A DNA stretch of 50,925 nucleotides, from positions 1 to 50,925 of the forward strand of contig PXAT01000014.1 in NCBI GenBank assembly GCA_003565775.1, in the 5' to 3' direction. Positions within the stretch are counted from its first letter, which is position 1; every line of letters starts with the position of its first letter. The notes under the pieces are model-generated. The model was not told where the DNA came from. It ran no database searches and was given only the letters and a program-made list of their open reading frames with translations. The position numbers were made by a program, and so were the translations under genes. Origin of the DNA: Ectothiorhodospiraceae bacterium (GTDB taxonomy: Bacteria > Pseudomonadota > Gammaproteobacteria > Nitrococcales > Aquisalimonadaceae). Below are positions 1 to 50,925 of this stretch, one piece after another.

Positions 1-269
1 GGAGACGCTGATTTATTCGCACGTCCGCGTTGGCATTGCATTTTTTCCGAGGCAAGGCGCGCTGCGCAGCGCCGCAGTCATTCTGCGGTCAAGCAGCGCA
101 ACACAGCATTCGGGGAAAATGCGATGCAAACCCCTTGGGGCTCGGCCGATTCTGGCCCCTGGCAGTGTTGCGTCGCCGGCCCGGTAGCGACGGCTACGGA
201 ACCGCACCGCGCCTTGCCAGGCTGCCAAAATCGGCTCGAGCGCGAACGCGGGAATAGATCAGCGTCTCC
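1..269 (+). repeat. 260-bp palindromic MITE-like repeat, copy 1
   Basis: Non-coding element with imperfect terminal inverted repeats of about 30 bp: the left end starts GGAGACGCTGATTTATTC and the right end (252-269) is the reverse complement of GGAGACGCTGATCTATTC. A second, perfect 11-bp inverted repeat lies inside (51-61 against 208-218), so the whole unit could fold into one long arm. A G/C-rich block rich in CGCAGC and GCCGCAG words occupies about 50-115. It contains no credible gene; short open frames on both strands are by-products. Related copies lie at 19773-20035 and from 50668. It looks like a non-autonomous mobile element or large REP-type unit whose mobilising enzyme is not in the window. 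Confidence 0.8.
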
Positions 270-287
270 TTAGTGAGACGCTGATCT
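256..287. repeat. Perfect 13-bp stem, 6-nt loop, at the edge of repeat copy 1
   Basis: Bases 256-268 (AGATCAGCGTCTC) are the exact reverse complement of 275-287, with a 6-base loop. The right arm repeats the outer end of the palindromic element, so a second element end, without the rest of a copy, sits directly against copy 1 and only 10 bases before the start codon of the next gene. It has no T-tract, so it is not a standard terminator. It may control access to the DUF1330 gene start or mark an excision scar. Confidence 0.6.
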
Positions 288-297
288 GGATGACCCG

Positions 298-633
298 ATG
301 ATGCCTGCGAAACCTGTTTATGCGCTGAACCTGTTCGACGTCTCGAATCGCGATGAATACATGGCTTATTCCCGGCGGTCGGCCAGAGAGGTGGTTGCCC
401 ATGGCGGGCGTGTGATCGCTCTGGGCAAGTTCCGGGAGCCGGTTGCCGGAGAGGTGGCGCCGCGCGCGGTGATGATTCTCGTGGAGTGGGAGTCCCGGGA
501 GGCCTTCGACAGCTACTGCAATGATCCGGCGCTGGCTGACCTGCATCCTCACCGGGAAAAGGGCACCCGGAATTACATCTGGCATCTGTTCGACAAACTC
601 GACGACCTCAGACCCATCCTGAAAGCGGGGTAG
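298..633 (+). CDS. DUF1330 family protein
   Basis: 111 residues. The pattern of an aromatic/aliphatic first strand (YALNLFDV), an E-Y-x-x-Y segment, a GGRVIALGKF turn and a W-E-S-x-E-A-F-x-x-Y-C helix start fits the DUF1330/Dabb ferredoxin-like fold; these are usually small cytosolic dimers of unknown role. Two consecutive ATG codons (298 and 301) are possible starts, with no clear ribosome site before either. The gene lies directly behind a palindromic element and its hairpin, and is separated from the next operon by 465 bases, so it is probably expressed on its own or read from outside the window. DUF1330 genes often sit among CoA-ester catabolic genes, which agrees with what follows, but no reaction can be assigned. 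Confidence 0.75.
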   Translation: MMPAKPVYALNLFDVSNRDEYMAYSRRSAREVVAHGGRVIALGKFREPVAGEVAPRAVMILVEWESREAFDSYCNDPALADLHPHREKGTRNYIWHLFDKLDDLRPILKAG

Positions 634-973
634 AGGGGCTCACCCGAAGCCGGACCGGCGTGCTGTCCTGAGCGGTAAAACACCCGGTTCCGCCCCGGAT
701 CCGTGGCCGGAGCATTGCTTCCGGCTGGCCGGCATGGCAGCGATGGTCATCAGGACCTGCGACCCGCGCTGATCCTTTGATTTCAAAGCAGTGACGACCC
801 GTTCCGGTTCGTGCTGCCAGCCTGGTTGCAAAACTGCATTCCTGCCTCGTTTCACTGAAACAGATCTTTCCCGTCGACCTTGTTTGTGCCGGTGCACAAG
901 ACGTCTGATCGCTTCCCGGAAATCGACAATGAAACAGGAAGATGCAAAGCCTTTCCGGTTTTCTTCTCGCGGT
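634..973. other. Gene-free stretch upstream of the CoA-transferase
   Basis: No convincing gene on either strand: a 581-codon open frame that runs antisense across this stretch and the CoA-transferase has no recognisable domain. The stretch holds a short palindrome GTTTCACTGAAAC (849-861), about 110 bases upstream of the sigma-54 promoter, which is a suitable distance for an activator site. No further structure was seen. Confidence 0.4.
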
Positions 974-988
974 TGGCATCGGTTTTGC
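974..988 (+). promoter_or_regulatory. Sigma-54 promoter, CoA-transferase/RND operon
   Basis: TGGCATCGGTTTTGC: GG at 975-976 and GC at 987-988 with exactly 10 bases between, and TTGC at the -12 position. Consensus is TGGCACG-N4-TTGC. The transcript would begin near 1000, about 100 bases before the chosen start codon at 1099. This start is another reason to discard the longer open frame beginning at 997. Confidence 0.75.
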
Positions 989-1098
989 GTTGAGCTTTGC
1001 AAAACGTAATGGCTTGCAGCGCGAGCAGGGTTCGCGGTTGCCGTGTCCCGAAACGGGGCATGATCCAAAAAAACTATTCGACAAGGAATTTGCGACAC

Positions 1099-2298
1099 AT
1101 GAAAGCCTTGCAGGGAATCCGTGTCCTGGACCTCACCCACATGCTCTCCGGCCCCTACGGGGCAATGCTCCTTGCTGACATGGGTGCGGACACCATCAAG
1201 GTCGAGCCGCCGGCATCCGGGGAAGGGACGCGAAAGCTTCTGGCCAAGAGCGAAAAGTTTTCGCTCAACGGCATGGGTGCCTACTTTCTGACCCTGAACA
1301 GAAACAAGCGCAGCGTCTGTATCGATCTGAAGTCGGAGCGCGGGCTTGAGCTCTTCTACGGGCTTGTCAAGGAGTCGGACGTCGTGATCGACAACTTCAG
1401 TGCCGGCGTTACCGGGCGGCTGAAAATCGATTACGAGCATCTGAGCAAAGTGAATCCGCGCATCGTGACCTGTTCCGTCACCGGGTTCGGCGCCGCGGGT
1501 CCGGATCCCTTGCGCCCGGCCTTCGATCAGGTGATCCAGGGCATGGGCGGTGGCATGTCCATCACGGGTGAAGCCGACGGGCGCCCGTTGCGGGCCGGTA
1601 TCCCTATCGGTGATCTGTCCGGCGGCATGTTCGCCGCCATGGGGGTCATGTCGGCTCTGCTGGCGCGACATACTACGGGCAAGGGTCAGCACGTGGATAT
1701 CTCCATGCTGGACTGTCAGATCTCGCTGCTGAATTACATGGCAACCATGTACTCCCTGTCCGGCGACAACCCGAAGCCTCTCGGCAACGGGCATTTCGTG
1801 CATGTGCCTTACAACACGTTCGATACCGCCACCCAGCCGATCATCATTGCCGTGATTTTCGACAGGTTCTGGGAAAATCTGGCGGATATCGTCGATGTGC
1901 CGGAATTCAAGGACGAGAAATACCTGACCCAGCCGGGCCGCTTCGAGGACCGTGATTTCATCAACGCCCGGCTGCAGGAAGTGCTGCTGAAGCGATCGGC
2001 CGAAGAGTGGATCGCGCTGCTGAAGGAAAAACGCATCCCGGTGGCGCCGGTGAACAACTTCGAGCAGGCCCTGAACGACCCGCAGGTCCGTTACCGCAAC
2101 ATGGTCGTGGATCTGGAACACCCCGACGGTGGCTCCACCGAGGTGCCCGGCAATCCGGTCAAGCTCTCGGATACTTACGAAGACAGTTTTTCGCCACCGC
2201 CGCTGCTCGGGCAGCACACCAGTCAGGTGCTGGGAGAGTTGCTGAATCTGAGCGAGGAGCAGCTCGACGAACTCCGCGCCCATGCCGTAATTCGCTGA
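1099..2298 (+). CDS. Family III (CaiB/BaiF) CoA-transferase
   Basis: 399 residues, the usual length of the family. It opens with the typical MKALQGIRVLDLTHMLSGPY and has VEPP near 35, the N-R-N-K-R-S-V-C-I-D-L block near 68-77 and an IGDLSGG motif in which Asp172 aligns with the catalytic Asp of formyl-CoA and carnitine CoA-transferases. These enzymes move CoA between carboxylic acids in the cytosol. The start at 1099 is preferred because homology begins there; an in-frame ATG at 997 lies at the predicted transcription start. It is the first gene of a tight operon, followed 7 bases later by an HMG-CoA-lyase-like gene, a pairing that suggests activation of a hydroxy-dicarboxylic acid followed by C-C cleavage of its CoA ester. 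The acid is not known. Confidence 0.88.
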   Translation: MKALQGIRVLDLTHMLSGPYGAMLLADMGADTIKVEPPASGEGTRKLLAKSEKFSLNGMGAYFLTLNRNKRSVCIDLKSERGLELFYGLVKESDVVIDNFSAGVTGRLKIDYEHLSKVNPRIVTCSVTGFGAAGPDPLRPAFDQVIQGMGGGMSITGEADGRPLRAGIPIGDLSGGMFAAMGVMSALLARHTTGKGQHVDISMLDCQISLLNYMATMYSLSGDNPKPLGNGHFVHVPYNTFDTATQPIIIAVIFDRFWENLADIVDVPEFKDEKYLTQPGRFEDRDFINARLQEVLLKRSAEEWIALLKEKRIPVAPVNNFEQALNDPQVRYRNMVVDLEHPDGGSTEVPGNPVKLSDTYEDSFSPPPLLGQHTSQVLGELLNLSEEQLDELRAHAVIR

Positions 2299-2305
2299 GG
2301 GAACC

Positions 2306-3274
2306 ATGGAAAACGCTGTCATCAACGAAGTGGCATTGCGCGACGGTCTGCAGATGCATCGCGAGTTCGTGCCCACGGCCGACAAGCTGCGACTGCTGGA
2401 CAGCCTGATTCACGCCGGGGTGCGGGACTTCGAGGTCACCAGCTTCGTCTCGCCCAAGGCCGTGCCGCAGATGGCGGACGCCGCGGAAGTCTGCGCCGGG
2501 CTGCCCCCGCGCGACGAGCTCTCGTATTCCGTGCTGGTGCCCAATCGCAAGGGGCTGGAGCGGGCCGCCGAGGCCGGTTGCCGGACCGTGAATCTGGTGC
2601 TGTCGGCCACCGACACCATGAATCAGCGCAATATCCGGATGACCCTGCAGCAGACCCGTGAGGCCTGCGTCGACACCATCCGTCATGCGGGAACCCTGGG
2701 CGTGGCCGCGGATGCCTACATTGCAGTGGCTTTCGAGTGCCCCTTCGAAGGTCAGGTGGATCCGCAGCGCATCGTCGAACTGACGCGCGAGATGTTCGCG
2801 GCCGGTGCCGGTCGCGTGATCATCGCCGACACCATCGGTGCCGCCAGCCCGGCGCAGGTCAAGCACCTGTTTTCGCTGCTGGTGCCGGAGTTCGGCACAG
2901 AGCGATTCGCCTGCCATTTTCACGACACCCGGGCGATGGCCTTGGCCAATGTCTGGGCGGCGCTGGAGGCCGGCATCCGCCGCTTCGACAGCGCCGTCGG
3001 CGGCCTCGGCGGCTGTCCGTTCTCGCCCGGCGCTTCGGGCAATCTGGCCACTGAGGATCTGCTGGTGTTCCTGCGCCAGTGCGATATTGAAACTGGTATT
3101 TCCCTGGATCGAATGGTGCAAGCCGTGGATGTGGCCCGTGAGGTCACCGGTCGCGATCTGGGTGGTCGGGTGATGCCCTGGATTCGCTCGCAGCTGGAAC
3201 GTCTGCAGACCGAGGAGACCGGCGGCAGCAGTCGGGACATTGATGGCGTGACGCGCGCAGAGGAGGCGAACTGA
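2306..3274 (+). CDS. HMG-CoA lyase-like aldolase (DRE-TIM family)
   Basis: 322 residues. N-E-V-A-L-R-D-G-L-Q at 7-16 supplies the first metal ligand (Asp13) and general acid/base Arg, HFHDT at 204-208 supplies the two metal-binding His, and GGLGGCPF at 232-239 contains the catalytic loop Cys237, followed by Asn246. All residues expected for cleavage of a 3-hydroxyacyl-CoA into acetyl-CoA (or a homologue) and a keto acid are present. Typical HMG-CoA lyases are about 300 residues; the extra C-terminal 20 residues are polar and probably disordered. Partnered with the upstream CoA-transferase, it may act on HMG-CoA, citramalyl-CoA or an isohexenyl-like ester; the sequence alone does not distinguish these. 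Its stop overlaps the next start (TGATG). Confidence 0.88.
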   Translation: MENAVINEVALRDGLQMHREFVPTADKLRLLDSLIHAGVRDFEVTSFVSPKAVPQMADAAEVCAGLPPRDELSYSVLVPNRKGLERAAEAGCRTVNLVLSATDTMNQRNIRMTLQQTREACVDTIRHAGTLGVAADAYIAVAFECPFEGQVDPQRIVELTREMFAAGAGRVIIADTIGAASPAQVKHLFSLLVPEFGTERFACHFHDTRAMALANVWAALEAGIRRFDSAVGGLGGCPFSPGASGNLATEDLLVFLRQCDIETGISLDRMVQAVDVAREVTGRDLGGRVMPWIRSQLERLQTEETGGSSRDIDGVTRAEEAN

Positions 3275-4281
3275 TGCCGGGCGTGATCAAGACGCTGGGG
3301 GGGCTGATTCCCTGGGCAGTGATCGGCGGACTGCTGTTTGCCGCCTTCTTCATTCAGCCGCAGCCGGTGGGCGAGACCGTGCAGCCACCACCCATCGAGC
3401 GCCGGGATCGTTTCTACGGTCTGGAAGTGCTGGAGCAGGGCAACGTGCTGTGGGCGGCCGGCAGTGACGGCAAGATCGTGCGCAGTGATGACGCCGGCGA
3501 GACCTGGCAGGTGCAGCAAAGCGGGACGCGGCTCAATCTTCAATCCATTGCGGCCTGGGATCCGGATCGCGCCGTGACGGTGGGCAACGAGGGTGTGGTG
3601 CTGGTCACCGAGGATGGCGGCCAGACCTGGGAGCAGGTGGAAGCACCCCGGTCCGAGATCTTCAACAAACTGGTCCGGGTCATCGTGCGCCCCGATGGCG
3701 AGGCCTGGGCTGTCGGCGGCATGAGTGCCGTGTTCCGCAGCCGCGACTATGGCCGCAGCTGGGAGCGAACTGTCGACGAGGAGGACATCTCCTGGAACGG
3801 GATCGCCTTCGTCGACGATGACAACGCCTGGGCAGTGGGTGAGTTCGGAATGCTGCTTCGCACCACGGACGGCGGTGATACCTGGGTCGAGGAAATGCTC
3901 GACCTGGAAAGCAGCCTGATGGCGGTGCGTTTCCGCGACAACGGCCACGGCGTGGCGGTGGGTCTTGAAGGGACGGTCCTTTACACCAGCAACGGTGGCG
4001 AGGACTGGGCGCGGCTGGAGACCGACTTCGAAGCGCATCTGTTCGATGTCACCTGGAACGGCAGCAAATGGCTGGCCGTGGGGGAAGACGGTGTCGTGGT
4101 GCGCGGTGAGGACGACGGCGACAGCATCTGGAACGCGGACCGCCTGGATCCGGATCTGCGCGAGTGGCACACCACCGTGACCGCCAATGGCGATTCGGTG
4201 TATGTCTCCGGCGCCACGTTCGGTCGCCTGACCGGCACCGACTGGCAGAGCTTCACCAATCAGGCAGGAGAGCGCCCGTGA
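3274..4281 (+). CDS. YCF48/BNR-repeat beta-propeller protein, membrane-anchored
   Basis: 335 residues. Residues 10-30 form one hydrophobic segment, then a Pro-rich linker, then at least five BNR/Asp-box style blades of the form (S/T)xDxGxxW (DDAGETW, EDGGQTW, RDYGRSW, TDGGDTW, SNGGEDW). This is the YCF48-like photosystem II assembly fold, but no photosystem gene is present. The protein should sit in the periplasm, tethered to the inner membrane. It overlaps the RND gene start by four bases, so the two are probably translated together. I recall this propeller beside RND/MMPL, DUF1302 and DUF1329 genes in degraders of steroids and other hydrophobic compounds, where it may be a periplasmic partner of the transporter. 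Confidence 0.85.
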   Translation: MPGVIKTLGGLIPWAVIGGLLFAAFFIQPQPVGETVQPPPIERRDRFYGLEVLEQGNVLWAAGSDGKIVRSDDAGETWQVQQSGTRLNLQSIAAWDPDRAVTVGNEGVVLVTEDGGQTWEQVEAPRSEIFNKLVRVIVRPDGEAWAVGGMSAVFRSRDYGRSWERTVDEEDISWNGIAFVDDDNAWAVGEFGMLLRTTDGGDTWVEEMLDLESSLMAVRFRDNGHGVAVGLEGTVLYTSNGGEDWARLETDFEAHLFDVTWNGSKWLAVGEDGVVVRGEDDGDSIWNADRLDPDLREWHTTVTANGDSVYVSGATFGRLTGTDWQSFTNQAGERP

Positions 4282-6638
4282 TTGATCGTTTCGTTGACTT
4301 CCTGATTGCGCGGCGCGTCTGGGTCGTGCTCATCGTCGCTGTACTGACGGTGCTGATGAGCTGGTCGGCGTCCCGCATTGACGTCCGCACCGTGTTCGAG
4401 GATCTGCTGCCTCAGGATCATCCCTACGTGGCGGTTCACGAGGAGTTCAAGGAGACGTTCGGCAGCTCCAACATGGTCAGCATCATGCTCACCGTCGACG
4501 AGGGCGAGATCTTCCAGCGTCCGGTGCTCGAGCAGATCCGCGGCGTCACGCGGGATCTGCGGGCCGTGACCGGGGTGAACAGCTTCCAGATCATCTCGCT
4601 GGCCTCCAATCACATGAAGGAGGTGCGGGCCACCACGGCGGGCATCGATACCAGTCCGCTGATGTGGCCGGATCTCCCGGAGACTGATCGGGGCATCGAG
4701 GAACTGCGGGACAAGGTGCTGGGCAACAACCTGGTGTACGGGCCCTATGTGTCCATGGACCTGCAGTCCGCCCTGATCACCGTGGACTTCTACGACCACC
4801 TCGTCGACTACACCAAGATCTTCGACGAGATCCACGAGATCACCGAGCAGGCGAAGCAGGCCGGTCTGGAAGTCTCCATTGTCGGTGACCCGATCCTGTA
4901 TGGCTGGGTGGACCATTACCTGGACGAGACCTACCTGATCGCCGCGGTGGTCATTCTGGTGCTGTTCGCGCTGCTGTTCCTGATCACTCGCACCTGGCGG
5001 GGCACTTTCCTGCCCATGATCGCCGGCGGTATCAGTGCGACGTGGGCGCTGGGCGTGGCAGCCCAGGTCGGGCTGCATTTCGAGCCGCTGGTAGTGGTGG
5101 TCGCGCTGTTGCTGTTCGCTCGCGCCATCTCCCATTCGGTGCAGCTCATCACCCGCTTCGAGGACGAGCATGCCGGCACCGCCATGGCGTCGGTGGAGGC
5201 CTCCCGTCGGACGCTGAAAGGGCTGTTCCGACCCGGCACGCTCGGGCTTGCCACCGATATCGGCTGCGTCTCGGTGGTCGCGCTGACGCCGATTCCGCTG
5301 CTGGAAAAGCTGGTCATCATCGGCGTCGTCTGGCTGTCCACGATCATTGTCAGTGCCCTGATCGTGACGCCGGTGCTGCTGTCCTGGTGTCGCGATCCGC
5401 ATGCCCGTGTGCACGGGATCGATCTGGACCGACCGGCGCACCGCGTTCTCGACGGCGCCTATCACGTGGTCACCACCCGCGGTCGCTACTGGCTGCTGGG
5501 TTCCGTCACCGTCATCTTCCTGGTCTCCGGCTGGTATGCCACCAATCTGCAGATCGGTGACGCCAACCCCGGTTCGCCGATTCTGTGGCCCGATTCCGAG
5601 TACAACCTGAACGCGGCCCGAATCAACGAGACCTTCCCGGGTTCCGATCGCATGTTCGTGGTGGTGTCCGGCGAGGAAGACGCCCTCAAGGAGCCGGAGG
5701 TGCTGGAACACATGCAGGATTTCCAGCGATTCATGGAAGTCCAGCCCCAGATAGGGGCCAGCATGGCCATTACCGACCTGGTGCCGATCGTCAAGCGCAG
5801 TCTTTTCGAGGGGAATCCGCGCTTCCAGGAGCTCGGTGAATCGGCAATGATGAACGGCGAGCTCATGTACCTGTACCAGGCCGATGCGGCCCCGGGGGAC
5901 ATGGAGCGTTTTGTCGACGGTGACTATAAAAACGGCGCCATCACGTTGTTCTTCCGGGACCGCCAGGGTGACACCATCCGCACCGCGGTATCCCGCATCA
6001 ACGAATTCGTCGACAGTAATCCCATCGATGCCGTGGAGTACCGGCTGGCCGGCGGCGTCATCGGCGTACTGGCGGCGGTCAACGAGGTGATTCTGGCCGG
6101 CCAGATCCAGTCCATCGCGCTGGCCCTGCTGGTGCTGGTCATCCTCTGCACCGCGGTCTATCGATCCACGATGGCCGGGCTGTTCTTCATGGTGCCCGTG
6201 GTGCTGGCCAATACGCTGACCTTCAGCTTCATGGCCTGGCGTGAAATCGGCATGAACATCAACACCGTACCGGTGGCCGCTCTGGGCATCGGGCTGGGGG
6301 TGGATTACGCCCTCTACGTGGTGGACCGAATCAAGGAAGAACTGGGGCGTGGCAATGATCTGCTGGATGCGATCAAGCGCTCCGTCCATACGGCCGGCAA
6401 GGGGGTGATGATTACCGCCACCACCCTGATCGTCGCAGTCCTGTTGTGGTCCTTCTCGTCCCTGAAGTTCCAGGCCGAGATGGGCATGCTGCTGGCGCTG
6501 TGGCTGTTCGTGTCCGCGGTGACGGCGATCTTCGTCATGCCGTCGCTGGTGTACATCTTCCGGCCGTCGTTCGTCCTGCAGAGCCGTTCTGCGGGAGAGA
6601 AGGGAGAGTCCGGGGAGCCGGCCGCCGCGGCGGTCTGA
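4278..6638 (+). CDS. RND superfamily (MMPL-type) transporter
   Basis: 786 residues from the GTG at 4278, which overlaps the previous stop as GTGA and has AGGAG seven bases upstream; the reading frame extends further left but without homology. Architecture: TM1 near 12-30, a large periplasmic loop, a bundle of about five TM segments near 215-380, TM7 near 405-425, a second periplasmic loop, then a second bundle from about 610 to 760. The stretch ALGIGLGVDYALYVVDR contains the Gly/Asp-rich TM motif of MMPL and sterol-sensing-like transporters. It should use the proton gradient to move a hydrophobic solute or lipid between membrane and periplasm. The neighbouring DUF1302 barrel and DUF1329 protein suggest a trans-envelope route; direction (uptake or efflux) cannot be read from sequence. 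Confidence 0.9.
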   Translation: MIDRFVDFLIARRVWVVLIVAVLTVLMSWSASRIDVRTVFEDLLPQDHPYVAVHEEFKETFGSSNMVSIMLTVDEGEIFQRPVLEQIRGVTRDLRAVTGVNSFQIISLASNHMKEVRATTAGIDTSPLMWPDLPETDRGIEELRDKVLGNNLVYGPYVSMDLQSALITVDFYDHLVDYTKIFDEIHEITEQAKQAGLEVSIVGDPILYGWVDHYLDETYLIAAVVILVLFALLFLITRTWRGTFLPMIAGGISATWALGVAAQVGLHFEPLVVVVALLLFARAISHSVQLITRFEDEHAGTAMASVEASRRTLKGLFRPGTLGLATDIGCVSVVALTPIPLLEKLVIIGVVWLSTIIVSALIVTPVLLSWCRDPHARVHGIDLDRPAHRVLDGAYHVVTTRGRYWLLGSVTVIFLVSGWYATNLQIGDANPGSPILWPDSEYNLNAARINETFPGSDRMFVVVSGEEDALKEPEVLEHMQDFQRFMEVQPQIGASMAITDLVPIVKRSLFEGNPRFQELGESAMMNGELMYLYQADAAPGDMERFVDGDYKNGAITLFFRDRQGDTIRTAVSRINEFVDSNPIDAVEYRLAGGVIGVLAAVNEVILAGQIQSIALALLVLVILCTAVYRSTMAGLFFMVPVVLANTLTFSFMAWREIGMNINTVPVAALGIGLGVDYALYVVDRIKEELGRGNDLLDAIKRSVHTAGKGVMITATTLIVAVLLWSFSSLKFQAEMGMLLALWLFVSAVTAIFVMPSLVYIFRPSFVLQSRSAGEKGESGEPAAAAV

Positions 6639-6698
6639 TCATCCGGAGCAATTGGGCACATAAAAACCGTTCTTTAAACCTTGCGCGAGGCAAAGATC

Positions 6699-8288
6699 AT
6701 GCAACGGAACAGAAAATCACCGCTGGCTCTCATGCTGGCTGCGCCGATGGCGGCCGCCATCGGCGGGCTGCCGGCCACCGCCGCCGCCTTCGAAGTGGAA
6801 GTCGAGGGCTACGTCCGTCAGGGCTTCTCCATGAACCTGCAGAACCCGCGGGAAACGCCGACCAACGACGCCTATCAGTTGTCCATGTCCCGCAGCACCA
6901 TGCGGCTGGACACCCAGATCAGCTTCGACGACATCAGCTTCACCATCATTGCCCGGGGGGACCGGGAATACCGCACCAGCTATCTGAAGCGTCTCGAACG
7001 TCTCGGTGCCTTCGACAGCAGCAGTGGCGATCTCGGTGATTACTACAACAACGCCGAGATCCGCGAAGCCTATTTCGATCTGCCGCTGACCCGCCGTATC
7101 TCCACGCGCGTCGGCAAGCAGCAGCTGGCCTGGGGCGAGACCGATTTCTTTCAGGCCAATGACCTGATTCACGGTTTTGACTTCAGCTGGCGGTCGTTCC
7201 TCGAGGCCGAGAACGAAGAACTGCGCAAGCCGCTGATCATGGCGACCTTCGACATCGACGTGCCGGAAGTGGACGGCAATCTGCAGCTGTTCTTCCGCCC
7301 GGGCTTCGACCGCAAGCAGGACATCGGCAACACCTACGATATCGAGGGTGGCCGCTGGGCCCTGCAGCCGAACAAGGGCGTGGATTTCCAGGGCTCCGGT
7401 GGTTCGCGGAATTTCATTCCGTATGACTTCGAGCATCCGGAAGGACGGTTCGACGAACAGACCTTCGGCCTGCGCTGGTCGGCGCTGACGCCGGGCGGCA
7501 TCGACTACTCGCTGATGTACCTGCGTCACCATAACCCGGATCCGGTCCACAACCCGTCCGGGCAACTTCAGCGAGATCTCGATCCGTTCGTTGGTGATTT
7601 CAATCCCTACAAGGGTCGGGTTGGTGATCCCGGATTCGGCGGCTCGTTCATCTTCCCGATCGTCGACACCATTGGTGCGACTGCGTCGGGTTATGCAGCC
7701 TGGGCGGATGCGGTGTTCTCCACGGAAATCGCCTACACCTTCGACAAGCCATACAACTTCAGCTCGAACCGCGGTCAGCCGATCTTTGCCGGCGGCGAGG
7801 GCTCCAGCGGCATCAAGGAAGAGGACACGATGTCCATCATGCTGCGCATGGACAAGATCGTGGACCTGACCGGCACCTTCCTGCGCACCAGTCGGCCGTC
7901 GTTCGCCTCCATTCAGGTATTCAACACCTGGCTGCCGGGGTACAGCCGATCCGACAACCTCGTGGAACTGGTCGGTTACGAGGCCAGACAGCAGCGCTGG
8001 TCCACCTTCGTCACCGGCATTCTGGCGCTGAATTACAACAACGATCGCATCAATCCGCAGCTGGCCGTGGGCACCGATGTCACCGGTGGCGGATCGCTGT
8101 TCGTGATCCCCAGTGTGGAATTCGCCTATGGCGACAACTGGCGTGTACTGGTCGAGGCGGACCTGTTCTTCCCGCTGGGTAACCGCAAGAAAAGCGCCGA
8201 TGACCTCGACGGTTCCAAGGATACCCGTGTGATCGGCTACTTTGACCGTAACAACCAGCTGTACGCGCGCTTCACCTACAACTTCTGA
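6699..8288 (+). CDS. DUF1302 outer-membrane beta-barrel protein
   Basis: 529 residues. An N-terminal signal peptide has a basic start (MQRNRKS), a hydrophobic core and a likely cleavage after AAA near residue 30. The mature protein is rich in alternating polar/apolar strands and ends in YARFTYNF, a terminal Phe typical of outer-membrane barrels recognised by the Bam machinery. Motifs such as RVGKQQLAWGETDFFQ and FRPGFD are typical of DUF1302. The ATG at 6699 is chosen because it begins the signal peptide; an in-frame TTG at 6681 is less likely. The family recurs beside DUF1329 and RND genes and is thought to let hydrophobic substrates cross the outer membrane. No porin-type plug domain was seen. 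Confidence 0.88.
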   Translation: MQRNRKSPLALMLAAPMAAAIGGLPATAAAFEVEVEGYVRQGFSMNLQNPRETPTNDAYQLSMSRSTMRLDTQISFDDISFTIIARGDREYRTSYLKRLERLGAFDSSSGDLGDYYNNAEIREAYFDLPLTRRISTRVGKQQLAWGETDFFQANDLIHGFDFSWRSFLEAENEELRKPLIMATFDIDVPEVDGNLQLFFRPGFDRKQDIGNTYDIEGGRWALQPNKGVDFQGSGGSRNFIPYDFEHPEGRFDEQTFGLRWSALTPGGIDYSLMYLRHHNPDPVHNPSGQLQRDLDPFVGDFNPYKGRVGDPGFGGSFIFPIVDTIGATASGYAAWADAVFSTEIAYTFDKPYNFSSNRGQPIFAGGEGSSGIKEEDTMSIMLRMDKIVDLTGTFLRTSRPSFASIQVFNTWLPGYSRSDNLVELVGYEARQQRWSTFVTGILALNYNNDRINPQLAVGTDVTGGGSLFVIPSVEFAYGDNWRVLVEADLFFPLGNRKKSADDLDGSKDTRVIGYFDRNNQLYARFTYNF

Positions 8289-8305
8289 GCCGGAGGACTT
8301 AACAG

Positions 8306-9571
8306 ATGTTGAACTTACACAAGACGGCAATGGGCGGCCTGCTCGCCCTGGCCCTCGGCACCGCGTCATCATTGGCGCTGGCCGAGGAACTGAGCGAGGG
8401 CACCTTCATCCACGCGGGCAACATCGACGAGATGCTGGACCGCACCTTCGAGGGCAAGACCATCCAGTCCATGCTGCCGGAGCGGCTGGAGTGGCAGATT
8501 CGGGAGTACGGTCTGCGCATCGAGCTCAAGCACTCCGAGGAACTGCCGCGGGATCCGAACTACGACAGGCTGACCGAACAGCATGCCGGCACGGTGAGCT
8601 TCAACCGGGACACCGGCATGATCGAGAACTACTGCACCGGGCTGCCCTTCCCGGAGGTCAGCGAGGACGATCCGGACGCCGGCTGGAAACTGATCTGGAA
8701 TCACCACTTCGGCCAGCCCACCGGCGGTGCCCAGGATTACCGTCGTTTCGCCTTCCTGCTGATCGACGAGGACGGTGGTCTGGAGCGGACGCAGCACTGG
8801 CGCTTCCAGCGTTTCTTCGAGACCGGCCGGGTGGATCCGCCGGAGTCCTGCGGCATGGACGCGCCGCATCACCGGACCCTGCTGTTCGCCACCTTCCCCC
8901 GGGACATTTCCGGTCTGGGTACGCTGACCATCCGTCATAATGACGGACGCGTGGACGACACCTGGGCCTATATTCCCGCGGTTCGTCGTGTCCGGACCCT
9001 GTCCGGTGGCGCGTGGATGGACCCGATCGGCGGTACCGACCAGTTGCAGTCGGATATCGAGATCTTCAATGCCCATCCCACCTGGTTCGAGGACTACAAG
9101 GTCCTGGGTCAGCGCTGGGTGCTGGCTGTCGCTCACAGCGAGGCCCCCACGTGGGACGAGAACGCCGGCAGCACCAATGCCCAGTTCCCGCGTGTGGACC
9201 TGGCCAACGCCCCGCACTGGAACCCGGTGGACAAGTGGGAGCCGCGCAAGGTCTGGGTGATTGAGGCGACGCCGCCGCCGGAACACCCGTATTCCAAGAA
9301 GATCATGTACATGGAAACCGAGTATCCCCGCTTCTACTTCTCGGAGACCTATGATCAGGGCGGTGACTTCTGGAAGTGGCTGAACTTCGCCCTGCGTCCG
9401 TACGAGACCGGCCACGGCGGCTGGGGGCTGATCTCCGCCTGGGGTCAGACCGTGGACTTCAAGGCGCAGCACGCCACCATCTTCAAGTCCCATCCGGACT
9501 GGGAGCTGGGTGGCGATCTGTCCGCTGACGATGTGACCCGCGGCGCCTTGCAGCGCGGCGGTCGCCGGTAA
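8306..9571 (+). CDS. DUF1329 periplasmic protein (LolB-like fold)
   Basis: 421 residues, near the usual 430-460. A signal peptide covers about 1-26, with cleavage predicted at ALA-EE; no lipobox Cys is present, so it should be soluble periplasmic rather than a lipoprotein. The conserved DUF1329 block is clear (VDDTWAYIPAVRRVR, followed by GG-x-W-M-D-P-I-G-G-T-D). The family resembles the lipoprotein carrier LolB and is therefore a good candidate to shuttle a hydrophobic ligand between the DUF1302 barrel and the RND transporter. It follows the barrel gene by 17 bases and is the last gene of the operon, being followed by a strong terminator. Confidence 0.88.
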   Translation: MLNLHKTAMGGLLALALGTASSLALAEELSEGTFIHAGNIDEMLDRTFEGKTIQSMLPERLEWQIREYGLRIELKHSEELPRDPNYDRLTEQHAGTVSFNRDTGMIENYCTGLPFPEVSEDDPDAGWKLIWNHHFGQPTGGAQDYRRFAFLLIDEDGGLERTQHWRFQRFFETGRVDPPESCGMDAPHHRTLLFATFPRDISGLGTLTIRHNDGRVDDTWAYIPAVRRVRTLSGGAWMDPIGGTDQLQSDIEIFNAHPTWFEDYKVLGQRWVLAVAHSEAPTWDENAGSTNAQFPRVDLANAPHWNPVDKWEPRKVWVIEATPPPEHPYSKKIMYMETEYPRFYFSETYDQGGDFWKWLNFALRPYETGHGGWGLISAWGQTVDFKAQHATIFKSHPDWELGGDLSADDVTRGALQRGGRR

Positions 9572-9598
9572 CGGAACGGGTTCCGTTGCAGTCCGAAA

Positions 9599-9628
9599 CC
9601 GGGGCGCCTCCGGGCGCCCCGGCTTTTC
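9599..9628 (+). terminator. Rho-independent terminator after DUF1329
   Basis: CCGGGGCGC (9599-9607) pairs perfectly with GCGCCCCGG (9614-9622) around a 6-base loop and is followed by CTTTTC. It closes the CoA-transferase to DUF1329 operon 28 bases after the last stop codon. Confidence 0.85.
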
Positions 9629-9637
9629 ACCGGGAGT

Positions 9638-9676
9638 ACTGATGCATTCCGCATGCGTGCGTGGGGATGCATCAGT
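9638..9676. promoter_or_regulatory. 10-bp inverted repeat in the hydantoinase leader
   Basis: ACTGATGCAT (9638-9647) and ATGCATCAGT (9667-9676) are perfect reverse complements 19 bases apart. The position, between a terminator and the next operon, suits an operator or activator-binding site. A TTGACC at 9713-9718 could be a -35 box, but no convincing -10 was found, and no sigma-54 core with correct spacing occurs here. Confidence 0.35.
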
Positions 9677-9814
9677 GGTTCCTCGAGCAGGGTCGCCGGC
9701 ACCGCGATCCTGTTGACCCTGAGCGACCCGTCAAGGGTCGGTCCAAGGCCCCGGCCTGCCGCCGGGACGATTGCGCCCGCAAACAACGATGAACGGCCGT
9801 ACTGGAGACGCGCT

Positions 9815-11887
9815 ATGACTTTCCGATTGGGAGTTGACGTCGGTGGCACCTTCACCGACCTGCTGCTCATTAACGATGACACCGGCGAGACGTTTACCGC
9901 CAAGGTGCCCTCCACGCCCCAGGATTCCTCCCAGGGGGTGCTCAACGGCATCGACAAGATCTGCAAAACCTCGGGCGTGGATCCGAAGCAGATCCGCTAT
10001 GTCATGCACGGCACCACGGTGGCCACCAACACCATTCTTACCCGGACGGGTGCCAGGGTCGGCCTGGTGACCACCAGGGGCTATCGTCAGGTACTGCACA
10101 TCGCCCGTTCCTTCGTGCCGGGCGGCATCGGCGGCTGGATCATCTTCGACAAGCGCGAACTGCTGGCGCCGCTCGAGCACACCATCGAGGCCGACGAGCG
10201 CATGAGCGCCCAGGGTGAAGTGGTCAAGGGGCTGGACGAGGCGGCGCTGCGCAAGGATCTAGAGGTATTGCGGCAGGCCGATATCGAGGCCCTGACCGTC
10301 TGCCTGATCAACGCCTACAGCAATGGCGAGACCGAGCAGAGGCTGGCAGAGATCGCCGCCGAGGTGCTGCCCGGGATTCCGGTATCGCTCTCCTCGGACG
10401 TGGTTCCGGAAATGCAGGAATACGAACGCACCGAGACCACGGTGGTTAACAGCTATGTGCGACCGAAGGTGGCCAGCTACCTGAAGCATCTGGAGAAGGA
10501 GCTGAAGGCGCGCCTGGCGGACGACGTGCAACTGTCGATTCTGCGTTCCGATGGCGGGCTCGCGACCAGCGACTCGGCCGCCGATGCGCCGGTGAACCTG
10601 CTGCTGTCCGGGCCCGCCGGTGGTGTCGCCGGGGCCATCTGGTTCTGCAGTCGGGGTGGATTCGACAATGTCCTGACCTTTGATGTCGGCGGCACATCCA
10701 CCGACGTGGCCCTGATCGAGAACAGCACGGCCAGGCTGCGACGCGAGACCCGCGTCGGCGACGTCGCCGTCCGGGCGCCGTCCGTCGACGTGCGCACCGT
10801 CGGTGCCGGCGGTGGCTCCATCGCCTTCTCACCGGAGCTGACCAAGGCCCTGCGTGTTGGCCCTGCGAGTGCCGGGGCGGATCCGGGTCCGGCTGCATAC
10901 AACAAGGGCGGCGAGGAGCCGACCGTGACCGACGCCAATGTGGTGCTCGGCTATCTGCCGGCCGGCCAGAAACTGGGCGGCGACATGGAGCTCCGCAAGG
11001 ATCTGGCGGAGCAGGCCGTGCAGAAGGTGGCCGATGCCATGGGCATTTCCATCTACGAGGCCGCCGAGGGCATCACGCGCATCGCCAACGAGCACATGTT
11101 CGGTGCGCTGCGCCTGATCTCGGTGGAGCAGGGCTACGATCCGCGCGACTTTGCCCTCTGTGGCTTCGGCGGCGCCGGTCCCCTGCACGCCAATGCTCTC
11201 GGGATTCTGATGAATGCCTGGCCGGTGATCGTGCCACCGGGGCCGGGTGTGCTTTGTGCCTATGGCGATGCCACCACACGGGTCAAGGACGAAGCCGCCC
11301 GCTCACTGGTGCGTGGCTTCAACTCCCTGGACCAGGCCGGCGTGACGCGAATCCTCGAAGAGCTGACCAAGGTCGTACAGGGCTCGCTCGCGCGGCAGGA
11401 CATTCCCGAGGATCAGCAGACTATCACCTGGCAGGCCGATGTGCGGTATCAGGGTCAGGCCCTGCTGCTGACCCTGGACGTGACGCCGGAGCAGATGAAG
11501 GAGCGCGGTCTGGAGGTGCTCCAGGAGGCCTTCGACGCCGAACACGAGAAGCTTTTCAGCTTCAATCTCAACGAGGAACACGAACTGGTCAACCTGCGTG
11601 CCGTGGCACGCGCACCGCGGCCGAACATTGCCGAGCGCGACTACGCCAGCGCCACCGGCGGTGTCGAACAGGCCGCCGTCGGAACCAGCCCGATCTACTA
11701 CGAGGGCGAAATGCATGACGCAACGCTCTACCAGCGCGAGAAGCTGTATCCGACCCATCGGGTCACGGGGCCGGCCATTGTCATGGAAATGGACTCCACA
11801 ACCGTGATCTTCCCCGGTTACCAGGCCACCGTGGACAAGGTGGGCAACCTACTGATTGAGCCCCGCAAGGGCCAGGGTGAGGAGTAA
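9815..11887 (+). CDS. hyuA: Hydantoinase/oxoprolinase subunit A (ATP-binding)
   Basis: 690 residues. The N-terminus has the actin-like phosphate-binding signature LGVDVGGTFTD at 5-15, a second phosphate motif appears as TFDVGGTSTDVA near 290, and VGAGGGSIA and GFGGAGPLHA follow in the order expected for the HyuA/5-oxoprolinase/acetone-carboxylase family. The start at 9815 has GGAG seven bases upstream; the open frame extends 54 codons further without homology. Together with the B subunit it should use ATP to open a lactam, hydantoin or imide ring, or to carboxylate a ketone. The immediate downstream amidase favours ring-opening that yields an amide, as in N-methylhydantoin to N-carbamoylsarcosine, but a cyclic imide is equally consistent. 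Confidence 0.9.
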   Translation: MTFRLGVDVGGTFTDLLLINDDTGETFTAKVPSTPQDSSQGVLNGIDKICKTSGVDPKQIRYVMHGTTVATNTILTRTGARVGLVTTRGYRQVLHIARSFVPGGIGGWIIFDKRELLAPLEHTIEADERMSAQGEVVKGLDEAALRKDLEVLRQADIEALTVCLINAYSNGETEQRLAEIAAEVLPGIPVSLSSDVVPEMQEYERTETTVVNSYVRPKVASYLKHLEKELKARLADDVQLSILRSDGGLATSDSAADAPVNLLLSGPAGGVAGAIWFCSRGGFDNVLTFDVGGTSTDVALIENSTARLRRETRVGDVAVRAPSVDVRTVGAGGGSIAFSPELTKALRVGPASAGADPGPAAYNKGGEEPTVTDANVVLGYLPAGQKLGGDMELRKDLAEQAVQKVADAMGISIYEAAEGITRIANEHMFGALRLISVEQGYDPRDFALCGFGGAGPLHANALGILMNAWPVIVPPGPGVLCAYGDATTRVKDEAARSLVRGFNSLDQAGVTRILEELTKVVQGSLARQDIPEDQQTITWQADVRYQGQALLLTLDVTPEQMKERGLEVLQEAFDAEHEKLFSFNLNEEHELVNLRAVARAPRPNIAERDYASATGGVEQAAVGTSPIYYEGEMHDATLYQREKLYPTHRVTGPAIVMEMDSTTVIFPGYQATVDKVGNLLIEPRKGQGEE

Positions 11888-11892
11888 GCGTC

Positions 11893-13752
11893 ATGCCTGC
11901 GACTTTGATTCAACCGAACAGTGAACCGTTCAAGAAGCTCGAGGTGGATACCGTCACCCTCGACATCATCGAGAACGCGATGTCCAACGCCCGTAACGAA
12001 ATGGATGCCGTGCTGATGCGCACCGCCATGTCGCCGGGTATCCGCGAACAGGGCGACGCCTTCCCGATGATCGCCAATCACGAGGGCAAGATGGTGGTGG
12101 GCCAGTTCGGCTCCTTCATCTACGGCTTCCTGGAGGCCTACGACGGCACGGTGGAAGAGGGCGACATCTTCCTGACCAACGATCCGTACATGTGTGCCGG
12201 TGCCGTGAGCCATCTGCCGGACTGGTTGATTCTGGTGCCGATATTCAAGGATGGCCGGATCATCAACTGGTCGGCCATGTTCGGCCATATGTCGGATGTC
12301 GGCGGCAAGGTGCCCGGCAGTCTGCCCACCGATGCGCGGACGATCTTCGAGGAAGGCATCCGCATTCCGCCGATGAAGATCTACCGCAACGGCAAGATGA
12401 ATCAGGAAGTGCTGGACCTGATTCTGCACAACGTCCGCATGCCGCACTGGAACCGGTCGGACTTCAATGCCATCGTCGCGGCCTGCAAGACGGCCGGTCG
12501 TCGCTGCCAGGAACTGGCCGAGCGTTTCGGCGACGACGTCTTCAGCAGCGCCCTGGGCGAGATGCTCGAGCGCAACTACATCGCCATGCGCGAGATCATC
12601 CGCAACGTTGTCCCGGAGACCAAGCAGTCCTTCGAGGACTACATCTGCGATGACGGCGCCGGACTGGGTCCCTACACCATCCGCTGCACGCTGTGGCGCG
12701 AGGGCGACAAGGCGATCTTCGACTTTACCGGCACCGATCCCCAGGCCCCGTCATCGGTGAACTTCTACCTCAACGAGGAGATGTTCAAGATGTTCTTCGG
12801 CGCCTTCACCATCAACCTGTTCGACCCGTCTATCCTGTTCAATGACGGGTTCTACGATCTGGTGGATGTGCGCATTCCGGAGGGCTCGATTCTGAAGCCG
12901 AAGTTCCCTGCCCCGCTGTCCTGCCGGACGCACCTGCTGGGCCGGATCTTCGATGTCATGAGCGGTCTGCTGGGGCAGGGCTCCCCGGACGCCATGAGCG
13001 GTGCCGGTTTCTCCGACTCGCCGCACCTGATGTACTCGGGCTACGACGACAAGGGTGAATGGTTCCAGCTGTTCCAGATCGGCTTCGGCGGCGTGCCGGG
13101 TCGGCCGCTGGGTGACGGCATGGACGGTCACTCGCTGTGGCCCGGCTTCACCAACGTGCCCAACGAGTTCGTCGAGGCCTATTTCCCGCTGCGCATCGAG
13201 ACCTACGAGACCATCATCGACTCCGGTGGTGCCGGCAAGCATCGTGGCGGCAACGGCCTGCGGGTGGAATACCGGCTGCTGGCCAACGGCCAGATCTCGA
13301 TCCATGACGATCGCTGGCTGACTTATCCCTGGGGCGTCAACGGCGGCGAGCCGGGCCAGCGTGGTCACAAGGAGCTGATCAAGGCCAACGGCGAACGCCA
13401 GGTGCTCCCTTCCAAGTGCGACCGGGTGCAGGTGGAGAAGGGGGATCTGCTGGTGTTTGACACCTGGGGTGGTGGCGGTTGCGGCGATCCGCTCGAGCGC
13501 GACATCGAGGCCGTGGTCAAGGATGTGCGCCGCAAGCTGGTGTCGCCGGAGGGCGCCCGTCGTTCGGGTGTCGTGATTACCGCGGATGCCGTGGTGGATC
13601 AGCAGGCGACCGACGCACTGCGCGAGGAGATGCGCCAGAGTCGTGGTGAGATCGGCATCTTCAACCGCGGCGGCACGCTGGAGGAGCTGAAAGCGCGCTG
13701 CCTGGAGGAAACCGGGCTGGAGGCGCCCGTCACTCCCGAGTGGGAACAGTAA
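11893..13752 (+). CDS. hyuB: Hydantoinase/oxoprolinase subunit B
   Basis: 619 residues, typical for the family. Conserved blocks include VTLDIIENAMSNARNEMDAV near 19-38, a DIFLTNDPYMCAGAVSHLPD block near 92-111 with candidate metal ligands, and the late IDSGGAGKHRGGNGLRVEY and DTWGGGGCGDPLERD motifs. It follows the A subunit by five bases with a GAGGAG site inside the A stop region, so the two are co-translated. The A/B pair forms one cytosolic ATP-dependent amidohydrolase or carboxylase; there is no third small subunit as in acetone carboxylase, which favours the hydrolase role. No residue seems to be missing. Confidence 0.9.
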   Translation: MPATLIQPNSEPFKKLEVDTVTLDIIENAMSNARNEMDAVLMRTAMSPGIREQGDAFPMIANHEGKMVVGQFGSFIYGFLEAYDGTVEEGDIFLTNDPYMCAGAVSHLPDWLILVPIFKDGRIINWSAMFGHMSDVGGKVPGSLPTDARTIFEEGIRIPPMKIYRNGKMNQEVLDLILHNVRMPHWNRSDFNAIVAACKTAGRRCQELAERFGDDVFSSALGEMLERNYIAMREIIRNVVPETKQSFEDYICDDGAGLGPYTIRCTLWREGDKAIFDFTGTDPQAPSSVNFYLNEEMFKMFFGAFTINLFDPSILFNDGFYDLVDVRIPEGSILKPKFPAPLSCRTHLLGRIFDVMSGLLGQGSPDAMSGAGFSDSPHLMYSGYDDKGEWFQLFQIGFGGVPGRPLGDGMDGHSLWPGFTNVPNEFVEAYFPLRIETYETIIDSGGAGKHRGGNGLRVEYRLLANGQISIHDDRWLTYPWGVNGGEPGQRGHKELIKANGERQVLPSKCDRVQVEKGDLLVFDTWGGGGCGDPLERDIEAVVKDVRRKLVSPEGARRSGVVITADAVVDQQATDALREEMRQSRGEIGIFNRGGTLEELKARCLEETGLEAPVTPEWEQ

Positions 13753-13766
13753 GGGGGCGTGTGGTC

Positions 13767-14360
13767 ATGGCGCTGGACAGTAACCGTCTGAATCGTGCCC
13801 GGCGTTACGCGCTCGTGCTGGTGGATCTGAGTATCGGTTTCACCGATCCGTCGCGAAGCCCTCTGGCCTCAGATGCCGACGACGTGGTGGCGGCCAATCG
13901 CGAACTGCTCGATCTTTTTCGTGAGCATGGCTGGCCGGTGGTTTACACCACGGTGGCCTACGACAAACCGGAGCAGTCTTCTGTCTTCCGCGAGAAGCTG
14001 CCGGTGCTGAATACATTGGCGGCCGGGTCGGGGCTGGAGGACATCGATCCCCGACTGCAACCGCAGGAGGGCGAGCCGGTCATTGTCAAGCATGCCGCCA
14101 GCGGTTTTTTCGGCACCGATCTGCATGCGCAGTTGCAGGCGCTGGGCGTCGATGGGGTCGTCGTCACCGGACTGACCACCAGCGGCTGTGTGCGTGCCAC
14201 GGCGGTGGATGCGCTGCAGCACAACTATCGCGTGGTGGTGCCGGCGGAGGCCGTGGGTGATCGTGACCCCCGGGCCCATGAGGCCAATCTGCGAGATCTC
14301 GGCATCAAGTACGGCGATGTGCTGAGTCTGGCAGAGACCCGGGAATTGCTGACCTCATGA
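13767..14360 (+). CDS. Isochorismatase-family amidohydrolase
   Basis: 197 residues from the ATG at 13767, which has an AAGGGGG run upstream; an earlier in-frame ATG lies inside the previous gene and is unlikely. The Asp20-Lys108-Cys141 triad of the cysteine amidohydrolases is intact (ALVLVDLS, VIVKHAASGFFGTDL, GLTTSGCVRATA). Relatives include N-carbamoylsarcosine amidase, maleamate amidohydrolase (NicF) and nicotinamidase. Directly behind HyuAB it most likely removes ammonia, or carbamate as CO2 and ammonia, from the ring-opened product. Its stop overlaps the next start as ATGA, so its product is coupled to the lyase. The substrate cannot be read from the motif alone. Confidence 0.87.
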   Translation: MALDSNRLNRARRYALVLVDLSIGFTDPSRSPLASDADDVVAANRELLDLFREHGWPVVYTTVAYDKPEQSSVFREKLPVLNTLAAGSGLEDIDPRLQPQEGEPVIVKHAASGFFGTDLHAQLQALGVDGVVVTGLTTSGCVRATAVDALQHNYRVVVPAEAVGDRDPRAHEANLRDLGIKYGDVLSLAETRELLTS

Positions 14361-15247
14361 ACGAGCAGCGGTTTGTCTCCCCGGCGGCGCGTCTGCGTCA
14401 CCGACTGTCGCGGGACGACATCCTCGTCGCGCCCGGAGTGTTCGATGCCTGGAGCGCCCGGCTTACGGAACGGGCCGGTTTCGAATCCATTTACATGACC
14501 GGGTTCGGCACGGCTGCCAGTCTTCTCGGCGTGCCTGATCTGGGGCTGGTGACGGCAACCGAGATGGCCGACCATGCCTCGCGACTCTCTCAGGCGGTGG
14601 GTGTGCCGGTGATCGCCGATGCGGACACCGGCTTCGGGGACCTGCTGAATGTCCAGCGCACCATGCGTCTGTACGAACGTGCCGGGGTCGGCGCGATTCA
14701 GCTGGAGGATCAGATATCGCCGAAGCGCTGCGGCCATATGGAGGACAAGCAGGTGGTGCCGGCCAGCGAAATGGTGCGTCGTATCCGCGCCGCTCGCGAG
14801 GCCTGCTCCGATCCGGACATGGTCATCATTGCGCGCACCGATGCCCGGGCCACCGATGGCCTCGACGAGGCGCTCCGGCGGGGTGAGCAGTATCTGGCTG
14901 CGGGAGCCGACATGCTGTTCGTCGAGGCGCCGCAGAGCGATGCCGAGCTGCACGCAGTCTGTGACGCATTTCGCGGCGAATGGCTGCTGGCCAACGTGGT
15001 AGAGGCGGGCAAGACGCCCTATCATGCCGCGGACGAACTGCAGGCCATGGGTTTCCGTCTGGCGATCTTTCCGATCAGCAGTCTGCTGGCGGCTACCCGG
15101 GCCGTGGCGGAGGGCTTGCGCGAGATTCGCGAACACGGCCGCCTCACCGGTGAGACGGCCTACGTCGATTTCGGCACCTTCAACCAGCTCATGGGCCTGG
15201 AGGATTACATCCGCGCCGCACGGGATCTGGCCGGCCACGATCAGTGA
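14357..15247 (+). CDS. PEP mutase/isocitrate lyase superfamily lyase (PrpB- or dimethylmalate-lyase-like)
   Basis: 296 residues, matching 2-methylisocitrate lyase (PrpB) and 2,3-dimethylmalate lyase. Metal-binding ADADTGFGD is at 87-95, the lyase signature PKRCGHMEDK at 122-131 carries the catalytic Cys125, and IIARTDA is near 155. The Cys loop separates it from PEP mutase and oxaloacetate-hydrolase-type members without this Cys and supports retro-aldol (Claisen) splitting of a 2-alkylmalate or methylisocitrate to a 2-oxoacid plus an acid. It overlaps both neighbours by four bases. With LeuC/LeuD-like subunits in the same operon it could complete a hydratase-lyase sequence like that known for dimethylmaleate. 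No citrate-synthase or PrpD gene is present, which argues against a plain methylcitrate cycle. Confidence 0.85.
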   Translation: MNEQRFVSPAARLRHRLSRDDILVAPGVFDAWSARLTERAGFESIYMTGFGTAASLLGVPDLGLVTATEMADHASRLSQAVGVPVIADADTGFGDLLNVQRTMRLYERAGVGAIQLEDQISPKRCGHMEDKQVVPASEMVRRIRAAREACSDPDMVIIARTDARATDGLDEALRRGEQYLAAGADMLFVEAPQSDAELHAVCDAFRGEWLLANVVEAGKTPYHAADELQAMGFRLAIFPISSLLAATRAVAEGLREIREHGRLTGETAYVDFGTFNQLMGLEDYIRAARDLAGHDQ

Positions 15248-16167
15248 CCGGCGACTTTGCCGGGAATGCCCCGGGCTGGCGTGCCGGGCTGGTATTCACG
15301 CTGCTGGGCGTGGCGGCTTTTTCCAGCAAGGGCGTGTTCGCCAAGCTGGCCTACGTTCACGGGGTAGAGCCGGCAGCGTTCATGACCATGCGGATGGTTC
15401 TGGCGTTGCCGCTGTTCTGGCTGTTGCTGCTGTGGCGCAACGAGCCGGTAGCGGGCTGGCGATGGGACACGGATGGCTGGCGCCTGCTGTGGGCCGGACT
15501 GGTCGGATACTATGTGGCGCAGCTGCTTGATCTGGTTGCCCTTCAGACCGTCTCTGCCACCCTCGGCCGGCTCATCGTGTTCACGTATCCGTGCTTTATT
15601 GTCCTGCTGTTGGCACTGCTCGGACGTCGCTGGCTGGAACGGCGGGTGATCCTCCTGCTCGCGTTCAGCTACGGAGGTTTGGGATTGGCGCTGATAGGGG
15701 GCGGCATGGAAGAATTGCGCGCTACCTGGACAGGTGTCCTGATGATGCTGGGCAGCGCGGCCCTTTTCGCCACCTATTACGTGATTGCCGGCAACCTGTC
15801 GAACAAGCTAGGTACCCGGCGCTTCTCCGCCTATGTGATGAGCATCGCCACCGCCGGCATCACGACGCACTATCTGCTGCTGCATCCGGTGGAGGCCCTG
15901 TTCCGGCAGCCGGCAGCCGTTTACGGGCTGGCGCTTGGTATGGCGGTGGTGGCGACCGTGTTACCGCTCATACTGATCGTAGAGGGTATGCGACGTATTG
16001 GTACCGAGACATCGGCGGTGTTGAACCTGGCCGGTCCCGGCTTCACTTTTCTCCTGGCGTGGGTGCTGCTGGGAGAGCGGCTGGCCCCCGTGCAGTGGCT
16101 GGGCTTCGCCATCGTGCTGCTCGGCGCCTGGCGGCTCAGCCAACGGCCCCGGCCGGCCAGCGAATGA
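15244..16167 (+). CDS. EamA-family DMT permease
   Basis: 307 residues from a GTG that overlaps the lyase stop as GTGA. About ten hydrophobic segments in two five-helix halves are visible, the normal drug/metabolite transporter plan; the second half contains the E-x-x-x-x-x-x-T-E-T-S-A-V-L-N-L-A-G-P block typical of EamA repeats, and the gene ends in a basic tail after the last helix. It should lie in the inner membrane. Translational coupling to the lyase suggests that it moves the pathway substrate, an intermediate or a waste product; EamA proteins are usually exporters, so relief of a toxic intermediate is possible. A 12-bp tandem repeat covers its stop codon. Confidence 0.85.
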   Translation: MTGDFAGNAPGWRAGLVFTLLGVAAFSSKGVFAKLAYVHGVEPAAFMTMRMVLALPLFWLLLLWRNEPVAGWRWDTDGWRLLWAGLVGYYVAQLLDLVALQTVSATLGRLIVFTYPCFIVLLLALLGRRWLERRVILLLAFSYGGLGLALIGGGMEELRATWTGVLMMLGSAALFATYYVIAGNLSNKLGTRRFSAYVMSIATAGITTHYLLLHPVEALFRQPAAVYGLALGMAVVATVLPLILIVEGMRRIGTETSAVLNLAGPGFTFLLAWVLLGERLAPVQWLGFAIVLLGAWRLSQRPRPASE

Positions 16168-16184
16168 ATGTACGAATGAATGTA
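16161..16184 (+). repeat. Two perfect 12-bp tandem repeats over the permease stop
   Basis: CGAATGAATGTA occurs twice back to back (16161-16172, 16173-16184). The first unit contains the TGA stop of the permease gene. Copy-number change of 12 bases would not alter frame; its main effect would be on the spacing to the LeuC-like gene. Probably a replication-slippage remnant. Confidence 0.6.
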
Positions 16185-16239
16185 TGGGAGAAGGCCCGGG
16201 ATTTCTGGTGCCCGAGCCTTGACGAGGAGTAAAAACGCA

Positions 16240-17640
16240 ATGGGCAAGACGCTTTACGACAGGCTCTGGGATGACCACACGGTTCAGCGCAATGACGACG
16301 GTACGGTATTGCTGTACATCGACCGGCATCTCGTGCACGAGGTGACCTCGCCACAAGCCTTCGAGGGCCTGCGCCTGGCCGATCGTGAACCCTGGCGCAA
16401 GGAAAGCATTCTCGCGGTTCCGGACCACAACGTGCCGACGTTCATGCGGCATACGATCGAGGATCCGATATCGCGCATGCAACTGGAGACCCTGGACAGC
16501 AATGTCGCGCATTTCGGCCTGCGCGAGTTCACGTTGCATGATTCGCGGCAGGGTATCGTGCACGTGATCGGACCGGAGCAGGGCTTTACCCAGCCCGGCG
16601 TGACCATCGTCTGCGGTGATTCCCATACCGCGACGCATGGTGCGCTGGCCGCACTGGGTTTCGGTATCGGCACGTCGGATGTCGAGCATGTGCTTGCCAC
16701 GCAGACGTTGTTGATGAAGAAATCGAAGAACATGCGGGTGACGGTTGACGGCAAGCTTGGCAAAGGCGTGGGTGCCAAGGACATCATTCTCGCCGTCATC
16801 GGCAAGATTGGCACTGCGGGTGGGACCGGGTACACCATCGAGTATGCCGGCGAGGCCATCCGGGAACTCTCCGTGGAAGGGCGCATGACCATCTGCAACA
16901 TGAGTATCGAGGCCGGCGCACGAGCGGGTCTGGTGGCAGTTGATGACAAGACCATCGAATATCTGCGGGACAAACCCATGGCGCCGAAGGGCGAACAGTG
17001 GGATCAGGCAGTGCGCTACTGGCGAACGCTGGTGAGTGATCCGGATGCGGTTTTCGACAAGGAAGTCGAATTGCGCGCCGAGGATATCCAGCCCCAGGTC
17101 AGCTGGGGCACGTCGCCGGAGATGGTGGTGCCGGTCGCTGCCAGTGTGCCGGACCCGCAGCAGGAGGCGGATCCCGTGCGTCGCCAGGCCATGGATCAGG
17201 CCCTGTCCTACATGGATCTCAAGCCGGGCACGCCGATGGCAGAGATTCCGCTGGACAAGATCTTCATCGGCTCCTGCACCAACTCGCGCATCGAGGATTT
17301 GCGTGTCGTGGCCGAGATCGTCAAGGGCCGTAAGGTGGCACCCACCATCAAGGAAGCCATTGTCGTGCCGGGCTCCGGCCTGGTCAGGCTGCAGGCGGAA
17401 AAGGAAGGACTGGACAAGATTTTCATCGAGGCGGGTTTCGAGTGGCGCGAACCCGGCTGCTCCATGTGCCTCGGCATGAATCCGGACAAGCTCGGTGCCG
17501 GCGAACGTTGCGCCTCCACCTCAAACCGGAACTTCGAGGGCCGTCAGGGCGCTGGTGGTCGAACCCACCTGGCCAGTCCGGCCATGGCGGCCGCGGCCGC
17601 CATTCACGGTCATTTCGTCGACGTCTCGCAGTTGCAGTAA
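16240..17640 (+). CDS. leuC: LeuC-like large subunit of an aconitase-family hydro-lyase
   Basis: 466 residues, same length as E. coli LeuC. [4Fe-4S] ligands Cys346, Cys407 and Cys410 are present (IGSCTNSR and [10 protein letters not shown]), as are [11 protein letters not shown] at 125-135 and the C-terminal NRNFEGRQG. The start at 16240 has GAGGAG upstream; the open frame extends 20 codons earlier without homology. The family makes 3-isopropylmalate by way of isopropylmaleate and also hydrates citraconate or dimethylmaleate. No leuA or leuB lies nearby and the genes sit inside a catabolic operon with a PrpB-like lyase, so hydration of an alkyl-maleate is at least as likely as leucine synthesis. 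The protein is nevertheless very close to the biosynthetic enzyme, so the symbol denotes family rather than proven role. Confidence 0.85.
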
Positions 17641-17682
17641 GTCGTCCGGCCCCCGCTCGGCGCGGGTCGAGGGAGTAGAATC

Positions 17683-18333
17683 ATGAAAGCATTTACCCAG
17701 CATGAGGGTCTGGTGGCGCCGCTGGATCGACCCAATGTCGATACCGATGCCATCATTCCCAAGCAGTTCCTGAAGGCGATCAGCAAGACCGGCTACGGCC
17801 CGTTCCTGTTCGACGACTGGCGCTACACCGACGGCGGCGGCATGCCCGGCCAGGACTGCTCGAATCGCCCCCTGAACGAGGACTTCGTGCTCAACCGGCC
17901 CCGCTATCAGGGCGCCAGCGTTCTGCTCGCCCGTGACAACTTCGGGTGTGGTTCATCCCGCGAGCATGCGGCATGGGCGCTCGCGGACTACGGCTTCCGC
18001 TGCGTCATTGCGCCCAGCTTTGCCGACATTTTTCACGGCAACGCGGTCAGCAACGGCATTCTGCCGGTGACGCTGGACGCCGACATCGTGGAACGCCTGT
18101 TCCAGGAGTGCTTTGCCGAAGACGGTTACCGACTGACCGTGGATCTTCAGGCCCGGACCATCAGCACGCCATCCGGCGAACAGATCCCGTTCCAGGTGGA
18201 AGAGGGGATCCGCCACCGCCTGCTCAACGGTCTGGACGATATCGGGATCACGTTGCAGTCGGCAGACGCCATCCGCGCCTACGAGCAGAAACGGATGCGT
18301 GAGAAACCCTGGCTCTACGCCACGGAATCCTGA
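17683..18333 (+). CDS. leuD: LeuD-like small subunit of an aconitase-family hydro-lyase
   Basis: 216 residues, slightly longer than the roughly 200 of E. coli LeuD. It carries [20 protein letters not shown] at the N-terminus, [16 protein letters not shown] (the substrate-binding Ser/Arg loop) and [21 protein letters not shown], all in register with the family. A GGGAG site precedes the ATG. It completes the LeuC-like subunit 42 bases upstream, and the pair would be one soluble iron-sulphur hydro-lyase. The extra residues form an insertion between [13 protein letters not shown] and the NEDFVLN block and may reshape the substrate pocket. Biosynthetic isopropylmalate isomerase remains an alternative. 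Confidence 0.85.
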
Positions 18334-18350
18334 GCCCCGGTGTTCATACG

Positions 18351-18755
18351 ATGCTGACACATCTGCATCATCTGGCGTTTGCGGTGCACGACCTCGAACA
18401 GGGCATTGCCCTGTTCAGGCGGCTTTCCGGTCGCGAGCCGGCCTATCGCGGGCCGGTGACCACCCGCGGTGCCGAGGTGGCGGTATTCAAGCTGGATAAC
18501 GTCAATATCGAAGTGGTCGCGCCCACCGATCCGGAAGGGTCCCTGGCCACGCATCTCGGTCTGCATGGCGAGGGGTTCTTTCATCTGGCCTTCGGCGTCG
18601 ACAATGTGGATAGCGCGGCGGCCGAGCTGGCGGGTCGGGGTATCCGCACGCGGTCGGCTCCCTATGTCGCCTTTCGTGACTGGGAGATCGCTTATCTGCG
18701 CGGCGAGGATACCGATGGCATCGCGATGCACCTGATCCGGCGCGACGCCGACTGA
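18351..18755 (+). CDS. VOC/glyoxalase-family protein (methylmalonyl-CoA-epimerase-like)
   Basis: 134 residues. Two beta-alpha-beta-beta-beta half repeats are visible; HLHHLAFAVHDLEQGIALF opens the first and GFFHLAFGVDNVDSAAAELAGRG opens the second. His7, Glu55 (NIEVV) and the His of FHLAFGV can serve as metal ligands; at the usual fourth position (final strand) a His (IAMHLI) replaces the common Glu. The family includes methylmalonyl-CoA epimerase, glyoxalase I and extradiol dioxygenases. As the last gene of the HyuAB/LeuCD operon, an epimerase acting on a stereocentre made by the hydratase is a fair guess, not a demonstrated role. Confidence 0.75.
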   Translation: MLTHLHHLAFAVHDLEQGIALFRRLSGREPAYRGPVTTRGAEVAVFKLDNVNIEVVAPTDPEGSLATHLGLHGEGFFHLAFGVDNVDSAAAELAGRGIRTRSAPYVAFRDWEIAYLRGEDTDGIAMHLIRRDAD

Positions 18756-18882
18756 CAGCGCGTTGCACTTTTGCAGACTGCGGGTGCGCAGATAGGACCA
18801 CTGCCGCCGCAACCTTCTCTCGATGCCGCCCGGGATCGGGGCGAGGCGGGTCTTTCGTGGTCTCTCGCCATAGGGTAGCCAC

Positions 18883-18897
18883 TGGCAGTTTTCTTGC
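18883..18897 (+). promoter_or_regulatory. Sigma-54 promoter, first alpha/beta-fold gene
   Basis: TGGCAGTTTTCTTGC: GG at 18884-18885 and GC at 18896-18897 separated by exactly 10 bases, with TTGC at -12. It lies 42-56 bases before the gene start and gives a leader of about 30 bases. The 18756-18882 stretch upstream has no gene. Confidence 0.8.
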
Positions 18898-18938
18898 CTG
18901 CATGTCTCCGGACAGAACAGTAGAGGGGAGACATGAAC

Positions 18939-19754
18939 ATGAAAGCGCAACTCGAGACGGCTCTCGCCGCCATCGACAAGGGGTATGTGAAGACCGATGC
19001 CGGGCAGGTTCATTACCGGCATCTGCCGGCCCCCGGAAAACCCACGGTGGCGCTGTTTCACCAGACGGCCAGTTCCTCTGCCATGTTCGAGCAGGTCATG
19101 GCGCGACTGGCCGGTGATTACGACCTGGTTGCTTTCGACACGCCGGGTTTCGGCGGCTCCTTCGAGCCGGCGTCCATTCCTTCGGTAAGCTGGCTGGCGG
19201 ACGTGCTCTGGCAGGCGTTGCACAAGCTGAAGCTGACGCCGGTGCATCTGCTCGGCCATCACACAGGTGGTTGTATTGCGCTGGAAATGGCGGTGGCACA
19301 CAAGCCGGACGTGCGGTCCCTGACCATCATCGGCGCGGTCCTTGCCACGGCCGAGGAGCGGGCCGAGTACCGGAAGAAGTTTACCGCGCCCTTTGCACCG
19401 GACGCTGCCGGCGAGTATCTGAAAACCGCCTGGGACTATCTGGCGGGACTTGGTGCCGACGTCAGTGTCGAGGTGCACAACCGGGAAATGGTGGATCATC
19501 TGCGGGCCTGGCGCGCCCTGCCGCAGACCTTCAGTGCGGTCTGGGATCAGGATTTCGAAAGCCTGTATCGGTCGGTGGACGTGCCGCTGATGAACATCTG
19601 CTCCGAGGACGACGTTTTGTGGCCGTTCCACGAGCGCGCGCTGCGCATGCGGCCGGACTCAGGCAGGGCCACGGTGAGCGGCCTGGACTGGCAGTGCGAC
19701 CGCGACCCCGACGGAGTCGCTGCTGCGGTGCACGGTTTCCTGCGCAAGGTGTGA
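18939..19754 (+). CDS. Alpha/beta-hydrolase-fold protein with His in place of the nucleophile
   Basis: 271 residues from the ATG at 18939, placed eight bases after GAGGGGAG; another ATG at 18933 is only two bases from it. The fold is clear: GYVKTDAGQVHYR start, LFHQTASSS oxyanion region, FDTPGFGGS, and nucleophile elbow. The elbow reads L-L-G-H-H-T-G-G where G-x-S-x-G is expected, so the nucleophilic Ser is replaced by His108. The acid position is present (ICSEDDVLWPF), but no His occurs at the usual late G-H-x-P position. It is paralogous to the protein at 35012-35827, which has the same changes. Normal ester hydrolysis is therefore unlikely; a lyase, decarboxylase, isomerase or binding role is open. 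It has its own sigma-54 promoter and faces a convergent flavoenzyme gene. Confidence 0.82.
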   Translation: MKAQLETALAAIDKGYVKTDAGQVHYRHLPAPGKPTVALFHQTASSSAMFEQVMARLAGDYDLVAFDTPGFGGSFEPASIPSVSWLADVLWQALHKLKLTPVHLLGHHTGGCIALEMAVAHKPDVRSLTIIGAVLATAEERAEYRKKFTAPFAPDAAGEYLKTAWDYLAGLGADVSVEVHNREMVDHLRAWRALPQTFSAVWDQDFESLYRSVDVPLMNICSEDDVLWPFHERALRMRPDSGRATVSGLDWQCDRDPDGVAAAVHGFLRKV

Positions 19755-19772
19755 ACGGGAGGCGGCTCCCCC

Positions 19773-20035
19773 GGAGAAGCTCTGATCGATTCGCACGCCT
19801 GCGTTGCAGTCCGCATTTTCTCCGAGGCAAGGCGCGCGGCGCAGCGCCGCAGTCATTCTGCGGTCAAGCAGCGCAACGCCGCAGTCGGGGAAAATGCGGC
19901 CCTGGAGGCCCGGCAGGCTTCGATGCCGGTCGGGTGGATGCCGGCGTGGCATCATCACGACGGTAAGGTTGGATGTTCGAACCGCAGGCCAGGATCGGTC
20001 TCGGGCGCAGACGCGGGAATAGATCAGAGCTTCCC
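19773..20035 (+). repeat. 260-bp palindromic MITE-like repeat, copy 2
   Basis: Ends are near-perfect inverted repeats: GGAGAAGCTCTGATCGATTC (19773-19792) against the reverse complement of 20017-20035. The left arm, with the CCGAGGCAAGGCGCG and CGCCGCAGTCATTCTGCGG words, matches copies 1 and 3 closely, whereas the central 100 bases (about 19895-20000) differ, so the element is modular. It fills the space between two convergent genes, and its right end touches the stop codon of the flavoenzyme gene; it could act as a two-way terminator. Confidence 0.75.
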
Positions 20036-22059
20036 TAAAGCCGGCGCCCGAGGTCCTCGCCCTCGTAAATGATCGCCTCGATGGCGCGCGGTGCAACGCA
20101 GTCGCCGATTCGGTGCGGTTGCAGGCCCAGGGCCGCCAGTGCATGGAAAAGGCTGTCATCGGCGCGTCGGCCGAGGGAGAGTACGACGCTGTCCGCGACT
20201 GTCGCCACCGGTGGGTCGCCCCAGATGCCATACAAGTCGGCACCATCGGGGGTGATTCGCTCGATAAAGGTCTGGCTGCGGATACTGACACCGAGCCGTT
20301 GCAGACGCGGCAGGACATGCGGGAGATCCAGTGTCTTCAACAGGCCCTCGCCGGCAAACAGCTTCGGCGTGATCAGTTCCACCCGGACGCCGGCTTCGGC
20401 CAGCATCTCCGCCAGGCAGAAGGGCAGATGTTCGCCGGTTTCGTCGGCGATCAGCACGCGCCGCCCCAGCGCATCGGGATCGTTCAGAGCCCTGTGCAGT
20501 GCGGTTTCAATGTCCAGCACATGATGCTGCTCGGCCCCCGGGATCGACCATCGATCCGGCCGGCTCGGACTGTAGCCCGAGCGTTCGAAGCTTGCTCCGG
20601 TTGCACAGACGATCTGGTCCCAGTCGTCGCGGTTGAAGGTCTCGGCGTCGATGCAGCGACCGAGCTGCAGCTGTGCCCCGGCACGCTCCAGGGCGCCCCG
20701 CATATCATCCACGGCCATGCCCCAGTTCTCCCTGCCGGGCAGCCGGCGGAGCAGCGCGAGTCGGCCGCCGCACTCATCACGCTTCTCGAATACAGTGACC
20801 TGATGACCGCGTTCCGCCAGTCGTGCCGCGGCCGTCATGCCGGCAGGCCCGGCGCCCGCCACCGCAATCCGTTGCTCTTCCCCCGCCTGCACCGGAGTCA
20901 GGCGGCCGCTGCCCCAGCGCGCCTCGCGTCCCGCTGCAGGATTGACGACGCAGACCACGCCCTGGTGTTCCAGCTGATGTTTGATGCAGATATTGGCGCC
21001 GACACAGCGGCGGATTTCACCGGCCCTGTCCTCCTGGAGTTTCCTGACCAGCGTCGGGTCGGCAAGCTGGGTCCGCGTCATGGCGACCATGTCGGCGCAG
21101 CCATCCAGGATGGCGCCTTCCGCCATGTCCGGTTCGGTAATCCGGCCGACGATGAAGATCTTGCCGCGCTCGCCCACCACCGCTTTGGCCTTACGCCCGA
21201 AATCCAGCATGAACCCGTTCGGCATGCTTCCCATCGGCGCCACGGCAACATGCAGCGCGTGATAACCGCCACCAGTGATGCTGAAGTAATCGAACAGTCC
21301 GGTATCCGCGAGCAGGTCAAGCTGTTCGCTGGCGTCGGCCTCGGTAATGCCGCAGTCACCGAGAAATTCGTCAAACGACAGCCGCACGCCAACGGTCAGT
21401 TTGGTACCGACCCGGTCACGGATCGCCTCGGCTATCTCGACGAGAAGGCGACAGCGATTGGCGACCCCGCCACCGTACCGGTCCGTGCGCCGGTTGAAGG
21501 ACGGGCTCAGGAATTCGCCCACGAACTGGGCATGAGCGCCATGGATTTCCACGCCGTCAACGCCGGCGATCATGGCGTTTTCGGCGGAGCGGGCGAACCC
21601 GGCTACGACCTCGGCGATCTCCGCATCGCCGACCTGCATCGGTGTCTCGTTGGAGAATGCGGAAGGTATTGCCGACGACGCCCATAGCGGCCGCCAGTCG
21701 TCCATGTACTGCGTGCCTTTGCCCTGGGCACCGCTGGCGAAGAGCTGCACGAATATCCGGCTGTCGTGCTCATGGACAGCGTCCGCCAGGCGCTCATAAC
21801 GGGGGATAACCCGACGCTCGTAGGCATTGCTGCCTCCGGGGTAGTTGCGCCCCGCGGGATGGACTGCCTGCTGTTCGAGGACCAGCAAGGCACAGCCGCC
21901 GCGCGCACGCTCCGCATAATAGTCGATGTGGCGCTGACTGATCAGACCGTCCTCGGCGTAAAGCTGGGCATGGGCCGATGCCATGATTCGGTGTCGGACC
22001 CGGGTCGGGCCGATGGCTAGTGGTTGCCACAAGGCTGGCCATTTGCGGTTTCGGCTCAT
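20035..22059 (-). CDS. TMADH/2,4-dienoyl-CoA-reductase-type flavoenzyme with altered Fe-S motif
   Basis: 674 residues. Domain 1 (about 8-345) is an Old-Yellow-Enzyme FMN barrel with the active-site pair His173/His176 (EIHGAHAQF). A cluster-binding region follows, then a two-part dinucleotide-binding module (GAGPAG at 402-407) for FAD or ADP and NAD(P)H. This is the plan of trimethylamine dehydrogenase, N-methylproline/dimethylglycine demethylases and FadH. The cluster motif is C352-x2-A355-x2-C358-x11-C370: the second Cys of the four is Ala. The fourth flavoenzyme (44713-46770) has the same change. Substrates could be N-methyl amines or activated alkenes. It has its own sigma-54 promoter 36 bases upstream and ends against a repeat element. 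Confidence 0.87.
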   Translation of the reverse strand: MSRNRKWPALWQPLAIGPTRVRHRIMASAHAQLYAEDGLISQRHIDYYAERARGGCALLVLEQQAVHPAGRNYPGGSNAYERRVIPRYERLADAVHEHDSRIFVQLFASGAQGKGTQYMDDWRPLWASSAIPSAFSNETPMQVGDAEIAEVVAGFARSAENAMIAGVDGVEIHGAHAQFVGEFLSPSFNRRTDRYGGGVANRCRLLVEIAEAIRDRVGTKLTVGVRLSFDEFLGDCGITEADASEQLDLLADTGLFDYFSITGGGYHALHVAVAPMGSMPNGFMLDFGRKAKAVVGERGKIFIVGRITEPDMAEGAILDGCADMVAMTRTQLADPTLVRKLQEDRAGEIRRCVGANICIKHQLEHQGVVCVVNPAAGREARWGSGRLTPVQAGEEQRIAVAGAGPAGMTAAARLAERGHQVTVFEKRDECGGRLALLRRLPGRENWGMAVDDMRGALERAGAQLQLGRCIDAETFNRDDWDQIVCATGASFERSGYSPSRPDRWSIPGAEQHHVLDIETALHRALNDPDALGRRVLIADETGEHLPFCLAEMLAEAGVRVELITPKLFAGEGLLKTLDLPHVLPRLQRLGVSIRSQTFIERITPDGADLYGIWGDPPVATVADSVVLSLGRRADDSLFHALAALGLQPHRIGDCVAPRAIEAIIYEGEDLGRRL

Positions 22060-22095
22060 GTCGCCCTCGCGCGGTGATTGGACCCGGAGACGGCT

Positions 22096-22110
22096 GCAAG
22101 CGGCGTGCCC
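22096..22110 (-). promoter_or_regulatory. Sigma-54 promoter, first flavoenzyme
   Basis: Read on the minus strand: GGGCACGCCGCTTGC, with GG and GC separated by exactly 10 bases and TTGC at -12. The leader would be about 25 bases long. Confidence 0.75.
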
Positions 22111-22264
22111 GTGGTTTCCCCTGTCGTCAGTCCAGTGTTTTTCCCTGGTCGGGCGTAAAAAGCGTTACGAAAAGGAAATGCGCGCATTCATAGTTGCAAC
22201 AGAGTTAAGATAGCGCCAGGGCAATGATGAAGCCGGATGCCGCCGGAACCGCCTTTCATGCGGC

Positions 22265-22279
22265 TGGCACGTGGCTTGC
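22265..22279 (+). promoter_or_regulatory. Sigma-54 promoter, MDR/PrpR operon
   Basis: TGGCACGTGGCTTGC matches every defined position of the TGGCACG-N4-TTGC consensus. It drives the MDR gene and, 21 bases behind it, the activator gene itself, implying positive autoregulation. Confidence 0.85.
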
Positions 22280-22369
22280 TCCGGTCTCCTGGAAGAAACC
22301 CGCAGCTCATCGGTTAGCGGGTCGCAGACAGCAATGCTTCAGAATTTTCCAGCGGGAGGGGATCGCGAC

Positions 22370-23347
22370 GTGACCATGGCAATTGTCCAGACCGGTATCG
22401 GCGGGCCGGAGAACCTGACCTGGAGTGAACAGGCGGTTTCCGATCCGGGCCCGGGAGAAGCCCGTATTCGCCATACGCGTATCGGCGTGAATCTGATCGA
22501 GGTCGGCATGCGGCAGGGCGCGTATCCCGGACCGCCGCCGCCGTTCGTGCCCGGTTTCGAGGGAGTCGGCGTTGTCGAGGCCATCGGCGCCGGTGTCGAT
22601 CAGGTGCAGGTGGGGCAACGTGTGGTCTATGCCTACCCGCCGCCGGGAAGTTATGCGGAGGAGCGGGTGTTTCCGGCCGAGTTTCTGGTGCCGCTGCCCG
22701 ACGACATCGACGATGACACGGCGGCGGCCGTCTTCATGAAAGGACTGACGGCCTGGATGCTGCTGGAGCGGGTCTATCCGGTCCAGGCCGGCGACACGAT
22801 CCTGGTTCATGCTGCCGCCGGCGGTACCGGTCTGCTCATGTGTCAGTGGGCCAAGGCACTTGGTGCCACGGTGATCGGCACTGTCAGTACCGAGGAGAAG
22901 GCCGAGGTGGCAGCTCGGCACGGTTGCGACTACCCGGTGATTCACGGCCGCGAGGATTTCCGGGACACGGTCCGCGACGTGGTGGGCGATGCGGGTCTGC
23001 CGGTGGTCTACGATTCCATCGGTCGTGACACGTTTGACCGATCCATGGAGTGTCTCGCACCCACCGGCACCATGGCGCTGTTCGGAATGGCCTCTGGCGA
23101 ACCGGACCCCTATTATCTGATGCGGATGGGGCTCGACAAATCCTATTTTCTGACCCGCCCCGCCGTCTTTGTCTATGTCAGCCGGCGAGACTGGCTGCTG
23201 CAGGGTGCCGAACGGATTTTCCAGTTGCTGCGCAGCGGGAACGTTCGGGTCGAGATCCACGGCCGTTATCCACTCAGGGACGCCGGCATCGCGCATCGAG
23301 CCATTGAACAAAGACGCACCACAGGTTCCTCGATATTAACGGTTTGA
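22370..23347 (+). CDS. MDR-family quinone oxidoreductase (zeta-crystallin-like)
   Basis: 325 residues from the GTG at 22370, eight bases after GGGAGGGG; an ATG two codons later is possible but too far from that site, and the longer frame starts only about 90 bases further left without homology. GFEGVGVVEAIG and VHAAAGGTGLLMCQWAKALGATVIGTVST (Gly-rich NADPH-binding fold near 145-175) identify the medium-chain reductase family; no structural or catalytic zinc ligands are seen. Such enzymes reduce quinones or alpha,beta-unsaturated carbonyls with NADPH. It shares a sigma-54 promoter with the activator gene, which hints at an alkene or quinone-like pathway intermediate. Confidence 0.85.
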   Translation: MTMAIVQTGIGGPENLTWSEQAVSDPGPGEARIRHTRIGVNLIEVGMRQGAYPGPPPPFVPGFEGVGVVEAIGAGVDQVQVGQRVVYAYPPPGSYAEERVFPAEFLVPLPDDIDDDTAAAVFMKGLTAWMLLERVYPVQAGDTILVHAAAGGTGLLMCQWAKALGATVIGTVSTEEKAEVAARHGCDYPVIHGREDFRDTVRDVVGDAGLPVVYDSIGRDTFDRSMECLAPTGTMALFGMASGEPDPYYLMRMGLDKSYFLTRPAVFVYVSRRDWLLQGAERIFQLLRSGNVRVEIHGRYPLRDAGIAHRAIEQRRTTGSSILTV

Positions 23348-23368
23348 GGCAGGTCTGGAGAACGACAC

Positions 23369-25339
<1,971 letters not shown>

Positions 25340-25398
25340 ACGCCCGGGAGAACACCGGCAGGACTGCAGCCGAATCGCGGCGTTTCAGGGTCGCCGGA

Positions 25399-26184
25399 TC
25401 ACCTCAGCAGCGGGGTCAGTTCGCCCAGCGTAATGCCGCCATCGAACACCACGGTCTGGCCTGTCATGTAGCCTGCGGCCGACGAGGCCAGCATGACCAG
25501 AAAGTCTGCCATTTCCTCAGGTTTGGCGACTCGCCGCAGCGGGATGCTGTCGGTCAGTTTGTCCAGGCCTTCCGGTCCGACGGAATTGACCGGGTCCGTC
25601 GACTGTGCGGTCCACACGAGCCCCGGGGCAACGGCGTTGACCCGAATGCCTTGTGGACCAAGCTCCACGGCAAGCGCTCGCGTCAGCCCCTCGATGGCCC
25701 CCTTCGAGGCACAGTAGTGCGCATGCGCCGGCCAGCCCCAGGCGTGTCCCTCTATCGACGAGACCGACAGGATCACACCGCTGCCCTTGCGGATCATGCC
25801 TGGCGCCACGGCACGGGAAAAACGCACGGTACCGCCGAAATTGACGTCCATGGTCTGATTCAGTTCGGTGTCGCTCATCTCGGTAAACGGCGCGGTACGC
25901 GCTATACCCGCATTGTTGATCAGGACATCCACGGCCCCCCAGCGGCTCTCGACATCGGCCACCATGGCATTGACAGCAGCGCTGTCCGATACGTCCAGCA
26001 CGTGGCTCGAGGCTTCGCCCCCGCGGCTTTCAATGGCTGCCTGCGTCTGCTTCAGCCCATCCGGATCCGTGTCGCAAATGGCAACCCGCGCGGCCTGCTC
26101 GGCAAAGCGAATGGCGACATGACAGCCGATGCCGATCTGGCTGCCCGCACCGGTGACAATGACAACCTGATTGTCGAATGACAT
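25399..26184 (-). CDS. Short-chain dehydrogenase/reductase (SDR)
   Basis: 261 residues. The cofactor motif is slightly expanded (VTGAGSQIGIG, near 10-20), then come D62-like DVSD, NNAGIA near 90, Ser of SVSS near 138 and Tyr/Lys of HYCASKG near 156-160. Asp38 (AICDTD) at the end of the second strand suggests NAD(H) rather than NADP(H). It is the last gene of a minus-strand operon (racemase, SnoaL, RidA, SDR, aminotransferase, SDR) and converges on the activator gene with 59 bases between. It should oxidise or reduce a hydroxy/keto group of the operon's substrate, which is unknown. Confidence 0.87.
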   Translation of the reverse strand: MSFDNQVVIVTGAGSQIGIGCHVAIRFAEQAARVAICDTDPDGLKQTQAAIESRGGEASSHVLDVSDSAAVNAMVADVESRWGAVDVLINNAGIARTAPFTEMSDTELNQTMDVNFGGTVRFSRAVAPGMIRKGSGVILSVSSIEGHAWGWPAHAHYCASKGAIEGLTRALAVELGPQGIRVNAVAPGLVWTAQSTDPVNSVGPEGLDKLTDSIPLRRVAKPEEMADFLVMLASSAAGYMTGQTVVFDGGITLGELTPLLR

Positions 26185-26211
26185 GTCTGGTTTCCCCTTG
26201 GGTTCAATGGT

Positions 26212-27108
26212 TCACAGGCCGATCGGCGTCGCGTGTTCGCCTGCTTCGCGGCTGCTCCAGTAAAGCCGGTCCAGTTCCCGGGTCACCGGGCCCGGGGCTG
26301 ACCGGCGCAATGTCCGACCGCTGATTTCGCGCACCGGAAGGGCGCCGCCGGCCGTGCTGGTGGTGAAGACCTCATCGGCGGTGCACAGGTCGTAGACCGT
26401 GAACTGACGGATCTGCACCGGCACTCCGGCGCGTTCGGCCAGTTCGAGAAACGTCTGCCGTGTGATGCCGTGAAGCACATCGTTGGCCGGCGTGTAGAGG
26501 ACGTCGTCCCGTACCATGAACAGATTGGACGCGGGGCCTTCGGCGACAAAACCGTCGGCATTCAGCCAGATCAGGTCATCGTAGCCGGCCGCACTGGCTT
26601 CCACTTTGGCCAACTGGAAATGCATGCGGCTGAGGCATTTGTACCGGGGATCCAGCGTATCGGGGGCGAAGCCGCGAAGCTGGGAAACCATGAGTCGGAT
26701 ACCCCGGCCACGCTGGATCTCGTCACCGAGGAAGATGTAGGGCGCGGCCCAGATGACTTCGGTCGGCGAATGAACGCGCGGATCGGCGACGACCTGTTCC
26801 GGCACGCCGCGACTGACGATGAAGCGAATGCTGGCGTCGGCCAGCCGGTTTCGCCGGACGGTCTCCACGATCGCCTCGTGCCATTGCTCCCGGCTCAGAC
26901 GAGTGTGCAAATGGGCTGCTTGCAAGGAATCGAAAAAACGATCCACGTGCTGCCGGAGTTTGAAGATGCTGCCCTTCCATGCCGAGACCACGTCGAATAC
27001 ACCGTCGCCAAGCAGAAAGCCCTGATCAAACACCGAAATTCCGGCTTGTGCGGCGGGCAGAAACTCGCCATTCAGATAGACGATCGGTTCCTGGGTTGCG
27101 GACTCCAT
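26212..27108 (-). CDS. Class IV PLP aminotransferase (branched-chain/D-amino acid type)
   Basis: 298 residues if started at the ATG at 27108, eight bases from AGGAG; an ATG two codons earlier (27114) is only two bases from it. The PLP Lys is in DPRYKCLSRM (Lys157 by the chosen start), and V-A-E-G-P-A-S-N-L-F carries the Glu190 that contacts the pyridine nitrogen. SVFDQGFLLGDGVFD near the N-terminus is typical of the fold type IV group that includes branched-chain aminotransferase, D-amino acid aminotransferase and aminodeoxychorismate lyase. In this operon it could transaminate an amino acid released from the substrate; the RidA-like neighbour would fit a step that makes enamines or imines. 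The exact subgroup cannot be told. Confidence 0.85.
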   Translation of the reverse strand: MESATQEPIVYLNGEFLPAAQAGISVFDQGFLLGDGVFDVVSAWKGSIFKLRQHVDRFFDSLQAAHLHTRLSREQWHEAIVETVRRNRLADASIRFIVSRGVPEQVVADPRVHSPTEVIWAAPYIFLGDEIQRGRGIRLMVSQLRGFAPDTLDPRYKCLSRMHFQLAKVEASAAGYDDLIWLNADGFVAEGPASNLFMVRDDVLYTPANDVLHGITRQTFLELAERAGVPVQIRQFTVYDLCTADEVFTTSTAGGALPVREISGRTLRRSAPGPVTRELDRLYWSSREAGEHATPIGL

Positions 27109-27165
27109 GGGCATTGCTCCTGCACCATCTGCAATTGTGGAATGAGGTGCGCGAATCCTGTCAGC

Positions 27166-27921
27166 TCACAGGAAGACGTCGCCACCGTTGGGGCTCAGCG
27201 TCTGGCCGACAAAATGCCGGGAGTCCTCGGACGCGAGAAACACGTACGCCGGGACGATATCCTCGACGGGGGCGATGCGGCCCTTGGGAATCGACGCCCG
27301 GATCTGGTCCAGCACTTCCGGATCCACGTTCGCCAGAATCGGTGTGTCGCTGGTGCCCGGCGCGACGCAGTTGGCGTTGATGTTGCGGTTGCCGATCTCC
27401 AGGCTCAGGGAGCGTGTGAAGCTGATCATGGCCGCCTTGGCCGCGGTGTAGTGGGAGAAAGCCGGAGCGCCCTTGTACGCCAGCTGCGAGGCGGTGTTGA
27501 TGATCTTGCCATCGTCCCGTTCGTACATGCCGGGCAGCACGGCACGCGTGCACAGGAACATGCCGCGCAGGTTGATGGACATGAGCTGGTCCCACATCTC
27601 CGTCGGCATTTCGTGCACCGGCGACATGCTGGCGATGCCGGCATTGTTGACCAGGATGTCGATACGGCCGAACTCCGCTTCGACGACCCGCACCATGTCC
27701 TGCACCTGCTCCTCGCTGGACACGTCCGCCTGCACGGCCATGGCCTGGCAGCCCAGGCCGCGAATCTCCTCGGCAAGTGCCTCGCTGGTCTCGCGCTCGC
27801 CTTCCTGGGGATAGTTGACCGCCACATGGGCACCCTCGCGGGCAAAAGCCAGAGCCACGCCGCGGCCAATGCCGCTGCTGGCGCCGGTAATCAGTGCAAA
27901 ACGGTTGTCCAGCTTGCCCAT
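27166..27921 (-). CDS. Short-chain dehydrogenase/reductase (FabG-like SDR)
   Basis: 251 residues. LITGASSGIGRG near 10-21, NNAGIASM near 92, Ser of NTASQ near 142 and the YTAAK active-site motif near 157-161 are all intact. The second strand ends in N-Y-P with no acidic residue, which allows NADP(H). It differs clearly from the SDR at 25399-26184, so the operon carries two dehydrogenases that probably act on different carbons or stereoisomers. It follows the RidA-like gene by 13 bases. Confidence 0.87.
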   Translation of the reverse strand: MGKLDNRFALITGASSGIGRGVALAFAREGAHVAVNYPQEGERETSEALAEEIRGLGCQAMAVQADVSSEEQVQDMVRVVEAEFGRIDILVNNAGIASMSPVHEMPTEMWDQLMSINLRGMFLCTRAVLPGMYERDDGKIINTASQLAYKGAPAFSHYTAAKAAMISFTRSLSLEIGNRNINANCVAPGTSDTPILANVDPEVLDQIRASIPKGRIAPVEDIVPAYVFLASEDSRHFVGQTLSPNGGDVFL

Positions 27922-27934
27922 CGGTCTGACTCCT

Positions 27935-28324
27935 TCAGTCGCAGCGCGCCATCACGTCGATCTCCAGCATCAGACCGGGCAGGGCCAGGCTGCTGACCTC
28001 CACCGTCGTGTCTGCTGGATAGGGCGGCGTGAAATAGCGCTCGCGGCATTCAACGATCTGTTCGAAGTACCGCATGTCGGTGAGATAGATGTTGACCTTG
28101 AACACTCGGTCCAGGCCGGACCCGGCCTGACGCAGCACATGCTCCAGATTGCTGAAGACCTGGCGCGTCTGGGCCTCGAAGTCATCGACGCCGACCACAT
28201 TGCCGTCAGCGTCGATGGAGGCCTGGCCGGAGAGGTAGACGATACCGTTGACGACGCTGGCCTGACTGTAGGCGAACGGTTCGGCCCAGTCGAAGCCTGC
28301 ATCCAGCATGCGTGTTTCGTTCAT
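27935..28324 (-). CDS. RidA/YjgF-family protein lacking the catalytic Arg
   Basis: 129 residues from the ATG at 28324 with GAGGTGGG upstream; the open frame runs 29 codons further through a G/C-rich hairpin region with no homology. The Rid fold is clear (VVNGIVYLSGQ near 24-34, VFKVNIYLTDM near 74-84). In RidA proper an Arg at position 105 binds the carboxylate of the enamine/imine substrate; here that position is Asp105 (YPADTTVEV). It therefore belongs to the Arg-less Rid subfamilies, often found in catabolic operons, whose activity is different or unknown. Compare the three-domain Rid protein at 48974-50242, which keeps the Arg three times. Confidence 0.85.
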   Translation of the reverse strand: MNETRMLDAGFDWAEPFAYSQASVVNGIVYLSGQASIDADGNVVGVDDFEAQTRQVFSNLEHVLRQAGSGLDRVFKVNIYLTDMRYFEQIVECRERYFTPPYPADTTVEVSSLALPGLMLEIDVMARCD

Positions 28325-28346
28325 CGCCCACCTCGGTAATAGGAAG

Positions 28347-28366
28347 GGGGCGCCTGGCGGCGCCCC
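28347..28366. repeat. 8-bp perfect hairpin between SnoaL-like and RidA-like genes
   Basis: GGGGCGCC (28347-28354) and GGCGCCCC (28359-28366) pair around TGGC. Two weaker hairpins follow at 28371-28399. No U-run occurs on the minus strand, so it is more likely an mRNA processing or stabilising structure inside the operon than a full stop. Confidence 0.5.
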
Positions 28367-28427
28367 AAGGTGCCCGCTCGGGCGGAGGAAGGGGCATGCG
28401 CCCCGAAGCATTCGTTACCCTTCGCGA

Positions 28428-28814
28428 TCAGCGCAGGACGTTCTCGCCGCTCATGAAGACGTAGACGCGCTGGAAACGGCCGTCCTTGCAGTACCAGTGG
28501 TTGCAGTTGTGCAGCTCCACCTTGCCGCCGTTGTCGTCTTCCAGAATGACGTCAAAGCGTGAGGAAATCCGCTCCGCTTCCGCATCCACGGTGTGCTCGA
28601 AGTTGCCGTGCCAGATCGTCTTGTAGGAGCTGAACAGGGTCTCGAACATGGCCTTGATGCCCTGGTCGCGGCCTTCATGGACGATGGGCTGGGTCTGCAC
28701 GCAGAGGAAGGCATCCGGGTTGAAGCAGTCCAGCACCGGTTCCAGGTTCTTCTTGTCGACATTGGCGAAGTAGCGGTTAACGGCCAGGTCGATCAGGTAG
28801 TCGCGGTCGATCAT
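28428..28814 (-). CDS. SnoaL/NTF2-like small protein
   Basis: 128 residues from the ATG at 28814 with GAGGAG seven bases upstream; the much longer upstream frame overlaps the racemase-like gene and is spurious. The pattern Y-F-A-N-V-D-K-K-N-L-E-P-V-L-D-C-F, then a central GIKAMFETLFSSYKT helix and alternating strands ending WYCKDGRFQRVYVFMSG, matches the cone-shaped NTF2/SnoaL fold. Members are isomerases, cyclases, dehydratases or binding proteins; the active residues vary, so the reaction is open. It lies between the racemase-like and RidA-like genes in one operon. Confidence 0.75.
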   Translation of the reverse strand: MIDRDYLIDLAVNRYFANVDKKNLEPVLDCFNPDAFLCVQTQPIVHEGRDQGIKAMFETLFSSYKTIWHGNFEHTVDAEAERISSRFDVILEDDNGGKVELHNCNHWYCKDGRFQRVYVFMSGENVLR

Positions 28815-28861
28815 CGGTCTCTCCTCGGTTCGGGATAGGGTTGTTGCCGCCGATTGCGGTA

Positions 28862-29608
28862 TCAGTCGCCGAAACTGTGAAAAAGCGCGTCGTTGGGCGC
28901 TTCCGGCTGCGGGAAGGCACGCTTGCTGTGGCTCAGGTTCATGGCCAGCATCGCTTCGCAGAATTTGTACATCACCAGGCCCGGGTTGATCACCGGCACC
29001 GGCAGACGTTCCGCCAGGTAGGCATGCGACTGGTGCATGGTGGTGGAGCCCAGCACGATGACGTCGGCGCCATCCTCCTCGATGGCCCGCAGGGATTCCT
29101 GCTCCAGCTTCTTGAAGATCACCTCTTCCTTGCCGGCCAGCAGTTCCTTCAGGTCGGGCCGTGTGTCGATGTTGCGCATGGACGCCAGCCGGTCCCACAG
29201 CTTGTACTCGTTCAGATTCTTCTTGTAGAAGTGATACCACTTGTCCCACATGCTGATGATGGAAAACTTCTGGCCCAGCATGCAGGCGGCGTAATAACCC
29301 AGCCCGCCGGGGCCGAACACCGGGATATCCAGACGGGAGCGCAGCGGGTACAGCGCGGAATCGCTGACCGTGTCAATGCAGACCGCTGCGTAGCCTTCAC
29401 GCTGCGCCTCGAGGCCCGCTTCCATCACCGAGAAGTCCATCAGCAGGGCGTCATGGTAGCTGTCACCGAAGGCGGCCCCCGCCTTCACGGAGACGAATTC
29501 CGCGGCGTAGCCCGGAGCGATGATCTCGTCGGGTAGCTGCTTGGAACGGTTGGCGACGCTGTCCTCGTCCATCGGGATGGGGACAATAATCTTGACGCGT
29601 TTGGTCAT
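28862..29608 (-). CDS. Asp/Glu/hydantoin racemase-superfamily protein, one catalytic Cys missing
   Basis: 248 residues, the usual size of hydantoin racemase, aspartate racemase and maleate isomerase. Two-domain pseudo-symmetry is visible. The first catalytic Cys is present (Cys77, YAAVCIDTVSDSAL), but the second, normally in a VLGCAGM-type motif, is Ser188 (VIVLGSTTM). Arylmalonate decarboxylase has the opposite single-Cys arrangement, so loss of two-base racemisation with gain of a one-base reaction (decarboxylation, isomerisation) is possible. It is the first gene of the minus-strand operon behind a sigma-54 promoter. Its presence in the same regulon as a HyuAB system recalls hydantoin pathways, where a racemase serves the hydrolase. 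Confidence 0.82.
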   Translation of the reverse strand: MTKRVKIIVPIPMDEDSVANRSKQLPDEIIAPGYAAEFVSVKAGAAFGDSYHDALLMDFSVMEAGLEAQREGYAAVCIDTVSDSALYPLRSRLDIPVFGPGGLGYYAACMLGQKFSIISMWDKWYHFYKKNLNEYKLWDRLASMRNIDTRPDLKELLAGKEEVIFKKLEQESLRAIEEDGADVIVLGSTTMHQSHAYLAERLPVPVINPGLVMYKFCEAMLAMNLSHSKRAFPQPEAPNDALFHSFGD

Positions 29609-29680
29609 GGCTCCTCCGGTTTTTACTGGTGACCAGTCGCGTTTCGGCTGACTGGCCCTTCGTTTCAGTTACCAAGAAGA

Positions 29681-29695
29681 GCAAAACCCGGGCCA
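29681..29695 (-). promoter_or_regulatory. Sigma-54 promoter, racemase/SDR operon
   Basis: Minus-strand reading TGGCCCGGGTTTTGC: GG and GC are exactly 10 bases apart, with TTGC at -12 (A to C at the fifth position). It lies 73 bases before the racemase-like start codon and controls six genes. Confidence 0.75.
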
Positions 29696-29735
29696 AATTC
29701 CCCGTGCGCGGTTGTCGGTGAAAATAACCATATGG

Positions 29736-29786
29736 AAAACATTGGTTTGAGCGGTTTCAAGCCGTTGTTTTTATTTCAAAACATTG
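29736..29786. promoter_or_regulatory. Possible activator sites: two AAAACATTG repeats
   Basis: AAAACATTG occurs at 29736-29744 and 29778-29786, 42 bases apart (four helical turns), 40-105 bases upstream of the minus-strand sigma-54 promoter. A TTGAAACCGCTCAA-type inverted repeat lies between them. The spacing suits binding by a dimeric enhancer-binding protein, but the word was not found before the other sigma-54 promoters, so the link to the PrpR-type activator is weak. Confidence 0.3.
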
Positions 29787-29924
29787 TCTTGGGTGGTGCT
29801 CGGGGTTGCGTCGCGGTTAAGTTCGTTTCAGTCGTGCAACGGGTGGCTTTGACGTTGCCGCGGCGGTGAGTCGTGAACGCCGTGGCAGCCGGCGGCAGCG
29901 TGACGAGAAGCTGCAACTGACACG

Positions 29925-29958
29925 AAAAGGGCCGGGCTCCATCACGGAGTCCGGCCCC
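29925..29958 (-). terminator. Rho-independent terminator of the flavoenzyme/Tat operon
   Basis: On the minus strand GGGCCGGACTCC and GGAGCCCGGCCC form a 12-bp stem with one mismatch and a 5-base loop, followed by TTTTCG. It lies 26 bases after the stop codon of the Tat-signal gene. Confidence 0.85.
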
Positions 29959-29983
29959 TCGTCCCTTACCGGGCAAACCTGCC

Positions 29984-30235
29984 TCAGGTCATCGCGAAAT
30001 AGCCCACCGGAGCCACCACGCTGGCGCTGCTGGTGGTGGGCAGATCACAGCATCCCGCCCAGCGGGCATCATCCTGATAGCGTCGACGCAGGTCCTCGGC
30101 GGGATCCGGCGCCACAGGCCCGGACCGCAGTGCGGTCAGTGCCATGGTGGGCATTGCCAGCGCGGCGGTACCGATCCCGCTGGCCTGAAGGAAGCGGCGG
30201 CGCGACAGGTTGAAGCGATGAGTCTGGTGTTTCAT
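29984..30235 (-). CDS. 83-residue protein with twin-arginine signal
   Basis: The N-terminus has a strict Tat motif, NLSRRRFLQASG, followed by a moderately hydrophobic core (GIGTAALAMPTMALTAL); cleavage would leave only about 45 residues. The mature part is polar, with a W-A-G-C-C pair of Cys, and has no domain I recognise. GGAG lies seven bases before the ATG. It follows the flavoenzyme gene by 13 bases and precedes a terminator, so it is truly part of that operon. Tat export of so small a protein suggests a cofactor- or partner-bound passenger, a membrane anchor (uncleaved signal) or a remnant of a larger Tat subunit. Its longer open frame into the flavoenzyme gene is spurious. Confidence 0.72.
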   Translation of the reverse strand: MKHQTHRFNLSRRRFLQASGIGTAALAMPTMALTALRSGPVAPDPAEDLRRRYQDDARWAGCCDLPTTSSASVVAPVGYFAMT

Positions 30236-30248
30236 CGGCAATCTCCGT

Positions 30249-32348
30249 TCAGAAGTCGTCAAACACGGCCGGACGGGCTGGCGTGTCAAAGTTTTCCAGC
30301 TGCTCCAGGTCGCCCGGCATGATGTAGCGTTCCTTGCTGTCGAACAGCTCCCGCCCGGCCAGCATGCCTTCATAGATGGCGTGCTGAATCTGGCGCGGCG
30401 CCATGCAGTCACCAATACCATGAATCTGCGTCTCGGGCATCGCTTCCTTGAGTGCCGAGTAGAGGCGGTTGTCGGATTTGTGGCCAGTGGCGAGGACCAC
30501 GGTGTCGATGCCCTCGAGCACCTCCTCGTGACCGTTGAACAGACTGAAGATGGTGACCTTGTCGCCATTGATCTCCTTGGCCCAGCTCACGGTGCGGTGT
30601 TTCAGGCCCTTGGTGAAGAGCTCCTTGTACAGCACCGGCAGATCCAGCGTCGGTGCCATCAGCGGGAACAGCGAGGTGTGGCGCGTCACCAGTTCCACCT
30701 CGTGACCGCGGTCCAGCAGCAGTTCGGTCGAGCCGGCGGTGTAGCGGGAGCCGTCGTCGTCCAGCACCAGCACGCGCTTGCCGATTTCCGCGCTTTGTAG
30801 CAGTACCTCGTAGAAGGTCACCACATTCGGCTGATCCGCGCCCGGTAGCTGGTGCACCATCGGATTGACGCTGCTGAAGCCGTCCCGGCGCGGGCTTGAG
30901 CCGGTGGCGACGATGACGCCATCGGGCTGCATCTCCCGAATCATGTCCACGCTGGCCTCGGTGTTGAGCCGGATGTCGACGCCGTTCTTGCGCATATGGT
31001 GGTCGAGATCGCGGATGATCCAGCCGAAGGTGTGCCGCCGGGGGGTGCGCAGGATCATCTGCACCTGGCCGCCAAGCGCGTCGGATTTCTCCAGCAGGGT
31101 CACGTCATGGCCGCGGGACGAGAGTACTTCGGCGGCCTTCATGCCCGCGGGTCCGCCACCCACCACGACATATCTTTTCGCCGTTTCCGCCTGTTTCAGG
31201 GTCTGGGTGCCGAAGCGCCCCTCCCGGCCGGCGGCCGGATTCAGAATGCAGGGGGTGGGCTGGCCCTGGAAAATGCGGCCGATGCAGCCCTGGTTGCAGC
31301 GGATGCAGTGGTAGACATCCTCCACACGGCCTTCCTTCATCTTGTTGACGATTTCCGGGTCGGTGATCTGCGCCCGGGTCATGGCCACCATGTCGGCATC
31401 GCCATTGGCCACAATGTCCTCGGCGCTTTGCACGTCCTTCATGCCGCCTACCAGGAACACCGGGATGTCGCCGACCTCGCGTTTCAACTGCGCGGTCTTT
31501 TCCAGCAGCCAGCCGTCCGGCAGATCGGACGGACCGATGGCGTAGGTGATGCTGTGATAGGTGCCCGCGGTGGTGTTGATGAAGTCCACCAGGCCGGTGG
31601 CCTTGAGTCTCTTCGCCACCTCAATGCACTCATCGGCATCCAGCCCGCCCGGGACGAAGTCGCTCACCGGGATGCGCACGCCGACCACGAAATCCCGTCC
31701 GACTTTCTCGCGTACCGCTTCGATCACTTCAATGGCCAGGCGCAGTCGGTTGTCCAGGCTGCCGCCATATTCGTCCGTGCGCTTGTTGAACAAGGGCGAG
31801 AGGAACTGGTGCAGCAGATAGCTGTGACCGATGTGCACCTCGGTGCCGTCGAAACCGGATTCGCGGCAATAGGCCGCGCTCTGCGCCCACCAGCGCTTGA
31901 GTTCCTCGATGTCCTCCTTTTCCATCGCCTTGGGTATCTCGTGGGTTGCCGGCGAGCGGACCTGTGAGGGTCCCCAGAGGATCCGATAGTCATCCATCGG
32001 CGTGCTGGTGGCATTCAGACCGAAGTGGTTCAACTGCGCGAAGATCTTGCTGCCGTAATGGTGCACGCCGTCGGTCAGACGGCGGTCGCGCTGGATGATT
32101 TCCTTGCGGAAGCCCCAGCCGAAGTTGCGCATGCCGGTGGTGGACGTGGGGTGCACCATGCGATTACCGGCGATCATCAGACCCATGCCGCCGCGGGCGC
32201 GCTCCACCTTGTAGTCGATATGCCGCTGGTTGGTCATGCCGTCAATGTCGTAAGCCTTGACGTGAGCGGTCTGGAAGATCCGGTTCGGTACCGTGATGTT
32301 GCCGATCTGCAGCGGCGACAGGAGATGTCGGAACTGTTCATTGCTCAT
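30249..32348 (-). CDS. TMADH/FadH-type FMN-FAD-[4Fe-4S] oxidoreductase
   Basis: 699 residues. FMN barrel about 6-345 with active-site His172/His175 (VHIGHSYL), a complete cluster motif C348-x2-C351-x3-C355-x11-C367 in FadH spacing, then a Rossmann pair starting VVGGGPAGMKAAE near 393. Relatives include dienoyl-CoA reductase, trimethylamine/dimethylamine dehydrogenase and N-methylproline demethylase. It is more similar to the gene next door (32430-34562) than to the other two flavoenzymes here, so the pair is probably a tandem duplication whose copies may act on successive substrates or form a hetero-oligomer. It belongs to the operon from the minus-strand promoter at 34632-34646. Substrate unknown. 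Confidence 0.88.
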   Translation of the reverse strand: MSNEQFRHLLSPLQIGNITVPNRIFQTAHVKAYDIDGMTNQRHIDYKVERARGGMGLMIAGNRMVHPTSTTGMRNFGWGFRKEIIQRDRRLTDGVHHYGSKIFAQLNHFGLNATSTPMDDYRILWGPSQVRSPATHEIPKAMEKEDIEELKRWWAQSAAYCRESGFDGTEVHIGHSYLLHQFLSPLFNKRTDEYGGSLDNRLRLAIEVIEAVREKVGRDFVVGVRIPVSDFVPGGLDADECIEVAKRLKATGLVDFINTTAGTYHSITYAIGPSDLPDGWLLEKTAQLKREVGDIPVFLVGGMKDVQSAEDIVANGDADMVAMTRAQITDPEIVNKMKEGRVEDVYHCIRCNQGCIGRIFQGQPTPCILNPAAGREGRFGTQTLKQAETAKRYVVVGGGPAGMKAAEVLSSRGHDVTLLEKSDALGGQVQMILRTPRRHTFGWIIRDLDHHMRKNGVDIRLNTEASVDMIREMQPDGVIVATGSSPRRDGFSSVNPMVHQLPGADQPNVVTFYEVLLQSAEIGKRVLVLDDDGSRYTAGSTELLLDRGHEVELVTRHTSLFPLMAPTLDLPVLYKELFTKGLKHRTVSWAKEINGDKVTIFSLFNGHEEVLEGIDTVVLATGHKSDNRLYSALKEAMPETQIHGIGDCMAPRQIQHAIYEGMLAGRELFDSKERYIMPGDLEQLENFDTPARPAVFDDF

Positions 32349-32429
32349 GAGGCTGTAGCTCCCTGTGTCAAAGGTGAATCCGGCGACGGGGCAGGCCGGA
32401 CCGCCGGATCGATTTCTTGTTGTCGTCGA

Positions 32430-34562
32430 TCAACCCCGTGCCGCAAGAGTCGCCCGCTTGTCGCCAAGCATGGACCGTTCCCAGGAATCGTCGAATTCCT
32501 CCAGCTCCCCCTGCTCGATGTAGCGGGAATGGTCGAACAGTTCGCGTCCCGCCAGCATTCCTTCGTAGATGACGTCCTGCAATTGCCGCGGCAGCAAGCA
32601 GTCACCGATGCGGTGCAGGTTCTCCACCTGGCCATCGAGTTGCCGGAACAGGGCGTCGTCGGCCGCATGGCCGGCGGCGATGATGAAGGTGTCCGCCTGG
32701 AGGGTATCGCTGTCCTGGTCGGTGAACAGGTTGAACAGCTGTGCCTCGCCGCCCTGCACGTTGCGCACCCAGGAATTGATGGTGTACTCCAGACCCTTGC
32801 GGAACACGTGCTGGTAGTTCACCGGCAGATCCAGGGTCAGGGCCAGGTTCGGTGAAAGGGCGTTGAAGCGGCTTACCAGGTGAACGCTGTGACCTCGATC
32901 CAGCAGGTATTCGGCGGTGCCCAGGGCATACCGGCCGCCGTCCTCGTCAAACAGCACCACGCGCTTGCCCACGGCGGACGGATTCTGCAGAACTTCGGGC
33001 ACGCTGAGCACGTTGTCCTGATCCATGCCGGGCACGAAGTCCACCGCCGGCCGGGTCGAGGTGAAACCGGTCTTGATCGGCGTCGAGCCGGTGGCCAGGA
33101 GCACGCCGTCGGCGCCGAAACTCTTGACGGTGTCCACGTCGACGGGTGTGTTCAGGCGCACATCGACCCCGGCCTTGCGGATCTGGCGTTCCAGATCCTC
33201 GGTGACAAAGGCGAACTTGTGGCGGCGGGGCAGCATGGCCGCCAGGTTTACCTGGCCGCCAAGGCGGTCGGATTTCTCCAGCAGGGTGACGCGGTGGCCA
33301 CGCTGCCGCAGGGTCAGTGCGGCCTTCATGCCGGCGGGGCCACCCCCCACCACCAGCCAGTGGGCTGAGCGTCCGGCCGGTTCCAGAGTATGGGGGCCGA
33401 ACCGCTGCTCGCGGCCCGCCGCCGGGTTGACCACGCAGGAGATGGCGTTGCCCACCATGAGCCGTGCGATGCAGGCCTGGTTGCAGCGGATGCAGTTGGT
33501 GATCTCGTCCTCGCGACCCTCCAGCAGCTTGTTGGCGAACTCCGGGTCCGCGATCTGCGTGCGGGTCATGGCGATCATGTCCGCGGCACCGGCAGCCACC
33601 ATTTCTTCTGCTTTGGCCGGGTCCACGATGTGGCCGACGATGAACATCGGGATGTCGCGTACCGACCTGATGGCTGCCCGCATCTTCGCGCCGCGCTCCA
33701 CCAGCCAGTTCTCCTCGTAATCGCCGGGTGGAATCTGGTCGGCGTGGGCGGCATAGGTGCCGGCCGTGGCGCTGACGTAGTCCACCATGCCGGTGGCCAC
33801 CATCAGTTTGGTCATCTCGATGGCCTGGTCGGCCTGCATGCCGTCCACGGTGCATTCGTCCATGGAAACCCGGATGCCAACGGTGAAGTCCGGTCCGACG
33901 GCCTTGCGCACGGCCTCGATGGTTTCGATCGGGAAGCGCACGATGTTTTCCAGGCTGCCGCCGTACTCGTCGGTACGCTTGTTGTAGACGAAAGACAGGA
34001 ACTGCTGGTGCAGGTAGCCGTGGGAGTAGTGAAGCTCCACGCCGTCAAGGCCAGCCTCCCGGGCATTGATGGCGGCCTGGGCGAAGTGCTCGTTCACTTC
34101 CTGCATTTCCGCCCTGGTGATTTCCTTGGAGCCCTCGTTATAGGCCGGCGATTTCATCGCCGAAGGGGCCCAGAGCACCCGGTAATCGTCCAGTGCGCCG
34201 GTGCGGCCCTGGGGGCCGAAATGCATGATCTGGGCAACAATGCGGCCGCCAAAGGCATGTACCGCCCGGGCCATTTCCGCGTCGCGCTCGATGTTCTCGC
34301 GACGGTTGCCTCGTACCAGCGTTCGTCCGGGGCCGGTAGACGTGGGGTGCACGTGTCGGCCACCGGTGACCAGCAGTGCGCAGCCGCCCTGGGCGCGCGC
34401 CGCCTGGTAGTAGATGTCGCGGTTGTTGGTCAGGCCGTCGCGGGAGTGGTAACCCTTGGCATGGGCCGTCTGCATCAGTCTGTTGCCCACTTCAAAGCTA
34501 CCGATCTTCAGTGGCGAAAGCAGGTGCGGATACTTTTTCAGGCCGGGCTTGCTGTCACTCAT
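32430..34562 (-). CDS. TMADH/FadH-type FMN-FAD-[4Fe-4S] oxidoreductase
   Basis: 710 residues. FMN barrel about 10-350 with His178/His181 (LHYSHGYL), a complete cluster motif C357-x2-C360-x3-C364-x11-C376, and a Rossmann domain from LVVGGGPAGMKAAL. It is the first gene of the operon; a GAGGGA site precedes the ATG. The N-terminal extension compared with its downstream paralogue is about eight residues. Both keep all four cluster Cys, in contrast to the flavoenzymes at 20035 and 44713. They should accept a hydride from NAD(P)H or the substrate and pass electrons through the cluster; demethylation of N-methyl compounds and alkene reduction are both known in the family. Confidence 0.88.
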   Translation of the reverse strand: MSDSKPGLKKYPHLLSPLKIGSFEVGNRLMQTAHAKGYHSRDGLTNNRDIYYQAARAQGGCALLVTGGRHVHPTSTGPGRTLVRGNRRENIERDAEMARAVHAFGGRIVAQIMHFGPQGRTGALDDYRVLWAPSAMKSPAYNEGSKEITRAEMQEVNEHFAQAAINAREAGLDGVELHYSHGYLHQQFLSFVYNKRTDEYGGSLENIVRFPIETIEAVRKAVGPDFTVGIRVSMDECTVDGMQADQAIEMTKLMVATGMVDYVSATAGTYAAHADQIPPGDYEENWLVERGAKMRAAIRSVRDIPMFIVGHIVDPAKAEEMVAAGAADMIAMTRTQIADPEFANKLLEGREDEITNCIRCNQACIARLMVGNAISCVVNPAAGREQRFGPHTLEPAGRSAHWLVVGGGPAGMKAALTLRQRGHRVTLLEKSDRLGGQVNLAAMLPRRHKFAFVTEDLERQIRKAGVDVRLNTPVDVDTVKSFGADGVLLATGSTPIKTGFTSTRPAVDFVPGMDQDNVLSVPEVLQNPSAVGKRVVLFDEDGGRYALGTAEYLLDRGHSVHLVSRFNALSPNLALTLDLPVNYQHVFRKGLEYTINSWVRNVQGGEAQLFNLFTDQDSDTLQADTFIIAAGHAADDALFRQLDGQVENLHRIGDCLLPRQLQDVIYEGMLAGRELFDHSRYIEQGELEEFDDSWERSMLGDKRATLAARG

Positions 34563-34631
34563 TCCTCAGTCCCTCTCTCGTTTTGTGAGCGCCGGCGGTT
34601 CTGTTGCCACCGGTTGACCGAAGACACTGTT

Positions 34632-34646
34632 GCAACCCCGATGCCA
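34632..34646 (-). promoter_or_regulatory. Sigma-54 promoter, tandem flavoenzyme operon
   Basis: Minus-strand reading TGGCATCGGGGTTGC: GG and GC exactly 10 bases apart, TTGC at -12. It lies 70 bases before the first flavoenzyme start codon. Confidence 0.8.
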
Positions 34647-34907
34647 GTGTTCCGGCCGTTCGCTCGGACCCGACAGCGATCGCAGCAGCGGCGGGGGCTT
34701 ACCGGAGCGCGGTCGGTGCAGGGGTGCGCATTGCCGTCTCGGCTCCGGTTTCATCCCTGCAACCATGGCCGTTCCGCGAGGAAACCCGGCAGGCACCGGT
34801 GCGCCACGTCGGGTACCTGGGAGATTTCAGCCGTGACGGGGTTTCCGCCTGTCCCCGCGGTGCTGTGCCATGGCCCGACAGAGGGTCGCCGGCCTCTCCA
34901 TACGGGC

Positions 34908-34922
34908 TGGCACAGCCATTGC
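34908..34922 (+). promoter_or_regulatory. Sigma-54 promoter, second alpha/beta-fold gene
   Basis: TGGCACAGCCATTGC: GG at 34909-34910, GC at 34921-34922, 10 bases between, TTGC at -12. The leader would be about 80 bases. A second TGGCAC at 34989 lacks a -12 element and is not counted. Confidence 0.8.
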
Positions 34923-35011
34923 TGAGTATTTCCGGAAGCGGGCCTGGTGGGGTCGGGATAGTTCTCGTGCCGGTCGTGCTTGGCGACTGGCACGGCTCGG
35001 GGGAGAGAGGC

Positions 35012-35827
35012 ATGAAAATTCGCAAGGGCTATGTAGACACCGGAGAGGGACAGGTGCATTACCGGTCCACGCAGGGCGCCGGGCCGCCGGTGGTGTTCCT
35101 GCACCAGACCGCGAGTTCCTCGGCCATGTGGAACGGCATGATGACCATCATGGAAGGGCGCCGCTGCATCGCCCTGGACACGCCGGGTTTCGGCGGTTCC
35201 TACGACCCGGAGGACGTGCCGGACATCGGCTATTACGCCCGGGTGATGACGGAGGCCCTGGACGCAATGGGCGTGCGGCAGTTCCATCTCTGCGGCCACC
35301 ACACGGGTTCCTGTATTGCCGTGGAAATGGCTGCGGAGTTGCCGGCCCGTGCCCTGAGCCTCGCCATGTTCGGGCCGGTGCAGCTCACGCAGGAAGAGCG
35401 CGATCAGTTCCGGCCACACTTTTCCACGCCCTTCGCGCCGGATGCCGATGGTTCGTACCTGAAGCAGACCTGGGATTATCTGGCCGGCCTGGGGGCCGAC
35501 AAGGCCCTGGATCTGCACCATCGCGAGGTGGTGGACACCCTGCGGGCCTGGCACGGACGGGTGCAAGCCTATAATGCGGTCTGGGAGCAGGATTTTCCGG
35601 CATTTCTGAAGCGCTTGCGTTGCCCGATGCTGTTCCTCTGCGCCCGGGATGATGTGCTCTGGCCCTATTTTCAGCGCGCCGCCGAAGCGCGCCCCGATGC
35701 CCTGCTCGAGGTCGTTCAGGGCGCGAATTTCGAGCCGGACCTGGATGCCGCCAGTAGTGCTCGAGCGTACGAGGCCTTCCTGGCACAGAATGGAGGATGG
35801 CGGCAGGACGCGGCGTCGCAGCGGTGA
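35012..35827 (+). CDS. Alpha/beta-hydrolase-fold protein with His in place of the nucleophile (paralogue)
   Basis: 271 residues from the ATG at 35012 with GGGAGAGAGG upstream; the frame extends 136 codons further back without homology. Same framework as the 18939 protein: GYVDTGEGQVHYR, FLHQTASSSAMW, LDTPGFGGSYDP and an elbow reading L-C-G-H-H-T-G-S, so His97 occupies the nucleophile position. The acid loop is present (LCARDDVLWPY), but the late His is absent (VQGANFEPDLD). Two paralogues sharing both changes, each with a private sigma-54 promoter, point to a retained non-hydrolytic function. Likely soluble and cytosolic; no signal peptide. Confidence 0.82.
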   Translation: MKIRKGYVDTGEGQVHYRSTQGAGPPVVFLHQTASSSAMWNGMMTIMEGRRCIALDTPGFGGSYDPEDVPDIGYYARVMTEALDAMGVRQFHLCGHHTGSCIAVEMAAELPARALSLAMFGPVQLTQEERDQFRPHFSTPFAPDADGSYLKQTWDYLAGLGADKALDLHHREVVDTLRAWHGRVQAYNAVWEQDFPAFLKRLRCPMLFLCARDDVLWPYFQRAAEARPDALLEVVQGANFEPDLDAASSARAYEAFLAQNGGWRQDAASQR

Positions 35828-35948
35828 AACCGGTGGTTGAGGGGCTGCAACGCTGGTTCTTCGGGTGTTGGTCAGGAGTTTTGGGGGTGTCCCGGAAAAG
35901 CTAACTGAAACAATTGCTTGTCTCTTTATCAGTCAGAGTTTGAGGCGA

Positions 35949-35963
35949 CGGCACGTTCCTTGC
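35949..35963 (+). promoter_or_regulatory. Sigma-54 promoter, methyltransferase/fadE operon
   Basis: CGGCACGTTCCTTGC matches TGGCACG-N4-TTGC at all but the first base: GG at 35950-35951 and GC at 35962-35963 are 10 bases apart. It lies 69 bases before the first gene of a five-gene operon. Confidence 0.85.
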
Positions 35964-36031
35964 GATTCCAGACACAGAACTGAGCACAACCGTTTTGTCG
36001 ACGCGATTGATTCGGAAGGGGAGAAGGATAC

Positions 36032-36385
36032 ATGTCACGAAAGGCCAAGGGGAAGCGCCCTAGCTTCTTCGAGAATCAGGAGGTGGATCGATTGCTGGCG
36101 ATCGTCATGGCGGTGGCCGGCGAAGTGTCGGTGCTGCGTGACCGGCTCGACACCATGGAGCGTCTGCTGGACGCCCGCGGGGTACTGACCCGTGATGATA
36201 TCGAGGGCTACCGCCCGGATGAGGCCGTTGAAGAAGAACGTCAGGCATGGCGGTCAGAGTATCTCGAGCGGGTGCTGCGGGTGGTGCATCACGAGCTGGA
36301 GTCCGACGCCTCCGGCGAGTCCCGCCAGCAGTACGAGGACACGGTCAAGGAACACCAGAAAGAGTTGAGCGAAAAGCTGACCTGA
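36032..36385 (+). CDS. Small helical (coiled-coil) protein, unknown function
   Basis: 117 residues, highly charged. A basic N-terminus (MSRKAKGKR) is followed by an uninterrupted amphipathic helix with heptad-like spacing (VDRLLAIVMAVAGEVSVLRDRLDTMERLL, about 18-46) and a second Glu-rich helix to the end (ERVLRVVHHELES, then QYEDTVKEHQKEL). No Cys, signal or membrane segment. GGAGAAGGA precedes the ATG. It is first behind a sigma-54 promoter and 27 bases before the methyltransferase gene, so a subunit or scaffold for that enzyme or for the downstream flavin oxidase is a fair guess. I do not recognise the family. Confidence 0.75.
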   Translation: MSRKAKGKRPSFFENQEVDRLLAIVMAVAGEVSVLRDRLDTMERLLDARGVLTRDDIEGYRPDEAVEEERQAWRSEYLERVLRVVHHELESDASGESRQQYEDTVKEHQKELSEKLT

Positions 36386-36412
36386 ACGGTCGATTCCGAA
36401 GGAGGAAGTACA

Positions 36413-37573
36413 ATGTCAACGCAGACTCGGCACGGCATTCTGCCGCAGGCCAATCATGACGAGCTGTCACGCCAGGAGTTCGTGCGCAGCTTCAAGATCC
36501 ACCTGGCGTCCCGGGTGTCGCCCGGCAACCGGGCCATCTACGATACCCGGGCGGAACCGGAGTTCGAGAAGGAACACGGCCGCAAGCCGAAGGATCATCG
36601 CGAGGTGGGCAAGGTGATGGCGCGTCAGCCCTATTACCAGATGTGGAGCTCGCTGCAGCGCACCAGTCAGGAAATGATGTGGGATGCGGTGTCCAGCGCC
36701 GTGGACCGGCAGCGCGACCAGCTCATCAGCACCGCCCGCGATCTGAGCGGCAAGGCCGGTGGTTCCCTGACCCTGGACCCGTCTCTCGAAACGCCTCGCT
36801 ATCACCAGGCGGTCGACATCCACTGCATGCCGGGCGGTTATCACACCGACTTTACCGATGACGACGTTACCGCCGGCGCCACTTACGACCGCGCCGTGCA
36901 CATCTATGCCATGGGGCGCCTGGGCGAGCTCAATGACGACATGGGACAGACGCCCGTGTTGTGGATGAAGAACGAGCAGGCGGACTTCCAGCCCAGGCGC
37001 ATTCTGGACATGGGCTGCACCGTGGGTCACAGCACCATGCCCTGGGTCGACGCCTATCCCGACGCGGAAGTGCATGCCATCGACGTGGGGGCGCCGGTGC
37101 TGCGCTATGCCCATGCCCGCGCCGAGTCGCTGGGCAAGGCGGTGCATTTCTCCCAGCAGAATGCCGAGCACACCAACTTCGAGGACGAGAGCTTCGACCT
37201 GATCGTCTCGCACATCCTGTTCCATGAGACCTCGTCCCAGGCGCTGCGCAACATCCTGCAGGAATGCCATCGGCTACTGAAGCCGGGCGGCATGATGGTG
37301 CATGTGGAAGCCAAGCCCTACGAGGGCATGCATCCTTACGACGCCTTCATGCTGGACTGGGATACCTTCAACAACAACGAGCCGTTCTGGCGCGCCTCGC
37401 ACAGCGTCGACTACCAGCGTCTGGCCGAGAGTGTCGGCTTCGACGGCAGCCAGGTGATCACCAAGATGGTGCCCAGCGCTCTGGGCGAGAGGGCGAAAGC
37501 CCGTACCACCCTGCACCAGGGCGGCGACTTCGCCGGTTCCGGCGAGTGGTTCCTGTTCGCCGCCACCAAGTAG
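36413..37573 (+). CDS. Class I SAM-dependent methyltransferase
   Basis: 386 residues. Residues 1-190 are a family-specific domain with many aromatic and charged residues (RQPYYQMWSSLQRT near 71-84) and no match I recognise. The C-terminal part is a Rossmann methyltransferase: motif I RILDMGCTVGHST at 196-208, acidic end of strand 2 in EVHAIDVGAPVL, motif II/III around SFDLIVSHILFHE and LLKPGGMMVHVE. Substrates may be small acids, phenols or amines. The presence of a methyl-transfer enzyme in a regulon rich in TMADH-type (demethylating) flavoenzymes is notable. GGAGGAAG precedes the ATG. Confidence 0.85.
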   Translation: MSTQTRHGILPQANHDELSRQEFVRSFKIHLASRVSPGNRAIYDTRAEPEFEKEHGRKPKDHREVGKVMARQPYYQMWSSLQRTSQEMMWDAVSSAVDRQRDQLISTARDLSGKAGGSLTLDPSLETPRYHQAVDIHCMPGGYHTDFTDDDVTAGATYDRAVHIYAMGRLGELNDDMGQTPVLWMKNEQADFQPRRILDMGCTVGHSTMPWVDAYPDAEVHAIDVGAPVLRYAHARAESLGKAVHFSQQNAEHTNFEDESFDLIVSHILFHETSSQALRNILQECHRLLKPGGMMVHVEAKPYEGMHPYDAFMLDWDTFNNNEPFWRASHSVDYQRLAESVGFDGSQVITKMVPSALGERAKARTTLHQGGDFAGSGEWFLFAATK

Positions 37574-37586
37574 GAGCCATGCCGCA

Positions 37587-39182
37587 ATGACCAGTCATGC
37601 GGAAGTCCGGGAGGGCATTGCCGCCCTCCCGGCGCGGCTCGGAGAGCTGCTGGGTCCGGAACACGTGCTCACCGGTGAGGACGAACGCCGCTATTTTTCC
37701 ACTGACCTCAGCTTTCTGCCCGGGGAACTGGCCGACTGCGTGATCCGGCCGGACTCCACCGAGGAGCTGGCGGCCGCGCTGCGGCTCTGCGCCTCGGCGG
37801 GCGTGCCGGTGGTGCCCCGGGGCGGGGGCATGTCGTATACCCGTGGCTATGTGCCGGAGCAGGCCGGTTCGGTGCTGGTGGACATGCGACGGATGAACCG
37901 GATCCTCGAAATCAATGCCGAGGACATGTATGTCACCGTGGAGTGCGGCTGCACCTGGAAGGAGCTGTACGAGGCATTGAAGGACAAGGGCGTTCGCACG
38001 CCTTACTACGGCCCCCTGTCCGGCATGTATGCCACGGTGGGTGGAGCATTGTCCCAGAACAGCCTGTTTCTCGGCTCCGGCCTCTACAATACCGCCGCCG
38101 AGAGCTGTCTCGGCCTGCAGGTGGTGATGGCCGACGGCAAGGTGCTGCAGACCGGCTCCGGCGCGCAGAAGCACAGCAACGCGTTCTATCGGCATTTCGG
38201 GCCAGACCTTACCGGACTGTTTACCGCAGACACGGGTGCCTTCGGCTTCAAGGCCGTGGCGACCCTGAGACTGATTCCCAGTCCGCAGGCCACCGAATAT
38301 CTGTCTTTCGGTTTCGAAACCCTGGACGCCATGCTGCAGGCGCAGACGGATATTGCCCGTTTGCGTATCGCGTCCGAGTGCTACGGATTCGACCCCTACT
38401 ACAACAGCAGTTTCGAGGATATGGGTTTCACCCTCGGGGAGGGGGTGAAGATGCTGGGCAAGATCGCGACCAGTGGTGGCGTCAAGGGCCTGGTGAATTC
38501 GCTCAAGGTGGCGGTCTCCGGCCGCAAGGTCCTGAGCAAGGTCAATTATTCCCTGCACATGACCTTCGACGGCATCGATTCCGCGGCTGCTCACAGTGGT
38601 CAGAAGAAGGCCTTCGAACTGTGCCAGGCGGCCGGCGGTCGGGAGATCGACCACTCCATTCCGGTGGCGTTTCGCGCCGAACCGTTCAACGGCGTGCGCA
38701 CCATTCTGCTGGGCGCCAAAGGCGAGATCTGGCTCCCGGTGCACGGCTTCTTTCCGCTGTCCCGGGCACGCCAGGCGGCCGAGGCCACCGAGCAGTTCAT
38801 CCGCGACAATCAGGCGCTGATGGAGCAGCACGGCATCAAGACCTCGTACCTCACTGCGTTTTCCGGGTCCGAGTTCGTGATCGAGCCGAGTTTCTACTGG
38901 TTCGACCGCCTCGGCCAGTTCCGACTGGATCTGATCGAGCCGGAGTTCCGGGAGAAGTGGAAGGACATACCCGAGGACGTGGAGACTCGCGACGTGGTCC
39001 TGCGCTTGCGGCAGGAACTGCGGGACCTTTTCGATCGGCACGGCGCCTGTCATCTGCAGATCGGCAAGTACTACCCGTTCCGGGATGTCATGGCCGGCGA
39101 CGAGACCTGGGAGTTGCTGCAGGGGCTGAAACGCCTGGTGGATCCCGAGCGTCGCATGAACCCGGGATCGCTGGGGCTCTGA
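37587..39182 (+). CDS. FAD-linked oxidase (GlcD / VAO-PCMH family)
   Basis: 531 residues. An N-terminal FAD-binding PCMH domain (about 50-230: PDSTEELAAALRLCASAGVPVVPRGGGMSYTRGY, then the TVGGALSQNS turn) is followed by the substrate/cap domain and a typical C-terminus (DPERRMNPGSLGL). Relatives oxidise 2-hydroxyacids, alkyl ethers of glycerol, 4-alkylphenols or aldehydes; the flavin-linking His or Tyr of vanillyl-alcohol oxidase cannot be confirmed. A 4Fe-4S partner like GlcF is absent. It lies 13 bases behind the methyltransferase gene and is followed by a small hairpin, after which the beta-oxidation genes begin. Confidence 0.83.
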   Translation: MTSHAEVREGIAALPARLGELLGPEHVLTGEDERRYFSTDLSFLPGELADCVIRPDSTEELAAALRLCASAGVPVVPRGGGMSYTRGYVPEQAGSVLVDMRRMNRILEINAEDMYVTVECGCTWKELYEALKDKGVRTPYYGPLSGMYATVGGALSQNSLFLGSGLYNTAAESCLGLQVVMADGKVLQTGSGAQKHSNAFYRHFGPDLTGLFTADTGAFGFKAVATLRLIPSPQATEYLSFGFETLDAMLQAQTDIARLRIASECYGFDPYYNSSFEDMGFTLGEGVKMLGKIATSGGVKGLVNSLKVAVSGRKVLSKVNYSLHMTFDGIDSAAAHSGQKKAFELCQAAGGREIDHSIPVAFRAEPFNGVRTILLGAKGEIWLPVHGFFPLSRARQAAEATEQFIRDNQALMEQHGIKTSYLTAFSGSEFVIEPSFYWFDRLGQFRLDLIEPEFREKWKDIPEDVETRDVVLRLRQELRDLFDRHGACHLQIGKYYPFRDVMAGDETWELLQGLKRLVDPERRMNPGSLGL

Positions 39183-39250
39183 GATGCCTGCCGACGTCCT
39201 GCCGGAGGCCGTTTCGACCGACTTCCCCTCCGCCTGACGTTGTTGTTTCC

Positions 39251-39274
39251 CTGCCGACGGCTCCGTTGCCGTCG
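39251..39274 (+). repeat. 8-bp hairpin between the flavin oxidase and fadN-like genes
   Basis: GCCGACGG (39251-39258) and CCGTCGGC (39267-39274) pair perfectly around an 8-base loop. Without a T-run it is probably an attenuator or processing site that lowers expression of the beta-oxidation genes relative to the upstream ones. The remaining 39183-39297 bases hold no sigma-54 core with correct spacing. Confidence 0.5.
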
Positions 39275-39297
39275 GCATTGACCGATTTGGAGGACGA

Positions 39298-41655
39298 ATG
39301 CAGACCACCATGCCGATCCGGCGTGTCGCTGTGCTGGGCGCGGGTGTCATGGGCGCGCAGATCGCGGCCCAGTGTGCCAATTGCGGCCTGGATACCGTGT
39401 TGCTGGAATTGCCCGGCCAGGAATCGGATCCCGATGCCCCCGCGCGGAACGCAGTACAGGCACTGGCCGGCATGCGCCCGGCGCCTCTGGTGACCGCCGC
39501 CTGCGCCGATCGAATCCACGCCGTCAGCTACGATGCCGGGCTGCCGCTGCTCGCCGACTGCGATCTGGTGATCGAGGCGATTGCCGAGCGGGCGGATCTC
39601 AAGGCGGCGCTGTACGAGCGGGTGGTGCCGCATCTTGCCGAGGGTGCGCTGCTGGTCAGCAATACGTCTGGTCTGTCCATTGACGGCCTGGCGGCGCATT
39701 TGCCGGTGGCGCTGCGCGCGCGCTTCTGCGGCGTGCATTTCTTCAATCCGCCCCGTTACATGGCGTTGGTCGAACTGATTCCGGGAGCCGCTACCGATGC
39801 AGTGGTGCTGGACGGTCTTGAAGCCTTTCTCACCACGGCGCTGGGCAAAGAGGTGGTCCGGGCCAGGGACACCCCCAACTTCATCGGCAACCGGGTGGGC
39901 CTTTTCTCGCTGATGGCTTCGGTCTGGCACGGTCAGCGCCTGGGACTCGGGCCCGATCTGGTGGATGCCCTCACCGGGCCGCTGATTGGCCGCCCGAAAT
40001 CGGGCACCTACCGCACGGCGGATGTGGTGGGGCTGGACACCATGGTGCACGTGGTGGAGGGGCCGGTGCCGCGCCTGCAGCATGATCCCTGGGTTCGCTG
40101 CCTGCAGTTGCCCGACTGGATTCATGAGCTGATCGGTCAGGGTCGGCTCGGTGCCAAGTCCGGCGAGGGCATTTATCGCAAGGGCGAACAGGGCATCGAG
40201 GTGTTCGATCCCCGTCAGGGCGATTACCGGCCGGCGGCGGCCGAGGTGTCGCCGGCGGTACAGGAAGCCATGGCCATTCGCGATCCGGCGCAACGCTGGC
40301 GGCGCCTGAGGGAACTGGACGACGACCAGGCCCGTTTCCTGTGGGCGATACATCGGGAACTGTTTCTGTATGCGGCCTGGACCCTCGCGGAGATCGCGCC
40401 CGGTGCCGCCGAGGTCGACCGTGCCCTGCGCAACGGTTTCGCGTGGCGAGAGGGGCCATTCGAAATCTGGCAGGCCATCGGCTGGGAGACCGTGGCCGAC
40501 TGGCTCGCCGAGGATGCCGACGGGATTGCCGCTGTGCCAGTGCCGGACTGGATCCGGCAGGTGCCGGCCGCGCATGGTCCGGAGGGTTCCTGGTCGGCTG
40601 CCGACAACCGCTGGCAGCCTCGTTCAAGGCTGCCGGTGTACCGACGCCAGGCCTTTCCGTCGCGGCTTCGTGGGGAGCCCGAACCGCAGAGCGGTACGGT
40701 CTGCGCCGAGACCGAAGCGCTGCGGCTCTGGCACCGGGATCCGGAGATCGGGATTGTCAGCTTTTTGAGCAAGGGCAATAGCTGCTCCCAGGCAGTGCTG
40801 GACGGAATCCTGGAGTTGCTGGAGCGGGCGGAACGGGAATACCGCGCCCTGGTGATCTGGCAGCCCGCCGGGCATTTCAGCGTCGGTGCCGATCTCAAGG
40901 CCGTGCTCACGGCTGCCCGGGCCGGTGATCAGGCCACTATCGAACGCTTTATCCGGGCCTTCCAGCAGGCGGCTCAGGGGATCCGCGACGCCCGCCTTCC
41001 GGTGGTGGCTGCAGTGCGTGGCATGGCCCTGGGGGGGGGTTGCGAACTGATTCTGCACTGCGACCGGGTGGTGGCCCATCAGGAGGCCAACATCGGACTG
41101 GTGGAGGCGGCGGTTGGCGTGATCCCCGCCGGTCGCGGCTGCACCGCAGTCGCAGCGCGATCGCAACAGGCCGGTCCCGGGCGGAATCCGGAAGACGTGG
41201 CCCGGGCCTATTTCCGGACGCTGTCCTCGGCGCGTCGCGCGGCAAGTGCCGCCGAAGCGCGGGATCTCGGGTTGCTCCCGGAGTGCAGCGAGATAGTCGC
41301 CCATCGGGACGAATTGCTGCATGTGGCGGAAACGCAGGCCCGGGCTGCCGCCGACAGCGGTTATCTGCCGCCGGCCTTCAGCCGGATCAGGGCCCGCGGC
41401 AGGGATCTGCTGGGGCAACTGCTGGAAGAGCTGGAACTCGGACGTGAGCAGGGCCGTCTGAGCGACCACGACCTCGCCATTGGGACCCGTTCCGCCACCG
41501 CCATCTGTGGTGGCGACGTGGCTCCGGACAGCCTGCTGCCCGAAACGCATTTCATGGACCTGGAGCTGGAGGGCTTCCTCGCGCTGACGGCGATGCCCGC
41601 GACCCAGGATCGAATCGAACACATGTTGCGCACCGGCAGACCCCTGCGCAATTGA
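39298..41655 (+). CDS. FadN-like 3-hydroxyacyl-CoA dehydrogenase/enoyl-CoA hydratase fusion
   Basis: 785 residues, domain order dehydrogenase first as in Bacillus FadN, not hydratase first as in E. coli FadB/FadJ. VAVLGAGVMGAQIAAQ at 10-25 binds NAD; His147 (GVHFFNPPRYM) and Glu159 are the dehydrogenase dyad, followed by NFIGNRVG. A crotonase domain covers about 475-660 with SVGADLKAV (oxyanion turn) and MALGGGCEL (catalytic Glu near 583); the usual IPAGGGT loop is IPAGRGC, an unusual change beside the second catalytic site. A run of nine G occurs at 41031-41039. It should carry out the second and third steps of beta-oxidation of an acyl-CoA made by the following FadE. Confidence 0.87.
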   Translation: MQTTMPIRRVAVLGAGVMGAQIAAQCANCGLDTVLLELPGQESDPDAPARNAVQALAGMRPAPLVTAACADRIHAVSYDAGLPLLADCDLVIEAIAERADLKAALYERVVPHLAEGALLVSNTSGLSIDGLAAHLPVALRARFCGVHFFNPPRYMALVELIPGAATDAVVLDGLEAFLTTALGKEVVRARDTPNFIGNRVGLFSLMASVWHGQRLGLGPDLVDALTGPLIGRPKSGTYRTADVVGLDTMVHVVEGPVPRLQHDPWVRCLQLPDWIHELIGQGRLGAKSGEGIYRKGEQGIEVFDPRQGDYRPAAAEVSPAVQEAMAIRDPAQRWRRLRELDDDQARFLWAIHRELFLYAAWTLAEIAPGAAEVDRALRNGFAWREGPFEIWQAIGWETVADWLAEDADGIAAVPVPDWIRQVPAAHGPEGSWSAADNRWQPRSRLPVYRRQAFPSRLRGEPEPQSGTVCAETEALRLWHRDPEIGIVSFLSKGNSCSQAVLDGILELLERAEREYRALVIWQPAGHFSVGADLKAVLTAARAGDQATIERFIRAFQQAAQGIRDARLPVVAAVRGMALGGGCELILHCDRVVAHQEANIGLVEAAVGVIPAGRGCTAVAARSQQAGPGRNPEDVARAYFRTLSSARRAASAAEARDLGLLPECSEIVAHRDELLHVAETQARAAADSGYLPPAFSRIRARGRDLLGQLLEELELGREQGRLSDHDLAIGTRSATAICGGDVAPDSLLPETHFMDLELEGFLALTAMPATQDRIEHMLRTGRPLRN

Positions 41656-41695
41656 GCGCGGGACACCTGACCGGAGCACTTCCAAGGAGGTCATT

Positions 41696-44173
41696 GTGAC
41701 GTTAGTCATGCTGCTTTTGATCGTTATCGCCCTGCTGGCCCTGGCCTACCGAGGTGCGTCGGCCGTGGTCTGGAGTGGCGCATTGCCGGCGGTGCCGGTG
41801 CTGTTGCTGCTGACCGGCGTGATCGGTGGCTTCGGTCTGGCGGCGGGTCTGGTCCTGACCCTGCCGGTGTCTCTGCTGCTGCTGGCGCCCGGGCTGCGCC
41901 GCACGCTGCTGACCGGGCGCCTGTTTGCGCTGTTCAAGCGCGTGCTGCCGCCGATGAGCCGTACCGAGCGCGATGCCCTGGAGGCCGGTGATACCTGGTG
42001 GGAAGGGGATCTGTTCCAGGGGCGTCCGGACTGGAGCCGACTGCATGACATGCCGGTGGGGCAGCTCAGTGAGAAGGAACAGTCCTTCATCGACAACGAG
42101 ACCGAACAGCTGTGTCGACTCCTGGACGAGGACCGCATGGAGCGCAGCGACCATGACATGAGTCCGGAGGCGTGGGACTACGTGCTGAAGAACGGCTTCT
42201 TCAGTTTCATCATCCCGGAGCAGTACGGCGGTCTGCATTTCTCTGCCTACGCCCAGAGCTGCATCGTCTCCAAGATTGCCTCGCGCAGCTTTTCGGCCGC
42301 GGTCACGGTCATGGTGCCGAACTCCCTGGGGCCGGGCGAGTTGCTGATGCAGTACGGCACCGACGCGCAGAAAGACTACTGGCTGCCGCGTCTGGCCGAC
42401 GGCCGCGAGATCCCCTGTTTCGCGCTGACCGGCACCGAGGCCGGTTCCGACGCCGCCGCCATGCAGGACGTGGGGATCGTCTGCGAGCAGGAATACCAGG
42501 GCAAGAAAACCCTGGGCCTCCGACTGAGCTTTGACAAGCGCTACATCACCCTGTCGCCGGTGGCGACGGTGCTGGGCCTGGCGTTCAAGATGCACGACCC
42601 GGATCAGTTGCTAGGGGAACAGCAGGACTACGGCATCACCTGCGCCCTGGTGCCCACCAGTCACGAGGGGATTCGGGTGGGGCGTCGTCATTTCCCGATG
42701 GCGCTGTCCTTCATGAACGGCCCGGTGCAGGGTCAGGACGTGTTCATCCCGCTGGACTGGATCATCGGTGGGCCGGAGATGGCCGGCAAGGGATGGCGCA
42801 TGCTGATGGAGTGTCTCTCGGTGGGGCGCGGCATCTCGCTGCCGGCACTGGGTACCGGTGCGGGCAAGATGGCGTACCGCATGACCGGGGCCTACGCCCG
42901 GATCCGGCGCCAGTTCCGTCTGCCCATTGGCAAGTTCGAGGGTGTTCAGGAGGCCATGGCACGCATTGGCGGCCATACCTATCGCATCGAGGCCGGCCGG
43001 CGTCTTACCGCCGCTGCCGGTGACCAGGGCTACCGTCCCTCGGTGGTGGCGGCGATTGCCAAGTTTCACATGACCGAGATGATGCGCGTGGTGGTGAACG
43101 ATGCCATGGACGTGCACGGCGGCCGGGGCATCATTTTCGGCCCGCGAAATTATCTGGGTTACAGCTATCAGTCGATCCCGGTGGGTATCACGGTGGAAGG
43201 CGCCAATATCCTGACCCGTAACCTGATGATATTCGGCCAGGGCGCGATTCGCTGTCACCCCTATGTGTTCGCCGAAATGGAGGCGGCGCGTAACGATGAT
43301 CTGGTGGAGTTCGATCGCCTGCTGACGCGCCATGTCGGTTATTCCATCAACCGCGGCGTGCGCGCCTTTGTCCTGGGGCTGACCGGCGCGCGGCTGGCGA
43401 AGGCGCCGATCAGCGATGACACCGCCCGCTACTACCGTCAGCTGGAGCGGATGAGTGCCGCGCTGGCCTTTGTCTCGGATGTGGCCATGGGTGTGCTGGG
43501 CGGTGAACTGAAGCGCCGCGAGCGCCTGTCTGCCCGGCTGGGCGATGTGCTGAGTGAGCTGTATCTGGCAACTGCCGTGCTCAAGATGTACCACGACGCC
43601 GGACGCCCGGAGCAGCAGTTGCCCTATGTGCGCTGGGCCCTGGACGAGTCGCTGAGCCGTATCCACGAAGCCTTTGACGGCTTCTTCCGTAATTTCCCGC
43701 GTCGCCTCATGGCAGGCGCCATGCGTCGGCTCGTGTTCCCGCTGGGACGGCCCTACCACGCGCCGGCGGACGCCGACGGCCAGGCCATTGCCGAGAGCAT
43801 GATGCAGTCCGGTGGCGTGCGCGATCAGCTCAGCCGCTTCGGCAGCTGGAGCGCCGATGATCCGGACGACAGCAGGGGTCGCATGGAACTGGCGATGCAG
43901 GTGCTGGACCGGATGGAGCCCCTGTATGACCGTTTCCTGAAGCTGGTGGCGAAGAGGGAGATCACCGGTTTCACGTTGCAGGAGCGCCTCGAGTCGGCCC
44001 TGCAGCAGGAACTGCTGACCGAGGACGAGACTCGGCAGTTGGCCGAATACGATGCAATCCGGCTGGACTGCATCGGCACCGATGCCTTCGACAAGGCGGA
44101 GCTGGCCCCGGTGCAGCGTGCTGCGGCGGATACCGAGCCGGTCGACCGGTCACGGGCCGCCGCCGGAGGCTAG
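41696..44173 (+). CDS. fadE: Acyl-CoA dehydrogenase, long membrane-anchored FadE type
   Basis: 825 residues, close to the 814 of E. coli FadE. Two hydrophobic segments cover about 1-60; then come the FadE-specific PPMSRTERDALEAGDTWWEG and LFQGRPDW, the flavin-binding CFALTGTEAGSDAAA, the MECLSVGRGISLPA helix and ITVEGANILTRNLMIFGQGAIR, all diagnostic. It is started at the GTG at 41696 because a near-perfect AAGGAGG lies five bases upstream; an ATG four codons later is too far from it. It oxidises acyl-CoA to 2-enoyl-CoA with electrons going to ETF. It pairs with the fadN-like gene 40 bases upstream and is closed by a strong terminator. Confidence 0.93.
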   Translation: MTLVMLLLIVIALLALAYRGASAVVWSGALPAVPVLLLLTGVIGGFGLAAGLVLTLPVSLLLLAPGLRRTLLTGRLFALFKRVLPPMSRTERDALEAGDTWWEGDLFQGRPDWSRLHDMPVGQLSEKEQSFIDNETEQLCRLLDEDRMERSDHDMSPEAWDYVLKNGFFSFIIPEQYGGLHFSAYAQSCIVSKIASRSFSAAVTVMVPNSLGPGELLMQYGTDAQKDYWLPRLADGREIPCFALTGTEAGSDAAAMQDVGIVCEQEYQGKKTLGLRLSFDKRYITLSPVATVLGLAFKMHDPDQLLGEQQDYGITCALVPTSHEGIRVGRRHFPMALSFMNGPVQGQDVFIPLDWIIGGPEMAGKGWRMLMECLSVGRGISLPALGTGAGKMAYRMTGAYARIRRQFRLPIGKFEGVQEAMARIGGHTYRIEAGRRLTAAAGDQGYRPSVVAAIAKFHMTEMMRVVVNDAMDVHGGRGIIFGPRNYLGYSYQSIPVGITVEGANILTRNLMIFGQGAIRCHPYVFAEMEAARNDDLVEFDRLLTRHVGYSINRGVRAFVLGLTGARLAKAPISDDTARYYRQLERMSAALAFVSDVAMGVLGGELKRRERLSARLGDVLSELYLATAVLKMYHDAGRPEQQLPYVRWALDESLSRIHEAFDGFFRNFPRRLMAGAMRRLVFPLGRPYHAPADADGQAIAESMMQSGGVRDQLSRFGSWSADDPDDSRGRMELAMQVLDRMEPLYDRFLKLVAKREITGFTLQERLESALQQELLTEDETRQLAEYDAIRLDCIGTDAFDKAELAPVQRAAADTEPVDRSRAAAGG

Positions 44174-44186
44174 GGTTCATTCCATG

Positions 44187-44221
44187 ACGGGAGATCGGCG
44201 GTGTCGCCATCTCCCGTTTTT
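44187..44221 (+). terminator. Rho-independent terminator after fadE
   Basis: ACGGGAGAT (44187-44195) pairs with ATCTCCCGT (44209-44217), with GGCG/CGCC extending the stem inside; five T follow (44217-44221). It ends the operon that starts at 36032, so ohr and the fourth flavoenzyme need another promoter. Confidence 0.88.
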
Positions 44222-44226
44222 CATTG

Positions 44227-44250
44227 CCGATGCGGCCGCGGTCGCATCGG
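44227..44250. promoter_or_regulatory. 8-bp inverted repeat before ohr
   Basis: CCGATGCG (44227-44234) and CGCATCGG (44243-44250) are perfect reverse complements. It lies between a terminator and the ohr start and may be an operator. It is unlike the A/T-rich OhrR sites known elsewhere, and no clear -35/-10 pair or sigma-54 core is visible. Confidence 0.35.
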
Positions 44251-44287
44251 AGGTATCGCGGGACCGACAATCAGGGGACACAGACCG

Positions 44288-44701
44288 ATGAAGACCTTTT
44301 ACACCGCAGAAGTGACCGCATCCGGCGGCCGCGCCGGCGCCGCCCGTTCCGATGATGGCGTGCTGGATATCGCGCTCAGCCTGCCCAGGAGCATGGGCGG
44401 CGATGGTGACAAAACCAACCCGGAGCAGCTGTTCGGTGCCGGCTATGCAGCCTGTTTCGAGAATGCCGTGATCTTCGTCGCCCAGCAGCAGAAGCTGGCA
44501 TTGAAGAACACGCGGGTCACCGCCCGTGTCGCCATGGGCCAGCATGACGACGGTCGCTTCGGCCTGGAGGTCTGGCTGGATGTCAGCGGCGAGGGCATCG
44601 AACGTGCCGAGCTGGAGTCCGTGGTAGCCGAGGCGGATCGCCTGTGTCCGTACTCCAACGCCGTGCGTGGCAATATCCCGGTGCAGATCTCCATTATCTG
44701 A
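44288..44701 (+). CDS. ohr: Ohr/OsmC-type thiol peroxidase
   Basis: 137 residues from the ATG at 44288; an upstream extension in the same frame crosses the terminator and is spurious. Both redox Cys are present: Cys56 in GYAACFENA and Cys120 in CPYSNAVRGN, with the family's Pro-Glu (NPEQLFGAGYAACF) before the first. These cytosolic enzymes reduce organic and fatty-acid hydroperoxides with lipoylated partners. It is followed 11 bases later by a flavoenzyme gene; protecting against peroxides formed by the flavoprotein oxidases or during hydrophobic substrate use is a reasonable role. No OhrR repressor lies nearby. Confidence 0.88.
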   Translation: MKTFYTAEVTASGGRAGAARSDDGVLDIALSLPRSMGGDGDKTNPEQLFGAGYAACFENAVIFVAQQQKLALKNTRVTARVAMGQHDDGRFGLEVWLDVSGEGIERAELESVVAEADRLCPYSNAVRGNIPVQISII

Positions 44702-44712
44702 GGAGCACAGCC

Positions 44713-46770
44713 ATGACTGACATCACCGAAGCCCGTTCCGCCCGGGTTAATCCGGAGCGCCTGAGCCGGGTCTGGGAACCGCTGACCATCGGCAACACGA
44801 CGGTAAAGAACCGGATCATGATGACCGCTCAGAGCGTGCTCTACGGCGAGAATCAGCTGCTGGGCGACCGTCATGTGGAGTACTACCGGGAGCGGGCCCG
44901 CGGTGGTTGCGCGTTGTTCATCTGTGAGCAGCAGGGCGGCCATCCGATTGCCACCGGCTCGTTCCATGAAGGCTGCTCCGCGTATGACCCGCGTTCCATC
45001 CCGCAGTACGCCAAGCTGGCCGAAGCGGTTCACGAGCATGGTGGCCGTCAGTTCGTGCAGCTGTATGCACCGGGGGTGCACGACAAGGGCAACATGATCA
45101 TGGACAACTGGCACCCGCTGTGGGCGGTGTCCCGGACCACATCGGTAGTGCACAAGGAAGTGCCCTATGTCATGGAGAAGGAGGATATTGCCGAACTGGT
45201 GGACGCTTTCGCCCAGTCGGCTCTGAACGTGAAATGTTCCGGCTGCGACGGTGTCGAGCTGCATGCCGCCCACAGCTACCTGTTCGGCCAGTTCCTGAGC
45301 CCGGCCTACAACTTCCGCACCGACGAGTACGGCGGCTCGGTGGCCAACCGGGCGCGGATCCTGGTGGAGCTGGGGGATGCCATCCGCAAACGGGTGGGCA
45401 CCGATTTCACGGTGGGTGTGCGGCTTTCCTTCGACGAGTTCATGGGCGATGCGGGTATCACGCCAGAGCAGACCGAAGAAGTGCTGGAGATCCTTGCCGC
45501 CACCGGCTATTTCGACTTCTTCAACATCAGTGGTGGTGGCTATCACACGCTGCACATGGCGGTCGCGCCGATGTCGGTGAATTACGGTTTCATGCTGCCC
45601 TTCGGCAAGCGGGCCAAGGAAATCGTGGGTGATCGGGCCAGGGTGTTCATCGTCGGCCGGATCGTCGATCTGGAAATGGCGGAGGATGCGCTGGCGGACG
45701 GCTGTGCCGACATGGTCGCCATGACCCGGGCGCAGATGGCCGAGCCTCATCTGATCAAGAAGACCCGCGAAGGCCGCCAGCAGGAGATTTTCGGCTGCAT
45801 GGGTGCCAACGAGTGCGTTGCCCGCAGTTTCGAGAATCGGCCTTCCGCCTGTCTGGTGAATCCCAGCGTGGGGCGGGAGCGTCAGTGGGGCAGCGACAAA
45901 CTCAATCCTGTCTCCGAGGAGCAGCGCAAGCGCATCATTGTCGTTGGTGGCGGCCTGTCCGGCATGCACACGGCCCAGATCGCCGCGCGTCGAGGGCATC
46001 AGGTAAGCCTGTGGGAAGCCAGTGACCGCCTCGGCGGCCATCTGAATCTGTTGCAGGCACTGCCGACCCGCAAGGAATGGGCGGTTGCCATCGACAATCT
46101 GCGCCGGGCCATGCAAACCCACGGCGTCGATGTCCGGCTCAACACGACTGCTACCGTGGAAAGCCTGAACGAAGCGTCACCGGATGCCGTGGTCATCGCC
46201 ACCGGGTCGTCCTTTACAACGGACGGTTACAGCCAGTACCGGCCCGAACGGCGCTCGATTCCGGGCCATGACCAGGCCCATGTCCTGGATGTCGGGACGG
46301 CCGCGCAGCGGGCGCTGGAGGACCCGACCTCTCTCGGCCGACGGATTCTGATTGTGGATCAGACCGGCGATTACCTGCCGGTGGGGCTTGCCGAGCTTCT
46401 GGCGACGCAAGGAAAGGCCGCCGTGGAGATTCTGACGCCTTATGAGATGGTGGGCGAGGATGTCCTGCGTCGGCTGGAGTATCCGCACGTGATTCCCCGC
46501 ATTACCGGCGCCGGCGTCAAGCTGACCACGCAGATGTTCGTCGAGGCAATTGGCGAGACGCAGGTGGAACTGTATCCGGTCTGGGGTGGTGAACGGCGGA
46601 CCACGGAGGTTGATACGGTCGTGATTTCCATCAACCGGGTGCCCGATGAAGCCCTGTATCGAGCCTGTGAGGGTCAGTTTCCGCAACTGGAGCGGGTCGG
46701 CGACTGTGTCGCGCCGCGGCGGCCCGCGGCCCTGACCCACGATGCGGAGGCCCTCGGGAGGCGCCTGTGA
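44713..46770 (+). CDS. TMADH-type flavoenzyme with altered Fe-S motif
   Basis: 685 residues from the ATG at 44713 with AGGAG seven bases upstream; the frame extends 23 codons into ohr without homology. FMN barrel with His184/His187 (LHAAHSYL), cluster region C362-x2-A365-x2-C368-x11-C380, in which the second Cys is Ala, then a Rossmann module beginning VVGGGLSGMHTAQ. It is closely similar in motif detail to the 20035 protein (shared RVGTxxTVGVRLSFDEF and ISGGGYHTLHMAVAPM-like blocks) and unlike the 30249/32430 pair. The TMADH-like Cys spacing suggests the amine-dehydrogenase side of the family. It converges on the Na/Pi symporter gene with a repeat fragment between. Confidence 0.87.
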   Translation: MTDITEARSARVNPERLSRVWEPLTIGNTTVKNRIMMTAQSVLYGENQLLGDRHVEYYRERARGGCALFICEQQGGHPIATGSFHEGCSAYDPRSIPQYAKLAEAVHEHGGRQFVQLYAPGVHDKGNMIMDNWHPLWAVSRTTSVVHKEVPYVMEKEDIAELVDAFAQSALNVKCSGCDGVELHAAHSYLFGQFLSPAYNFRTDEYGGSVANRARILVELGDAIRKRVGTDFTVGVRLSFDEFMGDAGITPEQTEEVLEILAATGYFDFFNISGGGYHTLHMAVAPMSVNYGFMLPFGKRAKEIVGDRARVFIVGRIVDLEMAEDALADGCADMVAMTRAQMAEPHLIKKTREGRQQEIFGCMGANECVARSFENRPSACLVNPSVGRERQWGSDKLNPVSEEQRKRIIVVGGGLSGMHTAQIAARRGHQVSLWEASDRLGGHLNLLQALPTRKEWAVAIDNLRRAMQTHGVDVRLNTTATVESLNEASPDAVVIATGSSFTTDGYSQYRPERRSIPGHDQAHVLDVGTAAQRALEDPTSLGRRILIVDQTGDYLPVGLAELLATQGKAAVEILTPYEMVGEDVLRRLEYPHVIPRITGAGVKLTTQMFVEAIGETQVELYPVWGGERRTTEVDTVVISINRVPDEALYRACEGQFPQLERVGDCVAPRRPAALTHDAEALGRRL

Positions 46771-46794
46771 AGGCCCCGTTACTGCGGGTTGTTC

Positions 46795-46880
46795 AAGGAA
46801 ACGCTGAAATATTCCCGCGTCTGCGCCCGAGACCGGTTCTGGTCATCTGGCAAGGCGTGGTGGGCAGGTTTCCGCCGCGG
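46795..46880 (-). repeat. Decayed half copy of the palindromic repeat, reverse orientation
   Basis: AAGGAAACGCTGAAATATTC and the following CCCGCGTCTGCGCCCGAGACCG match the reverse complement of the right end of copy 2; further in, CTGGCAAGGCG matches copies 1 and 3. The left half is missing. It sits between two convergent genes, as copy 2 does. Confidence 0.65.
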
Positions 46881-46899
46881 CCCGGCTGGTACGCGGCAC

Positions 46900-48651
46900 T
46901 CAGGCGCGGCTGGCGCGCGCTTCGGCAAGGCGGAGAGCCTTGATGCGCTGGCCGGCCGCCGCCTCGTTGACGTTGAGAATGTGGTCGGCGATGCGCTCCA
47001 GACGGTTGACCATGTCCAGATAGACGACCCCGGCTCGGGGGGCATAGTATCCGCCGGCCTCGAGGCGTTCGTAATGCTGCTCCCGCAGTCTGTTGCGCAG
47101 GGCATTGACGCGCCGCTCGAGTTTGATGGAATGACTGAGATCCACGCTCTCCGGTGCCAGGCTGACGTTGTGTTCCATGTCCAGGAGAGCCTCCTGGACG
47201 GCGGCGAACATCTGACCGACCTCTTCCAGAGCATCCTCCGGCACGGCCACGTTTGCCGTGCGCAGTCGCTCGACGAGCTTGGCGATCTGGTAATAGATGT
47301 CGGCGATGCGTTCAAGGTCATTGGTCATCGTCTGCATGAACCGGATGCGGCTGGTGACGGACGAATCCAGGCTAGCGGACTCCGCAATGCGCACGAGGTA
47401 GTCGGAGATCTCGAGTTCCAGGATATCCGTCAGTTCCTCCTTCTTGTGTACCGACTCTATACGGTCGGCGACCTTCGCATCCGCGTTGAGTACCAGGGAG
47501 CGAACCTCTTCATGCATCTCTCGAATCACTCCGGCGAAGGCCTGCATTTCCTTCTGGCTCTGTTCCAGAGACAGTGACGGCGACGACATCAGCCCCGTAC
47601 TGATGTAACGCAGGTGAAACTCGCTCGCGGTGCCTTCGCGGTCGGGTTGCAGATATTCGACAAGCCGCACCAGACGCGGCACGAACGCGAACAGCAGAAT
47701 GACGTTCAGGATATTGAATGCCGAGTGGAACAGCGACAGCGCGAGCGTCGCGTTCGGGCGCGCTGCCGGGTCGTCACTGAAGACAGACATCGGCGTGGCC
47801 GAGAATTGCTGCACCACCCAGTCCACCATGTGCAGGAACGGGAAGATCAGCGCCAGCATCCAGAGGACGCCGAAGACGTTGAACAGGAAATGGAAACGCG
47901 CCGCCCGCTTGGCGTGCACGTTACCGACGATGGCTGCCAGATTCGCGGTGACCGTGGTGCCGACGTTCTCACCCAGTATCATCGCCGCGGCGATGGGAAA
48001 GGAGACCCAGCCCTGGAACAGCATCACCAGAGTGATCGCCGTCGCCGCCGAGGACGACTGCGTTACCAGCGTCAGCAGCGTGCCGACAACGACGAACAGC
48101 AGCAGGGACAGATAGCCGTAGTCCGTGAACCCGTCGAGGAAGGAGAGAATCGCCGGGTTGTCGCTGATCTCCGGCACCGAGCCCTTGATGAAATCGAGCC
48201 CGACGAAAAGGATCCCGAAGCCGACGACGGCCTCGGCGACGCTGCGCAGGCGAACATTGCGCGCGAACAGGAAGGGGAAGAACAGGCCGATGCCGGCGAC
48301 CGCCACCGGGGTGATCTGGAACTTGAACCCGAACAGCGACACCATCCAGGCGGTGAGCGTGGTGCCGATGTTGGCGCCCATGATCACGCCGGTGGATTGT
48401 ACGAATGTGAGCAGCCCGGCGTTGACGAAGCTGACCACCATCACCGTGGTGGTGGTCGAGGACTGGGTCACCGCCGTGGCGGCGAACCCCGTCAGCACAC
48501 CCGTAAACCGGGTTCGGGTCATGCCGCCGAGAATCGCGCGCAAACCATCCCCGGCGACCCGCTGCAGGCCGTCGCTGAAAATCTTCATGCCGAAGATGAA
48601 AATGCCGAGCGAACCCAGCAACTGCAGGAAGTCGAAAAGGGTATAGGTCAT
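46900..48651 (-). CDS. Na+/phosphate symporter, NptA/YjbB type with PhoU-like tail
   Basis: 583 residues. Two inverted Na/Pi-cotransporter repeats carry the QSS signatures: TQSSTTTTV at 62-70 and TQSSSAATA at 197-205, each followed by the family's Gly/Asn-rich helix (MGANIGTTLTAW, ILGENVGTTVTAN). About 8-9 membrane segments precede a C-terminal PhoU-like helical domain (about 340-560). It should import phosphate, or export it as reported for YjbB, at the inner membrane. It is not linked by function to the catabolic genes. A loose Pho-box-like sequence lies upstream (48735-48754) but is not convincing. Confidence 0.9.
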   Translation of the reverse strand: MTYTLFDFLQLLGSLGIFIFGMKIFSDGLQRVAGDGLRAILGGMTRTRFTGVLTGFAATAVTQSSTTTTVMVVSFVNAGLLTFVQSTGVIMGANIGTTLTAWMVSLFGFKFQITPVAVAGIGLFFPFLFARNVRLRSVAEAVVGFGILFVGLDFIKGSVPEISDNPAILSFLDGFTDYGYLSLLLFVVVGTLLTLVTQSSSAATAITLVMLFQGWVSFPIAAAMILGENVGTTVTANLAAIVGNVHAKRAARFHFLFNVFGVLWMLALIFPFLHMVDWVVQQFSATPMSVFSDDPAARPNATLALSLFHSAFNILNVILLFAFVPRLVRLVEYLQPDREGTASEFHLRYISTGLMSSPSLSLEQSQKEMQAFAGVIREMHEEVRSLVLNADAKVADRIESVHKKEELTDILELEISDYLVRIAESASLDSSVTSRIRFMQTMTNDLERIADIYYQIAKLVERLRTANVAVPEDALEEVGQMFAAVQEALLDMEHNVSLAPESVDLSHSIKLERRVNALRNRLREQHYERLEAGGYYAPRAGVVYLDMVNRLERIADHILNVNEAAAGQRIKALRLAEARASRA

Positions 48652-48847
48652 GGACTGCCCTGTGCCACTGGCCTGAACCCGGGGCAGGCCGAGCCGACCG
48701 CGTCTACCCGCCCGAATCCTGCATCATCCCCGAAATGTCACGCAACCGTAACAGATGCGCCGGACCGCTGGCAGACCACGGACGTCAATCGAGCTGCGCC
48801 TGTGACGGCGGCGCGTTTTCGCGAACGCGACATTAACAGGAGGTTCG
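48652..48847. other. Upstream region of the phosphate symporter
   Basis: No gene. G/C-rich, with the weak Pho-box-like CTGTTAC-N4-GCGTGAC on the minus strand (48735-48754). A strong AGGAGG ribosome site at 48837-48842 belongs to the short frame that follows on the plus strand. Confidence 0.4.
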
Positions 48848-49006
48848 ATGAAAATGGCGGCCGTCATCAACGCTTTTGCGGTTCATTGTCCGGTGCCTTG
48901 TCCGGACAATGAACCCGGCGTCGGGCCTGCCGGCAATTCGCGAAGATCGCAAACTGGCGCCCATGAGCGCGTCCTATGCCGGCGGAGGCGTACCTTCAGC
49001 GTTTGA
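48848..49006 (+). pseudogene. Possible 5' stub of a dehydrogenase gene
   Basis: A 52-codon frame starts at an ATG five bases after a perfect AGGAGG. Its first residues, MKMAAVINAFAV, resemble the start of zinc-type alcohol dehydrogenases (MKAAV-x-x-F); after about residue 12 the sequence becomes Arg-rich and without family resemblance, and it runs antisense into the triple-RidA gene. The change falls at a 14-bp hairpin (48880-48915). The simplest reading is a gene truncated by insertion or recombination. It could also be a genuine small peptide. Confidence 0.3.
48880..48915. repeat. Perfect 14-bp inverted repeat, 8-nt loop
   Basis: GGTTCATTGTCCGG (48880-48893) and CCGGACAATGAACC (48902-48915). 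It lies 58 bases beyond the stop of the triple-RidA gene, on its downstream side, but neither strand has a T-run after it, so it is a weak terminator candidate. Its place at the end of the dehydrogenase-like similarity suggests a junction or an operator. Confidence 0.6.
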
Positions 49007-50242
49007 TACGATTGCGTCGATCTGGATCAAGGCATCCATAGGTAAAGCAGAGACGCCTACGACTCTTCGCGCAGGGGTGGCGTCGGGAAAGAAGCCCTTG
49101 TACACCTCGTTTACGGCTTCGATGGCTGAGATATCCTTGATGAAGATATTCACCTTGACCACGTCCTCCATGACATGACCGATGCTATCGACGATTTCCC
49201 TGATGTTCTTCAGGCATTGTTCGGTTTGTTCCTTTACGCCGCCGGCCACAATTTCTCCCGACTTCGGATCCATGGGTAGCTGGGCCGATAGATTGTTGTA
49301 ATGAGAAAAAACCACCGTCTGTGTGGACATGGGACATAACGGCGCGCGTTCGGTATTGCTCGCTTCCACAATGAGTCCGTGTCTATCCTCCACAGCCTGG
49401 GGAGGCGTGCCGTCTCCGTGCGATACTACTGCTTCAATCTGCACCAACGCATGCATGGGCAAAGCGGCAACTTCGATTACGGTTCTTGCCGGAACATATG
49501 CTGCGGCTCTGGCGATGGCGGAATCCGGGAAGAACCGCCTGTATACCTCGTTTACCACCTCGATATCAGCGATGTTCTTGAGAAACAAATTGATTTTGAC
49601 AATATCGTCAAAAGGAACATCGATGCTTTCCAGGATTGCCTTGATATTTTTCAGGCACTGCGCGGTCTGCTCTCTTATGCCACCAGCAACCAGTTGACCG
49701 GATTTCGGATCGATCGGTAACTGAGCCGAAAGATTGTTGTAATGTGAGAATGCCACGGTCTGCGTCGACAACGGATCCATTGGCGCATTAACGGTGTTGT
49801 TCGCAAGCCTGATGAGGTCACCCGGCTGCGGTGCGTTCGGAATCGTGCCGACACCGTTAGAGAGAAGTGCTTCAACTTGCACCAGGGCATCCAAGGGTAA
49901 AGCGGCAACGGCAACAACCGTTCGCGTCGGCAAATAGCTGGTGAAGAAGGTCCTGTACACTTCGTCTACCGTGTCAACATCGTCAATGTTTTTGACGAAC
50001 ACGGTTATTCTGACGACGTCAGTCATTCGATGCTCGATGCTTTCCGCGATCGCCTTGATATTTTCAAAGCACTGAGCAGCCTGCTCTCTTACCCCACCAG
50101 CAACCAATTGACCGGATTTCGGGTCGATCGGCAACTGAGCCGAAAGGTTGTTGTAATGAGAAAAAGCGACTGTTTGTGCGCATAAGGGGTTTATGGGTGC
50201 CTGGTCCGTGTTTCTTGCTAATACCGCGTTATCGTTGCTCAT
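48974..50242 (-). CDS. Protein of three tandem RidA domains
   Basis: 422 residues from the ATG at 50242; the frame extends 48 codons upstream without homology. Three RidA/YjgF domains lie in series: about 1-135, 140-280 and 285-422. Each has the QTVAFSHYNNLSAQLPIDPKSG-like opening (Met for Ile in the third) and a V-A-A-L-P-type closing strand. The Arg that binds the substrate carboxylate in RidA is kept in all three (Arg107 in LPTRT, Arg253 in VPART, Arg392 in TPARR); the late Glu is Glu, Glu and Asp. RidA normally forms a trimer of single-domain chains, so this may be a covalent trimer that hydrolyses reactive enamines/imines. Base composition is visibly less G/C-rich than its surroundings, which suggests transfer. 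Confidence 0.9.
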   Translation of the reverse strand: MSNDNAVLARNTDQAPINPLCAQTVAFSHYNNLSAQLPIDPKSGQLVAGGVREQAAQCFENIKAIAESIEHRMTDVVRITVFVKNIDDVDTVDEVYRTFFTSYLPTRTVVAVAALPLDALVQVEALLSNGVGTIPNAPQPGDLIRLANNTVNAPMDPLSTQTVAFSHYNNLSAQLPIDPKSGQLVAGGIREQTAQCLKNIKAILESIDVPFDDIVKINLFLKNIADIEVVNEVYRRFFPDSAIARAAAYVPARTVIEVAALPMHALVQIEAVVSHGDGTPPQAVEDRHGLIVEASNTERAPLCPMSTQTVVFSHYNNLSAQLPMDPKSGEIVAGGVKEQTEQCLKNIREIVDSIGHVMEDVVKVNIFIKDISAIEAVNEVYKGFFPDATPARRVVGVSALPMDALIQIDAIVSNAEGTPPPA

Positions 50243-50667
50243 GTTAATGCCCTCTATCGCTGTATCCGTCAGCTCGATGGCTCGACATCGATCTCCTGAT
50301 CCTGGTCGGAGTGTAGTCTTTCGGCGGTGAGCTCGCCGATTGCCCCGGCGAATGTGAGGTCTCACTCCCGCTGAAACCCGAGGCAAAACGGTTGCAATGA
50401 CTTGGAGCGATTTGTCTCACAAGCCTTGAGCGGCTGTCTCACGAAAGGTGGAATTCTCTCGGGGCAATCTCGTGAATGCTGAAATCTGCAAGTAGTCATT
50501 AAGCCGCCCGAGGCAGGGCAACCGGTCGAAACAGGCGTTTCATCAGCCTCCGGCCTCTCGCGCCTCAAGCGAGATGGCAAGCATGGACATGACATGTCCC
50601 GCTGCCTGGTCGCCGGTTGACCCAAGAAAACGTGGCTATCGTGAGCAAGGCTGCCAAGGCCGCTTAA
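50243..50667. other. Upstream region of the triple-RidA gene
   Basis: 425 bases without a convincing gene; an 87-codon antisense frame has no recognisable domain. Composition is mixed. It holds the repeated TGTCTCAC words described separately. No sigma-54 core was found, which sets this gene apart from the regulon to its left. Confidence 0.45.
50358..50442. promoter_or_regulatory. Repeated (G/T)GTCTCAC words upstream of the triple-RidA gene
   Basis: GGTCTCAC at 50358-50365 (part of the palindrome GTGAGGTCTCAC) and TGTCTCAC at 50413-50420 and 50435-50442. The last two are 22 bases apart, close to two helical turns. They lie 115-200 bases before the start codon and could bind a regulator; no known regulator site is recognised. 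Confidence 0.35.
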
Positions 50668-50925
50668 GGAGACGCTGATTTATTCGCACGTTCGCGTTGG
50701 CATCGCATTTTCTCCGAGGCAAGGCGCGCTGCGCAGCGCCGCAGTCACTCTGCGGTCAAGCAGCGCAAAACAGCAATCGGGGGAAATGCGACGCCAACCC
50801 CTTCGGGCTCGGCCGATTTTGGCCCCTGGCGGTGTTGCGTCGCCAGCCCGGTAGCGACGGCTACCGAACCGGCACCGCGCCTTGCCAGGCTGCCAAAATC
50901 GACTCGAGCGCGAACGCGGGAATAA
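50668..50925 (+). repeat. 260-bp palindromic MITE-like repeat, copy 3 (cut by window end)
   Basis: Begins GGAGACGCTGATTTATTC exactly like copy 1 and follows it along its whole length with scattered substitutions and small indels. It ends in GGGAATAA at the window edge, about 13 bases short of the right terminus. The inner hairpin CGGTAGC/GCTACCG is perfect here but one base off in copy 1. Same orientation as copies 1 and 2. Confidence 0.8.

Follow-up and report, generated by a model that had tools for sequence, protein, structure and literature searches.

RidA proteins guard cells against reactive enamines and have been studied as symmetric homotrimers, in which no single site can be changed alone. 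Chorismatase, in turn, has been described as a single chain resembling the RidA trimer. The closest described relatives of the gene reported here belong to a type that Niehaus et al. named "3x-RidA" in 2015, which they proposed to be a covalently linked trimer and for which they gave EF_0115 of Enterococcus faecalis as an example; the term appears in one passage only of the main text, and no function is given (PMC4433059). In the literature that we searched, this was the only paper in which the name was found. A preliminary description of the locus had left room for three-domain RidA proteins being already common and characterized; they are indeed a known type, and it is their characterization that the same search did not find. 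Two further papers touch on the E. faecalis locus. The accessible portion of one reports that a single population evolved under ciprofloxacin had a mutation located between EF_0115 and EF_0116 (PMC6834293), and in that of the other EF0115 occurs only as a table marker of a transferable island (PMC3084688).

In the RidA/YjgF family, Tyr17, Gly31, Asn56, Asn88, Arg105, Pro114 and Glu120 are totally conserved and line the pocket between subunits, according to the accessible text of the TdcF paper (PMC1884159). In RidA, the Arg of one subunit grips the ligand carboxylate and the Glu of its neighbour adjoins the C2 group (available sections of PMC4960622), and this Glu is retained by the subfamilies Rid1 to Rid7 (available sections of PMC4433059). 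The same sections of these two papers describe Arg-to-Ala mutants of RidA as almost inactive and Glu-to-Ala mutants as having much activity still.

A three-domain chain and its predicted fold

The window, by which we mean the whole stretch of 50,925 nucleotides that was analysed, carries on its minus strand one unbroken frame of 422 residues (Table 1). Its product matches PF01042 at 252.9 bits (Pfam cut-off 27.3) and TIGR00004 at 283.5 bits (NCBIfam cut-off 106.25), each in three stretches, which places it above the curated cut-offs of the Rid superfamily. A search of the window's own genome also recovered three separate RidA domains, together with two other PF01042 matches, one on contig C17 and one at 27944-28273 of the window. 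Pfam, NCBIfam and this search agree that the single chain with three RidA domains, as the preliminary description had it, is real. We also looked for a frameshift that could have distorted the gene; 79 of the 80 homologous loci (the best 80 of 190) are open over 419-429 residues, the remaining one, L065, being shorter at 377, so the frame is no artefact. The search for other multi-RidA architectures led to the type named in PMC4433059 and to 190 relatives confirmed in genome contigs. The gene is a typical member of 3x-RidA, and its architecture was already known.

Table 1. Features of the 3x-RidA gene, in positions of the window.
Feature	Positions	Strand	Basis
3x-RidA gene, 422 aa + stop	48974..50242	-	Profile matches; start Met coincides with start of homologues
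RidA domain 1, residues 1-131	49850..50242	-	PF01042 stretch 49865-50158; alignment to E. coli RidA
RidA domain 2, residues 132-282, insert of ~8 residues near 241-248	49397..49849	-	PF01042 stretch 49424-49759
RidA domain 3, residues 283-422	48977..49396	-	PF01042 stretch 49007-49291; alignment
SHYNN motif, domain 1	50147..50161	-	SHYN[NH] three times in 91/94 proteins
SHYNN motif, domain 2	49733..49747	-	Same motif count; DNA pattern scan
SHYNN motif, domain 3	49292..49306	-	Mostly SHYNH in relatives
Arg107 codon (E. coli Arg105 position, domain 1)	49922..49924	-	Arg in 82/94 members
Arg253 codon (Arg105 position, domain 2)	49484..49486	-	Arg in 87/94 members
Arg392 codon (Arg105 position, domain 3)	49067..49069	-	Arg in 93/94 members
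Gln122 codon, replaces pocket Glu120, domain 1	49877..49879	-	Gln in 92/93
Gln268 codon, replaces pocket Glu120, domain 2	49439..49441	-	Gln in 94/94
Gln407 codon, replaces pocket Glu120, domain 3	49022..49024	-	Gln in 94/94

AlphaFold2 models were built on 79 family members. The best of them has a pTM of 0.89 and a mean pLDDT of 83.7, the linkers being its weak parts, and the other four range in mean pLDDT from 78.5 to 67.8. Among solved structures, the best single-domain matches of the model are RidA proteins, and the best whole-chain match is chorismatase 4bps, with Foldseek TM scores of 0.50/0.62 over 377 columns; VIA-align superposes the two with a Z of 27.5 over 287 residues at 2.8 A, across model residues 27-413. 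By this comparison, the predicted model has the whole-chain fold of the solved chorismatase. An internal trimer should superpose over the whole of its three domains, so the match is consistent with one, and, as the preliminary description had suggested and the model predicts, the three domains probably fold in this way.

Pockets with glutamine and an unevenly kept arginine

For the comparison of residues, we used a set of 94 rows, which excludes three identical rows as well as L086, the copy of the window itself, and includes L065 and L084; both of the latter were omitted from an alignment of 79 rows. The three domains of the 94 members were aligned with E. coli RidA, leaving out domain 1 of L065 (too short), which gave 281 domains; L002, a weak single-domain match, was excluded from this comparison. 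The Glu120 position is occupied by Gln in 280 of these, the sole exception being a Glu in domain 1 of L084, and the Gly31 position by Ala in 277 (93/93, 94/94 and 90/94 for domains 1, 2 and 3), the other four having Gly. Asn56 is kept in 93/93, 94/94 and 86/94 of the respective domains, and Tyr17 in 68/93, 0/94 and 6/94, with a one-residue deletion that makes the alignment there less certain. In domains 1/2/3 of the window protein, the residues are C/S/S for Tyr17, A/A/A for Gly31, Q/Q/Q for Glu120 and D/N/N for Asn88, with Asn56, Arg105 and Pro114 retained, so the full set of seven pocket residues listed in PMC1884159 is not present. The E. faecalis protein WP_002367615.1 has the same Gln/Gln/Gln and Ala/Ala/Ala as the window protein.

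Single-domain paralogues from the carrier genomes served as a control, comprising 34 of the 36 PF01042 matches found outside the fused gene (14 of 15 genomes have any), with two weak ones of G449 absent. Glu120 is present in 34/34 and Gly31 in 32/34, the other two being gapped at that position; in nine of the 34, Arg105 is missing in the alignment and Glu120 is kept nonetheless. Ten further single-domain proteins have both Glu and Gly (10/10). Within the sequences sampled, then, the Gln/Ala pair is a mark of the fused family.

The position of the catalytic Arg105 of the RidA imine deaminases is filled in the window protein by Arg107, Arg253 and Arg392, as the preliminary description had noted. 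All three are present in 75 of the 94 proteins, one is missing in 18, and two are missing in one (L067, domains 1 and 2). Counted by domain, the Arg is lost in 12/94 domain 1s, 7/94 domain 2s and 1/94 domain 3s, and the fewest changes that the tree requires are 8, 6 and 1, respectively. If a third of the events were expected in each domain, finding one of 15 in domain 3 would have a one-sided binomial probability of 0.019, not corrected for the choice of that domain, and the excess of Arg loss outside domain 3 in these sequences is only suggestive. We infer that the pocket using Arg392 is under the strongest constraint of the three. The Gln/Ala pocket in all three domains and the uneven fate of the Arg are what we report as new, since we found no description of either in the literature searched, which was mostly without subscription journals.

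The motif SHYN[NH] recurs in each domain of the window protein, and the few members that depart from the usual three copies (3/94) have two. At the DNA level, the pattern HYN[NH]-x-[ST]-A-Q-x-P has exactly three matches per genome in 9 of 398 Bacillota genomes, which are the same nine that carry the gene; no match was found in the other 389, nor any for a reversed control pattern, in a scan that was exact and so misses altered motifs.

The preliminary description had treated a Glu in domains 1 and 2, replaced by Asp in domain 3, as an active-site residue. This was an error of position, as the residue lies two past Glu120 and corresponds to E. coli Glu122 (Arabidopsis Glu182), the catalytic Glu120 being Gln in all three domains; Glu122 and Glu182 are described in the available sections of PMC4960622 as forming an inter-subunit salt bridge. 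Neither the Asp nor the insert in domain 2 can be seen as local divergence, since the Asp is found in 94/94 members of the set (and in 5 of the 10 single-domain proteins, with Glu in WP_002367615.1) and the insert in 92/94, being missing in L100 and L101. Of the proposed specialized, asymmetric trimer, specialization still finds support, through the replacement of Glu120 by Gln and of Gly31 by Ala in all domains; the Asp and the insert as its cause do not. A salt-bridge pairing between Arg78 of domain 1 and Asp409 of domain 3 was also considered and set aside: 82 of 94 proteins combine R, K, K and E, E, D, but the departures covary poorly, so we claim no domain order.

Age, spread and surroundings of the gene

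The likeness between the DNA of domains 1 and 2 had been taken as a sign of recent duplication within this genome, which would have produced a new asymmetric enzyme. These are indeed the closest pair in the window protein, with 65% identity (87/133) and 70% in DNA, compared with 53% for domains 1 and 3 and 61% for domains 2 and 3. Nevertheless, each of the three is 74-88% identical to the closest same-position domain in another genus, which exceeds the 53-65% seen within the chain and leaves a recent duplication unsupported. A tree was made of 45 domains of 15 proteins and 11 single-domain proteins. On it, each of the three domain classes requires one change, with modest supports of 79, 90 and 71 for domains 1, 2 and 3, and so does the class of single-domain proteins, with a support of 99. 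This grouping by position across genera and the occurrence of full-length homologues in several phyla both speak against a local event, which we consider extremely improbable; judging from these comparisons, the triplication is old and not recent.

The best 80 of the 190 confirmed relatives were kept, which biases the set toward close ones; they are 72-82% identical in the best segment and belong to Bacillota, Bacteroidota (Flavobacteriaceae), Pseudomonadota, Fusobacteriota, Synergistota and Thermodesulfobacteriota. Whole-genome samples show 3x-RidA to be uncommon: it was found in 7 of 398 in the window's phylum (its own genome included), in 9 of 398 in Bacillota, the phylum of a Bacillus carrier (that carrier included), and, in the phylum to which a Flavobacterium carrier belongs, in 1 of 296, namely the carrier itself. 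The fused gene was found in none of 39 genomes related to that of the window (3 of the same genus, 10 of the family and 26 of the order; completeness 78-100%), which all gave only single-domain-sized matches. At 0.518, the G+C content of the gene is below the 0.631 of the window, and that of its frame, 0.523, is the lowest of 27 long non-overlapping open frames, the other 26, some of which are perhaps not genes, lying between 0.592 and 0.675. The low G+C content, from which the preliminary description had suggested acquisition from elsewhere, and the failure to find the gene in any of the 39 relatives bear that suggestion out, and lateral acquisition of the window gene is thus supported by sequence comparison.

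Among the best 80 of 190, the nearest relatives are those of Azoarcus taiwanensis, Marinospirillum alkaliphilum and an Oceanospirillales bin. In Azoarcus, too, the gene has a low G+C content, 0.53 with flanks at 0.64, and in the other two the values for gene and flanks are closer (0.46/0.42 and 0.49/0.54). Relatives were found in 12 plasmid records (10 of Vibrio, 1 of Photobacterium and 1 of Enterococcus). Seven records of Vibrio parahaemolyticus have relatives about 60% identical, on plasmids of 84-104 kb. Lateral spread is the simplest reading of the distribution, and, given that the phyla are strongly clustered on the protein tree, most of it is not recent.

No widely shared neighbour gene emerged when the neighbours in the 80 loci (the best 80 of 190) were clustered. 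The flanks, taken out to 800 bases, contain 127 frames of 110 aa or more; seven of these share the strand of the 3x-RidA gene and are no more than 150 bases from it, and four of the seven form one Flavobacterium cluster. In these four Flavobacterium loci (L077, L078, L081 and L085), the 3x-RidA gene follows the gene of that cluster, which in L078 is a urea transporter (PF03253), after 106-119 bases on the same strand. The preceding gene stands at the end of an apparent urease cluster, and the L078 genome has a Urease_alpha match about 6 kb upstream. A general link to urease was rejected, as among 15 carriers besides the window's genome full-strength Urease_alpha matches occur in two (Flavobacterium L078, L043) and weak ones in three (E 1e-4 to 8e-4); in the genome that the window comes from, two strong matches lie on contigs other than this one. 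In five clostridial loci (L039, L050, L061, L069 and L072), a divergent MerR-type gene lies just upstream of 3x-RidA, and the regulator of L039, the sole one of the five scanned, combines MerR with a GyrI-like domain; being confined to these five loci, such a neighbour was likewise rejected as a general partner. In the E. faecalis locus L121, the genes downstream are annotated as MepB, PLP-dependent aminotransferase family, ornithine cyclodeaminase and PhzF.

Scanning for a promoter and a terminator yielded no signal above chance. Both ends of the contig carry a dispersed repeat of about 262 bases (window 50664-50925 and 1-256). Not counting the self-match, the genome of the window contains 42 long matches to it that are 80-98% identical (window 1-256 among them; 256 first-look candidates, 40 scored), and a further 12 short opposite-strand matches point to imperfect inverted ends some 65 bases long, which would make it MITE-like.

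Function and comparison with known systems

With a probability of roughly 0.6, we read the window gene as encoding an acquired, tethered RidA trimer of altered specificity and unequal sites, which would act on a small carboxylate imine or a related ligand. The three domains would pack together as an internal version of the RidA homotrimer, creating three non-equivalent pockets at the domain joints. In each pocket, the Arg could, as it does in RidA, bind a small ligand by its carboxylate, and the neighbouring domain would contribute Gln in place of Glu120, whereby the negative charge would be lost and a hydrogen-bonding group kept; Ala would stand in place of Gly31, which normally leaves room for Glu120. 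A small 2-imino or 2-keto carboxylate would thus still be bound, and an imine or enamine probably hydrolysed with altered specificity. Given that Glu-to-Ala mutants of RidA retain much of the activity and Arg-to-Ala mutants almost none, a Gln pocket with Arg plausibly works, and the loss of Arg from some domain 1s and domain 2s (in L067 from both) argues against three working RidA sites.

A simpler view would hold that the protein is an ordinary RidA deaminase with the same hydrolysis of 2-aminoacrylate and iminobutyrate, in which the fusion stabilizes the trimer and the Gln is neutral. Most domains do keep the Arg, S. enterica RidA was hardly affected when Ala took the place of Glu120 (available sections of PMC4433059), and in G444, a metagenome bin without another PF01042 match, the fused protein could be the only RidA. 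We consider this unlikely, however, because Gln for Glu and Ala for Gly are fixed across the family, against Glu in every single-domain paralogue of the control, and because an ordinary activity would often be redundant in carriers, 14 of the 15 sampled having further PF01042 proteins. It is also doubtful that the protein is not a deaminase, serving instead in binding or sensing or catalysing another reaction, as chorismatase does with the same overall fold. Chorismatase is the best whole-chain match of the predicted model, Glu120 is replaced in every pocket, Arg is lost repeatedly and the exact HYN pattern occurs among the 398 Bacillota genomes only with the 3x-RidA gene, all of which would suit such a role, but identity to chorismatase is a mere 12-15%, Arg392 is nearly invariant and the match to the RidA family model TIGR00004 is strong. 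Tentatively, one can also envisage a separate functional subfamily that is more than a tethered RidA, in which the coordinately changed Gln/Ala pockets and the three HYN motifs, possibly with three His near the pseudo-threefold axis, serve a new reaction or ligand, and in which tethering has allowed two Arg sites to decay, leaving a single asymmetric pocket, that of Arg392, as the working one.

If the tethered trimer with unequal sites is the correct reading, 3x-RidA would be a trimer that occurs naturally as one chain and whose sites can be mutated one at a time. Part of this experiment seems already to have taken place in nature, where the Arg would be dispensable at two of the sites and is almost invariant in the remaining one. 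Furthermore, should the Gln/Ala pocket turn out to act on a different substrate, the bare label "RidA family protein" would misdescribe genes in several phyla.

Like the 3x-RidA of 2015, the window protein has three tandem RidA domains in one chain, seen as three PF01042 stretches in one frame. The comparison with E. faecalis rests on the "RidA family protein" WP_002367615.1 and not on the sequence of EF_0115; it is 68% identical to the window protein (286/422) and differs from it in having Lys at the first Arg position and Glu instead of Asp in domain 3. With the RidA/YjgF homotrimers (E. coli RidA, TdcF; TIGR00004), the window protein shares the domain fold, Arg105, Asn56, Ser30 and Pro114, whereas it is a single chain, has Gln for Glu120 and Ala for Gly31, lacks Tyr17 (Cys, Ser and Ser) and has Asp for Asn88 in domain 1. 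Chorismatase (4bps, 5ag3, 5a3k) has, by comparison with the model, a similar arrangement of RidA-like units in one chain, at 12-15% identity.
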